Source: Ruania zhangjianzhongii (GTDB taxonomy: Bacteria; Actinomycetota; Actinomycetes; Actinomycetales; Beutenbergiaceae). From it: a stretch of DNA of 64,000 nt. Position 1 is the stretch's first letter. The number at the start of each line of letters is the position of its first letter. This document shows positions 1-64,000 of the stretch, in pieces. The translations under genes and the position numbers were made by a program. The stretch covers positions 3,648,882 to 3,712,881 of the forward strand of contig NZ_CP042828.1 in NCBI RefSeq assembly GCF_008000995.1, given 5' to 3'. Under the pieces are notes generated by a model that saw only the letters and a program-made list of their open reading frames with translations, searched no databases and was not told the origin of the DNA.

Positions 1-1
1 C

Positions 2-1366
2 CTCGGTGGCCGAAGGGTGGGTGTAGATCGCGTCCCGCAGCTCGGAAGCGGTGATCGAGTGCCGCATCGCCAGCGCCACCAGGTTGATCACTTCCTGGGA
101 GTGCACATGCATCAGGGCCACACCCAGGACCCGGTCGTTCGCCCCGTCGACCACGCACTTGACGATGCCGCGGGGCTCGCCCTCGATCTTCGCTCGCGGG
201 GCCGCGGCGATATCGGCCATCTGCTTCGCTGCCACCCGTACGTCGTAGCCCTGCTCGCGCGCCTGCGCCTCGGTCAGGCCCACACGGGCCAGCGGCGGGG
301 TCAGGAAGATGGTGTACGGCACGGCCACCCGGTCCTGCGTGGATCGCTTCCCGGCCCCGAACAACTGATCGGCCACGATCCGGTTGTCGTCCAACGACAC
401 ATAGGTGAACTGCGGACCACCGTTGACATCACCCAACGCATAGACGCCCCGGGCGGTGGTGCGCAGGTACTCATCGACGGCGACGAACCCGCGGTCGTCC
501 ACGTCCACTCCCCCGCGCTCCAGACCCAGCCCGTCGGTGGCCGGTTCCCGGCCGAGGGCCAGCAGCACGGCATCCGCGCCGAGCCTCATCTCGCGGCCGT
601 CGGCCGCATAGGTCACCTCCGCCTGCTCCGGACCAGCAGCGATCGAGGTGACCTCCGCGGCCGAGGTGACCTGGACGCCGTCGCCGGCAAGGATGCTCAC
701 GGCAGTTTCGGCGACTTCCGGATCTTCCTGCCGCAGCGGGCGCTCGCCCCGGTCCAGCACAGTGACCTCGGCGCCGAAGTGGGCAAACATCGAGGCGAAC
801 TCCAGCCCGACGTAGCCGCCGCCGACCACGATCAGTGAACCCGGCAGCGGCGAGACGTGTTGCAGAGTGGTGGAGTCGTGGATCCGCCCGCCCACGTGCG
901 CCCCCTCGATCGGCGGGACGGCGGGGCGGGAGCCGGTGTTGACCAGCACGGTCTCGGCGGTGATCCCTAGGGTCTCGTCACCCCCGGTGACCAGTACCTC
1001 GCGGTCACCGGTGAACTCAGCGTGCCCCGAAACCAGAAGCACAGAGTCGAGCTCGTCCAGCAGCTGGAAGTTCTTCGTCCGCATCGCGCTGGTGAGAGTG
1101 TCGCGGCGTTGGACAGCCGCCGCGAAATAGTCGTCGGGGTCATCGGCCTCGCGGCGCTGGTCCGCCTGGTGCACGAGGATCTTCGTGGGCACGCAGGCGA
1201 CGTTGATGCACGTGCCGCCGATCATCTCGGCGGACTGCTCGATCAGGGCGACCCGCTTGCCCCGGCGGGCAGCGGTACCGGCGAGGGTCTTGCCGCCCTT
1301 GCCCCAGCCGATCACCAGGAGATCAACATGTTCGGTGTGGTCGGCGGGACCGCGCTGCGTGGACAT
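2..1366 (-). CDS. rclA: RclA-like FAD/NAD(P)-dependent pyridine nucleotide-disulfide oxidoreductase (3' end cut by window edge)
   Basis: Flavoprotein disulfide reductase. The 455 visible codons hold an N-terminal FAD-binding motif near residues 19-29 (IGWGKGGKTLA), a redox-active C-x4-C at Cys53/Cys58 in GGTCINVACVPTK, a second Rossmann motif GGGYVGLEFASM, the second FAD motif ALGDVNG, and the start of the dimerisation domain ending at THPSATE. The GKGGKTLA opening and the long GGPQFTYVSLDD segment match, from memory, Escherichia coli RclA (reactive chlorine resistance, copper reductase) better than mercuric, mycothione or lipoamide reductases. Only a short C-terminus lies beyond base 1. The ATG at 1366 follows a TAGCGT box by 8 nt, so the transcript is probably leaderless. 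Class is certain; the RclA assignment is inference. Confidence 0.8.
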   Translation of the reverse strand, partial: MSTQRGPADHTEHVDLLVIGWGKGGKTLAGTAARRGKRVALIEQSAEMIGGTCINVACVPTKILVHQADQRREADDPDDYFAAAVQRRDTLTSAMRTKNFQLLDELDSVLLVSGHAEFTGDREVLVTGGDETLGITAETVLVNTGSRPAVPPIEGAHVGGRIHDSTTLQHVSPLPGSLIVVGGGYVGLEFASMFAHFGAEVTVLDRGERPLRQEDPEVAETAVSILAGDGVQVTSAAEVTSIAAGPEQAEVTYAADGREMRLGADAVLLALGREPATDGLGLERGGVDVDDRGFVAVDEYLRTTARGVYALGDVNGGPQFTYVSLDDNRIVADQLFGAGKRSTQDRVAVPYTIFLTPPLARVGLTEAQAREQGYDVRVAAKQMADIAAAPRAKIEGEPRGIVKCVVDGANDRVLGVALMHVHSQEVINLVALAMRHSITASELRDAIYTHPSATE

Positions 1367-1374
1367 CGCTCGTC

Positions 1375-1380
1375 ACGCTA
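1375..1380 (-). promoter_or_regulatory. -10 box of the rclA-like gene
   Basis: On the minus strand the hexamer is TAGCGT, ending 8 nt before the ATG at 1366. This fits a TANNNT actinobacterial -10 placing transcription start at the start codon. Confidence 0.5.
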
Positions 1381-1507
1381 CTCCCGGCTCGCCCGCTCCG
1401 CGCCTGGAGCACTGGCTGTGCCCAGGGCACGCTGCCCCGCCGCGGGTCGCACGCCGCACCCGGCCCGCCGCCGGGAGCGGGCCGGGCTGCTGGAGCGGGC
1501 AGGCCGC

Positions 1508-1513
1508 TACTAT
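1508..1513 (+). promoter_or_regulatory. Putative -10 box for nhaA
   Basis: TACTAT fits the -10 consensus. It would start a transcript near 1520 with a roughly 100-nt leader before the nhaA ATG, unlike the leaderless genes nearby. Confidence 0.35.
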
Positions 1514-1617
1514 CGAGGAAGCGACCCGTCGGTGTGCGTCGCGCCTGGCCTTGGCTGCACGAGGTCGAGCCCACTGCCGCCATGGGCCGGGCTCTCATCG
1601 CGCCGGAGGCACTCGCC

Positions 1618-3531
1618 ATGGACACCCCGAACACGGCCCCACCCCAGGACACCGCCGATACCGGGGCCGGCCTGACCGTCATCCAGACCTCCCCCGACCC
1701 AGAACACAGCACGCTCGCCGCGCGTGGGAGCACCATCGCGATGCGGGTCCGCGCCATGGGGCGCACCCGCGTCGGTGCCCTGCTCCTCCTGCTCGCCACT
1801 GTGGCGGCGATCATCTGGGCGAACACCTCCCCGGGCAGCTACAGCGGGTTCTGGGAGTCGCGGGTGCTGATTGGGATCGAGGACCTGCGCCTGGAGTTCA
1901 CCGTGCATGCGTTGGTGAACGACGCCTTGATGGCGCTGTTCTTTTTCACCGTGGGCCTGGAGGTGCGGCGGGAGTTCGCCATCGGTGAGCTGACCAGCTG
2001 GTCCCGGGCTCTCGTGCCCGTGGTCGCAGCCGCTGCCGGTCTGGCGGTGCCCGCGCTGCTCTACGTCCTGATCACCGCCGGAACCGGATACTCCGGTGCC
2101 TGGGGGGTGGTCATCTCGACGGACACCGCCTTCCTCATCGGGGCACTCGCCCTGATCGGCCCCCGCGCTCCCGGGCGGCTGCGCGTCTTCCTGCTCGCTC
2201 TCGCCGTCGTCGACGATATCGGCGCGCTGACCATCATCGCGTTCGTCTACACCGACGAGTTCATGCCCGCGCCGCTGATCATCGCGGCCCTCGGTCTGCT
2301 CGGCGTGTACCTCACCAGGTATCTGCGCAGCGGCCGCGGCCCGGTGTACGGCGTGCTGGCCGTGGGAGTCTGGCTCGCGTTCCTCGCCTCCGGTGTGCAC
2401 CCCACCCTCGCGGGCGTCGCGATCGCCCTGCTGATTCCGGTCTACCGCCCGGAGCGCCGCGACGTGGAGCACGCACTGGACCTGGCACGGACCTTCCGGC
2501 AGTCCCCGAGCTCGGAGTACGCCCGAGCCGCCGCGAACAGCCTGCGGGAGTCGATCTCGATCAACGAGCGACTGCAGTCCGCCTACGCCCCTTACATCGC
2601 CTACGTCGTGCTCCCGCTGTTCGCGCTGGCCAATGCCGGGGTACGGCTGAGCACCGACATCCTCGTGGCCGCGTGGAGCTCGCCGATCACCTGGGGCATC
2701 ATCGCCGGACTGGTGCTCGGCAAGCTCCTCGGCGTGGCCGGGGCCACCTCGCTGTTGCGGGTGCTGGGGGTGGGAGACGTGGGCACCGGGCTCACCACCG
2801 GGCGCCTCGCCGGTGGCGGGGTGCTGTGCGGTATCGGGTTCACCATCTCGCTGTTCATCGTGAACTTGGCCATCACCGATCCGGACGTGCAGAACCAGGC
2901 GCGGGTGGGGGTGCTGGCCGCGTCGGTGATCGCCTTCGTCGTGGCCGCTGTGGTGTTCCGGATCTCCGATATCCGGCACCCGGCAGCTGAGGCGGGGCGA
3001 ATCCTGAGCCGCCCGGTGGATTCCGGCCGGGACCACTTCTGGGGCCCGCCGGAGGCACCACTGACCCTGGTGGAGTACGGGGACTTCCAGTGCGGCTTCT
3101 GCCTGAAGGCCACCGGCTCGGTCGAGGAGGTGCACCGCATCTTGGGTGACCGGCTGCGCTACGTCTGGCGGCACGCCCCACTCACCGAGTACCACCCGAA
3201 CGCTCTGGCCGCTGCCGAAGCCGCCGAGGCGGCCGGCCGTCAGGGGCAGTTCTTCGAGTTCTCCCGCAGCCTGTTCGCAGACCAGGAGCACCAGCTGCCC
3301 TCCGATATCGTCCACCGGGCAGAGGAGCTGGGCCTGGATGTCGAGCGCTTCGAGTCTGATCTGGACACCGGCGAGACCGCCTCCCGGGTGCGCGACGACC
3401 TGCTCGACGCCGAAGCGATGGGGATCATCGCCGTCCCCACGTTCTTCATCAACGGGCGGCGGCACACCGGTCCGTACGACGCCCAGACACTGATCCGCGA
3501 GCTCGAGCGGACGGCACCGGTGCAGCGGTGA
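1618..3531 (+). CDS. nhaA: Na+/H+ antiporter NhaA fused to a DsbA-like thioredoxin domain
   Basis: 637-aa inner-membrane antiporter exchanging protons for sodium. The NhaA part covers roughly residues 45-460 with many hydrophobic segments; the adjacent ion-binding aspartates are Asp199/Asp200 in VVDDIGALTIIA. The C-terminal ~170 residues form a thioredoxin fold: CGFC at 492-495 after YGDFQ, and a cis-proline loop IIAVPTFF near residue 605. The ATG at 1618 is chosen because GGAGG sits 8 nt upstream and the protein then opens MDTPNT; the open frame extends to 1534 but that part lacks a good ribosome site. NhaA-thioredoxin fusions are known in actinobacteria. The job of the redox domain is unclear; its membrane side needs a topology model. 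Confidence 0.93.
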   Translation: MDTPNTAPPQDTADTGAGLTVIQTSPDPEHSTLAARGSTIAMRVRAMGRTRVGALLLLLATVAAIIWANTSPGSYSGFWESRVLIGIEDLRLEFTVHALVNDALMALFFFTVGLEVRREFAIGELTSWSRALVPVVAAAAGLAVPALLYVLITAGTGYSGAWGVVISTDTAFLIGALALIGPRAPGRLRVFLLALAVVDDIGALTIIAFVYTDEFMPAPLIIAALGLLGVYLTRYLRSGRGPVYGVLAVGVWLAFLASGVHPTLAGVAIALLIPVYRPERRDVEHALDLARTFRQSPSSEYARAAANSLRESISINERLQSAYAPYIAYVVLPLFALANAGVRLSTDILVAAWSSPITWGIIAGLVLGKLLGVAGATSLLRVLGVGDVGTGLTTGRLAGGGVLCGIGFTISLFIVNLAITDPDVQNQARVGVLAASVIAFVVAAVVFRISDIRHPAAEAGRILSRPVDSGRDHFWGPPEAPLTLVEYGDFQCGFCLKATGSVEEVHRILGDRLRYVWRHAPLTEYHPNALAAAEAAEAAGRQGQFFEFSRSLFADQEHQLPSDIVHRAEELGLDVERFESDLDTGETASRVRDDLLDAEAMGIIAVPTFFINGRRHTGPYDAQTLIRELERTAPVQR

Positions 3532-3594
3532 GCAGGTGGACGGCAACGACCGCACACGGCTGAGCTCACCCGCGACGCCGGTCGCTGCGTCTCC

Positions 3595-3694
3595 TACGAT
3601 CGAGAAGATGACTCCCGCTCTCCCGCTGCTGATGGCGACCACGCCGCCGAGGCACACCCGACCGCACCGCAGGAGCGCCGATGGTGCGCGGTAG
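3595..3694 (+). other. Possible leaderless 28-codon leader ORF ahead of the 3681 membrane protein
   Basis: TACGAT at 3595-3600 is followed 7 nt later by an ATG at 3608, the spacing seen at leaderless genes in this window. That ATG opens a 28-codon frame ending with TAG at 3692-3694, which overlaps the start of the next gene (ATG 3681) in another frame. The peptide MTPALPLLMATTPP... is recognised as nothing. It may be a coupled leader peptide or simply a transcribed 5' leader. Confidence 0.3.
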
Positions 3695-4148
3695 CGGCGG
3701 GCAGCAGGACCCCGACTCCCTCCGGCAGGTACGCAGGTTCACTCTGCTCTCCGTGGTGATCCTGGCGGCCGGGGTGATCGCTGTGGTGACCGGCGCCGTG
3801 CTGATCGGCATCGTCGCGATCCTGATCGGCCTGGCGAGCCTGCTGCTGTGGTCGGCGATCTGGATCGGGTCTCGACGACCGGCCCAGCCCACCGGATCCG
3901 GCCGGTCACCGGGCAGGGACGTCCCGGTCGTGGTGAGCGTCGCCGTGATCCTGATCGGCCTGGCGAGTCTCGCGTTGTTCGTCTTCGCCCTGACCTCGTG
4001 GGACACCACCGGCCTCGCCACCCGGGCCCGCTACTCCCAGCCGATGGCGCTGGCTGCCAGCGCCATCGGTACCGCGTTGTTCGGTGGTGGCGGCGTGCTG
4101 CTGCTCGTGCGGCGCGTCCGCGGCCAGCGCGGCACGCCACCCGAGTGA
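3681..4148 (+). CDS. Small four-helix membrane protein, unknown function
   Basis: 155 aa with two pairs of hydrophobic segments (about residues 21-45, 46-64, 84-105 and 122-143) separated by a basic, Pro/Gly-rich loop. AGGAG lies about 7 nt before the ATG. No catalytic motif is visible and I do not recognise the family. It sits between nhaA and a cyclase-family gene on the same strand. The gene after the cyclase also encodes a small four-helix membrane protein with a similar layout (TM pairs, hydrophilic tail), so the two may be distant relatives. Confidence 0.7.
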   Translation: MVRGSGGQQDPDSLRQVRRFTLLSVVILAAGVIAVVTGAVLIGIVAILIGLASLLLWSAIWIGSRRPAQPTGSGRSPGRDVPVVVSVAVILIGLASLALFVFALTSWDTTGLATRARYSQPMALAASAIGTALFGGGGVLLLVRRVRGQRGTPPE

Positions 4149-4212
4149 GGGTGGACCACCACCGCCGACGCTGTCGCTGGCTCGGCCCCTGCGCTGCCGG
4201 TACAGCGCTGCC

Positions 4213-4218
4213 TATCAT
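4213..4218 (+). promoter_or_regulatory. -10 box of the cyclase-family gene
   Basis: TATCAT, followed 7 nt later by the ATG at 4226; a leaderless arrangement. Confidence 0.5.
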
Positions 4219-4225
4219 CGAAGGG

Positions 4226-4918
4226 ATGCCCGACTACGACGCTCGCCACCTGGTGGACCTGAGCCACACGATCCGTGCCGGACTGGTCACCTACCCCGGC
4301 CTGCCCGGGCCGCGGATAAGCCCGCACCTGAGCCGGGAGGCCTCGGCCTCGCACTACGCCCCGGGAACCACGTTCAGCATCGATGCGATCACCATGGTCG
4401 GGAACACCGGCACCTATCTGGACACGGCGTTCCACCGCTACGCCGACGGTCCGGACCTGGCGGCGCTGGAGCTGGAGACCCTGGTGGACCTGCCCACCGA
4501 GGTGTTCCATCTCGAGGAAGCGGCCACGCGGGGCATCGTGGCGTCGGCGCTGGCCGAGCGGGACGTGCGCGGCAAGGCGGTGCTGCTGCACACCGGCTGG
4601 GACCGCCACTTCGGCACACCCGCCTATGGCGAGGATGCACCGTTCCTTACCGCCGACGGCGTCCGTCACCTTCTCGAGGCCGGCGCCACTGCCGTGGGGA
4701 TCGACTCGGTCAACCTGGACGACGCCTCGCCGGCTGCCGAGGGCCAGCGGCCCGCGCACAGCACGTTCCTCGGTGCCGGGATCCATGTGCTCGAGCACCT
4801 GACGAACCTCGGCGCCCTGCCGGCCAGCGGCGCGCGGTTGACCGTGGTGCCGCCGAAGATCGAGGGCTTCGGAACCTTTCCGGTGCGGGCATTCGCGACG
4901 GTTCCTGCGGTGCACTGA
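4226..4918 (+). CDS. Cyclase-family (kynurenine formamidase-like) metal hydrolase
   Basis: 230-aa member of the cyclase/arylformamidase superfamily, metal-dependent amide or lactone hydrolases. The opening VDLSHTIRAGLVTYPG and the metal-binding block near residues 57-70 (GNTGTYLDTAFHRY) are diagnostic. In the canonical HxGTHxDxPxH motif the GTH histidine is replaced here by Tyr, a variant I have seen in actinobacterial members, so the metal site may differ from true kynurenine formamidase. No tryptophan-degradation gene is nearby, so the substrate is unknown. The start at 4226 fits the upstream TATCAT box. Its TGA overlaps the next gene's ATG (TGATG). Confidence 0.82.
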   Translation: MPDYDARHLVDLSHTIRAGLVTYPGLPGPRISPHLSREASASHYAPGTTFSIDAITMVGNTGTYLDTAFHRYADGPDLAALELETLVDLPTEVFHLEEAATRGIVASALAERDVRGKAVLLHTGWDRHFGTPAYGEDAPFLTADGVRHLLEAGATAVGIDSVNLDDASPAAEGQRPAHSTFLGAGIHVLEHLTNLGALPASGARLTVVPPKIEGFGTFPVRAFATVPAVH

Positions 4919-5520
4919 TGGCCCGCCGCCGACTCCCGCCAGGGCAACGCAAGCAGCTGCGCGAGGCCAGGCTGATGACGGTGATCGGACTGGTGTTCGT
5001 GGTGGCGGGCGGCTGGGGAATCAGCCAGGGATCGGTGGGCTTGGGCGTGGCCGCGGTGCTGTTCTTCGGCGCCTGCCTGCTCTTCGGCATCCTGAACTGG
5101 TGGTCGACCGAGGCGGAGCTGCGTGGGACTGACAGCGAGGCCACGACCAAGGCGTTCGTGATCGCGCTGCTGGGCATCTCCGTGCTCCTCGGCCTGGGCT
5201 GCCTGGCTGCGTTCGGCCTCGCCCTGATCGGCTGGGACCAGTTCAGCTTCGCGACCACGGTGATGTTCCCCCGAGCCCTCGTGCTGGTGGCCGGACTCGT
5301 CGGCGGAGTCTTCTTCATCGGCGGGCCGATCGTTCTGGTCCTGCGCAACGGGCGGCCGTTCGGCACCAAGGACCCCGGCGGCGAGAACGCCGCGAATCGC
5401 GGCGGTGAGGACACCAAGGACCCCGGCGCGGACGCGGACGCCGACACGACGCCGACGCCGACGCCTGAGACTCCTGCCTCCGGACCACCGAAAGATCCCA
5501 CGGATCAGACTTTCGGGTGA
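4918..5520 (+). CDS. Membrane protein with acidic Thr/Pro-rich tail, unknown function
   Basis: 200 aa. A basic N-terminus is followed by four hydrophobic segments (about residues 18-38, 42-62, 80-105, 122-143). The last ~55 residues are hydrophilic and rich in Asp, Gly, Thr and Pro (DADADTTPTPTPETP), with a repeated TKDPG. The ATG shares its A with the cyclase stop codon, so the two are probably co-translated. I recognise no family; the tail is probably cytoplasmic and disordered. Confidence 0.65.
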   Translation: MARRRLPPGQRKQLREARLMTVIGLVFVVAGGWGISQGSVGLGVAAVLFFGACLLFGILNWWSTEAELRGTDSEATTKAFVIALLGISVLLGLGCLAAFGLALIGWDQFSFATTVMFPRALVLVAGLVGGVFFIGGPIVLVLRNGRPFGTKDPGGENAANRGGEDTKDPGADADADTTPTPTPETPASGPPKDPTDQTFG

Positions 5521-5543
5521 CGATCCTGCTGCGCACCGGCACC

Positions 5544-5549
5544 TAGCGT
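5544..5549 (+). promoter_or_regulatory. -10 box of the acyltransferase gene
   Basis: TAGCGT, 7 nt before the ATG at 5557. The same TAGCGTG core precedes the 6981 gene. Confidence 0.5.
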
Positions 5550-5556
5550 GCTCGGC

Positions 5557-6822
5557 ATGTCCTCACCCACCGACACCCAGCAGCACCCGCCCACCGGCCC
5601 GACCGGGCCCACCCACCTGCCGGCGGGCCAGCCGACAGCCACGCGACTACCGGCCGACTCGACTGCGCGGCTATCGGGTGGTTCGGCTGCGCGGCCGTCC
5701 GGTGGTTCGACCACCCGGCTGCACGGTCTGGACGCCCTCCGCGGCGGCGCGCTGCTGCTCGGGATCGTGCTGCACGCGCTGATGCCGTTCCTCCCCCAGT
5801 CGACCTGGATGGTGGTCGACTCGCAGCCATCGGCGCTGGCCGGGCCGATCGTGTTCGTGATCCACCTGTTCCGGATGGTGCTGTTCATGATGCTCGCGGG
5901 CTACTTCGGGTCGATGGTGCTCCGGCGCCGCGGCGCCCGCCGGTACTTGGGCGACCGCAGCAAGCGGATCCTGCTCCCGGCGATCGTGTTCTGGCCGGTC
6001 TCGGTGATGTCCACCTGGCTGATCAGCGCACTCAACCTGAGCGTGCGCGATCTCCCACCGCCACCGGCGGCCGAGGACGCGAGCCTTTGGCTGATCTTCG
6101 GGCCCGGTGTGCTCTGGTTCCTCTGGACGTTGATGGAGGCGCTGCTGATCGTGGTGCTGGTCCGCGCTGTGCTGGTGCGCACCGTCGGGGCCGAGCGCCT
6201 GGGTCGCGCGGCACGCGCGCTCGGCCGGCTGCTCTCCTCGCCGGGTGCGGTCCTGCTGCCCGCTGTGCCCTACGCCGTCGGGCTGGTCCTGCAGGGCAGC
6301 ATCAACGGCGGCCTGCGAGAGCCACTCACCCTGATCCCCCAGGGCTCCTCCCTGGTGACCTACCTCGGCGCTTTTACCACCGGGTGGCTGCTCTTCGCCC
6401 AGCGCGGCAGCCTGCAGCGCCTCGCCGGGCAGTGGCCGGCGCACCTGGCCGCCGCCGTGGTCGGCACCGCCGCGGCCTACCTGGCCGTGGAGCAGGACGT
6501 CCCGTTCGTAGCTGGCGCGGCCATCCTCGCCGTGGCCGGCTGGTGCTGGGTGTATGCGCTGATCGGGGTGTGCGTGCGGTTCCTGCGCCGAGAGCGCCCA
6601 ATGGTGCGCTACCTGGCCGACTCCTCCTACTGGGCCTACCTGCTGCACCTACCGATCCTTCTGCTGTGCGAGCTGGTGATCGCCGACCTGACCTGGCCGA
6701 TGCCGGTCAAGCTCACCCTCACCCTGGCGGTGACGACGGCGCTGCTGCTGTCCAGCTATCACCTGCTGGTCCGGCCCCGCGCCCTCGGTGCGTGGCTGAA
6801 CGGGCGCCGCTACCCGATCTGA
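5557..6822 (+). CDS. Acyltransferase family 3 (OafA/NolL-like) membrane protein
   Basis: 421-aa integral membrane acyltransferase. After a ~50-residue Thr/Pro/Gly-rich N-terminus with short repeats (LSGG, PSGG), the family signature LHGLDALRGGALLLGIVLHA appears with its catalytic-type His, followed by about ten hydrophobic helices to residue ~410. The family transfers acyl groups, usually acetyl, to sugars or lipids of the envelope; the substrate here is unknown. The ATG at 5557 is preferred over an in-frame GTG at 5548 because TAGCGT lies 7 nt upstream. The late motif DSSYWAYLLHLPILLL matches the family's second conserved block. Confidence 0.85.
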   Translation: MSSPTDTQQHPPTGPTGPTHLPAGQPTATRLPADSTARLSGGSAARPSGGSTTRLHGLDALRGGALLLGIVLHALMPFLPQSTWMVVDSQPSALAGPIVFVIHLFRMVLFMMLAGYFGSMVLRRRGARRYLGDRSKRILLPAIVFWPVSVMSTWLISALNLSVRDLPPPPAAEDASLWLIFGPGVLWFLWTLMEALLIVVLVRAVLVRTVGAERLGRAARALGRLLSSPGAVLLPAVPYAVGLVLQGSINGGLREPLTLIPQGSSLVTYLGAFTTGWLLFAQRGSLQRLAGQWPAHLAAAVVGTAAAYLAVEQDVPFVAGAAILAVAGWCWVYALIGVCVRFLRRERPMVRYLADSSYWAYLLHLPILLLCELVIADLTWPMPVKLTLTLAVTTALLLSSYHLLVRPRALGAWLNGRRYPI

Positions 6823-6844
6823 GCTGCGCGGCCGGATCACGCGA

Positions 6845-6950
6845 TTCACCCGAGCGAGGGGCCGGTTCACCCGTGCGGGGAGCCCCTTCACCCGCGCGGG
6901 GAGCCCCTTCACCCGCGCGGGGAGCCCCTTCACCCGTACGGGGGAGCCAG
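6845..6950 (+). repeat. Five tandem 21-bp repeats between two membrane-protein genes
   Basis: Five units beginning TTCACCCG at 6845, 6866, 6887, 6908 and 6929. Units 3 and 4 are identical, unit 2 differs by one base, and units 1 and 5 are more diverged (unit 5 carries one extra G). Each core unit contains the palindrome CCCGCGCGGG. It lies just after the acyltransferase stop and ends about 20 nt before the next gene's -10 box, so it could act as a terminator, a protein-binding array or a simple slippage repeat. Confidence 0.9.
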
Positions 6951-6968
6951 CGACCACCCACCCGCTCC

Positions 6969-6974
6969 TAGCGT
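6969..6974 (+). promoter_or_regulatory. -10 box of the 6981 membrane gene
   Basis: TAGCGT, 6 nt before the ATG at 6981; a leaderless arrangement. Confidence 0.5.
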
Positions 6975-6980
6975 GACGGC

Positions 6981-7997
6981 ATGCGCACTAGACAGGCTCC
7001 TGAGCTGCCCACACCCGAATCACACCGAACAGCGGCACGGCCGAGCACCGGCCCACCCGCCTGGTTCACCACGCTGACCGCCGCTTGGTTGGTCGGCTAT
7101 GCGGTGGTCCGCCTGGTGCTGATGGCGATCGACGTGTCGGTCCCGCTCTCGGCGATCGGAACCGACCTGATCGTCCTGGCCGATCCAGCGGCCGCCGGCA
7201 CGCTGGCCGTCGGGCTGCTCACCGTCGGCGCCCAGGCGGGGCTGCAGCGGCGGGCTGCCACGTCAAGGCTGCGGTTGCTGGTCACGATCATCGGCGGGTG
7301 CGCCGCCGCTGCGCTGATGGCGGCGAGCGCTCTGGTGATCCTCGACCTCATCGGTGGCCTCCTCCCGGGCCTCGGCCTGCCCTTCTTTGCCTGGGGTGCA
7401 CTGAGCCGCCTGGGCTGCGCGATCGCGGCGGTGCTGATCGGTACCCACACGTGGCTGTTCTGGCGAGCGACCGGCACGTTCCGTGGCGCCCGACCACAGG
7501 TGCAGCAGACGCCCGGCTGGGCGATCGCGGCCGGCTACGTCACAGTAGCGGCCTGCCTGACCCGGCTGGTCGCCCAGCTGATCGTCGGCATGGAGATGAA
7601 CCCGCTCGCAGACGGCCCAGCGCTGGTGGTGTTCGAAGCCGGATTCCTGCTCGCCGGAGTGCTCCTGCCGTTGGCGCTGGTGCATCGCTGGGGACGGGTC
7701 CTGCCCGGGTGGATCCCCTGGCTGGGCGACCACCGGGTGCCGCGGCCGCTCCTGCTCATTTGCGGGGCGGTGCTCGGCGTCACCATGGTGGCCTACTTCG
7801 GGATGATGACGGTGATGATGGTCCTCGACCGGCTCGCGGGGCGCAATCCGTTCCCCCCGTCTCCAGGCATGGATCTGCCCGAGGCCTTCTTCTGGGTGTC
7901 GGTGCCCGCGTACCTGGTCTGGGGAATCGGCCTGGTGATCACCACGCTGAGCTACGCACGAGTGACCGCGCGCCGCCGCGAGCGGACTGCGGCCTGA
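6981..7997 (+). CDS. Polytopic membrane protein, unknown function
   Basis: 338 aa with a hydrophilic ~35-residue N-terminus and about eight hydrophobic segments (near residues 35-55, 62-82, 93-115, 120-150, 170-195, 205-230, 255-280, 303-330). No charged catalytic motif stands out and I do not recognise the family. It is transcribed alone from the TAGCGT promoter and ends before the strong hairpin at 8065. Confidence 0.7.
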   Translation: MRTRQAPELPTPESHRTAARPSTGPPAWFTTLTAAWLVGYAVVRLVLMAIDVSVPLSAIGTDLIVLADPAAAGTLAVGLLTVGAQAGLQRRAATSRLRLLVTIIGGCAAAALMAASALVILDLIGGLLPGLGLPFFAWGALSRLGCAIAAVLIGTHTWLFWRATGTFRGARPQVQQTPGWAIAAGYVTVAACLTRLVAQLIVGMEMNPLADGPALVVFEAGFLLAGVLLPLALVHRWGRVLPGWIPWLGDHRVPRPLLLICGAVLGVTMVAYFGMMTVMMVLDRLAGRNPFPPSPGMDLPEAFFWVSVPAYLVWGIGLVITTLSYARVTARRRERTAA

Positions 7998-8064
7998 TCA
8001 CCATCTTCCGTGCGCGGGCGTGGGCTCAGGGGCCAGCCGCCGCCCCCGCCCACAGCACAAGAGA

Positions 8065-8100
8065 AGCCCGGGTGCCACGCCGAAACGTGGCACCCGGGCT
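8065..8100. terminator. Bidirectional hairpin terminator
   Basis: A perfect 15-bp stem (AGCCCGGGTGCCACG at 8065-8079 against 8086-8100) with the 6-nt loop CCGAAA. There is no U-tract on either side. It lies between the end of the 6981 gene and the end of the converging small gene at 8138, so it can serve both. Confidence 0.8.
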
Positions 8101-8137
8101 CTGGACCTCGACCGCAGCAGCGGTCAGCCAGCAGTGC

Positions 8138-8407
8138 TCAGAGGGCCGCCGGCGCCTCCACTCGAGACTCGGGACGGCGCAGCGTGCGCCGACGACGGAT
8201 CTTGCGCGGCGCAGCAGGACCCTTGACGCTCGCGAGCGTACCCGGCCACGGCGGAACGGCAGTGGCCGGAAGCCCGGCTCCCGAGCAAGGGCTGCCGGTG
8301 GAACGGGAGGTGTGGGCAGGTACCGTGCCGTAGGTCGTCAGGTCGACCTGGCTGCGGCAGTGTGGGCAGACGTTCGGCGATCCGAACGAAGAACCGAAGA
8401 AGCTCAT
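8138..8407 (-). CDS. Possible small CxxC protein, unknown function
   Basis: 89-aa frame beginning MSFFGSSFGSPNVCPHC and ending with a basic tail (RKIRRRRTLRRPE). One CPHC pair near residues 14-17 plus a later lone Cys could form part of a zinc site, but a second CxxC is missing. Support is indirect: it ends just before a strong hairpin that would otherwise serve only one gene. No good ribosome site is visible. It may not be real. Confidence 0.35.
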   Translation of the reverse strand: MSFFGSSFGSPNVCPHCRSQVDLTTYGTVPAHTSRSTGSPCSGAGLPATAVPPWPGTLASVKGPAAPRKIRRRRTLRRPESRVEAPAAL

Positions 8408-8801
8408 GGTGAGTCTCAGCTTTCCAGACGGATCGCTGCGCCAAGGAGAGAACGAGGCTAAGCAACGCGCGAACACGTGGGTCGCCACGCCACCTTGAAG
8501 GCAGCGATGCGGGTGATAAATGAATGGTGATGCCGTGCGGACCCCGTCGGTTCATCGACCACTCCAAACACTACCCCAGATCGCGCCGGTTGAAAAGCGA
8601 CTTTTCCGCACCAGAGCAACGCAAACAGGGTGATCTGGCGCACCCGGTCCGCACCCCGCCGGTGCCGCAAGTGGAGGCGCGCATAGCCGTCATTGAATAA
8701 GCACGTCCGGCGATAGCATTTTGGCAAATAGAACGGTTGACCATTGCCAATTGGTCACCCTGATAACTCGCCTGCCGCCGAGGTTGTGCCGACCGGTCGA
8801 T
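8408..8801. other. Intergenic stretch with an AT-richer block and an inverted repeat
   Basis: No convincing gene. The part from about 8690 to 8775 is clearly richer in A/T than its surroundings and contains TGACCA at 8738-8743 mirrored by TGGTCA at 8752-8757 with an 8-nt spacer, a plausible repressor site. It follows the end of the GNAT gene and would be upstream of the small gene at 8407. Confidence 0.4.
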
Positions 8802-9890
8802 TCAGGTCAGTCGGCAGCGGAAGGACAGCACTGTGGTCCTCGCCCCGGAGGGGGTGGCCTCTTCGCGAGCCTCCCCCACTGCGGTGAAGCCCGCTCGGGT
8901 CAGCGCGCGGCGGGAGCCCAGGTTCTCCGGATGGGTCCGCGCGCGCAGTTCGCCGAGTCCTCGTGCGCGTGCGAGCCGGGCCGCCACCCGGAGCGTCTTC
9001 TGAGCCACCCCTCGACCTCGCGCCTGGGGTGCGAGCCAGAAGCCGACCTCCGCACTCTGGTCGCCGATGTCGAACAGGACCAGCGAGCCGAGGAAGACGT
9101 CGGTGTCCGCATCGGCCACGGCGAGCACAGCGAGACTGTCCGATTCCAGACCGTCCCGGATCACGCCGTCGATCTGCTCCCGAACGATCTGCGGGGTGTA
9201 CTCAGCCAGCGGCAGATGACCGTACTCGCGCACTGCCTCATCCCGGGTGCCGGTGGCGAACGGTTCGGCATCGGCCTCACCCAGCCGGCGTACCAGGACG
9301 TCTTCTTCACGGCTGGGCAGCTGGTCGGCCACCGTAGCCACCGGACCGAGGCGGTAGACGTAGTGCAGTGGCGGGTCGATCGGGTTGTCCGGCTCGAGGT
9401 CACCTTCGGCGATGCGCTCGAAGCCGGTGGCCTCCAGCAGCCGCCAGGAAGCTCGGTTCCCGGCCACGACCGGGACGACGATCTCGGCGGCCTCCGGGTG
9501 AGCGACGCGCAGATCGGCGACGGCGGCACGGAGCATCGCCGCGGCCCATCCGCGGCCGCGATGGGCGGCCCCGAGCAGGTAGTCCACCGTCCACGCCTGC
9601 GGCGAGAGCGGCGTCAGGGCAGCCAGCGATGTGGCGTACTCCGAATAGTCGGCCAGCCGGCACCGTTGCACCAGCCCGGCCGGAACGCCGTCACCCAGAG
9701 CGAGGAGATCTTCGCCGGGTTCACCGCGGTCGACGCTGGGGCCGAAGTCTCGCTCGAGCGCTTCGTCGCTGACCTCGTGGTACCACCATCGCGCGACGAC
9801 GGGATCGGCCAGCCATTCCTGCAGCTGGTCGAAGTCCTCACGATGCAACCGACGGAAGTTCCAGGTGGGCACAGCGAGTCGATCGTCCAC
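8802..9890 (-). CDS. Protein with two fused GNAT N-acetyltransferase domains
   Basis: 362 aa. The N-terminal half (residues ~8-180) resembles AAC(6')/IucB-type GNATs (RLHREDFDQLQEWL, VARWWYHE, and the acetyl-CoA loop AAHRGRGWAAAML). The C-terminal half (~195-360) resembles RimJ/RimL-type GNATs (LRRLGEADAEPF-like opening, acetyl-CoA loop PQARGRGVAQKTL, NLGSRRALTRAGF). Both halves keep the R-G-R-G acetyl-CoA loop, so both may be active. Acceptors are unknown; a drug or a ribosomal protein are options. The GTG at 9890 follows a TAGGGT box by 7 nt. Confidence 0.85.
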   Translation of the reverse strand: MDDRLAVPTWNFRRLHREDFDQLQEWLADPVVARWWYHEVSDEALERDFGPSVDRGEPGEDLLALGDGVPAGLVQRCRLADYSEYATSLAALTPLSPQAWTVDYLLGAAHRGRGWAAAMLRAAVADLRVAHPEAAEIVVPVVAGNRASWRLLEATGFERIAEGDLEPDNPIDPPLHYVYRLGPVATVADQLPSREEDVLVRRLGEADAEPFATGTRDEAVREYGHLPLAEYTPQIVREQIDGVIRDGLESDSLAVLAVADADTDVFLGSLVLFDIGDQSAEVGFWLAPQARGRGVAQKTLRVAARLARARGLGELRARTHPENLGSRRALTRAGFTAVGEAREEATPSGARTTVLSFRCRLT

Positions 9891-9897
9891 ATCGCGT

Positions 9898-9903
9898 ACC
9901 CTA
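9898..9903 (-). promoter_or_regulatory. -10 box of the double-GNAT gene
   Basis: TAGGGT on the minus strand, 7 nt before the GTG start at 9890. Confidence 0.5.
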
Positions 9904-9979
9904 CCGCCCGCCGGTCAGCATCCGCTTTCCACCTCGGGGCCGGATCACGAGGACTATCACGTTGACCCGTTCAGCGGCA

Positions 9980-10020
9980 TCGGACAGCCTGACAGAGCCC
10001 TGGGACAGGACTCTGTCCAG
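9980..10020 (+). promoter_or_regulatory. Repeated ACAG motifs with partial dyads upstream of the DoxX gene
   Basis: The stretch holds several GACAG/CTGTC half-sites, including CTGGGACAG followed by GACT and CTGTCCAG, an imperfect inverted repeat at about 10001-10020. It may be an operator for the DoxX gene starting at 10048. No regulator gene is adjacent. Confidence 0.3.
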
Positions 10021-10047
10021 CCGCCTGCTGCCCGCTCGGAGACGCCT

Positions 10048-10422
10048 ATGTCCACCTTCCTGTGGATCGCGACTGGAGTGCTCGCCGCGATGATGCTGAT
10101 CGCCGGACTGACGAAGTCACTCCAGACCAAGGAGAAACTCTACCAATCCGGGCTTACCTACGTCGAGGACCTTCCGGCGCGGTTCGTGCGCGTCCTCGGC
10201 GTGGCCGAAGTGCTCAGCGCGATCGGGCTGGTGCTGCCGGGCTTGGTGGGGGTGGCGCCCGTTCTGGTCCCCATCACGGCGCTGTGCGTGGGCGTGACGA
10301 TGGTCGGTGCTGTGGTGGTGCATGCGCGCCGGAGCGAGTGGGACAAGGTGCTCATGCCGATCGGCCTGCTGGTGCTGGCCGCGCTCGTGGCGTGGGGCCG
10401 GTTCGGCTCCTGGCCGCTCTGA
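10048..10422 (+). CDS. DoxX-family membrane protein
   Basis: 124 aa with four hydrophobic helices (about residues 4-22, 45-66, 70-90, 103-118). The pattern KLYQSGLTYVEDLPARFVRVLGVAEVLSAIGLVLPG is spread across helix 1 to 2 as in DoxX-like proteins, which are linked to redox stress and membrane quinone metabolism in other actinobacteria. CGGAG lies about 8 nt upstream. It converges with the DUF2798 gene. Confidence 0.75.
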   Translation: MSTFLWIATGVLAAMMLIAGLTKSLQTKEKLYQSGLTYVEDLPARFVRVLGVAEVLSAIGLVLPGLVGVAPVLVPITALCVGVTMVGAVVVHARRSEWDKVLMPIGLLVLAALVAWGRFGSWPL

Positions 10423-10460
10423 CGGACACTGCCGACAGCGGAGGCCGGTCGCGGCAGCAC

Positions 10461-10709
10461 TCACCCCTGATCGGCGCGCTCCTGCTGCTGGCGCGGCCGG
10501 AGGATCGCGCCGCTGATCGCCATCGACGCTGGCCAGGCCACCATCGTCAGCGCGAACGCGATCGGCCACGCGATGAGGAACTGCTTGGGCCAGCCGGCCA
10601 GCCACTGCATCGATGGTCCCGCGAAGATCAGGCTCATGATGGCCGACATCGTGGCCGCCATGATGAAGGTCATGATCACCTGGGTGACGAGGGCGCGCTT
10701 CTTGTTCAT
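10461..10709 (-). CDS. DUF2798-like two-helix membrane protein
   Basis: 82 aa. Two hydrophobic helices (about residues 8-32 and 45-68) joined by a short loop with WLAGWPKQFLIAWPIAFAL match DUF2798, a family of small bacterial membrane proteins of unknown function. The start MNKKRALVTQ is a typical positive-inside N-terminus. The tail is charged (RPRQQQERADQG). Its promoter must lie in the repeat-bearing stretch upstream. Confidence 0.7.
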   Translation of the reverse strand: MNKKRALVTQVIMTFIMAATMSAIMSLIFAGPSMQWLAGWPKQFLIAWPIAFALTMVAWPASMAISGAILRPRQQQERADQG

Positions 10710-11067
10710 CGCCAGTTCCTTGTCCCGGACGACGGCGCCATCGGCTCTCGCTGTGGCGCCACCATCCGCTACGTCGAGGGGTTGGGCGCCTCGGGTTCGC
10801 GCTGGCGGCGCGACTTCATCTCAGCAGTACCGAGGGCTGGAATAACCACACCAGCCTGAATCTTTTAGGCGCGTTCAGTCTATCGGCGACCAGGGGTTCG
10901 GGCTCGGGCCTCGCTGGTGTGGTCATGCACACGATCCGCCCGCTTGCCCTGCAACCGTGGGGCCCGGCCAGTAACCGTGGGGCCCGGTGCCGGGTACGCG
11001 CAGGTCCGGTGCGGTGCGGTGCAGGGCCGGTGCGGTGCAGGGCCGGTGCGGTGCATACTCTGGCCAG
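10710..11067. other. Intergenic stretch without a gene, carrying short direct repeats
   Basis: Downstream of the minus-strand hydrolase operon and upstream of the DUF2798 gene. No coding frame looks real. It contains two repeat families described separately (10953-11055). Confidence 0.6.
10953..11055 (+). repeat. Two families of short direct repeats
   Basis: AACCGTGGGGCCCGG occurs at 10953-10967 and again at 10973-10987 (20-bp period). Directly after come GGTGCGGTGCAGGGCC-type copies with a 16-bp period: a near copy ending at 11026, then units starting at 11027 and 11043. Confidence 0.85.
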
Positions 11068-11934
11068 TCAGAGCTCAGTGGCCGTCTCAGCCAGGAACTG
11101 GCGCACGATCCCGCCGTACTCCCGGGGGCGCTCCACCGGGGCGAAGTGTCCGGCGCCCTCGATCACCTCGAGCTGCCCACGGTGGGCTGCAGCGGCGGCG
11201 TCCCGGGGATGACGCAGCGGCACCGCGGCATCGTTCTCGCCGTGCACGAACAGCACCGGTTGGCGCAGTTCGGGGATCCTGCTGCTGAAGTTGACCCGGT
11301 GGTGCCGTGGTGCGGTCTCGAACCGGTTCCAGTCGCAGAACATGTGCCCGCCGTGCTCCCGTTTGGTGAGCAGTTCCTCAGCCGCGAGATCGGCCAGCGC
11401 GTCGATATCCTCCTGCGGGACGTAGTCGGCGAAGGCCACCTTGGTGCGCACCCAGTTCCGCATGGACTGTGCGGTCATGGTTCGCCCGATCAGCCAGGAG
11501 AACGGCCGGCGCAGGGAGAGCCAGGCGAGCTCATGGGTCTGGACCCGATTCTGCAGACCGCCAGTTGAGGTCAGCACGAGTCGCTGCACCCGCTCGGGGT
11601 GGCGCAGCGTGTAGCCCAGTGCGGTGGCCGAACCGAGGGAGAGCCCGATCAACGTGGCACGCTCGAGCTGCCAGTGGTCGAGCATCCTGGCCAGCATCTG
11701 CTCCTGACCGCGCTGATCGGCCCGCTCCCGCCAGGGCCAGCTCTGCCCGTGCTTGGGCTGGTCCGGGACGTACACGCGGTGGTCCGCGGCGAGCTCAGGT
11801 GCGAGCCATCGCCACATCCAGTCGCCGTTGTCGATACCGCCGCCGTGCAACAGCACGACGGCGGGACCGGACTCTCCCAGGACGCGGTAGTTGATCCTGC
11901 CCTCGGGCAGGTCGGCGCTCTGGTGGGTGATCAT
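11068..11934 (-). CDS. Alpha/beta hydrolase (third gene of the tetR operon)
   Basis: 288-aa alpha/beta-hydrolase fold. The oxyanion segment is VVLLHGGGIDNGDW near residues 24-37; the nucleophile Ser is in GLSLGS; the acid is probably Asp in FVHGENDAAVP; the His is in GAGHFAP. A hydrophobic, Trp-rich cap follows the nucleophile (LAWLSLRRPFSWLIG). The substrate is unknown. Its ATG overlaps the stop of the preceding hydrolase by 4 nt (ATGA), so the two are translationally coupled. Confidence 0.85.
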   Translation of the reverse strand: MITHQSADLPEGRINYRVLGESGPAVVLLHGGGIDNGDWMWRWLAPELAADHRVYVPDQPKHGQSWPWRERADQRGQEQMLARMLDHWQLERATLIGLSLGSATALGYTLRHPERVQRLVLTSTGGLQNRVQTHELAWLSLRRPFSWLIGRTMTAQSMRNWVRTKVAFADYVPQEDIDALADLAAEELLTKREHGGHMFCDWNRFETAPRHHRVNFSSRIPELRQPVLFVHGENDAAVPLRHPRDAAAAAHRGQLEVIEGAGHFAPVERPREYGGIVRQFLAETATEL

Positions 11935-12854
11935 GAGGGGTCCTTCTCGATGGTGGGCCGGGCTGGGTGCTCTGCCGCTGCCTGGAGTACTTCGGTGAAG
12001 AACTCCAGGATCGCTGCCCCGAGCACGTCCGGACGGTCGTAGGAGACGATGTGGCCGGCGTCGGGGATGGTGAGTATCCGGGAGTCTGGGGTGGCGGCGT
12101 GCGCGGCGGCGATCGCGGCCGGATCGATCGCCCCGTTGCTGCGTCCGCCGGCCACCCATAGCGTGGGAACGGTCAGCCGGTGCAGCTCCGGGATGCTGTG
12201 GTAGCGCATCCGGAACGGGCCGAACCAGTCGATCTGCCAGTCGTCGAGAGCCTTCTCACCGTGCCGGTCCTTCGCCCGCGCCTCCTCCATTGCCCGGGTG
12301 ATGATCCGGTCGAAACCCGGTGTGGCGGCGCCGTTGGTCAGGTGGCTGTCCATGCTGGAGCGCTGGTAGCCCTCCGTGCGGGCCAGCAACCAGGTGCACA
12401 GCCGCAGGAATCCGGGGACCCGCTGGGCAACCCAGATCGGGAACTGGTACGGCCGCGTCGCCTCCAACCCGCCAGGTTCGATCGCCACCAGGGCGCTGAC
12501 CCGGTCCGGATGCGCGAGGGCGAAACGGTGCGCTACCCCGCCACCCATGGACAGGCCGACGAGCGCTGCCCGGTCCAGACCGAGCTGATCGAGAAGCTCG
12601 GCCATGAAGCGGGTGTAGAAGGCATCGCCGAGCATGCCCGTCCAGGGACGGCTGCCGCCGTGGCGAGGCATGTCGATCGCGTAGACCTGATAGTCCGGGG
12701 CGAGCTGACCGGCGATGTCGTGCCAGACGCCATGGGCCGTGTCCAGCATGGCGCCGTGCAGCAGCAGTACCGGCGGTCCGGCATCCCCGGCGCGGTAGAG
12801 GCGGACCGGCCCGCCGAGGACGGTCAGGTCGACGGAGGTGTCGAATGGGGTCAT
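11931..12854 (-). CDS. Alpha/beta hydrolase (second gene of the tetR operon)
   Basis: 307-aa alpha/beta-hydrolase fold. Seen are the oxyanion segment VLLLHGAMLDTAHG, the nucleophile elbow GLSMGGG and the His in DAGHIVSYD. At the usual acid position after strand 6 the sequence is WVAGGRSNGAID, so the expected Asp is displaced or missing; this may alter activity. It starts inside the last codons of tetR (4-nt ATGA overlap) and ends inside the next hydrolase. The pair plus TetR looks like an inducible detoxification or catabolic unit. Confidence 0.83.
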   Translation of the reverse strand: MTPFDTSVDLTVLGGPVRLYRAGDAGPPVLLLHGAMLDTAHGVWHDIAGQLAPDYQVYAIDMPRHGGSRPWTGMLGDAFYTRFMAELLDQLGLDRAALVGLSMGGGVAHRFALAHPDRVSALVAIEPGGLEATRPYQFPIWVAQRVPGFLRLCTWLLARTEGYQRSSMDSHLTNGAATPGFDRIITRAMEEARAKDRHGEKALDDWQIDWFGPFRMRYHSIPELHRLTVPTLWVAGGRSNGAIDPAAIAAAHAATPDSRILTIPDAGHIVSYDRPDVLGAAILEFFTEVLQAAAEHPARPTIEKDPS

Positions 12855-13609
12855 CGGGACTCCTCCGCAGGATCGGTCTGGAGCTGGTCGAGCTGGGTCT
12901 CGAGGCGTTCGATCAGCGCGAGCTGCGCGCGTCTCGCCGCGCCGGCATCGGGGGTGGTGTCGGCGTTCTGGATGGTGTCGGCGTCGGGGGCGGGGGTGGT
13001 GTCGGGGGCGGCCGGCCGCCGGGGCGCCAGGCCACGATCGACGAGCGCGGAGAACAGCCCCACCGTGCTGTGCAGTTCCGCATCGGTGATCGCGCCGAGC
13101 GTGCCGGGCGCGTGCAGCAGACCGATGGTGAACACACTGAGCATCCGCACCGCGGCCGGCAGCTCGACGTCCGAGGCGATCAGCCCCGCGTCCTGCAGCT
13201 GCCTCAGGTAGTCACCGAGCCAGTCGAAGCGCTGCCGATATCGGTCATCATCCACAGCGCGCACATGATCGCCGAGCGCACCTTCGTCACCCAGGTAGAA
13301 GGCCCGCATCAGCGGGTCGGCCAGCAACGCCTCCACACCGAACCGGTAGATCGCCGACAGTCCGACGGTCTCCTCCGCCTCGAGCACCCGGCGGCGCACC
13401 TCCGCGCCTAGCGAGCGCATCCCACAGTTGACCAAGGCGTCGAGGATCGCCGCCTTGGTGCTGAACTCCAGGTACACGGCACCCTTGCCGATCCCGGCCC
13501 GCTCGGCGATGTCGGACACGGTCGTCGCCGGCCACCCCTGCTCGAGCGCAAGCTCTCGCGCGGCGACCAGCAGGTGCTCCCGACGCTGCGGGATCCGGGG
13601 TCGCGGCAT
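12851..13609 (-). CDS. TetR-family repressor of its own hydrolase operon
   Basis: 252 aa. The N-terminal helix-turn-helix spans about residues 12-58 (TVSDIAERAGIGKGAVYLEF). The ligand domain runs to ~205 and a low-complexity Ala/Asp/Pro/Thr tail with repeated DTTP and DA units follows to ~230, ending in a short helix rich in Leu/Gln. The ATG at 13609 has GGAAGG about 5 nt upstream. A strong inverted repeat sits just in front, so autoregulation of the three-gene operon is likely. The ligand is unknown, probably the substrate of the two hydrolases. Confidence 0.85.
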   Translation of the reverse strand: MPRPRIPQRREHLLVAARELALEQGWPATTVSDIAERAGIGKGAVYLEFSTKAAILDALVNCGMRSLGAEVRRRVLEAEETVGLSAIYRFGVEALLADPLMRAFYLGDEGALGDHVRAVDDDRYRQRFDWLGDYLRQLQDAGLIASDVELPAAVRMLSVFTIGLLHAPGTLGAITDAELHSTVGLFSALVDRGLAPRRPAAPDTTPAPDADTIQNADTTPDAGAARRAQLALIERLETQLDQLQTDPAEESR

Positions 13610-13621
13610 AACCTTCCCTCC

Positions 13622-13653
13622 GTAGTGACTCATTTCTAGTTTCGAGTCACTAC
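13622..13653. promoter_or_regulatory. TetR operator, 10-bp inverted repeat
   Basis: GTAGTGACTC at 13622-13631 is exactly mirrored by GAGTCACTAC at 13644-13653 with a 12-nt spacer. It begins 13 bp upstream of the tetR start codon, in the right place to block transcription of the tetR-hydrolase-hydrolase operon. Confidence 0.75.
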
Positions 13654-13692
13654 CGTACCTCCTCATCGCCGGACCGACTGACCACATCCTCC

Positions 13693-14420
13693 GCTCGGTC
13701 ACAGCGGAACCACAGGCTGCTCAATGCCTCCAATGCCCGCCATTACGAGCTCGAGGCGGTTACTGAAGGGGACCAGCGCCTCGATCTCGTCCAGATCGGC
13801 GCCGACCAGGGTCTGCTCGCCCACCCCGTCACGCACACCGGCCTGAAGCTGGCTCCCGCGGAGCGCTATGACGTGATCATCGACTTTGCGGCCGTGCCGG
13901 TCGGAACTCTGGTGCGCCTACGCAACCGGATTGGCGCCGGTGTCACCCGCGACGTGATGGCGTTCCGCGTCGCGCGCGCCGCTGTGGACGACAGCCACAT
14001 CCCGGACGCTCTCGCCGACGACATCCCTCAACTCCATCGCGCCGAGGCCACCACAGTGCGAGAGTTCTCGTTCGGCGCCGGTCAGATGATGCACGGTCGC
14101 GGCTGGGTCATTGGCGGGAAGGCCTTCGACCCCGCGCGGACCGACGTCAGCACCTCCCTCGGCGCCGTCGAAGTGTGGCGGTTCGTCGCCGACGTCCATC
14201 ACCCGATCCATCTCCACCTGGTCGGATTCCAGGTGCTGTCCCGCGGCGGGGGTCCCCGTTGCTCCAGGACGCAGGGCTGAAGGACGTCATCTCGTTGCGA
14301 CCCGGCGAATGGGTCGAGATCCTCGCCCGCTTCGACGGCTATCGCGGCCGCTACCTCTTCCACTGCCACAACGCTGAGCACGAGGACATGGGGATGATGG
14401 CCAACCTAGAGATCACCTGA
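13693..14420 (+). pseudogene. Multicopper oxidase, 5'-truncated and frameshifted
   Basis: The frame reads RLLNASNARHYELE, a conserved second-domain segment of bacterial multicopper oxidases (CotA/SufI type), but nothing upstream encodes the first cupredoxin domain. The copper site [10 protein letters not shown] appears near 14197-14226. The frame then breaks at a run of five G at 14248-14252; in the next frame it resumes as [15 protein letters not shown] and ends with the type-1 copper motif [13 protein letters not shown]. One missing G would explain the shift. With the N-terminal half absent as well, the gene is a remnant, abutting the tetR operator region. Confidence 0.85.
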
Positions 14421-14671
14421 CCCCCGCACGACGCGGCGGTCAGCGGGGCCGCCGACGACCAGGACGGACGGGCTGCCACAGCTGACCATGTCAGCCGGTG
14501 AATGCGACCTACCGAGGGGCTGCGTCCGGGAGCCGGAGCCACGGCGTGAGGCCATGCCCAGATGGGCAGTTTCCCTCGACGAACGAAAACGACGCTCGTG
14601 ACGACACTCATGCGCAGCCGGGAAACCCGCGCCGCGCCTGGCACCGTCCCGAGCAACGCGGTCACAACCAG
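14421..14671. other. Intergenic stretch, nothing recognised
   Basis: Lies between the broken oxidase and the end of the minus-strand membrane gene. No believable coding frame or strong hairpin was seen. Confidence 0.5.
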
Positions 14672-15220
14672 CTACCTGCTTCGACGACGACCAAGACCGG
14701 CTCTGCGGGCCCCCTCGACGCTGTCCCAGATCGCCACCACGATCAGGAACGCGGCGATCGAGCCAATCGGCATCGACCACGTGACCTTCTCGTCAAAGGC
14801 GTCGGCGAGCTGTTGCGGCACGTTGTCCATCAGGAGGCCGCCCCCGATCAGAGGAACCACGGTGACGACGGCTCCGATGCCGTTCGCGACGATATTCACG
14901 ACCGCCAGACGAGGGCTCCAGCGACCGAGGCGCCACACCAGTAGGACGAGAACGACATCGAGTGCGAGCACCGCGACGATGAACACTCGCCACAGCAATC
15001 CCACGTCGGGATCGAGAACCTGGATCTGGAATCTGTCATCGGCAACTCCGGTGAACTGCCACACCGCAACGACGATCAGCACGAGATAGAAGAGCGCTGA
15101 AGCGATAGTGCCCGCGGTTCCACCCTTCCTGCCCGCGCTGCGCCGGGAGTCCTCACCCCCGTTTCGGACCGGCTCGTCAGCGCTGTCTCGAGCACTCGAT
15201 CGGGTCGCACGCCCGATCAT
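14672..15220 (-). CDS. Four-helix membrane protein downstream of the HXXEE gene
   Basis: 182 aa. A charged N-terminus of about 38 residues (many Arg, Ser, Asp) is followed by hydrophobic segments near residues 40-60, 78-100, 108-135 and 150-170. Family not recognised. The ATG at 15220 overlaps the stop of the HXXEE gene by 4 nt (ATGA), so they form a two-gene operon facing away from the TetR gene at 15817. Confidence 0.7.
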   Translation of the reverse strand: MIGRATRSSARDSADEPVRNGGEDSRRSAGRKGGTAGTIASALFYLVLIVVAVWQFTGVADDRFQIQVLDPDVGLLWRVFIVAVLALDVVLVLLVWRLGRWSPRLAVVNIVANGIGAVVTVVPLIGGGLLMDNVPQQLADAFDEKVTWSMPIGSIAAFLIVVAIWDSVEGARRAGLGRRRSR

Positions 15221-15759
15221 CGGAGGACCCCGAGTGCGGCCCCGATGCCGGCGGCAGCCGCCAGCGAACCCATCACCAGCACGACTGCTGCGACGACCGT
15301 CAGCACCAGCGACGTCGTCGTCCATGGCATCACCGGCAGCGATCGCACAACAAGAAGACCGAGCGGCAGCAGTAGCAGAGCGCCGCTAAGGGTCCCCGGC
15401 ATCAGACTCCAGGACACGACGCTCAGCACGACATGGCTTCCGGCATTGATCATCAGCGCATAAGCGACGCTGACCAGGACCCCCTCGCTCCATCGGGCGC
15501 GGGTCGCCACCGCGATCAGGGCGATGACCAACACCGCCGCAGTCACGATCGCCAGAGCGATGGCGAACTGCGCCTGGTCCCCATGCAGGGAGCGTCCCGG
15601 CAGCCAGGGATGGTCAGCCATCCAGCCAGTCAGGCCGAACAGCCATTCCTCGGCGTTGTGCAGCGCCAAGCCGCTGACCATCAGCGCCCACAGCAGGCCT
15701 AACCGCCGCGGTGTCACCGCTCGGGGATTCGCCTCGGCGGACTTCAACATCTTGGTCAT
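15217..15759 (-). CDS. HXXEE-domain membrane protein
   Basis: 180 aa with five or so hydrophobic helices. His34, Glu37 and Glu38 in HNAEEW match the HXXEE motif that names this family of integral membrane proteins; function is unknown, although the motif suggests metal binding or a membrane enzyme. It is the first gene of a minus-strand pair and is divergent from a TetR gene, with a 57-bp intergenic space that holds an inverted repeat. It is likely the target of that regulator. Confidence 0.82.
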   Translation of the reverse strand: MTKMLKSAEANPRAVTPRRLGLLWALMVSGLALHNAEEWLFGLTGWMADHPWLPGRSLHGDQAQFAIALAIVTAAVLVIALIAVATRARWSEGVLVSVAYALMINAGSHVVLSVVSWSLMPGTLSGALLLLPLGLLVVRSLPVMPWTTTSLVLTVVAAVVLVMGSLAAAAGIGAALGVLR

Positions 15760-15770
15760 CTCACCTCTCT

Positions 15771-15810
15771 CTTACATTCGTAAGACGTGCTTCTCGTACG
15801 AGTGTAAGGT
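15771..15810. promoter_or_regulatory. Operator-promoter between the HXXEE gene and its TetR
   Basis: CTTACATTCGTA at 15771-15782 mirrors TACGAGTGTAAG at 15797-15808 (11 of 12 pairs). The right arm contains half of the palindrome CTCGTACGAG (15793-15802). TAAGGT at 15805-15810 is a -10 box 6 nt before the tetR ATG, so a repressor bound here would cover the tetR promoter and probably the divergent one. Confidence 0.7.
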
Positions 15811-15816
15811 AGGAGC

Positions 15817-16455
15817 ATGGAGCGATCAAGAGATGGAAAGCGTCGGATCGCCGAGGCGGTGTGGCGAACCGTGGCGCGCGACGGTGTGGCAGGAGTGAGC
15901 GTCCGGGCCGTCGCAGCCGAGGCCGGCGTCACGGGCGGCACGGTCCAGTACCACTTCCCCACCCATGCCCAGATGCTGCACTTTGCCATGGAGCTCCTCG
16001 CCGAGCAGTTCACCCAGCGGCTGGTGAACATGCCACGCTCCGGGCCGGTGCTGGAGTGGACGCGCGCCATCCTGCTCGAACTCCTTCCCCTTAGCGACGA
16101 GCGCCACCGCGAGTTCCAGGTCTGGCTGGCATTCACCACCCACGCGCACACGGATCCCGGACTGACAGCGCTCAAGCAACGCTTCGCCACCCAGCTCCGC
16201 GAGCTCTACCAACGGCTCATCCACGCGCGTCACGCTTCGAGCGGCCGCACCAATGTCCCCTCGAGTCCTGCACCCGACACCGCAGACGATCAGGACGCCG
16301 CAGTGCTCCAAGCGGTCATCGATGGGCTCGCGCTGCAGCTGGCAGACATGACGCCGAGCGAAGCGGGCGCGATGGGACCGTCGCTCCTCGATCACTTTCT
16401 GGAGATCGCGGCGGCTAGCGCCGACCTCCACCCACATCACTCGGATCGGGGATGA
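15817..16455 (+). CDS. TetR-family regulator, divergent from the HXXEE gene
   Basis: 212 aa. The helix-turn-helix is at about residues 10-55 (VSVRAVAAEAGVTGGTVQYHF). The rest is a helical ligand domain with a C-terminal region rich in Ala and His (TSADLHPHH-like end). The GTVQYHFPT form of the recognition helix resembles the AcrR/BetI side of the family. It probably represses the HXXEE operon and itself through the repeat at 15771-15808. The inducer is unknown. Confidence 0.85.
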   Translation: MERSRDGKRRIAEAVWRTVARDGVAGVSVRAVAAEAGVTGGTVQYHFPTHAQMLHFAMELLAEQFTQRLVNMPRSGPVLEWTRAILLELLPLSDERHREFQVWLAFTTHAHTDPGLTALKQRFATQLRELYQRLIHARHASSGRTNVPSSPAPDTADDQDAAVLQAVIDGLALQLADMTPSEAGAMGPSLLDHFLEIAAASADLHPHHSDRG

Positions 16456-16495
16456 ATTCGTGCGGCGATCACGCTGGCACTCCGCATGTCCCGAC

Positions 16496-16526
16496 ACGTT
16501 GAACCAGGACTCCACGACGTTCCGGC
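16496..16526 (-). repeat. Copy 1 of a ychF-3'-end-like element
   Basis: Begins ACGTTGAACCAGGACTCC and ends CACGACGTTCCGGC. On the minus strand it would encode RNVVESWFNV, close to the YchF C-terminus (VVEFRFNV) and to the copy at 29572. It lies in the non-coding gap between two TetR genes. Confidence 0.6.
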
Positions 16527-16613
16527 GATAGCCGGCTCCTGCCACGCCGAGCAACCAGGAGCTCTCTTCGGCCGAACGGGGATGCTGACCGACGCGTTCA
16601 TCATTGCCGTTCC

Positions 16614-16634
16614 GTTACGTGCTAGCATCGTAAT
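16614..16634. promoter_or_regulatory. Operator-promoter of the TetR-SDR operon
   Basis: GTTACG (16614-16619), the palindrome TGCTAGCA (16620-16627) and CGTAAT (16629-16634) form a near-symmetric site. TAGCAT at 16623-16628 is the -10 box, 6 nt before the GTG start at 16635, so the site overlaps the promoter. Confidence 0.6.
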
Positions 16635-17240
16635 GTGACGAAAACTTCCCGGCTGATGTCTGGCCGACCGCAGGATGCGCGCAAGCGCGCGGCGATGTTG
16701 GCCGCAACGCTCGATATCCTCCGGACCAAGGGGTACGAGGCGCTGACTCTGTCCGACGTGGCTCGGGGCGCGGTGACCACCACGCCGGCGCTCTACCGCC
16801 GGTGGACCAGCAAGGTCGAGCTCGTCGCAGAGGCACTCGGAAGCCTGCAGCCAGCACCGCGGGTCGCGCCGAGCGGCAGCGTGCGGGCAGATCTTCACAC
16901 GCTCGCGGATGCCCTGACCGCCTCCGACGCACGCACGGATGCCCCACTCGTACTGGGTGTGCTTGCCGCGGTGCACCGGGAACCGGCCCTTCGGAAGGCA
17001 TTCGATACGCATTACCTTGCGCCCCGGATCGCGTCGATCCGGGCAGTGCTCGCGGCCGCCGTCGACCGGGGAGAGCTAGCGCCAGGGGCTGCCTCGGACG
17101 ACATCGCGCTGCTGTTCTCCGCCATCACCCTGCAGGACTATCTCGTCCTGGGTCGTCCCCCGGACAAGGCTCGCGGCCGCCGTGTCATGGATGAGGTCGT
17201 CCTCCCCCTCGCCCGACAAGCCAAGCACGTGACGGAGTAG
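16635..17240 (+). CDS. TetR-family regulator, operon with an SDR
   Basis: 201 aa. The helix-turn-helix occupies about residues 18-62 (LTLSDVARGAVTTTPALYRRW), and YRRWTSK is the common end of the recognition helix. A C-terminal TetR_C-type ligand domain follows. The GTG at 16635 fits leaderless transcription from TAGCAT; an in-frame ATG eight codons later is an alternative. The SDR gene begins 2 nt after its stop, so the regulator and enzyme are co-transcribed and probably auto-repressed. Confidence 0.85.
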   Translation: MTKTSRLMSGRPQDARKRAAMLAATLDILRTKGYEALTLSDVARGAVTTTPALYRRWTSKVELVAEALGSLQPAPRVAPSGSVRADLHTLADALTASDARTDAPLVLGVLAAVHREPALRKAFDTHYLAPRIASIRAVLAAAVDRGELAPGAASDDIALLFSAITLQDYLVLGRPPDKARGRRVMDEVVLPLARQAKHVTE

Positions 17241-17242
17241 CC

Positions 17243-18049
17243 ATGACGTCCCTGCCTTCGGAGACCGGCAGCGCCGCTGCCGTAGTCGTCATCATCGGGG
17301 GCACCACCGGGCTCGGTGCGGCGCTCGCTGCATCGTTGACCAGGCGCGGTGCCGCTGTCGTACTCACCGGACGGGGCCCGAGGAAAGCGCAGGAGGTCGC
17401 GCAGAGGCTGCCGGGCGAGGAGACGCTGGGACTGGCCTGTGACATACGAAGTCCTGGCAGTGCTCAGGCCGTGTGGGACGCGGCCATCGAACGATTCGGC
17501 CGGGTCGACCACTGGATCGTCAATGCCGGCATCGGACTGCCGATGCACAGCCTGGATCGGGTGGATCCTGGCGAACTCGCTGCTGTTCTGGACACGAATC
17601 TCACCGGCAGCCTGATGAGCGCGCAATGCGCGCTGGCCGGGATGCTGCGCCAAGGGTCCGGTCGGGTGTGGCTCACCGAGGGTCTCGGCAGTAGTCGACG
17701 ACCGGCCGTTCCCGGTTCGATTGCCTACAGCGCCAGCAAAGCTGGTCTGACGCGGGCAATTGAGCTCCTCACGGCCGAATACCGGTCATCCCCGGTGGGC
17801 ATCGGGGCCATCCGGCCGGCCATCATGGCGACCGGCCTCACCTCAGCTGGTCCCGCTGCCCCGCCCGGCCCGGCCGGATACCTCTCCCGGCTCATCACGG
17901 CGTCCCCGGAGGACGTGGCAGAAGCATTCGCTCCGCAGATCCTCTCCGCCAGCGGACCGTTCGTCCGTGTCAACTGGGCAGCCCCGGCCAAGGTGGCGGG
18001 CCGGATCGCCCGAGACCTCCGTCCCGGTACGTTGTTCGGCGCCCAGTAA
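17243..18049 (+). CDS. Short-chain dehydrogenase/reductase (SDR)
   Basis: 268 aa, Rossmann fold. The cofactor motif is GGTTGLG near residues 19-25; NAGIG follows near 90; the catalytic Tyr and Lys are in YSASK near residue 162. A Ser is expected about 13 residues before Tyr; the region reads TEGLGSSRRPAVPGS, so one of these serines serves. The GR rather than an acidic residue after strand 2 (LTGRGPRK) suggests NADP(H). The substrate is unknown. It has GGAG about 6 nt upstream and is coupled to the preceding tetR. Confidence 0.87.
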   Translation: MTSLPSETGSAAAVVVIIGGTTGLGAALAASLTRRGAAVVLTGRGPRKAQEVAQRLPGEETLGLACDIRSPGSAQAVWDAAIERFGRVDHWIVNAGIGLPMHSLDRVDPGELAAVLDTNLTGSLMSAQCALAGMLRQGSGRVWLTEGLGSSRRPAVPGSIAYSASKAGLTRAIELLTAEYRSSPVGIGAIRPAIMATGLTSAGPAAPPGPAGYLSRLITASPEDVAEAFAPQILSASGPFVRVNWAAPAKVAGRIARDLRPGTLFGAQ

Positions 18050-18199
18050 GCGATAGACGGTCATCGGCCAGTCGGTCAGGTGCCGGACGTCAGCGCCCGA
18101 CGTATCTCTCCGGCCGTACCTGGCACAGCCAGGCAGCATCGGCCCGGCGCTGATCGCCCTGGCTCGTGCCCCTCCCCCAGGTCGCACCTTCTGGCCGCC

Positions 18200-18916
18200 C
18201 TACTGCGGCAGCCAGATCCACCCCTCGCGGGAGGCAAGGTCCCGAAGCGCGTCAGGAGGCGGCACGCATCTCATCAGATCGACTTCGCGAGCAATCACCG
18301 CAGCAAGCACGGCATCCAGCGCGTTGTCATCGGCGGCGCACCGGTCCTGGTGCCCATTCCAGTCCAACCAGGTGAACTGCTGCGAGAGCCGAGCCACGAG
18401 ATCGGCACGTGGTGCGGCGTTCTTCTTTCCTTTGTAGCCCCGGTAGGGAAGCGACCAGCATCGAAGCGCTGCCGCCGGATAGACCTCGCAGATGACTCCG
18501 GAGCCATCTCGTGACGGGGACAGGCCGAATTCACGCAAGCGCGCCTCGATCCCCGCCCAGCGCATCGCCGGGTGAGCGATCCGATCGGTGGAGACGCTCA
18601 ACGGAGTCAATCCGATGCGTCGATAGACCTCGCGGTCGGTGGCGCGCATCGCCAACCCTCGCCGCCACTGGGGACCGGTCGTCCCGGGAGCAGGCAGCGT
18701 GCCAGCGGCGTGGGCCCTCAGAAGGTCGACAAACGGCTCCGGCCACCCCAGTGGGACATCGACTCCGGCGCGCGTAGCAGTCCGGATCGCTTCGATGATG
18801 GTCTCGTCCTCAGCACCGACCTCGACGCGCTCGAGGACGCACCGGCCCTCGCCGCGCATCACCGCGAATCCGGTGCGTACTGGATCAGCGGCGAGATCAA
18901 CTCCGACGAACGTCAC
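18200..18916 (-). CDS. DUF429 protein (predicted RNase H-fold nuclease)
   Basis: 238 aa. The opening TFVGVDLAADPVRTG and the acidic residues in VDVPLGWPEPFVDLL and the ending DDNALDAVLAAVIAR match DUF429, predicted to have an RNase H-like fold with an acidic active site. The region VYRRIGLTPLSVSTDRI is also typical. Its cellular role is not established. The GTG at 18916 follows a TAGGCT box by 6 nt (leaderless). It converges with the SDR gene; the 150-nt gap shows no strong hairpin. Confidence 0.8.
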   Translation of the reverse strand: MTFVGVDLAADPVRTGFAVMRGEGRCVLERVEVGAEDETIIEAIRTATRAGVDVPLGWPEPFVDLLRAHAAGTLPAPGTTGPQWRRGLAMRATDREVYRRIGLTPLSVSTDRIAHPAMRWAGIEARLREFGLSPSRDGSGVICEVYPAAALRCWSLPYRGYKGKKNAAPRADLVARLSQQFTWLDWNGHQDRCAADDNALDAVLAAVIAREVDLMRCVPPPDALRDLASREGWIWLPQ

Positions 18917-18922
18917 GCCGTC

Positions 18923-18928
18923 AGCCTA
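18923..18928 (-). promoter_or_regulatory. -10 box of the DUF429 gene
   Basis: TAGGCT on the minus strand, 6 nt before the GTG start at 18916. Confidence 0.5.
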
Positions 18929-18946
18929 GGCAGCCACGCTCCAGCT

Positions 18947-19639
18947 TCAGCCGGCCGACTCCCGAATCCTGGCGGCGGTCGCGTGATAGACGGCGTCGGG
19001 AACGGCGCCGACCGCCCGCATCTGTTCCAGAGCGGCCAGCTGCTGCTCGGGTGGCAGCGTGGAGTCGATAGTGACCGTCATCTGCGCGGAGTCCTCGGAC
19101 GTGGGGCGCTGGGCCGGAGCCTGCTGGGCGCGCTGGGCGTACGCCCGGCGAGCTGTCTCGGTCGCCTCAGCGAACGCCTTCACATCCTGCGGGTCGAAGC
19201 CCAGGCATCCGATGCGGTAATTATTCGTCCCGTCACTGCCACTGACCAGGATGCCGTCGTCGCCCTCATGGCTGAAGATCTCAACCTTCTGCATCCCCCA
19301 GAAGGGCAGTTCAGCCCCCTGCACCTTCATCTCCTTGTCCCGAACTCGCTGATATGCGCCCCACCGGATGCTCAGCCCGTCGTCGAAGAGCACTCCGGCG
19401 TAGAAGGTGGCCTCGGACAGCTTGAAGCCGTGCAGCACTCGCCGGGGGGTGGCACCTGGTGGCACGGCTTCGAGGTGGAGCGTGACCTGTTCCTTCGAAG
19501 GAACGTCAGCCGACTGCGCCAGCACCTCCAGCAGCTCAGGAGTCATCTGCGGAAAGTCGGTGTACTTGGCTCGGATCTTGGCTGCGCGGCGTTCACGTGC
19601 CTTGGCGCCGCGACCGTAGAACATGTCGGAAATCCCCAT
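18947..19639 (-). CDS. Soluble protein with a short C-terminal SHOCT-like helix pair, unknown function
   Basis: 230 aa. It begins MGISDMFYGRGAKARERRAA, a basic amphipathic stretch, then a beta-rich middle (residues ~60-145; LFDDGLSIRWGAYQRVRDKEM, FWGMQKVEIFSHEGDDGI) that looks PH-like. The last ~35 residues (PEQQLAALEQMRAVGAVPDAV) resemble the SHOCT oligomerisation segment. I do not recognise a named family. The ATG at 19639 is favoured because TACCGT lies 7 nt upstream. Confidence 0.65.
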   Translation of the reverse strand: MGISDMFYGRGAKARERRAAKIRAKYTDFPQMTPELLEVLAQSADVPSKEQVTLHLEAVPPGATPRRVLHGFKLSEATFYAGVLFDDGLSIRWGAYQRVRDKEMKVQGAELPFWGMQKVEIFSHEGDDGILVSGSDGTNNYRIGCLGFDPQDVKAFAEATETARRAYAQRAQQAPAQRPTSEDSAQMTVTIDSTLPPEQQLAALEQMRAVGAVPDAVYHATAARIRESAG

Positions 19640-19646
19640 GGACCTG

Positions 19647-19652
19647 ACGGTA
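19647..19652 (-). promoter_or_regulatory. -10 box of the 18947-19639 gene
   Basis: TACCGT on the minus strand, 7 nt before the ATG at 19639. Confidence 0.45.
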
Positions 19653-19833
19653 ACCGACCGTGGCATGCCGGGCAGATTCACGCGCACGACCGGCAGTCGA
19701 TCACCGTGACCGGGAAAAGACCGGTGTCACACCCAGGACAATCATCCTCCAGGCGGCTATACGGTGTGGGGAAGTTCACGCGTCGAGCCAGGCTCAACGG
19801 GTGCTGTTCCACCACACCCACGAAAGGTGCGTA

Positions 19834-20544
19834 GTGTTCAGTCCTCTCCGGCGCGCAGTGGCGCTGGCAGCTGCAGTCATCGTGATCGCGGTGGTCATCT
19901 GGGTGGACGTGATGACGCCCGTCTGGCAGAACCTGGTGATCATCGCCGGACTCGTCGCGGGTGCGGTCACGTTTCTGCTCACCACGCTCTTCATCGACCG
20001 GTTCCTCCAGCGCGCCGCACGGCGCCGGTGGGCGCCGGTGACCCGGCTGGCACTCACCGAGATGCTTCATCAGCTCGCTGCGGACGACGGCGGGGACGCT
20101 CAACGCCGAGCCGAACCACACCGTCTTCCCATTCCCGCCGGCACCGGCGGGCCGCAGGCCTTGCTGGCGGGGACCGCGGAGTTGCGCACGGCCGTGCGGT
20201 CCGAACGCAGTCGGCTATCCACAGCGCTGGTGACCTGGTGGGCCCTCTTGTCCTCGATTCCAGACACCGAGGAGATCATCCGGCATACGGCGGACGTCGC
20301 GCTCCTGTTCGACGGTGTGCGCGACGCCTCGTTAGCACTGGACCAGGCGGTGACCAGCGGAGCGAAGGCCAACGAGACCGAAGCCGCTGAGCGGTCACTG
20401 CGCTCGCAGATCATGGCCTGCAACCACTCCATCGCCGGCATCGTTGAGGAGATCTCCGCCCGGCTGGCGCAGGACCAGACCGAGCTGAGCGGGAAAGCGG
20501 AGCAGACCCTCGCAGCCATGCACCGGCGGGTCGCGCACGAATAG
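19834..20544 (+). CDS. Two-helix membrane protein with helical cytoplasmic domain, unknown function
   Basis: 236 aa. Two hydrophobic helices (about residues 8-26 and 33-55) are followed by a ~170-residue soluble domain rich in Ala, Arg, Glu and Leu that should be largely alpha-helical (TEAAERSLRSQIMACNHSI, VEEISARLAQDQTELSGKAE). No catalytic motif seen. The GTG at 19834 is preferred since GAAAGG lies about 8 nt upstream. The domain layout is like small signalling or stress membrane proteins, but no family is claimed. Confidence 0.6.
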   Translation: MFSPLRRAVALAAAVIVIAVVIWVDVMTPVWQNLVIIAGLVAGAVTFLLTTLFIDRFLQRAARRRWAPVTRLALTEMLHQLAADDGGDAQRRAEPHRLPIPAGTGGPQALLAGTAELRTAVRSERSRLSTALVTWWALLSSIPDTEEIIRHTADVALLFDGVRDASLALDQAVTSGAKANETEAAERSLRSQIMACNHSIAGIVEEISARLAQDQTELSGKAEQTLAAMHRRVAHE

Positions 20545-20621
20545 GGGCTGCCGACCGGCCGCTCACGCTGCGTGCCCGCCCCGTGTGAACCACACCTCAC
20601 TTGCGCCACACCGACCGTTGG

Positions 20622-20627
20622 GATACT
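20622..20627 (+). promoter_or_regulatory. -10 box of the zinc-ribbon protein gene
   Basis: GATACT, 7 nt before the ATG at 20635; TTGCGC at 20601 could serve as a weak -35. Confidence 0.4.
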
Positions 20628-20634
20628 CGTCCTC

Positions 20635-21837
20635 ATGAAGCGGCGGAGGAGGCATGGTTGGCTGCCCGTCATACTGAACGCCCTCGGCCAGCCGGAGACG
20701 AGCACGGCCGTCGGCGAGCTGGTGGACGCGTTTGAGCTCCCGCCGGTGGAGATCTGGGAGAAGACCGCGGGTGCTCCCGTTCGCCAGGTGCGCCGGCTCC
20801 TGTTCGACTCGGGTGGTGAGATCGTCCTGCACAACGACGCAGTGGCCGCCGTTCTCCTGCATCTCCTCCCGACCGGGAATGCCACACGCGGCGTGCATCT
20901 CGCCCACTGGATCGCCGGAAGCCGCAACGACGCATCTCTCGACGATCTCGCGAAAGCTCTCCGGAGCCCCGCCCGCACCGCCCCAGAAGCCATGCCCTAC
21001 TTCTCCGTGGACGGCGGATACCTGCAACCGACGTTCAAGCCAGGCCACCCCTGGCGGAAGAAGGGTGGCCTGCTGCGAGTCACCATCACCCCCACGAATC
21101 CGGGAAGAACGGCCCTGCCCAAGGACGATGACTGCCCCACTTGCAGACGTCTGCTCGTCCGAAATGACGATTTTCGGGGCGGCGTCGATGTCGACGCCAC
21201 CATTCGCGAGCTCACGTCCAACCAGGCAGTCGGTCTGCTCACCGAGGACGCGACCCGGGTCAGGCTCGCCGACCTGCGTCCGCTCTACGACTCAGGGCTG
21301 ATGGAACGCGTGGAGAGTCAGCTCACCTGCAAGAGCTGCAAACGGATCATCTGCTTCACCCTGGCCCGAGACTCCGCCCCGACGTTCGACTACTACACCT
21401 GGAGTGCCGCGGTCATGCGACCGCGAGATCCGATCCCGCCCGTCGAGCAGTGGGGCGACGCCGCCCGAATCGTCCAAGCGGAGGATGAGCTGCACTACGT
21501 CGACCACGCGCGCAGCGGCTGGTTCCTGCTCAGTCGGCGCGCCGACCTCTACCTGGACGCCCGCTACTCCTACAGCGGCATTATCGACGACTCCGTCTTG
21601 ATCCGGCTCGACGAGTCCGAGTGCGAGGCCTACCGCACGGGCGGGCGCGACTACCTCTCGGACCTCGCCATGCGCATGCACAACAGCAGCCCCTTTCAGG
21701 AGAAGTCGCCCTACTACGCGCGGGATCTGTACCGCGGACCGGACGGAACGAGATACCGGCGCGAGGTGAGCGCCGCCGTCGCCGACCACACCTGGATGGC
21801 CGAACGGCGCCGAAATGCCGCGGATCGACAGCGCTGA
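20635..21837 (+). CDS. Large protein with two CxxC pairs (zinc ribbon), unknown function
   Basis: 400 aa. A basic start (MKRRRRHGW) is followed by a ~150-residue N-terminal region with no recognised motif. The middle has CPTC and, about 80 residues later, CKSC, which together could bind one zinc ion. The C-terminal 150 residues are rich in Asp, Arg and Tyr (YLDARYSYSGIIDDSVLI, SPYYARDLYRGPDGTRYRR). I do not recognise the family. It lies alone between a membrane protein and a duplicated-domain protein in an accessory-looking stretch. Confidence 0.6.
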   Translation: MKRRRRHGWLPVILNALGQPETSTAVGELVDAFELPPVEIWEKTAGAPVRQVRRLLFDSGGEIVLHNDAVAAVLLHLLPTGNATRGVHLAHWIAGSRNDASLDDLAKALRSPARTAPEAMPYFSVDGGYLQPTFKPGHPWRKKGGLLRVTITPTNPGRTALPKDDDCPTCRRLLVRNDDFRGGVDVDATIRELTSNQAVGLLTEDATRVRLADLRPLYDSGLMERVESQLTCKSCKRIICFTLARDSAPTFDYYTWSAAVMRPRDPIPPVEQWGDAARIVQAEDELHYVDHARSGWFLLSRRADLYLDARYSYSGIIDDSVLIRLDESECEAYRTGGRDYLSDLAMRMHNSSPFQEKSPYYARDLYRGPDGTRYRREVSAAVADHTWMAERRRNAADRQR

Positions 21838-22019
21838 CCTCGGAGCGCGACGACAGATGAGCAGTCCGGCCCAACCGGTCACGGACGGAGCAAACGGGCC
21901 TGCACCAGTCCGCTAACCCGTTGCGATAGCCTCAGCCGGGCCCACCGCCGGGGCCCATCCAGACACCGTGAACCGAACGAGCGATCTGTCGGCGGCGCAC
22001 ACCTGACGTGGGAGAAACA

Positions 22020-22925
22020 ATGACCGCACTGACCGGGGAGATCCTCCCCTACCTCGACGCCATCGGGACCACAGACGGGTCGGAGGCGATGATTGCCGCG
22101 ATGAAGCTTGTCGGCACGAAGTTCACCATCGACGAGTACACGTCGGCGGGGATGCACGAGAAGTACCTGGTGTTCGGTAAAGGCGGCGTCGATTTTCTCG
22201 TGATCGACGACATCCTCGACACGATCTTCTTCCGCCTCGTGGCCACCGAGAACGGCGCACCGTACGCCCGGCCGGAGGCCCTCATCGACGGCCTGCATCA
22301 CGGGATGTCTCGAGGCGCAGTTGTCGAGATCCTGGGCGAGCCACTTCGCAACGAACCGCACTATCTGCTGTACGCCATCGAGGCGAAATTTCTGAACGTG
22401 CAGGTTCGAGACAACAAGGTGGAGGACTTCTCCATCCACCGCGTAGATGTCGCCGCTGGATTCGAGGATTCACCCGATGTTCCGGTCGCCACCCCTCTCA
22501 CCGGCGAGATCTCCCTCTTCATCGACGCAGCAGGCACCGCATTCGACGGCACGGTCATGAGCGACCTCATCGATGCCGTTGGACCCGGTTTCGACTCGCA
22601 CAACATCGACGACGACCAAGGAACAGGCCTATTCCTGGTCTTCAGAGACGGCGGCGTCGACGTGCAGTATCGCAACGGGATCCTCACCGGAGTGCTCATC
22701 CACATCACGGGCGACGAACGCGTCCCCTATCCGCGCCCGCACACACTCGTCAACGGACTCACGTTGCCTGCGACCCGAAACGAGGTCACCACCGCGCTCG
22801 GTACCCCGCAGCAATCACTCGCTGACATCGACCTGTTTCACGAACGTGGCCGACACATCCTGTTCGACTACTCAGGCGACAATCTCCAGACGATCAGCAT
22901 CGTCCACGTGCCCAAGCACGCGTAG
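22020..22925 (+). CDS. Internally duplicated acidic protein, unknown function
   Basis: 301 aa made of two homologous halves of roughly 145 residues. Shared landmarks: LTGEILPYLDAIGT versus LTGEISLFIDAAGT; LVFGKGGVDFLVID versus LVFRDGGVDVQYRN; PYARPEALIDGLH versus PYPRPHTLVNGLT; and a following LGEP versus LGTP turn. The protein is acidic and soluble with no signal peptide. The look of each half, with a G-x-P-x turn followed by beta strands, recalls small immunity-type proteins, but this is only an impression. The ATG at 22020 has GGGAG about 6 nt upstream. Confidence 0.65.
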   Translation: MTALTGEILPYLDAIGTTDGSEAMIAAMKLVGTKFTIDEYTSAGMHEKYLVFGKGGVDFLVIDDILDTIFFRLVATENGAPYARPEALIDGLHHGMSRGAVVEILGEPLRNEPHYLLYAIEAKFLNVQVRDNKVEDFSIHRVDVAAGFEDSPDVPVATPLTGEISLFIDAAGTAFDGTVMSDLIDAVGPGFDSHNIDDDQGTGLFLVFRDGGVDVQYRNGILTGVLIHITGDERVPYPRPHTLVNGLTLPATRNEVTTALGTPQQSLADIDLFHERGRHILFDYSGDNLQTISIVHVPKHA

Positions 22926-23172
22926 CGAGTTCGCGCTACAGCGCCGACAAGCTACGAGGACGAGCGCGTCCGATGTCGGGGCACTGCCGAGTGCTGATCG
23001 TCCGGGTGCCGCGGAGTCCGGTGGGTCCGCGCGCTACAAACCGGAACAGTGACGCGGCCGCACGGTCACAGTCGTGCCGGTCTCCCGCGGCCCGTCGGCC
23101 GCAACCGGACCCAGCGGACGGACATCGCCGCCGTGGGCGGTGACCATAGCCTCCACGCTCATCGATCCCTGC
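22926..23172. other. Intergenic stretch, nothing recognised
   Basis: No gene, hairpin or repeat of note before the MerR-type promoter. Confidence 0.5.
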
Positions 23173-23203
23173 TTGACCCTGACGCGACGTCAGCGTTTCA
23201 GAT
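23173..23203 (+). promoter_or_regulatory. MerR-type promoter with central dyad
   Basis: TTGACC (23173-23178) and TCAGAT (23198-23203) are separated by 19 bp, longer than the usual 17. Inside the spacer lies a perfect dyad CTGACG-CGA-CGTCAG (23179-23193). This is the architecture activated by MerR proteins through DNA untwisting. The MFS gene starts 6 nt after the -10, so the transcript is leaderless, and the operon's second gene encodes a MerR protein. Confidence 0.7.
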
Positions 23204-23209
23204 GGTCGC

Positions 23210-24421
23210 ATGGTACGGATCATCGTCTTCTATCTGGCTTCCTTTGGCACATCGCTGCTGGGCAATTCAATCACCGCGATCGCGCTCCCGCTGCTGGTCC
23301 TGTTCACCACGGGCAGTCCGCTGGGGGCGGGGGCCGTCGCTGTCGCGGCGGCGGTGCCCTCGGCTGTCGCCGGACTGCTGATGGGCTCGCTCATCGATCG
23401 GATCAACCGCCGCACCGCCGCGATCCTCTCCGACGTGATCTCGGCTGCAGCGCTGCTGATCCTGCCGTTGATCGATCTCACCGTCGGACTCAATCTGGGA
23501 TGGTTCATCGCGGTGGCGGTGCTGAACTCCTTCGGCGACGTTCCCGGCATCACTGCCCGGGAGGCCATGGTCCCGGCGATCGCTCGGGCCGCTGGGATGG
23601 ATCCCTCGCGGCTGATCGGCCTGCGGGAGTCCATCGCAGGGGTGTCGCTGCTGGTCGGACCCGCCATCGCCGGAATCCTCGTGGCCTCCCTGGAGCCGGT
23701 GACCGTGATGTGGGTGACCTCCGGCATCGCAGCATCGGCGGCCCTGCTGACCCTCGCCATCCCCTCCCGTGCCTCGAGACTGCCGCGTGCACAGCAGGGA
23801 AGTTCTGGGGCCGAGGCGCCCGGATCCATCTTCGAGGGCCTGGTGATCATCACTCGCACACCGTTGCTGCGCGTCGTCGTCCTGCTGGGGCTGGCGCTGG
23901 CAGTCGTGCTCGCCGCCACCCAGGGCATGGTGATCCCGGTGCACTTCGCATTCCAGGATGAGGCCGGGGCCGTCGGATTCGTTCTCAGTGCGTTGGCCGC
24001 GGGCCTCCTCGTCGGCGGTGCGCTCTTCGCCGGATTCGGGGCCAGGATCCCGCGCCGGGGGTGGTTCATCACCGGAGTCATCGTCGTCGCGGTGGGCTTC
24101 GTCGTCCTCGGTATTCTGGGGCCTATGTGGTCGATCTTCGCCGGGGCTGCGATCGTCGGCGTCGGCGGTGGTTGCATGAATGCCGTCGTCGGGTTGACCT
24201 TCGTCGAGAACGTCGCAGATGCCCAGCGCGGGAAGGTGCTGGGTGCCCAGAACGCCGTCATGACTCTTGTCCCGGCGGCGGGCATCGGGGTGGCTGCTCT
24301 GCTCATCGAGATCGGCACCCTGCATCTGGCCACGACCACCCTCGCGCTCCTGTGGATCGGCGCGGCGGCCCTGGCCCTGCTGAGTCCCAGCATCCGCCGA
24401 CTCGGGCAGATGTCACCCTGA
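23210..24421 (+). CDS. Major facilitator superfamily exporter
   Basis: 403 aa with about twelve hydrophobic segments and the cytoplasmic loop between helices 2 and 3 reading GSLIDRINRRTAAIL, a form of the MFS motif A. A second such loop, GFGARIPRRGW, appears in the C-terminal half. The protein resembles drug-efflux type members (MFS_1/MFS_3). A MerR gene follows directly (TGATG overlap) and a MerR-type promoter precedes it, so it is probably an inducible exporter of a toxic compound sensed by that regulator. Confidence 0.87.
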   Translation: MVRIIVFYLASFGTSLLGNSITAIALPLLVLFTTGSPLGAGAVAVAAAVPSAVAGLLMGSLIDRINRRTAAILSDVISAAALLILPLIDLTVGLNLGWFIAVAVLNSFGDVPGITAREAMVPAIARAAGMDPSRLIGLRESIAGVSLLVGPAIAGILVASLEPVTVMWVTSGIAASAALLTLAIPSRASRLPRAQQGSSGAEAPGSIFEGLVIITRTPLLRVVVLLGLALAVVLAATQGMVIPVHFAFQDEAGAVGFVLSALAAGLLVGGALFAGFGARIPRRGWFITGVIVVAVGFVVLGILGPMWSIFAGAAIVGVGGGCMNAVVGLTFVENVADAQRGKVLGAQNAVMTLVPAAGIGVAALLIEIGTLHLATTTLALLWIGAAALALLSPSIRRLGQMSP

Positions 24422-25110
24422 TGCGCATCTCAGCGCTGGCGGAGCTCGCCGGGGTGACGGTCCGAACCATCCGCTACTACCACCAGATGGGCGTGCTGCC
24501 GGAGCCTCCGCGTCGATCCAACGGGTACCGGGACTACACCGGGGATCATCTGGTGGCAGTGCTGAGGATCAGCCAGTTGACCGGCTCTGGCCTTTCGCTG
24601 GCGCAGGCCGGAGCCGTGGCCGCCGGCTCCGGTTCCTCCTCAACCGAGGAGGCGCTGGATGACGTGGACCGGGCCCTGGAAGCGAAGATCACGGCTCTGA
24701 CCGCGCAACGCGAACGATTGGCCCGCGCTCGCGCCGGACACCACGTCGGACTCTCGGGAGCGGCAGCCGCGCTCAGCCTGACACGCGCCGACATCCCGGT
24801 CGCGATCGTGATCGCCCACCTCTACCGGGATCATCCGCAGACCGAAGTTCTCGCCGACGCGCTCCGTGACCCGCAGACGCGGTCGGCCTTGGCGTCCTTG
24901 CAGGAGCGCTTCGACGCCATCGACGGGACCACCACCGACGGCGAGCTCGGTGAGCTCATGGCGCAGGCGCAGTCGCTGGTCGCCGAGGTCGCCGACGGAA
25001 TGCCGCCGCTGGCCGAGAAGCAGTTGCAGGTCATCCTCGACCTGGCCGAGAAGGGTCTGAACGACCGGCAGAAGGACTTCGTGCGCACGGGGATAAGGCC
25101 ACCGTTCTAG
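24421..25110 (+). CDS. MerR-family regulator of the MFS operon
   Basis: 229 aa. Winged helix-turn-helix at residues 1-70 (MRISALAELAGVTVRTIRYYHQMGVLPEP, RSNGYRDYT), then a coiled-coil dimerisation helix (DDVDRALEAKITALTAQRERLARA) and an effector domain of ~110 residues without Cys, which argues against metal sensing and for an organic ligand. Its ATG shares its A with the MFS stop, so it is co-translated. It probably activates the promoter at 23173-23203 when bound to the exporter's substrate. Confidence 0.88.
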   Translation: MRISALAELAGVTVRTIRYYHQMGVLPEPPRRSNGYRDYTGDHLVAVLRISQLTGSGLSLAQAGAVAAGSGSSSTEEALDDVDRALEAKITALTAQRERLARARAGHHVGLSGAAAALSLTRADIPVAIVIAHLYRDHPQTEVLADALRDPQTRSALASLQERFDAIDGTTTDGELGELMAQAQSLVAEVADGMPPLAEKQLQVILDLAEKGLNDRQKDFVRTGIRPPF

Positions 25111-25168
25111 GCCAAGCCTCGTGCTCGCGCGGCCTCGCGGCCTCGGCGCAGAGCACCGCCGCGACGTG

Positions 25169-25294
25169 TCAGGTGATCGCCAGGTTCTCGTAGGCGGCCG
25201 AGACTTTGCACCATCGCGAGACCAGATCGAGATGCCGCTCCACGACGTCGCAACCCCAGTGGCACCGGAACTCAGGCAGAGGCGCGTCAGTCAT
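25169..25294 (-). pseudogene. Possible remnant of an IS5-type transposase C-terminus
   Basis: A 41-codon frame starting MTDAPLPEFR and continuing CHWGCDVVERHLDLVSRWCKVSAAYENLAIT. The spacing V-V-E-R then W then A-x-Y-x-x-L-A-x-T resembles the C-terminal block of IS5-family transposases (VVER...ATRYDKLAVT). After the TGA the same frame continues HVAAVLCAEAA, again like the transposase end, so the stop may be a mutation. No other part of the element, no inverted ends and no target duplication were found. The frame overlaps the hepT remnant stop. Confidence 0.4.
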
Positions 25295-25308
25295 GCCTCA
25301 TTTTGACG
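25264..25308. repeat. 45-bp direct repeat, copy 1
   Basis: Starts ACCGGAACTCAGGCAGAGGC and ends GCCTCATTTTGACG; identical to 28001-28045. It contains the last codons of the hepT remnant and the junction to the transposase-like frame. The two copies bracket the vapBC, NmrA and TetR genes. Confidence 0.9.
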
Positions 25309-25482
25309 GCGGCCAGTCGGAGCGAGATCAGTTCGGCAGTGACGTTGCCTCGCAGCGCTTCGGCGAGTGGCGGGAGATGGGCCTCAACGAGGCCGCGCAC
25401 GATGTCAGCGTCGACTCCGAAGCACTGGTGGACGAAGACATTGCGGAAGCCCCGGATCTGCGGCCAGGCTATCCCCGAACTA
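25287..25482 (-). pseudogene. HepT (DUF86) HEPN toxin, 5'-truncated
   Basis: The frame reads AWPQIRGFRNVFVHQCFGVD and VEAHLPPLAEAL up to a TGA at 25287. RNVFVH is the R-x4-H catalytic motif of HEPN RNases, and the flanking sequence matches the C-terminal half of HepT, the toxin partner of the MntA nucleotidyltransferase antitoxin. An in-frame TAG lies just upstream and the N-terminal half is missing, so only ~64 codons remain. No mntA gene is nearby. It abuts the 3' end of vapC. Confidence 0.7.
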
Positions 25483-25504
25483 CACGCCCTTCGCGGTCAT
25501 GGCC

Positions 25505-25924
25505 TCACACAGTCCACGGGTTCAGAACCCGAACACCTGTCTCCGCAAAGTCCTTTTCGTTGCGCGTGGCGCACATCGCACCATGTGCTCGACAGATCGC
25601 CGCGATCTGCGCATCAGGGGTACTGATCGGCAGCCCCGCTTGTTCTCGAGCGAACAGAACTTCTGCATACTCTTCAGCAGCCTCATCATCGAACACGAGA
25701 AGCGAACGCGTGTTGCGGTAGGGATCGATCGCGGCACCGAGCGCCGCCTCCAAATCGCTCTTACGCCGACCATCCGGCAGCCATCGCACACCCGCGAGCA
25801 ATTCGGCGAGTGTGATCGTCGTGATCGCAACGTCGTCAGTGAGGGACTCGAGCCACTCGATCACACCAGGATCAGGCGTCGGCCGGAATGCCTCCGAGAT
25901 GACGTTCGTATCGAGAACGATCAT
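25505..25924 (-). CDS. vapC: PIN-domain toxin VapC/FitB
   Basis: 139-aa PIN-domain endoribonuclease. The acidic metal ligands are visible: Asp5 in MIVLDTNVISEAF, Glu in TLAELLAGV near residue 41, Asp in STPDAQIAAI near 104, and Asp in RNEKDFAETG near 123. The FitB-type sequence LPDGRRKSDLEAAL and the closing LNPW are typical of the FitB branch. It cleaves RNA when released from its antitoxin. Its ATG overlaps the antitoxin stop by 4 nt, the usual order antitoxin then toxin. Confidence 0.92.
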   Translation of the reverse strand: MIVLDTNVISEAFRPTPDPGVIEWLESLTDDVAITTITLAELLAGVRWLPDGRRKSDLEAALGAAIDPYRNTRSLLVFDDEAAEEYAEVLFAREQAGLPISTPDAQIAAICRAHGAMCATRNEKDFAETGVRVLNPWTV

Positions 25925-26154
25925 CCGAAATCTACCGAACGCGCGGCGTCCGACCGTTCCGGAATCCGCAGTTCCTCAGCGCCACCGGCCTCGCGGGCGA
26001 CACGCATGAGCGCGATGCCGATGTGCGGCCTCAACGATGCACGCATCAAGATGTCGCGCACCTCTGCTTCCATAGAGCGGCCATGTTCCTTTGCCTGCGC
26101 AGCCAGACGGTCTTTCACAGACTCATCAAGACCGCGGACGATGATCGACGACAT
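25921..26154 (-). CDS. vapB: FitA/VapB-type ribbon-helix-helix antitoxin
   Basis: 77 aa. MSSIIVRGLDESVKDRLAAQA followed by HGRSMEAEVRDILMRA is the FitA-like ribbon-helix-helix DNA-binding domain (residues 1-40). The C-terminal tail (IPERSDAARSVDFG) would wrap the VapC active site. It should repress its own promoter by binding the palindrome 15 bp upstream. The ATG at 26154 has AGGAGGTGG close upstream. Confidence 0.9.
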   Translation of the reverse strand: MSSIIVRGLDESVKDRLAAQAKEHGRSMEAEVRDILMRASLRPHIGIALMRVAREAGGAEELRIPERSDAARSVDFG

Positions 26155-26168
26155 CAGAACCACCTCCT

Positions 26169-26196
26169 GGAGTGATAGCACCAATGCTATCACTCC
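26169..26196. promoter_or_regulatory. vapBC operator, 12-bp perfect inverted repeat
   Basis: GGAGTGATAGCA (26169-26180) and TGCTATCACTCC (26185-26196) pair perfectly across a 4-nt spacer. It ends 14 bp before the antitoxin start codon, the expected autoregulatory site. An embedded TATCAC could be part of the -10. Confidence 0.8.
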
Positions 26197-26434
26197 GCTT
26201 CGCGTTCGCAAGTGCGGCGAGGATCGGCTCGAGGTCAGGCATTAACCTCTTGAGCCCAGGTGGGCATGGCTCGGTCTGCGACCGGCGCACATGCGGGCTG
26301 GAGGCCGTCACCGAACGCTCGTCCGGCGAGACAGTTCCGCTGCACGACACGAGACGCGGCGGGGCCCAGGATGCCGCTCTGCCAACGTGCCGGAAACCTT
26401 GACCCGGACGCTCCACTCCCCCGGCGAGTCCTGC
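26197..26434. other. Intergenic stretch, nothing recognised
   Basis: Between the vapBC operator and the end of the NmrA-like gene. No gene or strong hairpin seen. Confidence 0.5.
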
Positions 26435-27325
26435 TCACGAAAAGTCTGGGGCGTGATCATGCGCCCACTGTTGATAGGGACGCGCCGCGGCACCCGTGAT
26501 CTGGTCAAGCGTGAGGTAGGTACCGTCTTCTGGCGCGGTGGTCTCGTGAGGTTCGTCCGCGACGCCCTCGACGCCATCGTAGCTCTCGAAGCCGAACAGG
26601 AAGTCAGCATTCGCCGCCGCGAAGCCCCCTTGTTCCTGGTAGAAGGCACGCGCTTCGCGTGCAGTGACCTCGTCGAGAGTAATGGTCTCTCCGACAGCAC
26701 TTGCGATCGCCGCGATCTGTTCGCGTTTTGTGAGGCTGTCAGGGCCGATGATCGTATCGATCCGCCCACGACGGCGAGAGTCAAGCAGATTGGCCAGGAC
26801 GACCTCTGCCACGTCATCCTCATGGACGGGATGGCCGACTTGATCAGGGAAGGGTTCGACGACTCGCCGGCTTCTGCTGATCGACGGGCCCCAAATAAGA
26901 AGCGAGTTCGTCGCGAACTCGCCGGGACGGACGATGCTCCACTGCAGCCCCGAGCCTTGCACAGCCTCCTCCGCGGTCGCGTTGTACGTGGTGTCGTAGC
27001 CGGCTGTCACCGCTGCCGAGGAGATCAGGACGACGTGCTCGATTCCTTGGCTGCGTGCGAGCGCCAGCACGTCGTCGATGGTTTCCGGCACTGCGATCAA
27101 CACCAGCTGTGAGACGCCATCAAACGCGTCCCTGAGCGAGGAAGGGGAGTTCAAGTCTCCGTAGGCGACCTCTGCGCCCGGGGGGAGCGATGCGCGTTCG
27201 GGGCGGCGAGAAGTTCCGCGCGCGGAGCGCCCAGCTTTGAGGAGTCCTGAAACGACGCGACGACCGATGGCACCCGTCGCGCCGGTGACCACCGTGAGTT
27301 GCCGCGAAGCCCTATGAGACATCAT
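26435..27325 (-). CDS. NmrA-like NAD(P)-binding protein (atypical SDR)
   Basis: 296 aa. The cofactor motif is VTGATGAIGRRV near residues 12-23, followed by SRRPERASL, whose Arg residues suggest NADPH. The body (AYGDLNSPSSLRDAFDGVSQLVLI, YNATAEEAVQGSGLQWSIVRPG) is that of NmrA/YtfG-like atypical SDRs, which act as redox sensors or quinone reductases. The catalytic YxxxK is absent or degenerate, as usual here. The ATG at 27325 (protein MMSHRAS) lies 6 nt after a perfect TATAAT; longer starts at 27343 and 27361 are less likely. It is divergent from a TetR gene. Confidence 0.85.
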   Translation of the reverse strand: MMSHRASRQLTVVTGATGAIGRRVVSGLLKAGRSARGTSRRPERASLPPGAEVAYGDLNSPSSLRDAFDGVSQLVLIAVPETIDDVLALARSQGIEHVVLISSAAVTAGYDTTYNATAEEAVQGSGLQWSIVRPGEFATNSLLIWGPSISRSRRVVEPFPDQVGHPVHEDDVAEVVLANLLDSRRRGRIDTIIGPDSLTKREQIAAIASAVGETITLDEVTAREARAFYQEQGGFAAANADFLFGFESYDGVEGVADEPHETTAPEDGTYLTLDQITGAAARPYQQWAHDHAPDFS

Positions 27326-27351
27326 AGTCTCATTATAAGCCATCGTAGTAT
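27314..27351. promoter_or_regulatory. Divergent promoters and operator for NmrA-like gene and TetR
   Basis: ATGAGAC (27314-27320) and GTCTCAT (27327-27333) form a perfect 7-bp inverted repeat with spacer ATCATA. The minus-strand TATAAT (27332-27337) overlaps it and ends 6 nt before the NmrA-like start. On the plus strand TAGTAT (27346-27351) lies 9 nt before the tetR ATG. A bound TetR would block the NmrA-like promoter directly. Confidence 0.7.
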
Positions 27352-27360
27352 CCTCATTCA

Positions 27361-27945
27361 ATGCACCTATCGCCGCAGCGCGCCCGCACCCGACAAGCGA
27401 TCCTGGATGCGGCAGCCGCGCGCTGGACTCACGACCCCACTGCCAGCCTGAGCCACGTGGCCTCCGCTGCAGGAGTAGGTCGCGCCACCATTCACCGCTA
27501 CTTCCCCGATCGCTCGGCCCTTCAATCAGCGCTTGTCACCGACTCCTGGACAACCCTCCTCGGGACAGTCCGAGAAGCCCAACCATCCATGGGCTCAGCA
27601 ATCGAGGTGATCCAACGGATCGTCACTGCGATGGTGTACGAAGGCGACCGAGTGAGATACCTGTTCACGGCCACCGAGGGCTCCCCCTCGGACGAGGACG
27701 CCGGAATCGCCCAGACGGTGGACGAATTGATCCTCGATGAGATAAAACGGGGCCAACATGAAGGGACCCTTGATCCAGCCGTCCCGCCGAGGTGGATCGA
27801 ATTGATGATCTGGAGCACTGTTTACACAGGCCTGCAAGCCGCATCGGACGAACTCGTGCCCCGACACGGCGTAGAGGCACTGATACACCGCACCCTCAGG
27901 CGCATGATCACCATCGATTCCCAGGGTTCCCCTGGGCACCCCTAA
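27361..27945 (+). CDS. TetR-family regulator, divergent from the NmrA-like gene
   Basis: 194 aa. The helix-turn-helix spans about residues 8-52 (ASLSHVASAAGVGRATIHRYF), and the following PDRSALQSALV is typical. The helical C-terminal domain has a single Trp-rich stretch (PPRWIELMIWSTVYTGL). It starts 36 bp from the NmrA-like start and almost certainly controls it through the repeat at 27314-27333. The inducer is unknown; electrophiles or quinones are common for such pairs. Confidence 0.86.
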   Translation: MHLSPQRARTRQAILDAAAARWTHDPTASLSHVASAAGVGRATIHRYFPDRSALQSALVTDSWTTLLGTVREAQPSMGSAIEVIQRIVTAMVYEGDRVRYLFTATEGSPSDEDAGIAQTVDELILDEIKRGQHEGTLDPAVPPRWIELMIWSTVYTGLQAASDELVPRHGVEALIHRTLRRMITIDSQGSPGHP

Positions 27946-27993
27946 GAGCATCTCGACGGTATAGATCAATTCACTACGTGCGATCGGGGTTAG

Positions 27994-28013
27994 ACGTTGA
28001 ACCGGAACTCAGG
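27994..28013 (-). repeat. Copy of the ychF-3'-end-like element joined to the 45-bp repeat
   Basis: ACGTTGAACCGGAACTCAGG. On the minus strand the reading PEFRFNV followed by TAA (stop at 27990-27992) matches the YchF C-terminus at its last residues, then switches at GGAACTC into the 45-bp repeat. It looks like a recombination joint. Confidence 0.6.
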
Positions 28014-28045
28014 CAGAGGCGCGTCAGTCATGCCTCATTTTGACG
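28001..28045. repeat. 45-bp direct repeat, copy 2
   Basis: Identical to 25264-25308. Sequence beyond both ends differs, so the duplicated unit is 45 bp. It lies between the TetR gene and the end of the aadA-like gene. Confidence 0.9.
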
Positions 28046-28133
28046 CCTGACCTGTGCTTTTGGTCCATCAAGCAGGCACGGTGCTACACATCACGAGGAG
28101 TCCTCGTCGCAATCCAGGGCTCCTGTCACGACG

Positions 28134-28967
28134 TCAGGAGGAGTCCGATGGCGTACCCGCACCAAGGTGGTCCGCGGCGTCGTGAACCAGACGTTGCAGT
28201 GTCTGCACGGTGCCGAGAGTCCGCTCGCGTCGGTCCATCCAGTCGACCCGGATCCTCCCGAGGTATTCGTCTCTGGCCAGGCTCAGCAGTTCGGCCTCCG
28301 CCTTGACCAGACGAGGGCGAACCCGCTCAGCGGCTTCGTGCTTCGGAAGTATCTGTCCCGATTCGGCCGTGACGACCATCCGTGCCAGGGTCAGCAGGAC
28401 ATTGCGTTCGTCACCGACCAAGCCGTTGGGCATGTCGGGGAGAAGCGCGAGCTGAGCCCGCTGGAGCAGAGTCGGAGGGACGCGAGGAACGACGTCCTGC
28501 AGTGCCTCTCCGTGCAGCACCCGGTGAGAACCCAGCGCCGTGAACAGGAGGATCACCACATCCGGATCATGTTCCGGGTCGGATGCGAGGCCGTCGACGA
28601 GTTCGCCGCGCATCCATTCTCCGTATTGGAAATCGGGACGCGGATTCTCCGTCAACGGGTGCACGTCGTCCACGACTAAGCTGGTCACTTCCAGCGGTCG
28701 ACGGCCGGCGACCTCGGGAAACCGGCTCTCGTTCCCACTCCACCCCGAGACGCCGAGCAGTAGAGCGACCAACGAGGCCCGCTCCGCTGCGGTCAGAGTT
28801 CTGCGGGTGAGGACGAGCAGGTCGATATCGCTGTCCGGGCACAGTCCGGTCGTAGCACCCGATCCGTAGAGGTAGACGCCGACCAGCCCGCCGGGGTCCT
28901 CTTTGCGCAGATGATCAAGAACCGGACGGATCTGATCGTCTACCGCCGCGATGGAGCTGCCGCTCAC
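28134..28967 (-). CDS. AadA-like aminoglycoside nucleotidyltransferase domain protein
   Basis: 277 aa. The nucleotidyltransferase motif is GSGATTGLCPDSDIDLLV near residues 36-53, with the two Mg-binding aspartates, preceded by GVYLYG as in AadA. The C-terminal helical domain (NVLLTLARMVVTAESGQI, and KHEAAERVRP) matches the AadA/ANT(9) helical domain that positions spectinomycin or streptomycin. Length is slightly above the ~260 aa of AadA. Its start overlaps the higA stop by 4 nt, making it the third gene of a higBA operon. Resistance is predicted from family only. Confidence 0.82.
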   Translation of the reverse strand: MSGSSIAAVDDQIRPVLDHLRKEDPGGLVGVYLYGSGATTGLCPDSDIDLLVLTRRTLTAAERASLVALLLGVSGWSGNESRFPEVAGRRPLEVTSLVVDDVHPLTENPRPDFQYGEWMRGELVDGLASDPEHDPDVVILLFTALGSHRVLHGEALQDVVPRVPPTLLQRAQLALLPDMPNGLVGDERNVLLTLARMVVTAESGQILPKHEAAERVRPRLVKAEAELLSLARDEYLGRIRVDWMDRRERTLGTVQTLQRLVHDAADHLGAGTPSDSS

Positions 28968-29266
28968 GCCACCTCCAGCGGCGTGATCGCGGCGATCTGC
29001 TCCCCGGCGCGGTCCTCTGCGCGATCCAGGTCGTAATGGCTCTGCAGGTTGATCCAGAACTCTGCCGACGTGCCGAAGTACTTCGCGAGCCGCAGGGCGG
29101 TATCAGCCGTGATCCCCCGCTTGCCATGCACGATCTCGTTGACCCTCCGCGGCGGCACGCGAATCGACACGGCGAGCTTGTTCTGCGTGATCCCGAACCC
29201 CTCGATGAAGTCCTCCATGAGCACCTCACCGGGGTGAATCGGATCGATCCTGTCAGTGGTAGTCAA
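28964..29266 (-). CDS. higA: HigA-type antitoxin
   Basis: 100 aa, XRE-type helix-turn-helix: HPGEVLMEDFIEGFGITQNK, then RVPPRRVNEIVHGKRGIT and a third helix DTALRLAKYFGTSAEFW. This is the canonical HigA/GraA/VapI sequence. It neutralises the HigB toxin and represses the operon. It overlaps the end of higB by 14 nt and the start of the aadA-like gene by 4 nt, so all three are translated together. Confidence 0.93.
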   Translation of the reverse strand: MTTTDRIDPIHPGEVLMEDFIEGFGITQNKLAVSIRVPPRRVNEIVHGKRGITADTALRLAKYFGTSAEFWINLQSHYDLDRAEDRAGEQIAAITPLEVA

Positions 29267-29534
29267 CGATCTCCACCTCCTCCGGTCCGGCCGCGGTCCA
29301 CACGAAGCAGATCCGCCACTGGTCGTTGATCCTGATGCTGTGCTGTCCGGCCCGGTCGCCCTTCAGCGCTTCGAGCCGGTTTCCTGGTGGAACGCGAAGG
29401 TCCTCCAGAGACTCGGCGGATCCCACCTGACGCAGCTTGCGCAGCGCGACCCGATGGATCCGAGGATCGATCGAACGCGCGCGTTCACGACGCCACAGAC
29501 GCTCGGTGTCCTTGCTTCCGAACGATCTGATCAC
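29253..29534 (-). CDS. higB: HigB/GraT-type toxin (RelE superfamily mRNA interferase)
   Basis: 93 aa. IRSFGSKDTERLW, the basic helix PRIHRVALRKLRQV, EDLRVPPGNRLEALKGDRAGQ and INDQWRICFVW with the closing VEIVDYH are the complete set of HigB/GraT conserved blocks. It cleaves mRNA on the ribosome. Toxin-first gene order is normal for higBA. The GTG at 29534 lies 8 nt after a TATACG box. The conserved Arg and His residues needed for RelE-like catalysis appear intact. Confidence 0.92.
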   Translation of the reverse strand: MIRSFGSKDTERLWRRERARSIDPRIHRVALRKLRQVGSAESLEDLRVPPGNRLEALKGDRAGQHSIRINDQWRICFVWTAAGPEEVEIVDYH

Positions 29535-29570
29535 GGGACCAGCGTATAACGGAAAGCGTCAATAACGCTA
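29535..29570 (-). promoter_or_regulatory. Promoter region of the higB-higA-aadA operon
   Basis: On the minus strand TATACG (29543-29548) lies 8 nt before the higB GTG. Around it AGCGT and ACGCT half-sites repeat (29541, 29555, 29566), a plausible HigA operator. The region begins right at the ychF-like element copy. Confidence 0.4.
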
Positions 29571-29571
29571 G

Positions 29572-29602
29572 ACGTTAAACCTGAACTCCACCACGTTCCG
29601 GC
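29572..29602 (-). repeat. Copy of the ychF-3'-end-like element upstream of higB
   Basis: Starts ACGTTAAACCTGAACTCC and ends CACCACGTTCCGGC. On the minus strand it reads RNVVEFRFNV then TAG (29568-29570), matching the last eight residues of YchF (VVEFRFNV). No other YchF sequence precedes it. Confidence 0.7.
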
Positions 29603-29666
29603 ACATACCATCCTCTGGGCCAAGGCAAAGCGGGCACACACAGCGGGAACTGTCGGCAGAGGGGCC

Positions 29667-29695
29667 GCCCCTCCTCGGAGAGTCCGAGGAGGGGC
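29667..29695. terminator. Hairpin terminator after the DUF1801 gene
   Basis: A perfect 13-bp stem (GCCCCTCCTCGGA at 29667-29679 with 29683-29695) and a 3-nt loop GAG, 9 nt after the DUF1801 stop on the minus strand. No U-tract. Confidence 0.8.
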
Positions 29696-29704
29696 GCGCC
29701 GCGA

Positions 29705-30058
29705 TCAGTCGACCACCGAGCGAACGATCTCCGCAATGCGCTTCTCTGTGTGCGCGTCCACCGTCTCGAAGTACCAGGCAGCCGGCATCAGCGTCCCGTC
29801 GACGCCTCCCGCTGGCCGCAAGTCGGCCTTCTCGGTGAGCGCGAGGTTCAATCGCTCGTCGTTGCGCAGCGTCACGAGTGCGGGCGTGCTCGCCGACATC
29901 GCATAGGCAGGCATTCCGTACCAGATCCGCGGCTTGAGAGCGGGGGCAGCGGCCACGATGATGTCGTGCACACGTCGCACGACCGACTGCCGCGGTTCCT
30001 CCATGCTCGAGATCTTGTCGATGACTTGGGTCAGGTTCTTCTCGTCCTTCGACGACAT
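29705..30058 (-). CDS. DUF1801-domain protein
   Basis: 117 aa. KPRIWYGMPAYAM and LRNDERLNLALTEKADL, with the closing ETVDAHTEKRIAEIVRSVV, fit the DUF1801/YdhG-like fold, a small soluble family of unknown role, sometimes linked to iron or stress. GAAAGGA lies about 8 nt before the ATG at 30058. It is transcribed alone, ends at the hairpin at 29667 and stands between the accessory higBA region and ychF. Confidence 0.78.
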   Translation of the reverse strand: MSSKDEKNLTQVIDKISSMEEPRQSVVRRVHDIIVAAAPALKPRIWYGMPAYAMSASTPALVTLRNDERLNLALTEKADLRPAGGVDGTLMPAAWYFETVDAHTEKRIAEIVRSVVD

Positions 30059-30412
30059 GTCATGTCCTTTCGTCGGCCGATATCGCATCGGCGGGAATGA
30101 AGTTGGCGCATCGTGCGCCGCACCCCATCCGGACATGTCCTGAGCGACTCAGGTCTCTCCGCGATGATTCACGTGACCTCACGTGGAAGCGCAGTCGGTG
30201 GCGTACCACCAATGTCAGGCTACCTGCCGCCGAGTCAGCGAGTCCAGCCCGATGCGTGACGCGCACGGGTCGCGATCACCGAGTCAGACCAGATCGTCAT
30301 GAGTCAGGCCATCGTGCACGACGACACAGATCGTCGCGCTCCGACGATGACAACCGCCCGCCCCAAGCTTCGTCTCACCTGCGGATCGCTCAACGGCGGC
30401 AGTCTCAACCGG
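30059..30412. other. Intergenic stretch between DUF1801 gene and ychF end
   Basis: 354 nt without a believable gene. CACGTG occurs twice around 30170-30185. No strong terminator for ychF was seen. Confidence 0.5.
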
Positions 30413-31498
30413 TCAGACGTTGAACCGGAACTCGACCACGTCGCCGTCCGCCATGACGTAGTCCTTGCCCTCGATCCGCACGCGGCCGCGCGCCTTGGCC
30501 TCGGCCATCGAGCCAGCGTCCATGAGGTCGTCGAAGGAGACCACCTCGGCCTTGATGAAGCCGCGCTCGAAGTCTGTGTGGATCACACCAGCGGCCTGCG
30601 GCGCCTTCCAGCCCTTGCCGATCGTCCACGCGCGCGACTCCTTCGGCCCCGCGGTCAGGTAGGTCTGCAGGCCGAGCGTGTCGAAGCCGACCCGGGCGAG
30701 CTGGTCCAGGCCGGACTCCGGCTGGCCCGACTCGGCAAGCATCTCCGCTGCCTCGTCAGCCTCCAGCTCCACCAGCTCGGCCTCGAACTTCGCGTCCAGG
30801 AAGATCGCCGACGCGGGGGCGACCAGCTCACGCAGCTCGGCTTGCATCGCCTCATCGGCCAGACCGTCGTCGTCGGTGTTGAAGACATAGATGAACGGCT
30901 TCGCGGTGAGCAGCTGGAACTCGGCGACAGTCTCCGGGTCCAGGCCTGCCGCAGCCCCGCCCGCCGAGATCGTCTGGCCCGCCTCGAGCAGCGCCATCGC
31001 ACTCTTGGCCGTCTCCAGCACCTGCGGTTCGATCTTCTTGCCTCGCAGCTCCTTCTCCAGCCGCGGCAGCGCCTTCTCCAGAGTCTGCAGGTCGGCGAGG
31101 ATGAGCTCAGTGTTGATCGTCTCGATGTCGTCGGCCGGGGAGACCTTGCCGTCGACGTGCACCACATCCGGGTCGGAGAACGCGCGGGTGACCTGGCAGA
31201 TAGCCTCCGCCTCGCGAATGTTGGCGAGGAACTTGTTCCCCAGCCCCTCCCCCTCACTGGCGCCCTTGACGATGCCGGCGATGTCCACGAAGGACACCGT
31301 CGCCGGGATCTCCTTCTCGCTGCCGAACACTTCGGCGAGCTTGCCGAGCCGCTCATCGGGCAGCGGCACCACCCCCACGTTCGGCTCGATCGTGGCGAAC
31401 GGATAGTTCGCCGCGAGCACGGTCGCGCGGGTCAGAGCGTTGAAGAGCGTCGACTTGCCCACGTTGGGCAAGCCAGCAATACCGATAGTCAGGGCCAC
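30413..31498 (-). CDS. ychF: YchF/OLA1-type ATPase (Obg-related P-loop NTPase)
   Basis: 361 aa. P-loop GLPNVGKST at residues 8-16, switch DIAGIVKGAS, and the base-recognition loop reading NTDDD rather than NKxD, the hallmark of ATP preference in this branch. A helical insertion (residues ~130-200) and a C-terminal TGS domain (TYLTAGPKESRAWTI to VVEFRFNV) complete the family. It binds ribosomes and modulates translation and oxidative-stress response. ychF lies near ispH and xseAB in other actinobacteria too. Fragments resembling its last codons occur at 16496, 27994 and 29572. Confidence 0.96.
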   Translation of the reverse strand: MALTIGIAGLPNVGKSTLFNALTRATVLAANYPFATIEPNVGVVPLPDERLGKLAEVFGSEKEIPATVSFVDIAGIVKGASEGEGLGNKFLANIREAEAICQVTRAFSDPDVVHVDGKVSPADDIETINTELILADLQTLEKALPRLEKELRGKKIEPQVLETAKSAMALLEAGQTISAGGAAAGLDPETVAEFQLLTAKPFIYVFNTDDDGLADEAMQAELRELVAPASAIFLDAKFEAELVELEADEAAEMLAESGQPESGLDQLARVGFDTLGLQTYLTAGPKESRAWTIGKGWKAPQAAGVIHTDFERGFIKAEVVSFDDLMDAGSMAEAKARGRVRIEGKDYVMADGDVVEFRFNV

Positions 31499-31565
31499 GG
31501 GAGTCCAGTCTACGGGTCAGAAGCACAGGCCGACGCCGACCCCGCCGGTCCGCCCAGCACCGCCA

Positions 31566-31856
31566 TCAACGCGGCAGCCGCAGCGCCATCGCCACCTGCA
31601 CCACGTCACCTTCGCCGATCTGCTCGGCCTGTTGGACCGCAGCCTTCACCGGCAGCAGGTACCGGCCGTCCTTCGGGAACAGCGCCGTGGTGAACCGGGT
31701 GTCCCCGATCACTGCCTCGACCGCCACCTGCCCCCAGTACTCCAACCCCCGGGCGGCGGACTTCACGTCGGCAGACAGCTCCGGGTCCAGGTCGACGAAC
31801 AGGAACGGTGCCGGGCCGCGCCACTCGATGATCTCGCCGTCGAACTCCCAGTCCAT
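31566..31856 (-). CDS. DUF1905-domain protein
   Basis: 96 aa. MDWEFDGEIIEWRG, then RYLLPVKAAVQQAEQIGEGD and VVQVAMALR match DUF1905, a small beta-barrel family of unknown function. The ATG at 31856 is chosen because TAGAGT (31864-31869, minus strand) ends 7 nt upstream; a GTG three codons earlier overlaps that box. The long hairpin at 31876 lies immediately upstream, insulating it from the ABC operon. Confidence 0.8.
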   Translation of the reverse strand: MDWEFDGEIIEWRGPAPFLFVDLDPELSADVKSAARGLEYWGQVAVEAVIGDTRFTTALFPKDGRYLLPVKAAVQQAEQIGEGDVVQVAMALRLPR

Positions 31857-31863
31857 CCGACCC

Positions 31864-31869
31864 ACTCTA
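31864..31869 (-). promoter_or_regulatory. -10 box of the DUF1905 gene
   Basis: TAGAGT on the minus strand, 7 nt before the ATG at 31856. Confidence 0.5.
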
Positions 31870-31875
31870 GAGGTG

Positions 31876-31923
31876 GGTCGTCAGGTGAGGAGTGCGCGAT
31901 GGCGCACTCCTCACCTGACGACC
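31876..31923. terminator. Long hairpin terminator after the ABC permease gene
   Basis: A perfect 22-bp stem: the left arm 31876-31897 begins GGTCGTCAGG, the right arm 31902-31923 ends CCTGACGACC, and the loop is GATG. It starts directly after the permease TGA (31924-31926). No U-tract. Confidence 0.85.
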
Positions 31924-33507
31924 TCAAGCTTGTGCCACCACCTGCTGCAGCAGCTCCGGGGTGCGCCGGTCGTACCAACGCCCACCCATCCGGATCCCGA
32001 TCAGGCAGGCCGTTACCCCCCAGACCACGCCGACCACCAAGCAGGCCCAGCCGAAGGCCAGGGACTGCGCAATGGTCAGGATCGCCAGCACGATCACCGG
32101 GGAGGACAGCACCAGCGCCGCGAGCACGCCCACCCCCTGGGCGATCATCGTCGGGATCACCGCGCCCTGCGGCTGCTTCATCGGGCTGTCACCGGGCTTG
32201 ACTGCCGGGTAGATCAGCCGGGCCGAGGTCACCGAGGACACTCCCGCGGTCACGCCGAAGGCCGCCACGGTGATCCCGATCAGCATCAGCGCCAGCTCCC
32301 AGCGGCCGGTGGCCACCAGTGTGCCGATCAGGAAGATCACCAGCACCGGCACCGCGAGCGCCGTCAACGCCAGCACTCGGCCGCCTCGGTCCGCCCGGCC
32401 GGAGACCGCCGTGGAGGCGTGCAGGGCGAACGCGGTGTGGTCGTAGGCGATGTCCGCGGAGATGCTGAACGCCAGGATCCACGCGGTCAGCGGCGCGAGA
32501 ATCAGTACCAGCTCGGACAGGCCACCACCGGCCACCGCCAGCACCACCGGCAGCAGCGGGATGATCGCGATCGAAGCGGAGTACCGCGGATCGCGGAACC
32601 AGTAGGTCAGGCACCGGGCGGCCACCGCGCCGGTCGGGGTGCTCGGCATCCGATCAAACCAGCCCAAGCCCTTGGCCTTGCCGCCACGCGCCGTCGAGGT
32701 CGGCGGGCTGACCAGGGACTTGGCGAGGGTGACGTCCCAGACCCACCAGGCGACCCCCACAGTGACCACAGACACCAGGAGACGCGCCAGCGCCAGCAGC
32801 CATGCGCCGTCGTGCACGGACAGGCCGATCGCCCACGGCGCCCCGAGCGGGGTCCAGGAGAGCACTCCCACCACCGAGTCCAGCATCGCGGAGATGTCGG
32901 CCGCCGAGAAGCCACTGCCGTCGAAGTATTCGGCCACTGTGCCGATCATCGGACCGATCAGCACGATCGGTATCAGCGCCACCACCATCAGCACCTCACG
33001 CGAACGGCGCGAGTCCAGCAGCGGTACAAGCGCCGTGGTCAGCGCCCGCGACCCGATCACGCAGGTCGCCACTGCGAGCGCGGCGCCGACCAGCGCGAAC
33101 GGAACCACCAGCGGGGTGCGCCACCAGGCGAAAGACACACCGGCAGCAACCAGCAGCGTGGCCGCGCCGGGGATCGAGGTCAGCCCGGCGGCGGCGAGCC
33201 CGGCCAGGAGCGAGCGCCTCGGGATGCCGAAGGTGACGAATCGCTGCGGGTCCAGCGTGGCGTCGGTACCGAAGGCGAACACCGGGATCACCAGCCAGCC
33301 GAGGATCACCAGGGAACCGATCACCACGATCACCTGGCCGGTCAGGTCGGCATTCACAGCGCCGCCTGCCACGGCCCCGATCACCGCCATCACCACGATG
33401 AACAGCGCGTAGAGCACGCCGAGGATGAAGCCGATGGTCTGCCACACGCTCCGTCGGAACGTGTTGGCCATCAGGGTCAGTCGGAGTCGGACGAGGTGCG
33501 CAACCAT
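31924..33507 (-). CDS. ABC transporter permease (large polytopic exporter subunit)
   Basis: 527 aa with about twelve hydrophobic segments. The N-terminus MVAHLVRLRLTLMANTFRRS is the usual lead-in of actinobacterial exporter permeases that pair with a single ATPase. No substrate signature is visible. Its ATG at 33507 overlaps the last 31 nt of the ATPase gene; a later in-frame ATG (MANTFRRS) is possible but would lose the conserved start. With the ATPase it forms an ABC-2-type efflux system. The gene ends at the 22-bp hairpin. Confidence 0.83.
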   Translation of the reverse strand: MVAHLVRLRLTLMANTFRRSVWQTIGFILGVLYALFIVVMAVIGAVAGGAVNADLTGQVIVVIGSLVILGWLVIPVFAFGTDATLDPQRFVTFGIPRRSLLAGLAAAGLTSIPGAATLLVAAGVSFAWWRTPLVVPFALVGAALAVATCVIGSRALTTALVPLLDSRRSREVLMVVALIPIVLIGPMIGTVAEYFDGSGFSAADISAMLDSVVGVLSWTPLGAPWAIGLSVHDGAWLLALARLLVSVVTVGVAWWVWDVTLAKSLVSPPTSTARGGKAKGLGWFDRMPSTPTGAVAARCLTYWFRDPRYSASIAIIPLLPVVLAVAGGGLSELVLILAPLTAWILAFSISADIAYDHTAFALHASTAVSGRADRGGRVLALTALAVPVLVIFLIGTLVATGRWELALMLIGITVAAFGVTAGVSSVTSARLIYPAVKPGDSPMKQPQGAVIPTMIAQGVGVLAALVLSSPVIVLAILTIAQSLAFGWACLVVGVVWGVTACLIGIRMGGRWYDRRTPELLQQVVAQA

Positions 33508-34376
33508 TCCAGTCCCTCCGTCTGCTGCCGTCCGCCGACCAGCTCCACGAACCGGTCCTCCAGGCTCGCGCCGGCCCGCACCTCGTCGATGGTGCCGGCG
33601 GCGCGGATCTGCCCGGCCGCGATGATCGCCACGTGGTCGCACATCCGCTGCACCAGGTCCATCACGTGCGAGGAGACGATCACGGTGCCGCCGGAACGCA
33701 CGTAGTCGGCGAGGATGTCGCGGATGTTCGCCGCCGAGACGGGGTCGACCGCTTCGAACGGCTCGTCCAGCACCAGCGTCCGCGGTGCATGGATCATCGC
33801 GCAGCCCAGGGCGATCTTCTTGGTCATCCCGGCGGAGTAGTCCACCACGAACGTCTTCGCGTCCTTGGTCAGGTCGAGCGCGCGAAGCAGGTCGTCGGTG
33901 CGGCCGGCGACGGTGTCCCGGTCCATCCCGCGCAACAGGCCCGCGTAGGTGAGCAGCTGGGCACCGGTGAGCCGGTCGAACAGGCGCACACCATCGGGCA
34001 GCACGCCGAGCTGAGCCTTCCCGGCGACCGGGTCGGCCCAGAAGTCCTTCCCGTGTACCGCGACCGTGCCGTGGTCCGGGCGAAGCAGCCCGGTGGCCAT
34101 CGACAGGGTGGTGGTCTTCCCGGCGCCGTTCGGACCGACAAACCCGTAGAAGCTGCCACGCGGCACATCCAGGTCGATACCGGCCACTGCGGTCTTCTGC
34201 CCGAACCGCTTCCACAGCGCGCGGATCGAGAGCGCGGCGCTGGCATCGGGCGGTGGGGCCTGGCTCTGTGACGGGTACTGCCCCTGCGGCGCGTACTGCG
34301 CGGCGGGGTCGGTACCCCCGGCGTGGCCGGACATCTCGGCGGAGGCCGGCGACGGCGGTCGTTGTGGTTCGGTCAT
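33477..34376 (-). CDS. ABC transporter ATP-binding protein
   Basis: 299 aa. A disordered Pro/Gln-rich N-terminus (~45 residues) precedes the nucleotide-binding domain: Walker A GPNGAGKTTTL, signature YSAGMTKKIALG (a variant of LSGGQ), Walker B LVLDEPFEAVD and the H-loop SSHVMD. Closest in look to drug-efflux ATPases of the ABC-2 class. The ATG at 34376 follows TAAGGT by 7 nt. It is the first gene of a two-gene operon with the permease. Confidence 0.92.
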   Translation of the reverse strand: MTEPQRPPSPASAEMSGHAGGTDPAAQYAPQGQYPSQSQAPPPDASAALSIRALWKRFGQKTAVAGIDLDVPRGSFYGFVGPNGAGKTTTLSMATGLLRPDHGTVAVHGKDFWADPVAGKAQLGVLPDGVRLFDRLTGAQLLTYAGLLRGMDRDTVAGRTDDLLRALDLTKDAKTFVVDYSAGMTKKIALGCAMIHAPRTLVLDEPFEAVDPVSAANIRDILADYVRSGGTVIVSSHVMDLVQRMCDHVAIIAAGQIRAAGTIDEVRAGASLEDRFVELVGGRQQTEGLEWLRTSSDSD

Positions 34377-34383
34377 AGCAGTC

Positions 34384-34389
34384 ACCTTA
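34384..34389 (-). promoter_or_regulatory. -10 box of the ABC operon
   Basis: TAAGGT on the minus strand, 7 nt before the ATG at 34376. Confidence 0.5.
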
Positions 34390-34488
34390 TGCGGAGGCCA
34401 GGCCGGGACAGATCGGCCGCGTGAGGGAAATCTGCCGTTGCTCACCCTCCTCCGAGCGGATGAGATCGCGTGTCCGGTGCGGGGTGGC

Positions 34489-36516
34489 TCAGATGTGGTC
34501 CCGCGGGATGGACCGGCTCCAGGTCTGGGAGTGCACCCGTTCTGCGCCGAGCCACGCGTCCTGTTCGGCATAGACGTGGAAGTGGGTCGGGCTGGAGGTG
34601 AGCACCGTGCGGGTGGTGGCGTGGGTCTGCCAGTCGCCACGGCTGAAGCCCATCTCCCACACCGTCTCCCCGCGCACGGAGTTGAAGTCGTTCCCGACGA
34701 ACCGGTACCGCTCGTTCGCACTGCGCCGCACGGTCAGGTCGATACCGGGGAAGTGCACGACGCCCAGGTCCTTGACCACCTCGAGCTCACCGGAGAGGTC
34801 CACCATGTTCCGGCTCACCCGCCAGTCCTGCTCTCCGGCCTCGATCTGATCCACGGCCAGAGGCGGTGCGCCCTCCGGCTCTCCGAACGACGGCGGAGTC
34901 TCACCCTGGTCCACGCCGACCGGTCGCACCGGCAGCACCAGGGAGCTGCTGTCCGGGTAGACGGTCAGGTTCACCGGCTCCGGAGCGGGCCAGACCACCG
35001 GCCAGTAGGAGGTGGACACGGACAGCCGCAACCGGTGCCCGGGCGGGAAGGACTGGGCCATCCCGTTCAGCGGCACCCGCACCCGATACCGCCTGCCGGG
35101 CTCCAGGAGCGCGGGCTGATGGTCGCCGCGGTGGTGGTTCAGGTTCCGCACCCCGTAGCTGACCCGGGTGGCGGCACCGTCCGGTGCGACCTCGGAGAGT
35201 CGGACGATCAACTGCGCGACCGGCTGGTCGACCGAGACCTCCAGATCGGCGACCGGGGCGCCGAGCACCTCGAGGGTCTCGTCGAGCTCCACGCTGTTGA
35301 AGACCAGTGATCCGCCGTCCTCCTCACGCTGGTCGTACGGCATGTCCGGGGGTGCGTTGTAGGAGCACCACTTGCCCGCGAACTGCCCCACCGAGAGCGG
35401 GGACTGGACCGTGCTGGCCGGCGAGCTCGCAGAGTCACCGGGCTGCAGAATCCGGTACAGCTCGAGCGGGTAGGTCGTGTCCACGATCCGGTCGCTGGGC
35501 CAGGACGGCTCCCCCACCCAGCGCCCCGGCCGGTCCTCGTAGGTAGTGGCCGGCGGTGCGGCATCCTGCATCCAGATGGTCAGAGCCGGCCCGTCCATCG
35601 CGCCGTTGTCCGTGGCGTCCTTGAGCCAGTGGTCCCACCACGCGACCATCTCCTGCAGGAACCCGATCGCCGGGCCCGGCTGCCCGAGGTGGGGGTACTT
35701 GTGGCTCCACGGCCCGATCAACCCTCGGGTGGGCACCTGCAGACCGGCGAGCAACCGAAAGACGGAGTTGGAGTAGCCATCCGCCCAGCCGCTGACCGCG
35801 AACACCGGCACCTGCACGCTGGCGTAGTTCTCGATGATCGATCCGTGCCGCCAGTAGTCGTCCCGGCGCTGATGGCGCAGCCACTCCTCGAGCCACAGCC
35901 CGCTGCCGTCCAACCGCTGGTGCCACATCTCCAACCAGCGCTCACCGACGATCGCCGGATCGGGCGGGCAGGAGTTGTAGGCGAACATGGTCGAGGCCCA
36001 GGACAGATTGTCGGTGAGCAGGCAGCCGCCCATGTAGTGCACATCATCGGTGTATCGGTCGTCAGTGGAGCACACGGTGACGATCGCCCCCAGGCTGGGC
36101 GGGCGGCGAGCGGCGACCTGCAGGGCGTTGAACCCGCCCCAGGAGATCCCCATCATCGCCGTGCGACCGTTGCACCAGGGCTGATCGGCCAGCCAGGCCA
36201 GCACATCCTCGGCGTCGGCCAGCTCCTGCTCCAGGTACTCGTCCTCGAGCACTCCCTCGGAGTCGCCGCTACCGCGCAGGTCCACCCGCAGGCACGCGTA
36301 ACCGTAGCCGGCCATGTAGGGGTGGTGGATCGAGTCACGCTGGGCGGTCAGGTCGCGGCGGCGGTACGGGATCAGCTCCAGGATCCCCGGCACCGGTTCG
36401 TCCTGCGCCGACACCGGCCGCCACAACCGCGCGGCGAGCCGGGTGCCATCGCTCATCGGGATCCAGAGATGCTCGATCTCCTCCACCTCATGTGGCAGGG
36501 AGGTGACAGTACGCAC
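34489..36516 (-). CDS. CocE/NonD-family hydrolase (S15-type acyl hydrolase)
   Basis: 675 aa. The N-terminal alpha/beta-hydrolase domain shows GYACLRVDLRGSGDSEG, the nucleophile Ser in MMGISWGGFNAL, the acid in SGWADGYSN and the His in GPWSHKYPH. The C-terminal ~230 residues are the jelly-roll CocE_C domain (VSVDQPVAQLIVRLSEVAPDG; RYRVRVPLNGMAQSFPPGH). Relatives include cocaine esterase and X-Pro dipeptidyl peptidases, so the natural substrate could be an ester, amide or proline peptide. It has no signal peptide. The GTG start abuts the stop of the ATP-grasp gene, so the two are one operon. Confidence 0.9.
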   Translation of the reverse strand: MRTVTSLPHEVEEIEHLWIPMSDGTRLAARLWRPVSAQDEPVPGILELIPYRRRDLTAQRDSIHHPYMAGYGYACLRVDLRGSGDSEGVLEDEYLEQELADAEDVLAWLADQPWCNGRTAMMGISWGGFNALQVAARRPPSLGAIVTVCSTDDRYTDDVHYMGGCLLTDNLSWASTMFAYNSCPPDPAIVGERWLEMWHQRLDGSGLWLEEWLRHQRRDDYWRHGSIIENYASVQVPVFAVSGWADGYSNSVFRLLAGLQVPTRGLIGPWSHKYPHLGQPGPAIGFLQEMVAWWDHWLKDATDNGAMDGPALTIWMQDAAPPATTYEDRPGRWVGEPSWPSDRIVDTTYPLELYRILQPGDSASSPASTVQSPLSVGQFAGKWCSYNAPPDMPYDQREEDGGSLVFNSVELDETLEVLGAPVADLEVSVDQPVAQLIVRLSEVAPDGAATRVSYGVRNLNHHRGDHQPALLEPGRRYRVRVPLNGMAQSFPPGHRLRLSVSTSYWPVVWPAPEPVNLTVYPDSSSLVLPVRPVGVDQGETPPSFGEPEGAPPLAVDQIEAGEQDWRVSRNMVDLSGELEVVKDLGVVHFPGIDLTVRRSANERYRFVGNDFNSVRGETVWEMGFSRGDWQTHATTRTVLTSSPTHFHVYAEQDAWLGAERVHSQTWSRSIPRDHI

Positions 36517-37797
36517 TCAGGCCTCCTCGTCGTCGATCGTGAACGGCAGCGTGCTCACGAACTCCTCGTACTTTCGCTTCAGGTCGTCCTCGTCCGCGCC
36601 GCCGAGGAACACTTCGGCGAGCACGTAGCTGTAGCTGTCCTCGCCATACCCGTCGGACAGCCGCGCGCCTTCCTCGACCTTGACCAGCACCGTGCAGCCA
36701 GGTACCCGAGCCTCCAGATCGGCAACTTCCCCCGGCGTGGGTGTCCGGCGCACCACACCGTCGGCGAAGTGTCGCAGGAACCATTTGGCGGCCATCGCGT
36801 ACTCGCCCTCGCGGCGCGGCAGCTGCGGATGGTGGCCCAGCCCCAGGCTGACCATCGCGGCATGGTTCGCTACGCCGTCGACCATCTCGAACAGCCGCGC
36901 GTGCTCCTGGGAGTGGCGCGCGTTCACCTCGAGCAGGCGCAGCCTGCTCGCGTCCGCATCCCAGAAGAACTCGATGTTGAAGGTGGAGTTGTCCAGGCCC
37001 GAGGCGCTGATCACCTCGCTGGCGACCTCGACGATCCGCTCGAACACCCCTTCGCTCATCGCCGAGGGGTACTGATAACGCAGGAAACTGTCACTGCCGG
37101 GGTAGTCGATCGAGGCCACCAACCCGTACACGTCCACTGTGCCACCGGCGATGTAGCCCTCGACGGTGACCTGCTGACCCGCCGCTGCCTCCTCAGCCAT
37201 GTACGCGGCGCCGCCGATCTGCTCGATCTCCGGGGGCAGCTCGATCATGTCCAGGACGGCCTCGAACGGCCGGCCCAGCCGAACCACGTCCTCACGGGCC
37301 TGGGGCAGGGTGCGGGCAAGCTGCTCGGTATCGGTGATCCGGTAGGCGCCCTCGGAGGAGGCCGACTCCACGGGTTTGATCCACGCCGGGTAGCTCACTC
37401 CGGCCGGTAGGTGCGGTTGCTCGGCGTCCAGGTCGAGCAGACCGAACGCCGGCAGGGCGTTGGTCACGCGGCTCTGCACCAGCCGGCTCCAGTACTTGTG
37501 CTCACAACGGATCACAGCCTTGAGGTCGGCGGAGGGCAGCCCGCGGCGCCGGCAGAGGATCGGCACCATCATCGTGGCGGGGAAGTCCCAGTAGGTGACG
37601 ATCGCGTCCACCGAACCGTCGAAGTCCGCGAGCTGGGCCTCGGCCCGCTCCAGCAGATCAGGCACGTTGACCTCTCCTTCTTGCAGCTCGTCCTGGGTGA
37701 GCAGCTGGTGGAAGGTGAGCGAATCGGCGTCGGGCAGGCCGCGCAGCACCTCGCGGTTGGCGTCGTCCAGACCGAGCACGAAGACGTTTTTGTTCAT
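36517..37797 (-). CDS. ATP-grasp ligase, operon with CocE/NonD hydrolase
   Basis: 426 aa. ATP-grasp features: SYPAWIKPVESASSEGAYRI with the nucleotide-binding Lys, VEGYIAGG for the metal loop, and FNIEFFWDADASRLRLLEVN with the Mg-binding Glu and Asn. The family joins a carboxylate, activated as acyl phosphate, to an amine; closest in look to PurK/BacD-type L-amino-acid ligases. The substrate cannot be read from sequence. The downstream hydrolase of the X-Pro peptidase superfamily suggests a peptide or amide product. The ATG at 37797 lies 7 nt after GACGAT, a weak -10. Confidence 0.85.
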   Translation of the reverse strand: MNKNVFVLGLDDANREVLRGLPDADSLTFHQLLTQDELQEGEVNVPDLLERAEAQLADFDGSVDAIVTYWDFPATMMVPILCRRRGLPSADLKAVIRCEHKYWSRLVQSRVTNALPAFGLLDLDAEQPHLPAGVSYPAWIKPVESASSEGAYRITDTEQLARTLPQAREDVVRLGRPFEAVLDMIELPPEIEQIGGAAYMAEEAAAGQQVTVEGYIAGGTVDVYGLVASIDYPGSDSFLRYQYPSAMSEGVFERIVEVASEVISASGLDNSTFNIEFFWDADASRLRLLEVNARHSQEHARLFEMVDGVANHAAMVSLGLGHHPQLPRREGEYAMAAKWFLRHFADGVVRRTPTPGEVADLEARVPGCTVLVKVEEGARLSDGYGEDSYSYVLAEVFLGGADEDDLKRKYEEFVSTLPFTIDDEEA

Positions 37798-37919
37798 GTG
37801 CCCGATCGTCGCAGCGGGCGGGTGGGCCCGCATCTGCGCCGCAGCCGGACCAGCCGCCGACGTGGTCCTCGTGGGCGCGCTGTCGTCGCGATGTCGGTGG
37901 CTGCTGAGAGCCTGACGTC

Positions 37920-39389
37920 ATGGACATCATCTGGCTGGTTGTGGGGCTCCTCATCGGCGGTGCGTGCGGCGTGCTGCTGGCCAGGCGCACCACCGGCGCC
38001 GGCGAGCCTCGGCTGACAGCGGCGCAGGCGGAGATCGCGCGCCTGGCCGAACGGTTGGCGGCGCAGCAGGAGGCGCACGGGCGCGCGCTGGCCGCGGCGG
38101 AACGGGCCGCCGACGAGCGCACCGATCTGCAGCAGGCCGCCCACGAGCGAGAGCTGGCCACCGAGCAACGACGCAGTGCCGAGCGTGTAGCTGAGCTGAA
38201 GGAGAGCACGCAGCGGCTCAGTGACGAGTTCGAAGCGCTCTCGGCGAAGGTACTCGCCCAGACCCGCAAGGAGTTCCTGGAACATGCCGAGGAACGGTGG
38301 ACGCGGACACAACGGGAGTCAGAGGCCGAGCTGGCCAAGCGCGAGGAGGCGGTACGGCACCTGGTGGAGCCGCTGACGCGCACTCTCGGGGAAGTCAAGC
38401 AGGAGATGACCAGCGCCGAGAAGGAGCGGGCGTCAGCGCATGCCACGCTCACGGAGCAGGTGAACGCGATGCGCTCCTCCTCCGAGCATCTGCGCACCGA
38501 GACCAGCCAGCTGGTCAACGCCCTCCGTGCCCCGCAGGTGCGCGGCCGCTGGGGTGAGCTGCAGCTGCGCAACGTGGTGGAGTCGGCCGGGATGGTCGAG
38601 CATGTGGACTTCGTGGAGCAGCCCAGTTTCACCACCGACGACGGCGCACTCCGCCCGGATCTGATCGTCACCCTTCCCGGTGAGAAGCATGTGGTGGTGG
38701 ACGCCAAGGTCGCGTTCAACGGGTACCTGGAGGCGATGGAAGCCAAGGACGACCAGATCCGCGGCAAACGGTTGGCCGCCCACGCCAGGCATGTGCGCGA
38801 GCACATCGACTCCCTCGGCGCGAAGTCGTACTGGGAGCACGTGCCGCACACACCGGAGTTCGTGGTGATGTTCCTGCCCGCGGAGGTGTTCCTGAACGCA
38901 GCTCTGGAAGAGGATCCGACCCTGCTGGAGCGCGCCTTCGAGAAGAACGTGGTGCTGGCCACCCCGGCCACCCTGGTGGCGCTGCTGCGCACCGTGGCCT
39001 ACACCTGGCGCCAGGAACGGCTCGCCGACGATGCCGCGCAGGTGTTCACCGCCGGGCGGGAGCTGCACAAGCGGCTCGGCACCCTGGGCAAGCACCTGAC
39101 CACCTTGGGCAAGCGGCTGAACTCCACTGTGGAGGCCTACAACTCGTTCAACGCCTCGCTGGACTCCCAGCTCGTCACGCAGGCTCGGCGGTTCTCCGCC
39201 CTGCAGGGACTCGAGCCGGGTCTCAGCGCCCCTCCACCACTGGAGGTGCTGGCCGTACCGGCGCAGAAGGAGGACGTGCACGCCTCGGCTGAGCTCGAAG
39301 CACTGGTGGACCGGGCGGCTCAAGACGCCACGCGTGCGGGTGCCACCTCCGGCCCCGATGCTGACCTCGGGCACTCCACCGGTACGTGA
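37920..39389 (+). CDS. rmuC: RmuC-family DNA recombination protein
   Basis: 489 aa. One N-terminal membrane helix (residues ~3-22), a long coiled coil (~30-180, rich in Ala, Glu, Arg and Gln), then the RmuC nuclease-like domain: LRAPQVRGRWGELQLRNVVE, RPDLIVTLPGEKHVVVDAK and VPHTPEFVVMFLPAE. RmuC limits DNA inversions between short inverted repeats and is thought to be a PD-(D/E)XK-type nuclease; the VVVDAKV segment is its expected core. The C-terminal tail is Ala-rich and variable. Transcribed divergently from the ATP-grasp operon. Confidence 0.93.
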   Translation: MDIIWLVVGLLIGGACGVLLARRTTGAGEPRLTAAQAEIARLAERLAAQQEAHGRALAAAERAADERTDLQQAAHERELATEQRRSAERVAELKESTQRLSDEFEALSAKVLAQTRKEFLEHAEERWTRTQRESEAELAKREEAVRHLVEPLTRTLGEVKQEMTSAEKERASAHATLTEQVNAMRSSSEHLRTETSQLVNALRAPQVRGRWGELQLRNVVESAGMVEHVDFVEQPSFTTDDGALRPDLIVTLPGEKHVVVDAKVAFNGYLEAMEAKDDQIRGKRLAAHARHVREHIDSLGAKSYWEHVPHTPEFVVMFLPAEVFLNAALEEDPTLLERAFEKNVVLATPATLVALLRTVAYTWRQERLADDAAQVFTAGRELHKRLGTLGKHLTTLGKRLNSTVEAYNSFNASLDSQLVTQARRFSALQGLEPGLSAPPPLEVLAVPAQKEDVHASAELEALVDRAAQDATRAGATSGPDADLGHSTGT

Positions 39390-39419
39390 GACTACCCACG
39401 CACGTGCACATCCGTGATA

Positions 39420-39425
39420 GATACT
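39420..39425 (+). promoter_or_regulatory. -10 box of the SorC regulator
   Basis: GATACT, 6 nt before the ATG at 39432. A CACG-rich stretch with partial dyads (39397-39415) just upstream could be an operator. Confidence 0.4.
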
Positions 39426-39431
39426 GCACCT

Positions 39432-40367
39432 ATGAGCAACCCACTCACGATCGACCAGCAGGTCCTGCACGTCTACGTCGCCCTGCAGAACCTCGCCCAC
39501 GGTCGCGCCGTCAATGACATCGCCGCCGATATCGGCAAGTCCCGCTTCGCCACTGCGCGAATGATCAAGCGAGCCCGCGCGCTCGGTCTGGTCGAGGTCC
39601 GGCCCACGGTCTCCGCGCCGGTGGACGTCGGACTGTCCGCCCAGCTCGCCCAGCGCTACGGCCTGCGAGGCGCGTTGGTCGTGGCCACACACTCCCCGGA
39701 CGTGCTGGAAGCCCGCGAGGCGATCGCCCGGATCACGGCACGCTTCATCGTCGACAACGTGGCCGAGGACGACATCCTCGGATTCGCGCCGGGCCGCACG
39801 CTGGTACTCGCCTCTCGGCTGATCGAGGCTCTCCCCTCGGCCGATGTCGTCCAGCTCACCGGGGTGGGTGCGCCCCGCCTGGAGGACGGCGTCGAGGTGA
39901 TCGCCAACCTCGGCCGGTTGACCGGTGGGGCGACCCATCCGCTGTACGCACCGGGCATCCTGACGAAGGACCCGGAGGCCCGGGTCATCCTCAAGCACCC
40001 TTCGATCCAGCGGACGCTGCGCAAGTTCGAGCACATCGACAAGGCGTTCCTGACCATCGGCGGCTGGCCGGAGGCCTCGCTGATGGCAGGCCAGCTCTCC
40101 GATCTGGGCGAGCGGGAGGAGTACGAGCAGAAGGGCGTGGTGGCCGAGATCGGCACGATGCTGCTCGATGCCGATGGCGGCACCGTCTCCGGGCTCGAGG
40201 GCCGGTTCGTGGGCATCTCCGAGGAGCAGCTGCGGGCAGTGGACATGCGGGTCGCGATCGGCGGCGGGCCGGGCAAGGAGCACGCGGTGCTGGCCGCGCT
40301 GCGGTCCGGGATCGCCGACCACCTGATCACCGACATCCGGTGCGCCAAGGCGGCTCTCGCGGTGTGA
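39432..40367 (+). CDS. SorC/DeoR-type sugar-binding transcriptional regulator
   Basis: 311 aa. The N-terminal helix-turn-helix (residues ~20-60; AVNDIAADIGKSRFATARMI) is followed by a SorC sugar-phosphate-binding domain (~65-310) with GFAPGRTLVLASRLIEAL, LTGGATHPLYAPG and the closing ADHLITDIRCAKAAL. Such regulators sense phosphorylated sugars and usually control pentose or deoxyribonucleoside uptake and use. No such operon is adjacent, so targets lie elsewhere. The ATG at 39432 fits the GATACT box; a GTG at 39414 would be upstream of the -10 and is unlikely. Confidence 0.87.
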   Translation: MSNPLTIDQQVLHVYVALQNLAHGRAVNDIAADIGKSRFATARMIKRARALGLVEVRPTVSAPVDVGLSAQLAQRYGLRGALVVATHSPDVLEAREAIARITARFIVDNVAEDDILGFAPGRTLVLASRLIEALPSADVVQLTGVGAPRLEDGVEVIANLGRLTGGATHPLYAPGILTKDPEARVILKHPSIQRTLRKFEHIDKAFLTIGGWPEASLMAGQLSDLGEREEYEQKGVVAEIGTMLLDADGGTVSGLEGRFVGISEEQLRAVDMRVAIGGGPGKEHAVLAALRSGIADHLITDIRCAKAALAV

Positions 40368-40374
40368 GGAGTGC

Positions 40375-41835
40375 TCAGTCCAGGTGCCGGAATCGGTCCC
40401 AGAGCTGCGGCCATGGCTCGACCGGGCCGGTGCACACCAGCACCGGCTCCCCCTCCTCTTCGGTGTCGACGCCCAGCCCGTTGTCGAGCTCGGCCACGCG
40501 GCGGCAGGAGTCGAACCAGTCCGGTGCCCGCTCGCTCTGGCCACCGACGATCAGCGCAGTCTGCGCATCGTCCGGCGACCGGTCCAGATGCCACAGCTGC
40601 ACGTGCCCGCTGACCACCGGCAGCCCGCCGGAACCGAACCGGTCCAGGGCGCCCGCCTCGCCGTAGTTGCTGGTGATGATCACCTCCGCACCGGACTGCG
40701 CGGCCCCCTGGCGCACCTGTGCGGCGTACTGCGGCCAGCCGACCTGATCGGCGGCAGCCGAGTTGACCGCCGCCAGCCCGCTCGCACCGAAGGTCCGCAC
40801 CGGCAGCACCGGTAGCGCGGCTACTGCGCAGCCCAGGGAGTTGACCACCAGCAGGGCGACCATCGCCCGTCGCCGGGACCGGCTGCTCAACCACTGCGCC
40901 ACACCGGCCGAGCCGATCGCCACCAGCACCCCGAGCATCCCGGCGGTGTAGTAGAACTGTGTCCCCCCGATAAAGACGAACGCGACCACCAGAGCGAACG
41001 CGACCGCGAGGAACCGCAGCGGCCGCCACTGCGGGCGCCGGAACATCCCGACGATCGCCACCACCCAGAACGCCGCGAGCACCGGCCCGACCAGCAGCAC
41101 CAGCATCGGCCACATCATCACCCGGACCTCGCCGGAGTTCGACCCCCGCAGCGCCTCACCCATCGCCAGCTGGGGCCATCCGTGCATCGCCTGGTACAGC
41201 ACGCTCGGCAGCGCGAGCAGCCCGGCGATCGCCACACCCCACCACAGCCGGGCCGAGCCGAACCACGCCCGCGGGCCACAGACAGCGAGCCCGAGCGCGA
41301 TCCCGAGCATCAGGACCACCACCAGCAGCTTGTTCGCCGAGCTCACCCCGATCACCGCCCCGGCAGCGATCCACCACCTGCCGTCCTCGCGCAGCACCGC
41401 CCGGATCGCCAGCAGCAGCACCACCGGCCAGACCACCAGGTCCAGGCTCGCGGTCAACAGCACGTGCCCGAACTGCAGCGTGAGAGTGGCACCAGCCATC
41501 CCCCACCCGGTCAGGGCCTGAGCGCGCCGGCCACCACCGACCTCACGGGTGATCAGCGCCAGCACCGGCAGGGAGGCCACGGCACAGAGCAGAGCCACCA
41601 CTCGCAGCGCCACCACGCTGTCCCCGAACAGCGCGATCGCGGTCCGCGCGAGCAGCGGGGTGAGGAACGGCTGGTCGACATACCCCCAGGCCGGCGGGAG
41701 CATCCGGAAGTACAGCTCGTCCCGGTGATACCCATACTCCGGTGCCAGGACGGCGAGCAGCACGGCAAGGGCGAGCATCGCGCCGATCACCGGCCCGCGG
41801 GCGAAGCGTTCGCGTACCAGGCCGGGTCCGATCAC
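40375..41835 (-). CDS. GT39-type (dolichyl-phosphate-mannose) glycosyltransferase
   Basis: 486 aa. A GT-C membrane glycosyltransferase: the first loop reads GYHRDELYFRMLPP with the Asp-Glu needed for metal and donor binding, and YVDQPFLTPLLAR follows as in ArnT/PMT enzymes. Nine or so helices come next, then a C-terminal soluble domain (residues ~360-486; NYGEAGALDRFG). It should transfer a sugar from a polyprenyl-phosphate donor to a lipid or protein outside the membrane. Acceptor unknown. GTG at 41835 is my choice; an in-frame GTG at 41865 extends it by ten codons. Confidence 0.8.
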   Translation of the reverse strand: MIGPGLVRERFARGPVIGAMLALAVLLAVLAPEYGYHRDELYFRMLPPAWGYVDQPFLTPLLARTAIALFGDSVVALRVVALLCAVASLPVLALITREVGGGRRAQALTGWGMAGATLTLQFGHVLLTASLDLVVWPVVLLLAIRAVLREDGRWWIAAGAVIGVSSANKLLVVVLMLGIALGLAVCGPRAWFGSARLWWGVAIAGLLALPSVLYQAMHGWPQLAMGEALRGSNSGEVRVMMWPMLVLLVGPVLAAFWVVAIVGMFRRPQWRPLRFLAVAFALVVAFVFIGGTQFYYTAGMLGVLVAIGSAGVAQWLSSRSRRRAMVALLVVNSLGCAVAALPVLPVRTFGASGLAAVNSAAADQVGWPQYAAQVRQGAAQSGAEVIITSNYGEAGALDRFGSGGLPVVSGHVQLWHLDRSPDDAQTALIVGGQSERAPDWFDSCRRVAELDNGLGVDTEEEGEPVLVCTGPVEPWPQLWDRFRHLD

Positions 41836-41915
41836 GAGGCTAGTCTGCCCGGCAGCGCAAGCCACGACCCGTGGCGAGACGGCTCACGCCCCGGACGCTC
41901 CGCCGTCGGCCGCCT

Positions 41916-42932
41916 TCAGAGTGGGGTGACGTCCAGGTTGTGGCGCCCGCCACGCGGCGGCCGTCCTGCTTCCTGCCCGGCCTTCTTCAGGTCGGCGCGC
42001 AGTTCCTTGGGCAGGGAGAACATCAGGTCCTCGGTGGCGGTGCGCACCTCGGTGGTCTCACCGAAGCCCCACTCGCCGAGGCGTTCGATCACCCCACGCA
42101 CCAGGATCTCCGGCACCGAGGCACCGGAGCTCAGGCCGACCGACGTCGCGCCGTCGAACCAGTCCGGATCCAGCTCGGCAGCGGTGTCCACCCGGTACGC
42201 CGACGTGGCGCCGGCCGCCAGCGCCACCTCGACCATGCGTACCGAGTTGGAGGAGTTCGCCGAGCCGACCACGATCATCACGTCCGCGTCCGGGGCGATC
42301 TTCTTCACCGCGACCTGCCGGTTCTGGGTGGCGTAGCAGATGTCGTCGCTCGGCGGGTCATGCAGCTCGGGGAACCTCTCCCGCAGCCGCCGGACCGTGG
42401 CCATCGTCTCGTCCACCGACAGCGTGGTCTGAGACAGCCAGACCACCTTCGCCGGGTCCCGCACGGTGACCCGATCAGCGGCCTCCGGCCCGTCCACGAG
42501 CTGGACGTGCTCCGGCGCTTCACCCGCGGTGCCCTCCACCTCCTCGTGGCCGTCGTGGCCGATGAGCAGGATCTCGAAGTCGTCGCGGGCGAACCGGACG
42601 GCCTCCTTGTGCACTTTGGTGACCAGCGGGCAGGTGGCGTCGATCGTGTCCAGGTTGCGCTCGGCCGCCTGGGCCCGCACCGCCGGAGAGACCCCGTGCG
42701 CGGAGAAGATCACCCGGGCACCCTCGGGCACCTGGTCGGTCTCGTCCACGAAGATCGCACCACGCTCGGACAACGTCGTCACGACGTGCTTGTTGTGCAC
42801 GATCTCCTTGCGCACGTACACCGGTGCGCCATAGTGGTCGAGCGCCTGCTCCACCGCTTCGACGGCCCGGTCGACCCCCGCGCAGTAGCCGCGCGGGGCG
42901 GCGAGCAGGATCTGCTTGGTCGGCGTAGTCAC
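41916..42932 (-). CDS. ispH: 4-hydroxy-3-methylbut-2-enyl diphosphate reductase IspH
   Basis: 338 aa. Last enzyme of the MEP isoprenoid pathway, making IPP and DMAPP. The three cysteines of the Fe-S cluster are in GYCAGV (~residue 18), ATCPLV (~100) and ICYATQNRQ (~199); the catalytic Glu is in [10 protein letters not shown] and SSNSVR is the substrate-phosphate loop. The C-terminal Gly/Arg-rich tail is common in actinobacteria. The GTG at 42932 lies 7 nt after TACACT (leaderless). It faces away from the helicase stop. Confidence 0.96.
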
Positions 42933-42939
42933 GCCATCC

Positions 42940-42945
42940 AGTGTA
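42940..42945 (-). promoter_or_regulatory. -10 box of ispH
   Basis: TACACT on the minus strand, 7 nt before the GTG start at 42932. Confidence 0.5.
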
Positions 42946-42973
42946 GGCGGCTGGCCTCCGCCGGTGGCCGTTC

Positions 42974-45397
42974 TCACTGCGGCGCCGAGAAGCCGTGGGA
43001 GGAGAGCCAGTCGAAGAACTGGCCCGCGTCCAGCACCGGTTTGCCGTACTCGCGCGCTTTGCGCGCCTTCCCGGACTGGGTACCGGTCTCGGCGGTCACC
43101 AGGACGTCGGTGCGGGTCTTGGTCATCGACGGCACGGGGTGTAGGCCGCCGGCGCGCGCCAGCTCCTCCATCTGCGTGCGGCTGAGGGCACCTCCCGACG
43201 GCGTGAGCACCTCTCCCGTGAAGCACACCCGGGCGCCGGGGTACAGCGCCTCCGCGGCTCCGACGATCTCGGGTGCCTGGGCCGCGAGCTGGTCGGTGAG
43301 TCCAGAGCCGAGCAACGTCTCCAGCCCGCTGAGCCGGTCCAGAACGGCGGTACTGGCCGGCACCCGGCCGGCGGCCGTCAGCACCTGCGCCCGGGCCAGT
43401 TGCACGGTCGGCCCGGACAGGTCCGCCATCGCAGGCACGGGGCCACCGAGCAACGCCGCTGAGATCGGCCCGCTCACCGCGAGCAGGTCGGCGAGTCCCG
43501 GCAGGTGCGCCGGCTGCGGCGCCGGGAAGCCGGCGTCCCGGGTGAGCAGGTAGCCCAGCCCGCCGGCCGGCAGGTCAGTCTCGGCCGGGTCGGTGAACGC
43601 GTCCACCGCGTCCGTGGCGGCGCCGTCGGTCTCGAAGGCGGTCAGAGCCTCCCGGGCCAGGTCGAGTGCCGACGGGGCCGGCGGTACCGACAGGGCCGGC
43701 GGTACCGACGGGGCCGGCGCCGAGCGGCCAGGCCGGGCCGGTACGGTCACCAGGACGCCGAGCGGCAGCGGGACCACCGCCCCCAGTCGCTTCAGCTCGA
43801 AGTCGATCAGCGCGATCGTCTCGTCGATGTTCGCCCCGACCGGCGTATACCCCTGAAGCACCGGTGCAAGCACCGCCCACGCTTCGGCCAGGGTGGGGGC
43901 CAGGGCGACATCCGCCGTCGTGATCTGATGGCGCGCCCGAGCATCGGCGAGGTCGCGTTGCGGGTTGACCAAGGTGCTCAGCGCTGTGCCGTCGGGCAGC
44001 GCCACTGCCAGCTCCACCGGACGAGGACGGCTGCGCCGCCCCTCCTCCCCCACGACCAGGGCGGCGATCGCGCAGAACCGGCCCTGCGCCGTCGACGGCC
44101 GTGCCGAAGCGAGGAAACGGGTGATCCGCCGGTCGGACTTGAGGTCCTTGGCCAGCACCGGGCGCCGCAGCACCAGTCCTGCCATCGAGGTGCAGCGGCT
44201 CAGTGCCACATACACCTGCCCGGCGGAGAACGTGCCACCGGTCAGGTCGACCAGCACCCGGTCCAAGGTCTGCCCCTGGCTCTTGTGGATGGTGACCGCC
44301 CACGCCAACCGCAGTGGCAGCTGGGTGAACGTGCCGACCACCTCGTGCCGTAGGGCGCCACCGTCCAGCACCGGCCGGGTCGCCTCCCAGACGTTCCGGC
44401 CGACCTCGGCGGCCGACCCGTCGGTGAAGGTGACCACCACCGACAGCTCGCCGGCACCGCGGCCCGGATCGATGTGCTCGATCCTCCCGAGGGTGCCGTT
44501 CACCCAACGGTCGGCGGGATCGTTGGTGAGCATCATCACCTGGGCCCCCACCTTGAGGTGCAGAGTGGCATCCGCGGGCTCGTCCAAAGTGGACAGGTCG
44601 CCGGTGCGGGTCGCGGTACTGAGGTGCTCGGGGGTGTCCAGCTGTTCCAGCCGCTGCCGGTTCCGGGAGGTGGCCAGCCGGTTCGTCGGCGTGAGGGTGA
44701 GCCAGAGCTCGCCGGCCGGTGGCTGGAACTCTGGATCGGTGCGCTCGTTCAGCTCGGCCATCGCGTGCCCGAGCAGCGCGCCTTCCCGCAGCGCGTTCAA
44801 GATGGCGGTGAGCCGGTCATCGCCGGCCTGCCGGAAGACCGTGGTCAGCTCGACCGTGGGGAACAGCTCGCCCCGGTAGCTGTCCGCAGAGAAGAAGAAC
44901 GGGCTCGCGTACCGGGTGCTGAAATAGTCCGCCTCCCGGTCGGTGACCACCGGCGGGAGCTGGTGCAGATCCCCGACCAGCACGAGCTGTACCCCGCCGA
45001 ACTGGCTCCCCGGGCGCGGGCCGAACCGTTCCAGGGCAGCGGTGAGCATGTCGAACAGGTCGGCGCGCACCATCGAGGCTTCGTCGATGATGAGCGTGTC
45101 CAGCCCGGTGAGGGTCTTCGCGAACCTGCCGGGGCGGTAGCGGCCGCTGCGCACGTCCTCGACGGTGGTGGTGGCGGTCAGGCTGAGCAGCCGGTGGATC
45201 GTGTACCCGGTCACGTTCAGCGCGGCGATCCCCGTGGGCGCCGCCACCACCACGCGGCGCTTCGTGGTGGCCAGGAACTGTCGGATCAGCGTGGACTTCC
45301 CGGTGCCCGCCCGCCCGGTGAGGAACAGGTGCTTCCCGCCCTCGAGCAGCTCCAGGGCACGGCTGAGCTCCTCGGTGCGGACAAGACGGGCGGTCAT
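42974..45397 (-). CDS. PIF1/RecD-like SF1 helicase with C-terminal BRCT domain
   Basis: 807 aa. Helicase domain (~1-430): Walker [17 protein letters not shown], Walker [18 protein letters not shown], and late motif [17 protein letters not shown] followed by [14 protein letters not shown], as in PIF1-family 5'-3' DNA helicases. A Pro-rich linker with tandem DNA repeats (43671-43721) follows. The last ~85 residues ([39 protein letters not shown]) form a BRCT domain like those of NAD ligases and PARP. It probably unwinds DNA at damage or replication blocks. The ATG at 45397 follows TACGGT by 7 nt. Confidence 0.88.
43671..43721 (+). repeat. 18-bp tandem repeat inside the helicase linker
   Basis: Units of 18 bp starting GACGGGGCCGGCGG at 43671 and 43689, plus a 15-bp partial unit at 43707. 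They encode a Pro/Val/Ser-rich linker ([14 protein letters not shown]) between the helicase part and the BRCT domain, so length may vary between strains. Confidence 0.8.
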
Positions 45398-45404
45398 GGT
45401 CACC

Positions 45405-45410
45405 ACCGTA
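45405..45410 (-). promoter_or_regulatory. -10 box of the helicase-BRCT gene
   Basis: TACGGT on the minus strand, 7 nt before the ATG at 45397. Confidence 0.45.
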
Positions 45411-45468
45411 GGTCCGCGCACTGACCGGTGCGCACGCGTTGTCACCGGGGTGCGGCACAGTAGGGGTC

Positions 45469-46743
45469 ATGAGCACCACCGAGCCTGCTGGCAGCGACCT
45501 TCCGGCCAAGGCCCTGGAGACCACCGCCGAACGGCCGTGGCCGGTGCGAGTGCTGAGCAGCAAGATCGCCGCCTACGTGGACCGGATGGCCCCGGTCTGG
45601 GTGGAAGGCCAGCTGGTGCAGCTGAATGCGCACAACGCCTCATCGATGGCCTATCTGACGTTGCGCGACACCGATGTGGACATGTCGCTGAACGTGACCA
45701 TGCTGAAGCGGCTGCTGCATGGTGCCGGGGCCGGCGTGGAAGAGGGTGCGCACGTGGTGGTGCGTGCCAAACCCTCGTTCTGGGTCAAGCGCGGCACGCT
45801 CAGTCTGCGGGCCAGCGATCTGCGGGCGATCGGCGTCGGTGAGCTGCTCGCCCGGATCGAGGAGCTGAAGAAGCACCTGGCCGCCGAGGGGCTCTTCGAC
45901 GCCGAGCGCAAGCTGCCGCTACCGTTCCTGCCCGGGCGGGTCGGTCTGATCTGCGGCCGGGATGCTAAGGCCAAGCACGATGTGCTGGTGAATGCCCGAG
46001 CCCGGTGGCCGCACGTGCACTTCGAGATCCGGGAGGTGGCGGTGCAGGGGCCGAACTGCGTGCCGCAGGTGTCCCGGGCGATCGCCGAGCTGGACGCGGA
46101 CGAGGACGTCGAGGTGATCGTGGTGGCTCGCGGTGGTGGCTCGGTGGAGGACCTGCTGCCGTTCTCGAACGAGACGATGGTCCGGGCGGCCGCGGACTGC
46201 CGCACCCCGCTGGTCGCCGCGATCGGGCACGAGACCGACACCCCGCTGCTGGACCTGGTGGCCGACTACCGGGCCTCCACCCCCACCGATGCCGCGAAGC
46301 GGATCGTGCCGGATGTGGCCGGTGAGCTCACCAACATCGCCGCGGCCCGCACCCGGATGGCCGAAGCGCTCACCCGCCGGCTGCACCTCGAGCAGGACCG
46401 GCTCACTGCGATGCGCAGCCGCCCGGTGCTCGCCGATCCGACCACGATGGTGACCACCCGGGCCGAGCACCTCGACCGGCTGCGCCAGTCCGCCCGCAGC
46501 ACGTTCTCCGGACGGCTGGACCGGGCGCACGGGGAGGTGACTGCGCTACGGACCGCCCTGCGCACCCTCTCCCCCAAGGCGACCCTGCGCCGCGGTTACG
46601 CCGTGCTACGCACCGAGAGTGGCGCCGTCGTGCGGGATCCGGACGAGGTGAGCACCGGCGAGAGGCTGCAGGCCCTGGTGGCCGACGGGAAGTTCGACGT
46701 AGAGGTCCGCCCCGGGCGGACGGACGAGAAGGACGTGGTTTGA
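45469..46743 (+). CDS. xseA: Exodeoxyribonuclease VII large subunit
   Basis: 424 aa. N-terminal OB-fold (~25-120; VWVEGQLVQLNAH), then the catalytic domain with VGLICGRDAKAKHDVLVNA, VEVIVVARGGGSVEDLLPF and ATPTD-type DYRASTPTDAAK, and a coiled-coil C-terminus ending LSPKATLRRGYAVLRTESG. It degrades single-stranded DNA in both directions with XseB. The start at 45469 has AGGGG about 3 nt upstream. First gene of a four-gene operon (xseA, xseB, pfkB, carbonic anhydrase), each overlapping the next. Confidence 0.96.
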   Translation: MSTTEPAGSDLPAKALETTAERPWPVRVLSSKIAAYVDRMAPVWVEGQLVQLNAHNASSMAYLTLRDTDVDMSLNVTMLKRLLHGAGAGVEEGAHVVVRAKPSFWVKRGTLSLRASDLRAIGVGELLARIEELKKHLAAEGLFDAERKLPLPFLPGRVGLICGRDAKAKHDVLVNARARWPHVHFEIREVAVQGPNCVPQVSRAIAELDADEDVEVIVVARGGGSVEDLLPFSNETMVRAAADCRTPLVAAIGHETDTPLLDLVADYRASTPTDAAKRIVPDVAGELTNIAAARTRMAEALTRRLHLEQDRLTAMRSRPVLADPTTMVTTRAEHLDRLRQSARSTFSGRLDRAHGEVTALRTALRTLSPKATLRRGYAVLRTESGAVVRDPDEVSTGERLQALVADGKFDVEVRPGRTDEKDVV

Positions 46744-47033
46744 TGAGCACCGTGAACTCGCAGGCACCCGATGTGGCCACGCTCAGCTACGAGCAGGCAC
46801 GCGATGAGCTGGTGGACGTGGTCGGCAAGCTGGAGAGCGGCGCCGCCTCGCTGGAGGACTCCCTCGCCCTGTGGGAGCGCGGTGAGGCACTGGCGGACAG
46901 GTGCCAGAGCTGGCTGGACGCCGCCCGAGACCGGCTTGCCGCCGCCAAGGGCGACTCGGTGGTCACCGCTGAGGAGAACGGCGGCGCAGGGCCGGCGGCC
47001 GGCGAGGACGCCGAGAGCGAGCCCGCCCCGTGA
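46743..47033 (+). CDS. xseB: Exodeoxyribonuclease VII small subunit
   Basis: 96 aa. LSYEQARDELVDVVGKLESG and LEDSLALWERGEALADRCQSWLDAAR are the two-helix core of XseB (residues ~16-68); the acidic Ala/Glu tail is variable. The small subunit wraps the coiled coil of XseA. The ATG at 46743 shares its A with the xseA stop; the TTG three nt earlier is an alternative. Confidence 0.95.
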   Translation: MSTVNSQAPDVATLSYEQARDELVDVVGKLESGAASLEDSLALWERGEALADRCQSWLDAARDRLAAAKGDSVVTAEENGGAGPAAGEDAESEPAP

Positions 47034-47953
47034 ACCAGCGCGCCCTGGTGATCGGGGAAGCGTTGGTGGACGTGGTGCACGCGGCGGACGGCACCGTGAC
47101 CGACTACCCGGGCGGGTCGCCGGCGAACGTGGCGCTCGGACTGGCCCGGCTCGACCGGATGGCCGAGCTCGCTGCCTGGTTCGGCACCGACGAGCGGGGC
47201 CGCCTGGTCCGGGACCACCTGGAAGCCAGCGGAGTGCAGCTGGTGCCCGGCTCCGACCACGCCGAGCGCACCTCGACCGCCGTGGCCACCCTGGCCGGTG
47301 ACGGCGGAGCGACCTACACCTTCGACCTCACCTCCCAGGTGCCGGAGGTGGTGCTGGACGACTCGATCGCGGTGCTGCACACGGGCTCGATCGCCGCCAC
47401 CCTGCCGTCGAGCGCCGACGCGATCGCCGAGCTGTGCGAGGCGGCCCGCGAACACGCCACGATCAGCTATGACCCGAACGCCCGGCCCACCATCATGGGT
47501 GCCGCTGACCAGGTCCGTCCGCGGATCGAGGCGCTGGTGGCCGCAGCGGACGTGGTGAAGGTCTCCGACGAGGACGTCGCCTGGCTCTACCCCGGTCAGG
47601 ACGTCACCGCTGCGGTGCGCCACTGGGCGGCCACCGGACCAGCGCTGGTGGTGCTCACCCGCGGCGGCGAAGAATCGTTCGCGGTGACCTCGGCCGGTGT
47701 CGAGGTGACGGTGCCCTCGCCGCAGGTGGCCGTGGTGGACACCGTCGGGGCCGGGGACTCCTTCATGGCCGGCCTGCTCGACGGGCTCTGGTCCGCCGGC
47801 CTGCTCGGCGCCGGCCACCGCGAGCTGCTGCATCAGATCGACGCCCAGACCACCCGCGACGCGATGGCTCATGCCGCCCGGATCGCCGCGATCGTCGTCT
47901 CCCGCGCCGGGGCAAACCCGCCCACCCGCCGTGAACTGGAGGACACCGAGTGA
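47030..47953 (+). CDS. PfkB-family carbohydrate kinase
   Basis: 307 aa. Substrate motif DYPGGSPANVALGLARL near residues 25-40 and the C-terminal nucleotide/catalytic motif DTVGAGDSFMAGLL near 238, with the catalytic base Asp. Fructokinase-like members share this layout, so it probably makes a sugar phosphate, possibly fructose-6-phosphate; the substrate is not certain. The GTG start overlaps the xseB stop by 4 nt (GTGA). It lies in an unusual operon between DNA repair and carbonic anhydrase genes. Confidence 0.87.
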   Translation: MNQRALVIGEALVDVVHAADGTVTDYPGGSPANVALGLARLDRMAELAAWFGTDERGRLVRDHLEASGVQLVPGSDHAERTSTAVATLAGDGGATYTFDLTSQVPEVVLDDSIAVLHTGSIAATLPSSADAIAELCEAAREHATISYDPNARPTIMGAADQVRPRIEALVAAADVVKVSDEDVAWLYPGQDVTAAVRHWAATGPALVVLTRGGEESFAVTSAGVEVTVPSPQVAVVDTVGAGDSFMAGLLDGLWSAGLLGAGHRELLHQIDAQTTRDAMAHAARIAAIVVSRAGANPPTRRELEDTE

Positions 47954-48630
47954 CCGAGACACCCACCCTGCCGACCACCCCCGCGGAGGCCTGGGCGGCC
48001 CTGCAGGAGGGGAACGTCCGGTTCGTCGGCGGTCAGGCCGACCACCCGAACCAGAACGTCGAACGGCGCTCCGAACTGTCCGCTGCGCAGAACCCGTTCG
48101 CCGTGCTGTTCGGCTGCTCGGACTCCCGGGTGGCTGCGGAGATCATCTTCGACCGCGGGCTCGGCGACCTGTTCGTGGTGCGCACCGCCGGACACGTGGT
48201 GGACACCACCGTGATCGGGTCGATCGAGTTCGGTGTGGACCTGCTGCACACCCCGCTGGTGGTGGTGCTCGGCCACCACGGCTGCGGTGCTGTGGGAGCC
48301 GCCGCCGACGCGTTGGCCACTGGCTCGCTACCGAACAACTTCGTCCGGGCGATCGTGGACCGAGTGATCCCGAGCCTGGTGACCGGCACCGCCGAGCAGG
48401 ACGGCGCCGACGGCAGCGTGAACAAGGACTCGCTCACTCTGCACCTGGCCGACCAGCGGCACCTGCTCACCGAGCACGTCCGCTCCACGGTGCACATGCT
48501 GCACGACTACTCCGCGGTGCTGGAGGAGGCGGTGGCCGAGGGACGGTGTGCGATCGTCGGCATGGAGTACGACCTCGCCGACGGCACAGCCCGCACCGTC
48601 GAGGTGATCGGGGACATCGGCGCGAGCTGA
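47950..48630 (+). CDS. Beta-class carbonic anhydrase
   Basis: 226 aa. Zinc ligands are Cys in LFGCSDSRV (~residue 56), and His and Cys in LGHHGCGAVGAA (~110), with the Asp-Arg dyad in the first motif. It converts CO2 to bicarbonate. The GTG start overlaps the pfkB stop by 4 nt, making it the fourth gene of the xseA operon. It converges with XRE-MurA, with a hairpin between. Confidence 0.93.
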   Translation: MTETPTLPTTPAEAWAALQEGNVRFVGGQADHPNQNVERRSELSAAQNPFAVLFGCSDSRVAAEIIFDRGLGDLFVVRTAGHVVDTTVIGSIEFGVDLLHTPLVVVLGHHGCGAVGAAADALATGSLPNNFVRAIVDRVIPSLVTGTAEQDGADGSVNKDSLTLHLADQRHLLTEHVRSTVHMLHDYSAVLEEAVAEGRCAIVGMEYDLADGTARTVEVIGDIGAS

Positions 48631-48650
48631 GCGCCTCAGCCTGACCGCCA

Positions 48651-48700
48651 GGGTGTGGGTGCGTCCCGATCGCGCGGGTGTGGGTGCGTCCCGATCGCGC
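48651..48700 (+). repeat. Two 25-bp tandem repeats after the carbonic anhydrase gene
   Basis: Two identical 25-bp units starting GGGTGTGGGTGCG at 48651 and 48676; a third partial unit starts at 48701 (GGGTGTG) and runs into the hairpin. Confidence 0.9.
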
Positions 48701-48708
48701 GGGTGTGA

Positions 48709-48742
48709 TTTCTGTCGCCGAATCGCGGTTCCGCGACAGAAA
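48709..48742. terminator. Hairpin between converging carbonic anhydrase and XRE-MurA genes
   Basis: Arms TTTCTGTCGC (48709-48718) and GCGACAGAAA (48733-48742) pair perfectly around a 14-nt loop that itself holds CGCGG/CCGCG-like pairs. It sits between two gene ends, so it probably terminates both. Its look, with a T/A-rich base and a C/G core, also recalls repetitive extragenic palindromes. Confidence 0.65.
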
Positions 48743-48786
48743 CCTCACCCCGCGTGGTCGCCGACCTCGCCCCTGGCGATCGGCGG

Positions 48787-50331
48787 TCAGTCCCTGAACG
48801 TCTCGATCTGCGCGCCGAGCCGGATCAGCCGCTCCTGCAGCTGCTCGTAGCCGCGGGAGATGATGTCCACCCCGCGCAGCACCGAGGTGCCCTTCGCGGC
48901 GAGCATCGCCAACAGGATCACGACGGCGGGGCGCAGCGCAGGCGGGCAGCTCACCTCTGCACCGGACCAGCGAGTCGGGCCGGTCACGTCCAGCCGGTGC
49001 TGGTCCAGCAGCCGCACGTCCGCGCCCAGGCGGGTCAGGTCGGTCAGGTGGATGGCGCGGTTGTCGTAGACCCAGTCGTGGATGGTGGAGGTTCCGGAGG
49101 CAGTCGCGGCGATCACTGCGAAGAACGGCAGGTTGTCGATGTTCAGACCGGGGAACGGCATCGGGTGGATCTTGTCGATCGGCGCCTTCAGCTCGCTGGG
49201 GTGCACGGTCACATCCACCAGCCGGGTGCGCCCGTTCGCTGCCGCGTACTCCGGCGAGATGGTGTACCGCAGGCCCATCTCGGCCAGCGTGGCCAGCTCG
49301 ATCTCCATGAACTCGATCGGCACTCGGGACACGGTGATCTCCGAGTGGGTGACGATACCGGCGGTGAGCAGGCTCATCGCCTCGACCGGGTCCTCACCGA
49401 GGGAGTAGGTCACGTCGGTGTCGATCTCGCTGAGGCCGTGCACGCGCAGCGTGGTGGTGCCGATCCCCTCGACCTGCACACCGAGCAGCTCCAGGTAGAA
49501 GCACAGGTCCTGGACCATGTAGTTCGGGCTGGCGTTGCGGATCACGGTCACGCCCGGGTGCCGGGCGGCTGCCATCAGTGCGTTCTCGGTGACCGTGTCA
49601 CCACGCTCGGTGAGGACCACGGACAGTTCCTCTGGCTGCCCGCCCGTGACCGCCGCCTGGTACCAGCCACCGGTGGCGAGTACGTCCAGGCCGAACGGCC
49701 GCAGCGCGATCATGTGCGGCTCCACCGTACGGGTGCCCAGGTCGCAACCACCGGCGTAGGGGAGCTGGAAGCTGCTCGTGCGGCCCAGTAGCGGGCCGAG
49801 GAACATGATGATGCTGCGGGTGCGCCGGGCGGCGTCCTCGTCGATGGCGGTCAGATCCAGCTCGGCCGGCGGCACGATCTCCAGGTCCTTGCCGTCCTCG
49901 GACCAGGTGGCCCGCACTCCGATGGAGCGCAGGACGTCCACGATCCGGTCCACCTCGACGATCCGGGCCACCTGGCGCAGCGTGGTGCGGCCCCGATTCA
50001 ACAGCGAGGCGCACAGCAACGCCACGGCACCGTTCTTGGACGTGTTCACCCGGATGGTGCCCGAGAGCTGCTGCCCACCGGTGACCCGCAGGTGCGCCGG
50101 ACGCGGGGCACCGATGGAGAGCAGATCCGCATCGAGTACCTCGTTGATCCGCGACAGCATCTCGACCGAGAGGTTCTGGCTGCCTTGTTCGATTCGGGCG
50201 ATCGCGCTCTGACTCGTACTGAGCAGCTCGGCGAGCTGACTCTGGGTCATCCCCCGGTTCTGCCGGGCCCCCCGGATCAGGCTGCCGATCTGGGCAATGG
50301 TCGTTCGCGAATCCTCGATCACCGTCGTCAT
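48787..50331 (-). CDS. MurA-type enolpyruvyl transferase with N-terminal XRE DNA-binding domain
   Basis: 514 aa. Residues ~14-72 are an XRE helix-turn-helix (RGARQNRGMTQSQLAEL, STSQSAIARIEQG). The rest is UDP-GlcNAc 1-carboxyvinyltransferase: VNTSKNGAVALLCASLL with the active Lys-Asn, YAGGCDLGTRTVEPH with the PEP-attacking Cys at the position of E. coli Cys115, and the closing SRGYEQLQERLIRLGA. Active residues appear intact, so it may start peptidoglycan precursor synthesis while also binding DNA. XRE-MurA proteins occur in other actinobacteria, usually beside an ordinary MurA elsewhere. The ATG at 50331 follows TACGGT by 6 nt. Confidence 0.92.
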   Translation of the reverse strand: MTTVIEDSRTTIAQIGSLIRGARQNRGMTQSQLAELLSTSQSAIARIEQGSQNLSVEMLSRINEVLDADLLSIGAPRPAHLRVTGGQQLSGTIRVNTSKNGAVALLCASLLNRGRTTLRQVARIVEVDRIVDVLRSIGVRATWSEDGKDLEIVPPAELDLTAIDEDAARRTRSIIMFLGPLLGRTSSFQLPYAGGCDLGTRTVEPHMIALRPFGLDVLATGGWYQAAVTGGQPEELSVVLTERGDTVTENALMAAARHPGVTVIRNASPNYMVQDLCFYLELLGVQVEGIGTTTLRVHGLSEIDTDVTYSLGEDPVEAMSLLTAGIVTHSEITVSRVPIEFMEIELATLAEMGLRYTISPEYAAANGRTRLVDVTVHPSELKAPIDKIHPMPFPGLNIDNLPFFAVIAATASGTSTIHDWVYDNRAIHLTDLTRLGADVRLLDQHRLDVTGPTRWSGAEVSCPPALRPAVVILLAMLAAKGTSVLRGVDIISRGYEQLQERLIRLGAQIETFRD

Positions 50332-50337
50332 ATCAGC

Positions 50338-50361
50338 ACCGTATCTCAGATCTGAGATACG
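50338..50361. promoter_or_regulatory. Perfect 22-bp palindrome overlapping the XRE-MurA promoter
   Basis: The palindrome at 50340-50361 has 11-bp arms, left arm CGTATCTCAGA. On the minus strand the -10 box TACGGT (50338-50343) overlaps its end and lies 6 nt before the start codon; TCGACG 16 bp further up is a fair -35. This is the obvious binding site for the protein's own XRE domain. Confidence 0.8.
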
Positions 50362-50442
50362 TCGAGCCCAACACGGGGTTCTGAGACGTAATCTACGCCA
50401 CTACGACCGGCCGAACATGCGGATAGCGGATGATGGCGTACT

Positions 50443-51852
50443 CTATGCACCCTCCAGCATCTCGGTCACCAGCGCGGCGACCGGGGAACGCTCCGAGCGG
50501 GTGAGGGTCACATGGGCGAACAACGGGTGCCCCTTGAGCGACTCGATCACCGCGGCGATCCCGTCGTGGCGACCGACTCGCAGGTTGTCCCGCTGGGCCA
50601 CATCGTGGGTGAGCACGACTTTTGACTTCTGCCCGATCCGGGAAAGCACCGTCAGCAGCACATTACGTTCCAGGGACTGCGCCTCGTCCACGATCACGAA
50701 CGCATCGTGCAGCGAACGGCCCCGGATGTGGGTGAGCGGGAGCACCTCGAGCATCCCCCGGCTCATCACCTCGTCCACCACGTGCGAGGAGACCACTGCA
50801 CCGAGAGTGTCGAATACCGCCTGGGCCCAGGGGTTCATCTTCTCCGACTCGCTGCCCGGCAGGTAACCCAGCTCCTGACCACCGACGGCGTACAGCGGGC
50901 GGAACACCACCACCTTCCGGTGCTCGCGGCGTTCCAGCACCGCTTCCAGCCCGGCGGAGAGCGCGAGAGCGGACTTCCCGGTCCCGGCGCGCCCGCCCAG
51001 GGAGACGATGCCGATCTCCGGGTCAAGGAGCAGGTCGATGCCGATCCGCTGCTCGGCGCTGCGACCGTGCATACCGAACACCTCCCGGTCCCCGCGCACC
51101 AGCTGGATCTGCTTGTCCGGGGTGATCCGCCCGAGTGCCGACCCCCGTGGGGAGGTCAGCACCAGTCCGGTGTGGCAGGGCAGGTCGCGAAGACCCTCAC
51201 CGCCGGAGACATCCGCCACGGCGATGCTCTCCTCGCTGAACAGCTGATTCATCTCGGGTTCGGACAGCCCGCCCTCGGCCATCCCGCGCCAGCCGGACTC
51301 CACGGCCAGCTGTGCCCGGTATTCCTGAGCGCTCAGCCCCACGGCCGAAGCCTTCACCCGCATCGGCAGGTCCTTGGAGACCACCACCACCTCATGACCT
51401 TCGGCCCGCAGGTTCGCGGCCACGGAGAGGATCCGGGTGTCGTTGTCCCCGAGCCGCATCCCGGACGGGAGCACAGTGGGGTCGGAGTGGTTCAGCTCCA
51501 CCCGGACCGTGCCGCCGGCCTCGGCCAGCGGGACGGGCTGGTCCAGGAAACCGTGCTCCACGCGCAGGTCGTCCAGGTGTCGCAGGGCGCTGCGGGCAAA
51601 GTAGCCGAGCTCGGGGTGGTGGCGTTTCGCCTCCAGCTCGGTGACCACCACGATCGGGAGCACCACGTCGTGTTCGGCGAACCGGAACAACGCGCGCGGA
51701 TCGGAGAGCAGCACCGAGGTGTCCAGCACGTAGGTGCGGCGCCCATCGGTGTCGGTGACACCCGGCACTGCTGCCGTCAGCTCCTCACCTCCGGACGTGG
51801 CTCCCGATACCTGATGGGACGGCGCGGGCGTGGCGAGGGACTCACGGCTCAC
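50443..51852 (-). CDS. PIN-PhoH fusion protein (PhoH2-like)
   Basis: 469 aa. N-terminal PIN nuclease domain (~35-175): [27 protein letters not shown] and [13 protein letters not shown] carry the acidic residues. C-terminal PhoH ATPase domain (~270-465): Walker [15 protein letters not shown] and Walker [13 protein letters not shown]. PhoH2 proteins of mycobacteria unwind and cut RNA. The GTG at 51852 is chosen because AGGAG lies about 8 nt upstream; the open frame continues to 52068 without another good start. It lies upstream of XRE-MurA on the same strand with a 110-nt gap. Confidence 0.9.
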
Positions 51853-52283
51853 GGCTAGCTCCTGCTGTTCAGCCTGCCTCGCCGTCGGCAACGCCGCGGC
51901 GAGTGCGGGGTGCGGACCGGCGACCCTTGGGGCCGGCGGCCCCTCACCCACATCAAGTCGAGTTCCATGGGCTGGCCTTCCGGTGGGTGGCGGGTGCCAC
52001 CCGATGACCTCAACGTACGACGCGGGTGAGCACTTCTCGGTGATGGGACCGGGCGTGGCGCAGATCACATCTCAGAGTTCATCCGCCGTTCACTCGGAAG
52101 GCGGAAGGCGGGAGGCGGGAGGCGCGATCCGGGCAAGTTCCGCCGTCACCCTCTCGCCGAGTGGTCGCGAACGGGGTGCCACCACGGCTAACCCCGCACA
52201 AGTGACCACTCACCGGAGCAGGGCCTGGCCTCCCGGCGGGAGGAGCCGCCCCGGTGGGCGCCGCCGTCACCGTGATGCCGGAC
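51853..52283. other. Intergenic stretch upstream of PIN-PhoH gene
   Basis: 431 nt between the end of the prenyltransferase gene and the PIN-PhoH start. It includes a purine-rich tandem repeat (52095-52122) and must hold the PIN-PhoH promoter; no clear -10/-35 pair stands out. Confidence 0.5.
52095..52122 (+). repeat. Four 7-bp purine-rich tandem repeats
   Basis: CGGAAGG twice then CGGGAGG twice, in non-coding DNA upstream of the PIN-PhoH gene. Confidence 0.85.
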
Positions 52284-53045
52284 TCAGCGCCCCATCCGGC
52301 GCTCCCGGCCGGCGTAGTCGCGCAGCGCGCGCAGGAAGTCCACCCGGCGGAAGTCCGGCCAGAAGGCCTCGCAGAAGTAGAACTCGCTGTGCGCACTCTG
52401 CCAGAGCAGGAAGCCGCCCAGTCGCTGCTCCCCGGACGTGCGGATCACCAGGTCCGGATCCGGCTGGCCCTTGGTATAGAGGTGCTCGGCAATCTCTTCC
52501 ACGGTGACCGACTCGCCGATCTCCTCGACCGACTTGCCTGCCGCCACATACTCGGCAATCAGCGACCGCACCGCACCGGCGATCTCGTGCCGCCCGCCGT
52601 AGCCGACGGCGATGTTCAGGTGCAGACCGGCGACATCGCTGGTCAGCTCCTCGGCGGCACGCAGCCGGTCCGCGATCTCGCTCGGCAGCAGGTCCAGCTC
52701 ACCCACCAGCTGCAGCCGCCAGCGCCGGGTGGTGGCCAGCTTGGCCACCGTCGCAGCGATGATCTCCAGCAGGTCGGTGACCTCACGCTCGTCCCGGCGC
52801 AGGTTGTCGGTGGAGAGCATCCACAACGTCACCCGCTCGATACCCACGTCCTCGCACCAGCCGAGCAGGTCCGCGATTCGATCCGCCCCGGCCTGGTGCC
52901 CTTGCGCTGTGGCCAACCCGACCGAACGTGCCCAACGGCGGTTGCCGTCCAGCATCAGACCCACATGGCGCGGCAGCCGGGCGCCCTGCAGTGCTCGGGA
53001 CAGCCGACGCTCGTAGAGCCCGTAGAGGAACGCGGGTGGGCGCAT
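52284..53045 (-). CDS. uppS: cis-Prenyltransferase (undecaprenyl/Z-farnesyl diphosphate synthase family)
   Basis: 253 aa. Catalytic block LMLDGNRRWARSVGL near residue 30 with the essential Asp, the helix GWCEDVGIERVTLWMLSTDN, and the substrate loop DLVIRTSGEQRLGGFLLWQ. It condenses IPP onto an allylic diphosphate in cis. Linkage to hlyIII, as with mycobacterial Rv1086, suggests the short-chain Z-farnesyl synthase rather than the long-chain enzyme, though sequence alone does not settle chain length. The ATG at 53045 has GGAGA about 6 nt upstream. Divergent from hlyIII. Confidence 0.92.
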   Translation of the reverse strand: MRPPAFLYGLYERRLSRALQGARLPRHVGLMLDGNRRWARSVGLATAQGHQAGADRIADLLGWCEDVGIERVTLWMLSTDNLRRDEREVTDLLEIIAATVAKLATTRRWRLQLVGELDLLPSEIADRLRAAEELTSDVAGLHLNIAVGYGGRHEIAGAVRSLIAEYVAAGKSVEEIGESVTVEEIAEHLYTKGQPDPDLVIRTSGEQRLGGFLLWQSAHSEFYFCEAFWPDFRRVDFLRALRDYAGRERRMGR

Positions 53046-53199
53046 CGAGTCTCCAGAGGTGGTCCATGCAGATGTGCTCGCGTGCGGCGCTCCTGGCCCA
53101 CACGTCGATTGACACCGTAGCCCTCACTACCGAGCCGATGACGGAGTTTCGCTCCGGCACACGGAGCCCACACATCATCTCTACATCGTCGATCGCCTA

Positions 53200-53230
53200 C
53201 CTACGCTTGCGTAACTTACGATGGCGTAGG
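53200..53230. promoter_or_regulatory. Two concentric inverted repeats upstream of hlyIII
   Basis: Outer arms CCTACGC (53200-53206) and GCGTAGG (53224-53230) and inner palindrome CGTAA-C-TTACG (53210-53220) share one centre, base 53215. TACGAT at 53217-53222 inside it is a -10 candidate for hlyIII. It lies in the 221-bp gap between the divergent prenyltransferase and hlyIII genes. Confidence 0.6.
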
Positions 53231-53266
53231 AACGTCGTCTGCAGTACCCCACTCCCTGGAGCCCCT

Positions 53267-54037
53267 ATGCCCCGTCCGCACGTGCCCGCCTCCGCGTCCG
53301 AGTCGACGCCGGAGTCGGTGGTGCTGGCCACCGCGGGGGCACGGGAGCCGCAGGCTCCGATCGAGGAGTCCGTGCCGGCGCCGGAGGTCGGTGGCGAGAC
53401 GGTGGCGGCCAAGCCCCGGCTGCGGGGCTGGATCCATGCCGTGATGACCCCAGTGGCCCTGGTGGTGGCGCTGCTGCTCACGATCGGCGCGCCGACGGTC
53501 ACCGGAACCGTCACCAGCGCGGTGTTCGGAGCTGCCACGGTGCTGTTGTTCGGCACCAGTGCCGTGTACCACCGCGGTACCTGGTCGCCGAAGGCTGCGG
53601 GTGTGCTGCGCCGGATGGACCACTCAAACATCTTTCTGGTGATCGCCGGCACCTACACGCCACTCGCCGCGCTGCTGCTGCCGGACGGCACGGCGCGGCT
53701 GCTGCTCTGGCTGGTGTGGGGCGGCGCCGTCCTGGGTCTGCTGGCCCGGGTGTTCTGGCTCGAGGCGCCACGCTGGCTGTATGTGCCGATCTATCTGGCC
53801 CTCGGCTGGGTCGCCGTCGGATTCCTCCCGGCGTTCTGGACCGCTGGTGGGCCGACGATCGCCCTGCTGGTGATCATCGGTGGCCTGGGCTACACCCTGG
53901 GTGCCGTGGCCTACGGCTTCAAGCGCCCGAATCCCGTTCCTGGCTGGTTCGGGTTCCACGAGCTGTTCCACACCGGCACGGTGATCGGCTACGGCTGCCA
54001 TGCGATCGCGATCGCCCTGGCGGTATTCACTCTCTAG
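53267..54037 (+). CDS. hlyIII: Hemolysin III / PAQR-family membrane protein
   Basis: 256 aa. A ~45-residue Ala/Glu/Pro-rich N-terminus is followed by seven hydrophobic helices. The PAQR metal-binding residues are in GTSAVYHRGTW (helix 2) and FHELFHTGTVIGYGCH (helix 7), and MDHSNIFLVIAGTYTP is the third conserved block. Bacterial members are of uncertain function; some relatives act as metal-dependent hydrolases. GGAG lies about 8 nt before the ATG. Confidence 0.93.
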   Translation: MPRPHVPASASESTPESVVLATAGAREPQAPIEESVPAPEVGGETVAAKPRLRGWIHAVMTPVALVVALLLTIGAPTVTGTVTSAVFGAATVLLFGTSAVYHRGTWSPKAAGVLRRMDHSNIFLVIAGTYTPLAALLLPDGTARLLLWLVWGGAVLGLLARVFWLEAPRWLYVPIYLALGWVAVGFLPAFWTAGGPTIALLVIIGGLGYTLGAVAYGFKRPNPVPGWFGFHELFHTGTVIGYGCHAIAIALAVFTL

Positions 54038-54064
54038 AGGAGTGAGTCAGGCTCACTCCTCTAG
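54034..54064. terminator. Hairpin terminator at the end of hlyIII
   Basis: Perfect 13-bp stem (CTAGAGGAGTGAG at 54034-54046 with 54052-54064), loop TCAGG. The left arm includes the hlyIII TAG stop. No U-tract. Confidence 0.8.
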
Positions 54065-54106
54065 CCTGCGGCACTACAGTGGGCCCACCCCGGCGAGAGG
54101 AGCCCG

Positions 54107-54958
54107 ATGGGCGCGCACTGGTCCGAACCCGTGGCAAGGCTTTTGCGGGTCGGCGAGGACTTCGATCTGCCCCGAGTGGACCGCAGTGCCACCCCTGGCT
54201 GGGACCACGGGAAGAAGAAGGCCGAGAAGTTCATGGCCAAGCGCGGCAAGGAGCTCTCCGAGTTGCAGGAGCGCCTCTACGCCGACGGGCGCAGCGGCGG
54301 GAACCGATCGGTGCTGCTGGTGCTGCAGGGTCTGGACACGGCCGGCAAGGGTGGGATCGTCCGGCACGTGCTCGGCATGGTGGACCCGCAGGGGGTGGCC
54401 CTCGCCTCGTTCGGCGTGCCCACGGCGGAGGAGGCTGCCCACGACCATCTGTGGCGGATCCGCCGGGAGCTGCCGCCGCCTGGCCGGATCGGGGTATTCG
54501 ACCGGTCGCACTACGAGCAGGTGCTCGTGGTGCGGGTGAACGGGTTGGAGCCGCCGGAGGTGAACGACTCCCGATATGCCGAACTGGTCGACTTCGACTT
54601 GGAGCTGGCCGCGACCGGGACCACCGTGATCAAGGTGGCGCTGATGGTCTCCTACGACGAACAGTTCGAGCGACTCGCCGAGCGGCTGGACCGGCCGGAC
54701 AAGTACTGGAAGTACTCCCCCGGCGACATCGACACTCGACTGGACTGGGACGACTTCCAGGCCGCGTATGCCGAGATGCTCACCCGCACGTCGGTACCGC
54801 AGGCACCCTGGTACGTGGTCCCCGCCGACCACAAGTGGTACGCCCGGCTGGCCGTGACCGAGCTGGTCATCGAGGCGCTGCGCTCCCTGGACCTGGGCTG
54901 GCCACCGGCGGACTTCGATGTGGAGACCGAGAAGCGAAGGCTCGCCGCAACCCACTAG
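54107..54958 (+). CDS. Polyphosphate kinase 2 family protein
   Basis: 283 aa. Walker A GLDTAGKGGIVRHVLG near residues 76-91, FDRSHYEQVLVVRV (Walker B region) and DKYWKYSPGDIDTRLDWDDF, the PPK2 lid and phosphate-binding block. PPK2 enzymes phosphorylate nucleotides using polyphosphate. The N-terminal LPRVDRSATPGWDHGKKKAEK resembles class I/III PPK2; the class cannot be fixed here. GAGGAG lies about 7 nt before the ATG at 54107. Confidence 0.9.
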   Translation: MGAHWSEPVARLLRVGEDFDLPRVDRSATPGWDHGKKKAEKFMAKRGKELSELQERLYADGRSGGNRSVLLVLQGLDTAGKGGIVRHVLGMVDPQGVALASFGVPTAEEAAHDHLWRIRRELPPPGRIGVFDRSHYEQVLVVRVNGLEPPEVNDSRYAELVDFDLELAATGTTVIKVALMVSYDEQFERLAERLDRPDKYWKYSPGDIDTRLDWDDFQAAYAEMLTRTSVPQAPWYVVPADHKWYARLAVTELVIEALRSLDLGWPPADFDVETEKRRLAATH

Positions 54959-55065
54959 CCGGACGGCGCTCGTGCCCAGCCGCCGGAGCGCGCGCAACTG
55001 GCGGACGTGCGCAGCTGGCCGGTGTGCGGCGGCGGCGAACACGCGCCGGTGGCGCGCCCTCGACC

Positions 55066-55883
55066 TCAGCCGGTGGGCGGTCCGGGACGCACGTGGAACT
55101 GCCGGTGGCTCAGACTGGGCACCTTCGCGCGCGCCTCAGCGATCACGTCCTGCGTGAGGGTCGCAGCAAGGATCACCTCGTCGCCGGTGCCACCCTGGTC
55201 GATCACCGTACCCAGCGGCTCGATCAGCGCTGACCTACCGACGCGGCCCTCCCCCGGCTGGCTGGCCAGGAGCAGGTAACAGGTATTCTCCAACGCCCGG
55301 GCGCGGGTGAGCACCTCGAGCTGCTCGGCCTTGCCCGGCCCGTCCGCCCAAGCCGCGATCACCACCAACACGTCCGCACCGGCGTCGGCAAGCAACCGGA
55401 AGGTCTCCGGGAAGCGCAGGTCGTAACAGGTAGCAACCCCCACCCGCAGCCCACCCAGGTCCACGGTGAGGACGTTGTCCCCACCGGGCCGGCCGCCGTC
55501 GAGCACGTCGGACTCGCGCACCCCGAACGCGTCGAACAGGTGCACCTTGCGATACTCGCCGGCCACCTCGCCGTCCGGGCCGAGGAGCACCGCGACGTTC
55601 TCGCACCGGCCCGAGGGCCACTAGGGCTCGGCGTAACCATCCCGGCCACCACCCATACCTTCGCCTCGGCAGCCGCGGTACGAAGGGCGGCCAGGAACGG
55701 GCCATCCGTCTCCTGGGCAAGGTCTGCCGTGATCGTCGGCGCCCAGCCGGAGGCGTACTCCGGCAGGATGACCAGGCGAGCACCCCCGCGGGCGGCGTCT
55801 CGGACGGCGGCCGCGCTGCGGCGAGCATTCGCCTCGGCGTCGGAGTCCGAGGCGAGTTGGGCGATGGCGACCGAGAGGCTCAC
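55066..55883 (-). pseudogene. Carbon-nitrogen hydrolase (nitrilase superfamily), frameshifted
   Basis: Two overlapping frames together make a full nitrilase-superfamily protein of about 270 aa. The first (from GTG 55883) gives [19 protein letters not shown] and the Glu of LVILPEYASG up to VVAGMVTPSPSGPR; the second gives CENVAVLLGPDGEVAGEYRK with the Lys and RVGVATCYDLRFPE with the Cys. The shift lies at about 55598-55615; one extra base would restore the frame. So it is a recent pseudogene or a sequence error. All three catalytic residues are still encoded. Its GTG overlaps the upstream gene by 4 nt. Confidence 0.8.
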
Positions 55884-56338
55884 CGGTGCGCCCCGCCGTC
55901 GTCCTTCGGCTCCACCACACCCGAGGGGTGCGACGCCACCCCCGGAGCAGTATTCGAGTCTGGAGCTGCCCGAACGGACGACGCCCCCTCAGCAGTCTCG
56001 CTCGGCGCACCCTCAACAGCCTCGTCCGACGGCTCTTCGGGCCGAGCCTCTGCCTCCTCGGCAGCGACCGGAGCCTGCGCCGCACCGGAGGTGGCTGCGC
56101 CGGCCTGCTCGGCATCCGCCTGCTCCCCATCCGCCTGCTCCGCCGCGGCCTGTTCTGCCCGCTCCGCCGCATCCTGCTGGGCGTGGGCGCGGATCCGACG
56201 CTGGTGCCGAGTGAAGGACCAGGCGAGCAGGATGATCACCAGCGCGAGGATTGCGAACGTGATGAACGCGCCGATACCCGGACTGGCGTCCTTGGGGTCC
56301 ACCCCTCCGGCAAGCAGCACGGGCAGGCCGGCGATCAT
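55880..56338 (-). CDS. Single-helix membrane protein with long Glu/Ala/Gln-rich tail
   Basis: 152 aa. A short N-terminal hydrophobic stretch and one clear membrane helix (~21-42; [21 protein letters not shown]), then a basic stop-transfer (TRHQRRIRA) and a ~105-residue acidic tail with repeated AEQAD units. A small membrane gene also follows mca in mycobacteria (Rv1083, from memory), so this position may be conserved. The ATG overlaps the mca stop by 4 nt and the stop overlaps the nitrilase start by 4 nt. Confidence 0.75.
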
Positions 56339-57207
56339 TGCCGGAGCCCGGCGAACAGATCGTCTTCCGGCGTCTGGACCGGCACCCGAGACTGGGCCAG
56401 CTCGAACTCCTCCACCGGCCAGGCAACCTTCTCGATCTCCCGCGGGACAGCGAAGAAGAATCCGTCCGGATCGATCTGGGTGGCGTGGGCGAGCAGGGCG
56501 CGGTCTCGGTGATCGAAGTAGTCCGCGCACTCGATCCGGGTGGTGACCTTCTCCGCCCGGTCGTCCCGGTCCCACCGGTCCATCCAGTCCGCATACGGCG
56601 ACTCCCGCCCGGCCTCGAGCAGCGCCTCGTGGACCGCCACGATCCGGCTCCGGGAGAAGCCGTGGTCGTAGTAGAGCTTGGATACCTCCCACGCCGGGCC
56701 GGCGTCGGTGAAAGCGTCCGGGTCGGCGGCGGCATCGAAGGCTGCGGCCGAGATCTTGTGGGTCATCACGTGGTCGGGGTGCGGGTAGCCACCGTTCTCG
56801 TTATAGGTGGTCATCACCTGCGGACGGAACTCACGCACCACCCGGACCAGGGCCTCGGTCGCAACGTCCAACGGCTCGCGGCCGAAGCTGCCCTCCGGCA
56901 GCGGCGGCAGCGGATCACCTTCGGGAAGGCCGGAGTCGACAAATCCGAGCCACTGCTGGGAGATGCCCAGAGCCTCGGCCGCGGCGGCCATCTCCCGCCG
57001 GCGGAAGCCCGGCATGTCCCGCAGCACCTCCGGGTCGTTCTGCAGACGGGGGTTGAGGATGTCACCCCGCTCACCGCCGGTGCAGGTGACTACCAGGACC
57101 TGCACCCCCTCGGCGGCGTACTTGGCCATCGTGGCCGCGCCCTTGCTGGACTCGTCGTCGGGGTGGGCGTGCACGGCCATCAGCCGCAGTTCTTGTGCAC
57201 CGGCCAC
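56335..57207 (-). CDS. mca: Mycothiol S-conjugate amidase
   Basis: 290 aa. Zinc motif [18 protein letters not shown] near residues 13-30 and the second zinc site [11 protein letters not shown] near 145. This is the LmbE-like fold specific for Mca/MshB; the long C-terminus with [19 protein letters not shown] marks Mca. It cleaves mycothiol conjugates of toxins to release mercapturic acids, marking a mycothiol-producing host. The GTG at 57207 has AGGAG about 9 nt upstream. First gene of the mca, membrane protein, nitrilase operon; divergent from the DUF4307 gene. Confidence 0.94.
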
Positions 57208-57312
57208 TGAGGATCTCCTGAGGCTCGTGAGAGTGTGACAATGAGGGACGGACGCTCGCCGGTCGGCCACTGGCGTCCATCGGTCTTTCCAGTCTAAGGA
57301 TGTCACGCGTTG

Positions 57313-57768
57313 GTGGAGTCACAGGCACCAGGCACCGCCCAGGATGCCCCGAGCGCTGCCCAGGCCGAACGCACCGCCCAGGTGATGGCCGAGCGTTACG
57401 GCTCCCGTCCGCCGGTGCGGCGGCGCAAGCGCGCGCTGTGGCTGACTGCCGGTTCCCTGGGGACGATCGGGATCGCGACCCTGGTGTGGATCTCGGTGCA
57501 GTTCTTCGATCCGGACGCCACCTCCGAACAGGTCGGCTTCGACGTGGTGGACGACACGCAGGTCCAGGTGATCGTCGACGTGAGCAAACCGAACGAAGCG
57601 ACCGCGACCTGCACGCTGGAGGCCCTGAACGAAGGCTACGGACAGGTCGGTATCACCGACATCACCATCGGCCCGCAGGACCAGCGCACCACCCGGCTGA
57701 CCGTCGACATCGCCACCACTGAGCTCGCCACCACCGGTGTGGTGCGCGAGTGCAGCCTCGTCGACTGA
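57313..57768 (+). CDS. DUF4307 membrane protein
   Basis: 151 aa. [19 protein letters not shown] followed by one membrane helix (~45-66) and an extracytoplasmic Thr/Asp-rich domain with two Cys ([21 protein letters not shown]) is the DUF4307 layout, found next to mca in many actinobacteria. The role is unknown. The exact start is unclear: GTG at 57313 or TTG at 57310. Confidence 0.8.
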
Positions 57769-57850
57769 GCCACCAACCCGGCCGGCGAGTGACCCGCGCC
57801 AGCCACACGGCCAGGTCAGCCGAGTGACCCGCGCCAGCCACACGGCCCGG

Positions 57851-59383
57851 TCAGCCGAACTGCTCCTGCAGCCAACTGCTCCACCCCTCGGCGGTAAACG
57901 CTACGCCGTCGCGCTCGACCAGGGACCACAGCGGTTCCCCGGTTGCCAACGCCTCGTCCGCGAGCGCGTAGACATCCACTCCCAGGCTCTCGGCGTAGGC
58001 GTACAGACTGCCGCTGAGGGCATAGGCACAGGTGGCGTCGTCCGCGTCCACGAAGTCCTGTTCGGTGGGGAACGCGCTGTCCATCTCCGCTACACAGCCC
58101 CGCAACGTGCGGCCGGTGACTCGCAGGCGCGGTGCGTAGGTGCCGCTGCCCTGGAACAGCGACTCGTTGTAGGTCGCCCACCCTTCGGCGATCACTGACG
58201 AGGAGCCCGATCCGTGCGGCACGTTGGTGACGTGGATCGCGTGGACGAACTCGTGCACCAGGGTGTCGGTGGTGTCGGCGATGCCGTACTGCAGCCCGTT
58301 CGGGCCGACGGTCAGGATCCCGCCGGCGTTGGTCATCCGGTTCCCGGTGGCGATGCTCGGGTCGAGTCCGGGTGCGGCCAGCGGGCGGCTCTGCGGGAAC
58401 ATCGTGCCCGCCCGGTCACCGATCCATCCGGCGAGATCCTCGGCGTCGATGAACCAGGAGTTGAACCGGTCGTCGGTATCGGTCACGAACGTGAGGTATC
58501 GGTTCGCGTTCGCGACGCCGGTCCGCTCCTGGTAGGTCTCGGTGACCCACTGCGCGGCCTCCTCGGCGGCACCGGCGGTCTCGTCCACCAGGTCCCGCTC
58601 GTCGGCGTATCCGGCCACGACGGCGTGGTCGCCGATCACGGCGTACAGCGGCTCCAGGTCCCACGGTGCGGTGTAGCGCTGCGGCTGCCACCCGGTGATC
58701 ACCCCACTGGCGCCGTCGTCGGTGACATGGATCGTGACCTGGTAGAGGTTCGCCGGTGCGTAGCTGAGCCCAGCGTCCGGGTGCGCGGAGTCGGCCGGGA
58801 TCTGCGGCGAGCCGGCGGTCACGGCGCCGAGGAGCACCTGCTGGGTGACGGTGTTGTCGGAGTAGTCCGACGTCTGCGGCGCCTGCAGGGAGATCGCCCC
58901 AGTGGTCCAGCCCAGGGTGTCCATGTTGTCCCACCACAGTTCCAGCGGCTCCACGGCAGCGCCGTCGACGTAGCTGAAGAAGGTCTCCCGGTCCCGGGCC
59001 GCGAGCGCCTCGTTCAGCCGAGTGATCAGGTGCTCGCCGGTGAACTCCCCGCTCGGTGCCGTGTTCGGCTGCCCGTAGCCGTCCTCCCCTTGGGTCACTG
59101 TGGGTGGCGTGGTCGGTGGCGTGTCCCAGGGCCGCCGTTCCTGTTCGGCCACGGTGACGGCGCCCATCACCGCCACCGCGACCACCAGGACCGTGATCAG
59201 CGCCCAGGCCCAGCCGGGCGTGTGCGGGCGGGGCCGATGTGGCGGTGGCGGGAACTGGGGCGGCGGGTAGTAGGGCGCCGGCTGGTAGGAGTAGCCGGCC
59301 CCTGGATCCGGGGGAAGGTAGGCGCCCGGGTGCGACGGCGGTGCGTACGACCCGTGCTGCGAAGGCCGACTCGCATCACCCAT
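57851..59383 (-). CDS. Membrane-anchored putative gluzincin metallopeptidase (paralog B)
   Basis: 510 aa. A ~55-residue Pro/Tyr-rich cytoplasmic N-terminus, one membrane helix (~58-78), an Asp/Thr-rich linker, then a large outside domain. Near residue 376 HEFVHAIHV gives HExxH, followed by EGWATYNES as the likely Glu ligand, so a gluzincin-type active site. Two Cys (RGCVAEM, DATCAYAL) may form a disulfide. It is homologous to its upstream neighbour over the whole outside domain (LWWDNMDTLG, SGSLYAYAESLGVD). Its ATG overlaps that gene's stop by 8 nt. Confidence 0.75.
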   Translation of the reverse strand: MGDASRPSQHGSYAPPSHPGAYLPPDPGAGYSYQPAPYYPPPQFPPPPHRPRPHTPGWAWALITVLVVAVAVMGAVTVAEQERRPWDTPPTTPPTVTQGEDGYGQPNTAPSGEFTGEHLITRLNEALAARDRETFFSYVDGAAVEPLELWWDNMDTLGWTTGAISLQAPQTSDYSDNTVTQQVLLGAVTAGSPQIPADSAHPDAGLSYAPANLYQVTIHVTDDGASGVITGWQPQRYTAPWDLEPLYAVIGDHAVVAGYADERDLVDETAGAAEEAAQWVTETYQERTGVANANRYLTFVTDTDDRFNSWFIDAEDLAGWIGDRAGTMFPQSRPLAAPGLDPSIATGNRMTNAGGILTVGPNGLQYGIADTTDTLVHEFVHAIHVTNVPHGSGSSSVIAEGWATYNESLFQGSGTYAPRLRVTGRTLRGCVAEMDSAFPTEQDFVDADDATCAYALSGSLYAYAESLGVDVYALADEALATGEPLWSLVERDGVAFTAEGWSSWLQEQFG

Positions 59384-60881
59384 AGGTCGAATGTACCCAG
59401 TCTTCCCATCCCGCCTGCGCCACGTCCGGGCCGGCCAGGTGCTCGCTCACTTCGATCAGCGACTGCCCGGAACTGCGGGCCTGCCGAGCGAGCTCGAACG
59501 GGTCCACACCACGCTCGGCGGCGTAGGCGTACACGCTGGCGCTGAGGGCGTAGGCGCAGAAGATGTCCGCGCCGTCGGTATCGAAGGCATCATCGCTGGG
59601 ATAGCCCCAGCCATCGGCGAGACACTCCTCGATCCGCTCCGCCCGCCAGGAGCCCGGTGGCGCGAACTCGCCGCTCGAGTCCCACAGTTCCTGCAGGTAC
59701 TCGGCCCAGCCTTCGCTGATCACCCGGGACCGGTCCTGCGGCACCGGGAGCCAGGCGAAGTCCACTGCGTGGGTGAGCTCGTGTGCGGTCAGTGAGCGGA
59801 AGGCCTCGGGCGAGTCCAGTCCGCCCGGACCCACGATCACCACTGTGGAGCCCCACTGGGTCTCCTCGTCGGTAGCGATCCGCGGGTGCAGCCCTGGCGC
59901 CTCGCCCAGGCGCAGCAACGGGATGGTGAACCCGGCGAGCTCATCGTTGTGGTCGCCGGTGTCGAACCAGGTGCCGGCGCGCTCGGGGTCCTCGGTGAGG
60001 AAGAGGGTGAACCGGTCGATCGGCGATCCGTGCTCGGCATCGGCGTACCGGTCCAGCACCCAGCTGGCTGGCTCTTCGGCGGCGCCGGCGAACTCCTCGA
60101 GCAGCTCCGCTTCGTTGGCGTCGCTGGCCACCAGCACGTGCTCGGTCTGCACCGCGGCCAGCCGGCCCTGGTCCCACGGCTTGACCGGGTCGGTGGGACG
60201 CCAGCCGCTGATCACCCCCTCCCCGGCCGCTGAGACCGAGATGGTGATCCGGTACCGGGCGGCGGCCACCAGGTACTGGCCCGCGTCGGCGTACTCGGAG
60301 TCGTCCCCGGCCCGCGGGGTACCGAGCGTGATCGCGCCCAGCCGGATGGTCAGATCGGCCGAGCCACCCGGCCCCAGCCCGTCCAGCGTGCCCGACTCCA
60401 CGGACAGACCGGCGCCGCTCATCCCGAGCGTGGCCATGTTGTCCCACCACAGGTTCAGCCCGTCGACAGCACCCGGTCCGACAAGCTCGAAGAAGCGCTC
60501 GCGGTCCGCATCCGCGAGCGCTTCGTTCAGCATGCGCAGGAAGCCCGTCGCGGTGAACGGCGCACTCCCTCCACCGTTCTCGGTGCCCGAGGAGGGTGGA
60601 CTGGCACTCGGCTGCGGGATCGCGGTGGCGGCCGGTGGCGGCGCCGGATCGGTCTCGGTGCTGCCGGAGAGCAGCATCGGAAGATACTGCAGCCCGCCGA
60701 GCACCACGGCGGCCACGGCAACGATGGCGATCACCGCGCCCGGCCACTTGCGCCGCTGTCGCAGCGGCTGGTCATCCGGCCGCTCGCCCAGGTGCCCGCC
60801 CGGCCGCTCGGGCAGACCGGAGGCGGGTTCCGCACCGGTTCGATCCCCGGCTTGTTCCTGCCCCGGATCATGACCGGTCAT
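59376..60881 (-). CDS. Membrane-anchored putative gluzincin metallopeptidase (paralog A)
   Basis: 501 aa. Charged N-terminus (~45 residues), one membrane helix (~48-68), a Pro/Ser-rich linker and an outside domain like that of paralog B (LWWDNMATLG, SASVYAYAAERGVD). Near residue 365 HELTHAVDF supplies HExxH and EGWAEYLQ the likely third ligand. Two Cys (EECLADG, DIFCAYAL) match those of paralog B. No named family recognised. AAGGGG is about 8 nt upstream of the ATG. It is the first of a two-gene operon, divergent from greA. Confidence 0.75.
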   Translation of the reverse strand: MTGHDPGQEQAGDRTGAEPASGLPERPGGHLGERPDDQPLRQRRKWPGAVIAIVAVAAVVLGGLQYLPMLLSGSTETDPAPPPAATAIPQPSASPPSSGTENGGGSAPFTATGFLRMLNEALADADRERFFELVGPGAVDGLNLWWDNMATLGMSGAGLSVESGTLDGLGPGGSADLTIRLGAITLGTPRAGDDSEYADAGQYLVAAARYRITISVSAAGEGVISGWRPTDPVKPWDQGRLAAVQTEHVLVASDANEAELLEEFAGAAEEPASWVLDRYADAEHGSPIDRFTLFLTEDPERAGTWFDTGDHNDELAGFTIPLLRLGEAPGLHPRIATDEETQWGSTVVIVGPGGLDSPEAFRSLTAHELTHAVDFAWLPVPQDRSRVISEGWAEYLQELWDSSGEFAPPGSWRAERIEECLADGWGYPSDDAFDTDGADIFCAYALSASVYAYAAERGVDPFELARQARSSGQSLIEVSEHLAGPDVAQAGWEDWVHSTYG

Positions 60882-60940
60882 CGGTGCCCCTTGGCCGTCA
60901 AGTAGCGTTTCTCGGGCAGCCTAGCCGTCCGCCCGAGCGT

Positions 60941-60997
60941 ATAATGGCCCACGGCCAGGATTGACGTTGACCACCGGTGCCGCGGAATCGCTATGAT
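60941..60997 (+). promoter_or_regulatory. Two tandem greA promoter candidates
   Basis: A perfect TATAAT at 60941-60946 and TATGAT at 60992-60997, the latter preceded by TTGACC at 60967 with a 19-bp spacer. Transcripts would carry leaders of about 120-170 nt before greA, unlike the leaderless genes elsewhere. Confidence 0.5.
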
Positions 60998-61121
60998 GGT
61001 TCTTTCCGCCGCCCCGGCGCGGCCGCATCGGTAGCCAGCCCGGGGACCGGAGTTTCGCACAGCCATCCCGAGTTTGCGCCGTCGCAGCCGCCTGTCGGCA
61101 TGACGAAATGAAGGAGGAACC

Positions 61122-61601
61122 GTGTCCGAAACCACATGGCTCACTCAGGATGCGTATGACCGCCTGAAGGGCGAGTACGACCACCTCGTCGGTGTGGGAC
61201 GGACCGACATCGCCGACAAGATCGAGTCTGCTCGCGAAGAGGGTGACCTCAAGGAAAACGGCGGCTACCACGCCGCCCGTGAGGAGCAGGCCAAGCAGGA
61301 GGCCCGGATCCGGCAGCTCGACGAGCTGCTCCGCAACGCTCAGGTGGGCGAGGCTCCTGCCGACGACGGCGTGGTCGAGCCCGGCATGGTGGTGACGGTC
61401 TCCCTGGCCGGTGAGGACCTCACCTTCCTGCTCGGCTCCCGCGAGGTCGCCGGAGACACTGACCTGGACGTCTACTCCTCCGGTTCACCGCTCGGCGCAG
61501 CGATCCGGGACAAGAAGGTCGGCGAGACGGCCGAGTACGCCACGCCGAACGGGAAGATGCTGAAGGCGAAGATCCTCAAGGCGACGCCGTACTCCAGCTG
61601 A
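61122..61601 (+). CDS. greA: Transcription elongation factor GreA
   Basis: 159 aa. N-terminal coiled coil with the tip acidic residues in SAREEGDLKENGGYHAAREE (residues ~37-56), then the C-terminal FKBP-like domain (VVTVSLAGEDLTFLLGSRE, SPLGAAIRDKKVGE). It rescues backtracked RNA polymerase by stimulating transcript cleavage. The GTG at 61122 has AAGGAGG about 7 nt upstream. Neighbour of the DUF4307 and mca genes, as in mycobacteria. Confidence 0.96.
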   Translation: MSETTWLTQDAYDRLKGEYDHLVGVGRTDIADKIESAREEGDLKENGGYHAAREEQAKQEARIRQLDELLRNAQVGEAPADDGVVEPGMVVTVSLAGEDLTFLLGSREVAGDTDLDVYSSGSPLGAAIRDKKVGETAEYATPNGKMLKAKILKATPYSS

Positions 61602-61638
61602 GGCACGCGCAAGCGCGCCCGCGCGACGCCCGAGGCAG

Positions 61639-61696
61639 ACGCCCGTCTGAGTAGTGGGCCTCAGCGACAGCCGAGCCCCACTACTCAGACGGGCGT
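61639..61696. terminator. Long hairpin between converging greA and ilvA
   Basis: A perfect 20-bp stem (left arm 61639-61658 begins ACGCCCGTCTG, right arm 61677-61696 ends AGACGGGCGT) around an 18-nt loop. It lies between two gene ends and can terminate both. No U-tract. Confidence 0.85.
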
Positions 61697-61751
61697 TCAG
61701 TTGGAGAGCACCCGGCACCCGCCAGGTTCAGTTGGAGAGCACCCGGTACCC
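61695..61751. repeat. Duplication of the ilvA 3' end
   Basis: A 26-bp segment starting GTTCAGTTGGAGAGC occurs at 61695-61720 and 61726-61751, one base different. The second copy is the true end of ilvA (codons for RVLSN and the TGA at 61728-61730); the first is a downstream extra copy next to the hairpin. Confidence 0.85.
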
Positions 61752-62936
61752 GGACTCCTCCAGCTCGACGAGTACCTCGCTGCAGTGCCCCGGCCCCTTG
61801 GCCTCGCACTCCACCGCGATATCCACCTCGTCCACGGCCAGCCCGACGGCGGTACGTACGTGGGCTACTTCGAGCACGTTGGCATCCAGGTCCGCCAGGC
61901 AACGCAGCAGCGCGGCCAGATGGCCCGGTGTGTCCCGGACCCGCACCTTGAACTGCAGGAACCGGCCAGCGGCCGCCATCCCGTGCCGGAGCACCTTCAT
62001 CAGCACCAGCGGATCGACGTTCCCCCCGGAGAGAATCACCACGACCGGTCCCTCCAGCCGGCCCGGTCGCCGCATCAGCTCGGCCACCCCTGCCGCACCG
62101 GAGGGTTCCACCACGAGCTTGGCCCGCTCGGCCAGCACGAGCAAGGCCCGGGAGAGGTCCTCCTCGCTGACTGTCTCCACCCGGCGCACGTGCTCGCGGA
62201 CGATCCCCAGCGGCACCTGCCCCGGGGTGCCGATCGCGATCCCGTCGGCCATGGTGTGCATGCTCTCCAGCGGCACCGGGCGGCCCGCGGCCAGAGATGC
62301 CGGATAGGCGGCAGCTCCCTCGGCCTGGACGCCGACGATCTGCACCTCGGGGCCCAGCGTGGCGTGCGCGGCGGTCGCGATGCCGGCGAGCAGGCCGCCG
62401 CCGCCGGTGGGCACCACGATGGTGCGTGCGGTCGGTACCTGCTCGGCCACCTCGAGGGCCACGGTCGCCTGCCCGGTCACGATGTCCTCGTGGTCGAACG
62501 GGTGGATCACCACCTGGCCGGTGCGCTCGGACTCGGCTCGGGCCTCGGCGAGGGCCTCGTCCACCGTCCGGCCGTGGATGCGTACCTCGGCGCCGTAGCC
62601 GCGGGTGGCAGCGAGCTTGGGCAGTGCAGCGCCCTGTGGCATGTAGATCGTGGCGGAGATGCCCAGCAGCCGAGCGGCCAGGGCCACCCCCTGGGCGTGG
62701 TTACCGGCACTGGCCGCGAGCACGCCGGCAGCCTTCTGTTCGTCACTGAGCCGGCACATCCGGGTATAGGAGCCGCGGATCTTGAACGAGCCACCGGTCT
62801 GCAGGTTCTCGCACTTCAGCCACACCTCGGCCCCGGCGAGCTCGCTGATCGCGCGGCTGTACTGCACCGGGGTCTCCTGCACCACCGGCCGCAGTGCGGC
62901 AGCAGCCTCTCGAATCGCCTCGATCGTCACGCTCAT
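61728..62936 (-). CDS. ilvA: Threonine ammonia-lyase (IlvA/TdcB) with C-terminal ACT domain
   Basis: 402 aa. PLP Lys in GGSFKIRGSYTRM near residue 52, SAGNHAQGVALAARLLG, the phosphate loop VPTGGGGLLAGIA, and a C-terminal ACT domain (~325-402; FKVRVRDTPGHLAALLRCLA). It converts threonine to 2-oxobutanoate, the first step of isoleucine synthesis, or acts in degradation; a single ACT domain resembles the shorter TdcB-like form with regulatory tail. Its ATG overlaps the stop of the AI-2E family gene by 4 nt. Confidence 0.92.
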   Translation of the reverse strand: MSVTIEAIREAAAALRPVVQETPVQYSRAISELAGAEVWLKCENLQTGGSFKIRGSYTRMCRLSDEQKAAGVLAASAGNHAQGVALAARLLGISATIYMPQGAALPKLAATRGYGAEVRIHGRTVDEALAEARAESERTGQVVIHPFDHEDIVTGQATVALEVAEQVPTARTIVVPTGGGGLLAGIATAAHATLGPEVQIVGVQAEGAAAYPASLAAGRPVPLESMHTMADGIAIGTPGQVPLGIVREHVRRVETVSEEDLSRALLVLAERAKLVVEPSGAAGVAELMRRPGRLEGPVVVILSGGNVDPLVLMKVLRHGMAAAGRFLQFKVRVRDTPGHLAALLRCLADLDANVLEVAHVRTAVGLAVDEVDIAVECEAKGPGHCSEVLVELEESGYRVLSN

Positions 62937-64000
62937 GTGCGCCTGGCCCGCACCCGTTGGATCAGTGGCGGTATCTCCCGGTGCGGATCCTGGCCGCCGT
63001 TGAGATAGTGCAGCACCGTATTCGCCACCGCCACCACGGGTACTGCGAACAGGGCGCCGACCACGCCACCGACGATTGTTCCGGTGGACACGGCGAGCAG
63101 CACCGCCACCGGGTGCAGCTTCAGCGCCCGGCTCATCAGCAGCGGTTGGAGCAGATTGCTCTCCGCCTGCTGGACGAGCAGCACCACACCGAGCATCGCC
63201 AGGGCGATCCAGATGCCCTGGTCCACCAGTGCCACGGCGACCGCTACCGAGCCGGTCACCACGGCACCGACGATCGGGATGAACGATCCGAGGAACACCA
63301 GCACACCGAGCGGCAGCGCCAGCGGTACGCCGAGCAACCATGCGCCCAACCCGATGCCGACGCCGTCGATGAAGGCCACCATGATCTGGGTGCGGGCGTA
63401 GCTACTGAGGCTGAACCAGGCCTTCTGCCCAGCCACGTCCACGCGGTCGCGAGCGACCTGCGGGAACAGTTTAACCAGCCAGCTCCAGATGGTCGAGCCG
63501 TCCTTGAGGAAGAAGAACAGGCAGAACAGCGCGATCAGCGAGCCGGCGAGCACGTTGCCCACCGAGGTACCGACCGAGAGCGCACCCGAGGCGATGGTCT
63601 GCGCGTTCGACTCCAGCTGCGCCTGGATCTGCTGGACGTAGGTATCGATGTCCTCCTGGCTGAGTTGCAGCGGACCGGTGGACAGCCAGCTGAGCAGCCT
63701 CTGGATGCCCTCCCAGGCGGTCGCACTCAGATCTCGGATACCGGAGGCGATCGACGCGCCGGCCAGGGTGAGCAGCCCACTCAATAGCAGGACCATGGTC
63801 AGCAGGGTGATGAGGGTTCCGGCCGTCCGCGGAATCTTGTGCCGCTCCAGCCAGTTCACCGCAGGGCCGAGCAGCGAGGTGATCAGTGCAGCCACGAGGA
63901 TCGGCACGACGACCGTCTTGATCTGGATCAGCCCGTACCCAGCAACCACTCCGGCGGCGACGATCACCAGGAACCGCCAGGACCAGGCAGCCATTCCGCT
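62933..64000 (-). CDS. AI-2E (YhhQ/PerM-type) family transporter (5' end beyond window)
   Basis: At least 354 aa with seven to eight hydrophobic segments in the AI-2E exporter pattern: the paired N-terminal helices, a periplasmic helical stretch (LSQEDIDTYVQQIQAQLESN), then FCLFFFLKDG and the conserved ending VGVLFAVPVVAVANTVL-like block. The family exports diverse small molecules, and in some bacteria AI-2. An ATG at 63994 is in frame, but the frame stays open to the window edge, so the true start is probably outside. Operon with ilvA. Confidence 0.85.
   Translation of the reverse strand, partial: SGMAAWSWRFLVIVAAGVVAGYGLIQIKTVVVPILVAALITSLLGPAVNWLERHKIPRTAGTLITLLTMVLLLSGLLTLAGASIASGIRDLSATAWEGIQRLLSWLSTGPLQLSQEDIDTYVQQIQAQLESNAQTIASGALSVGTSVGNVLAGSLIALFCLFFFLKDGSTIWSWLVKLFPQVARDRVDVAGQKAWFSLSSYARTQIMVAFIDGVGIGLGAWLLGVPLALPLGVLVFLGSFIPIVGAVVTGSVAVAVALVDQGIWIALAMLGVVLLVQQAESNLLQPLLMSRALKLHPVAVLLAVSTGTIVGGVVGALFAVPVVAVANTVLHYLNGGQDPHREIPPLIQRVRARRT

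Follow-up and report, generated by a model that had tools for sequence, protein, structure and literature searches.

Within the 64-kb stretch of DNA analysed here (the window), a minus-strand gene encodes a MurA-type enolpyruvyl transferase that carries an XRE DNA-binding domain, and a perfect palindrome lies at its promoter. The argument below draws on the following features:

48787..50331, minus strand: XRE-MurA fusion gene, an ORF of 514 aa
50125..50277, minus strand: HTH_3 (XRE) domain, residues 19–69 (Pfam match, E 2.5e-12)
50188..50211, minus strand: third HTH helix, residues 41–48, taken as the recognition helix (residue conservation and structure model)
48796..50094, minus strand: MurA domain, residues 80–512 (NCBIfam profile and structure model)
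50032..50037, minus strand: K99-N100, identical in 158/158 ORF reads
49744..49746, minus strand: C196, identical in 158/158 ORF reads
49135..49137, minus strand: D399, identical in 158/158 ORF reads
50338..50343, minus strand: -10-like TACGGT (TANNNT), overlapping the gene-proximal palindrome arm (a TANNNT overlaps the arm at the same place in 120/132 homologous sites)
50340..50361, no strand assigned: 22-bp perfect palindrome CGTATCTCAGATCTGAGATACG, the proposed operator (exact sequence match, conservation)
50360..50365, minus strand: weak -35-like TCGACG with a 16-nt spacer (4/6 to TTGACA, by eye; not conserved)

A sequence-only reading of this DNA had described an XRE helix-turn-helix fused to a MurA with its Lys-Asn and Cys motifs kept, and a perfect palindrome at exactly this place overlapping the -10; all of these descriptions held. 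Specifically, the HTH_3 domain is followed by an EPSP_synthase domain (residues 83–502, E 1.6e-46; Pfam), and HTH_3 is matched by 34 of the 39 sequences in alignment A1 (34 fusions together with 5 other MurAs). The protein scores above the cut-off of PRK09369 MurA, a model of the wider MurA subfamily (NF006873; 311.8 vs. 297 bits; NCBIfam), and below that of the murA equivalog (TIGR01072; 298.7 vs. 392.7 bits; NCBIfam), under which it is not filed because its score lies under the curated cut-off, itself a naming threshold. The predicted structure has four helices within residues 8–66, the third being 41–48, and a MurA part with an EPSP-synthase-like fold to which MurA structures are nearest; the linker region (71–80) has a mean pLDDT of 58, and the active-site loop around C196 (195–200) has a pLDDT below 50.

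The catalytic residues of MurA are a Lys-Asn pair, Cys, Asp and Arg, and we take K99-N100, C196 and D399 of the fusion to be the equivalents of E. coli K22-N23, C115 and D305. Across a family set of 158 non-identical ORF reads, taken from 168 loci of which some cover the same gene, the active-site residues R201, R425 and R467 are, like those listed above, invariant (158/158), and R493 is kept in 156 reads, the remaining two being gaps. The family loop TERGDTVTEN, which corresponds to PYPSVGATEQ in the second MurA of the window's genome, is invariant except for T241 and V247 (157 of 158 reads each). In or near the third helix—presumably the recognition helix, a role assigned by XRE structures—T39, Q41, A43, R46 and E48 are invariant (158/158), and S40 and S42 are kept in 157 reads each. 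With this conserved helix and its HTH_3 domain, the protein is of the XRE/Cro-CI type.

The palindrome is the sole perfect one longer than 16 bp in the window, where base composition predicts 0.06 palindromes of at least 22 bp per window (1e-4 per 100 bp), and neither the window nor the whole 5.1-Mb genome holds a second copy at ≤3 mismatches. Its gene-proximal arm has four bases in common with the TACGGT -10, which ends 6 nt before the fusion ATG. The usual -10-to-start distance would place the transcription start at or next to this ATG, and a leaderless fusion mRNA is likely. Upstream of the homologous sites, where the -35-like hexamer lies here, sequence information is low.

Homologous genes were sampled from relatives (the best 80 of 588 confirmed from named genomes, plus further genomes), and at 135 distinct loci (from 137 considered) the 200 bp preceding codon 12 were searched for the 12 fixed bases of ATCTCANNNNTGAGAT. 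The site precedes the fusion gene at ≤3/12 mismatches in 132 of these 135 loci (0 mismatches in 88, 1 in 26, 2 in 8 and 3 in 10; the other three loci have 4–5), as against 0/135 for the reversed motif, whose best match has 4 mismatches, and 19/675 for shuffled sequences. This locus set is biased to close relatives, and therefore an evenly drawn sample of the class was also checked: all 18 of its new carriers have the site at ≤2 mismatches, and the control gave 0/18 at ≤3. By these comparisons, conservation of the palindrome is far above chance. The first in-frame ATG or GTG follows the TANNNT by 6–8 nt in 110 of the 120 sites that have one; among the other 10, a GTG lies within the -10 itself in 9, and the distance is 5 in one. 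The base just outside the gene-side arm, part of the -10, is A in 146/150 sites, and its mirror base is variable. The genes neighbouring the fusion vary between loci (12 loci, ORFs recognised by eye).

By coordinates, 38 of 61 carrier genomes have the exact motif at the fusion promoter, and all 61 together have it at 6 places elsewhere; the reversed motif occurs once per strand, in 2 of these genomes. In 59 relatives searched, TATCTCANNNNTGAGATA at ≤1 mismatch was found ahead of the fusion in 20 of the 32 carriers, and nowhere in the 27 relatives without the fusion. The site thus appears nearly confined to the fusion promoter, which suggests a near-single target. Several other readings were rejected: a wider regulon, with six stray exact sites in 61 genomes; control of other murA genes, whose 300 bp upstream hold the site at ≤2 mismatches in 0 of 32 loci (a set of 30 plus L002 and L161) and at 3 in one; and a chance palindrome, as this one is rare by base composition, conserved before homologues and nearly confined to this promoter.

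The window's genome has a second MurA, 33% identical to the fusion, and most carriers tested also have one. By the murA model, 28 of 118 genome rows yield no MurA other than the fusion (17/61 carriers, 5/39 genomes of named loci and 6/18 further carriers), or 27/116 when two genomes counted twice (Serinibacter, sole; Pseudactinotalea, dual) are allowed for, further doubles being possible; G456 (two frames) and G469 (383 bits), with a second MurA below the cut-off only, were counted as having one. Sole-MurA genomes include Serinibacter arcticus, Rarobacter faecitabidus, Pseudoclavibacter sp. CFCC 11306, Micrococcales bacterium KH10 and Streptomyces aidingensis, as well as 10/10 tested carriers of one family (f24). 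When the other MurA served as query, the 12 genomes tried out of the 17 sole-MurA carriers (of 61) each returned the fusion and, besides it, weak AroA-like hits only. MurB was detected in all 17 of these sole-MurA genomes and in the window's own genome, above the cut-off in 17 of these 18 and below it in G022. Since peptidoglycan requires MurA, the fusion must perform the MurA step in sole-MurA genomes, unless an unknown enzyme or an assembly gap accounts for them; because it is the only MurA found in the 28 rows, it is probably a working MurA, beyond a mere sensor. There is a warning in this, namely that in some lineages a divergent fusion form may be the only MurA.

Two sole-MurA fusion frames (L220 in G055 and L221 in G022) are split in two, possibly through sequencing errors, and both genomes were kept in the sole-MurA counts; in G022, MurB too is matched as two weak pieces. 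The second MurAs are of two kinds (~410–440 vs. ~500–555 bits to TIGR01072), split by lineage, and a few genomes have both. At L216 (G027:C2:287000-302000), a different second MurA (511 bits to TIGR01072) lies ~7 kb from the fusion and groups in the tree with MurAs from outside the class, on a long branch.

The operator arms were also compared between sole- and dual-MurA genomes. In seven sole-MurA genomes of family f1 (L095–L100 and L221), the left arm is kept and the right arm has drifted, becoming the more -10-like GGTATA in 4 of the 7; among the 16 dual-MurA genomes of that family, one (L104 in G009) is without an operator-like site before the fusion. The right arm has ≥2 mismatches in 6/19 sole vs. 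7/77 dual-MurA genomes (p 0.02) and, by genus, in 5/15 sole vs. 3/27 dual genera (p 0.11), using the best-scoring site within 200 bp (the upstream one for Rarobacter and KH10) and omitting G022 and G055. Because of the genus-level p of 0.11 and the non-independence of the rows, we do not claim operator decay once the fusion is the sole MurA.

A tree was built from 34 fusion rows (of the 135 distinct loci), 33 further MurA rows from the class, one gene of which is entered twice, and 16 rows from beyond the class; in it the fusion rows form one side of one branch with support of 100/100. Its stem measures 3.58 changes per column, and the exact root of the clade is unsure because of long-branch effects. 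Of 148 genomes drawn evenly from the class, 36 carry the fusion. In a phylum sample, every match above 500 bits lay within the class, and the best of 324 rows outside it reached 215 bits, with at most 3 candidates per genome scored there. The longest frames at the 16 outside-class MurA loci had no HTH apparent by eye where the MurA strand was shown, a weak check because several frames showed the other strand.

We propose, with good confidence, that the fusion is an active MurA that uses its own XRE domain as a dedicated, near-single-target autoregulator and represses its own gene. The conserved operator-like site at its own promoter is what marks it as a putative autoregulator, and the position of the site, the XRE type and the near-single target point to negative autoregulation. 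A site over the -10 and beside the start is a typical repressor position. XRE-type proteins are often autoregulatory and palindrome-binding (PMC12565409, in excerpt). In the proposed mechanism, an XRE domain carried on a linker by the enolpyruvyl transferase would bind the palindrome as two HTH domains of the protein itself, presumably a dimer, and the bound pair would block the -10 and the start of the leaderless mRNA and thereby repress the gene. Both control of its own transcription and a MurA-type enzyme role had been suggested in the sequence-only reading, and comparison across genomes lends support to each: to the former through a conserved site at a fixed place, nearly confined to this promoter and overlapping the -10, along with a near-invariant recognition helix, and to the latter through genomes with the fusion as the only MurA found while MurB is present. 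That reading had also named absence of the palindrome before orthologous XRE-murA genes as evidence against itself, and had called for a genome-wide search; the site is present in the 132/135 and 18/18 loci given above, and the search gave no second copy.

To this we add a step that lies outside the confidence just stated, and to which we give about an even chance, i.e., that the ligand state of the MurA site changes DNA affinity. An empty or an occupied, closed state (e.g., UDP-MurNAc-bound) would alter binding, and the precursor level would then set the MurA level. We infer this trigger-enzyme step from the open and closed forms known for MurA, which UDP-MurNAc reportedly inhibits by feedback, locking it closed (PMC9995270, in excerpt). 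If the repressor were the closed, product-bound protein, enzyme activity and control of the gene would be coupled; an empty-state repressor, as PutA is described in the available text of PMC8249747, or no ligand effect would be equally possible. The fuller proposal, that the committed-step enzyme gauges precursor supply, with UDP-GlcNAc/PEP or the feedback inhibitor UDP-MurNAc switching the XRE domain on or off the operator, we hold tentatively, at just short of an even chance. If true, it would amount to one-protein feedback on activity and transcription, exerted in several actinobacterial lineages on the cell's only MurA.

A narrower form of this explanation retains autorepression and drops ligand sensing, such that enzyme level tracks the enzyme's own concentration and the MurA site is uninvolved in DNA binding. 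All of the autoregulation findings fit it, and the mean pLDDT of 58 in the linker suggests that the domains may not communicate; nothing speaks directly against it, although an HTH on an enzyme with open and closed forms makes coupling plausible (PMC9995270, in excerpt), and we rate it a serious contender at somewhat below even. That the MurA domain is a sensor only, having lost catalysis or taken to another UDP-sugar and serving as a ligand-binding domain as in MocR, would suit the long stem branch (3.58), the score below the murA equivalog cut-off and the family-specific loop; however, the catalytic residues are invariant, and 28/118 rows are without another MurA found, yet have MurB in 17/17 tested, which leaves this improbable.

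HTH domains are also able to bind proteins, as in RodZ, and the domain here might serve protein contact or localisation instead of transcription, or might bind the site and activate; we consider this quite improbable, given that the site overlaps the -10 and adjoins the start, and that the DNA motif and the HTH helix are both conserved. The palindrome could instead belong to a different regulator, as SigB and DmdR1 have been linked, in the excerpts cited below, to the likely S. coelicolor orthologue. Such ownership is very improbable for a motif that is nearly exclusive to the fusion promoter, was not met in the 27 relatives without the fusion, and stays while neighbour genes differ (12 loci, by eye).

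SCO5998 ("MurA2") of Streptomyces coelicolor is very likely that orthologue, judging by its neighbouring gene: it lies beside the aconitase SCO5999, and the S. flaveolus fusion (L044) lies beside a divergent aconitase-like ORF (by eye). In the excerpted sources, SCO5998 depends on SigB, as detected through a heterologous system (PMC8346170), and, under the name MurA2, carries a predicted DmdR1 site, its expression anti-correlating with that of dmdR1 (PMC12161575); those excerpts leave the HTH domain, the palindrome and self-control unmentioned. Of the SigB promoter letters in the available part of PMC8346170, L052 has the common hexamer only. Our model suggests a function for this widespread paralogue, which the same partial texts treat as a second MurA or UDP-GlcNAc transferase.

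The trigger enzymes PutA, BirA, NadR and PepA of E. coli likewise combine a metabolic enzyme with DNA binding and gene control, and PutA is likewise a single-target regulator at its own promoter (PMC8249747, in excerpt). The fusion differs from them in enzyme and pathway, with an XRE domain on a peptidoglycan enolpyruvyl transferase and a ligand dependence that is putative, and we place it as a variant of the trigger-enzyme kind. The MurAA/MurAB pair of Firmicutes likewise represents two UDP-GlcNAc enolpyruvyl transferases per genome, with no DNA-binding domain mentioned in the available part of that source (PMC12077105), whereas the fusions form an actinobacterial clade of their own and are sometimes the only MurA found. 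MocR-type regulators likewise have a DNA-binding domain fused to an enzyme fold, but their aminotransferase-like domain is described as sensory (PMC5320631, in excerpt), whereas the fusion has an intact active site and can be the only MurA found. Among the literature matches listed, in which subscription journals are thinly covered, we found no description of the fusion or of its autoregulation. To our knowledge, control of flow into peptidoglycan in actinobacteria is still largely open. Here the first-step cell-wall enzyme appears to carry both regulator and operator, and one protein, one DNA site and three known ligands would suffice for a direct test of precursor sensing.

Two further features of the window were recognised by eye. 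Between the fusion gene and a carbonic-anhydrase-like ORF, a ~27-base unit (CACACCCGCGCGATCGGGACGCACC...) occurs twice in tandem (48655-48707), and an 823-aa ORF at 42974-45445 (minus strand) resembles a helicase of the PIF1/RecD type whose C-terminal end is BRCT-like.
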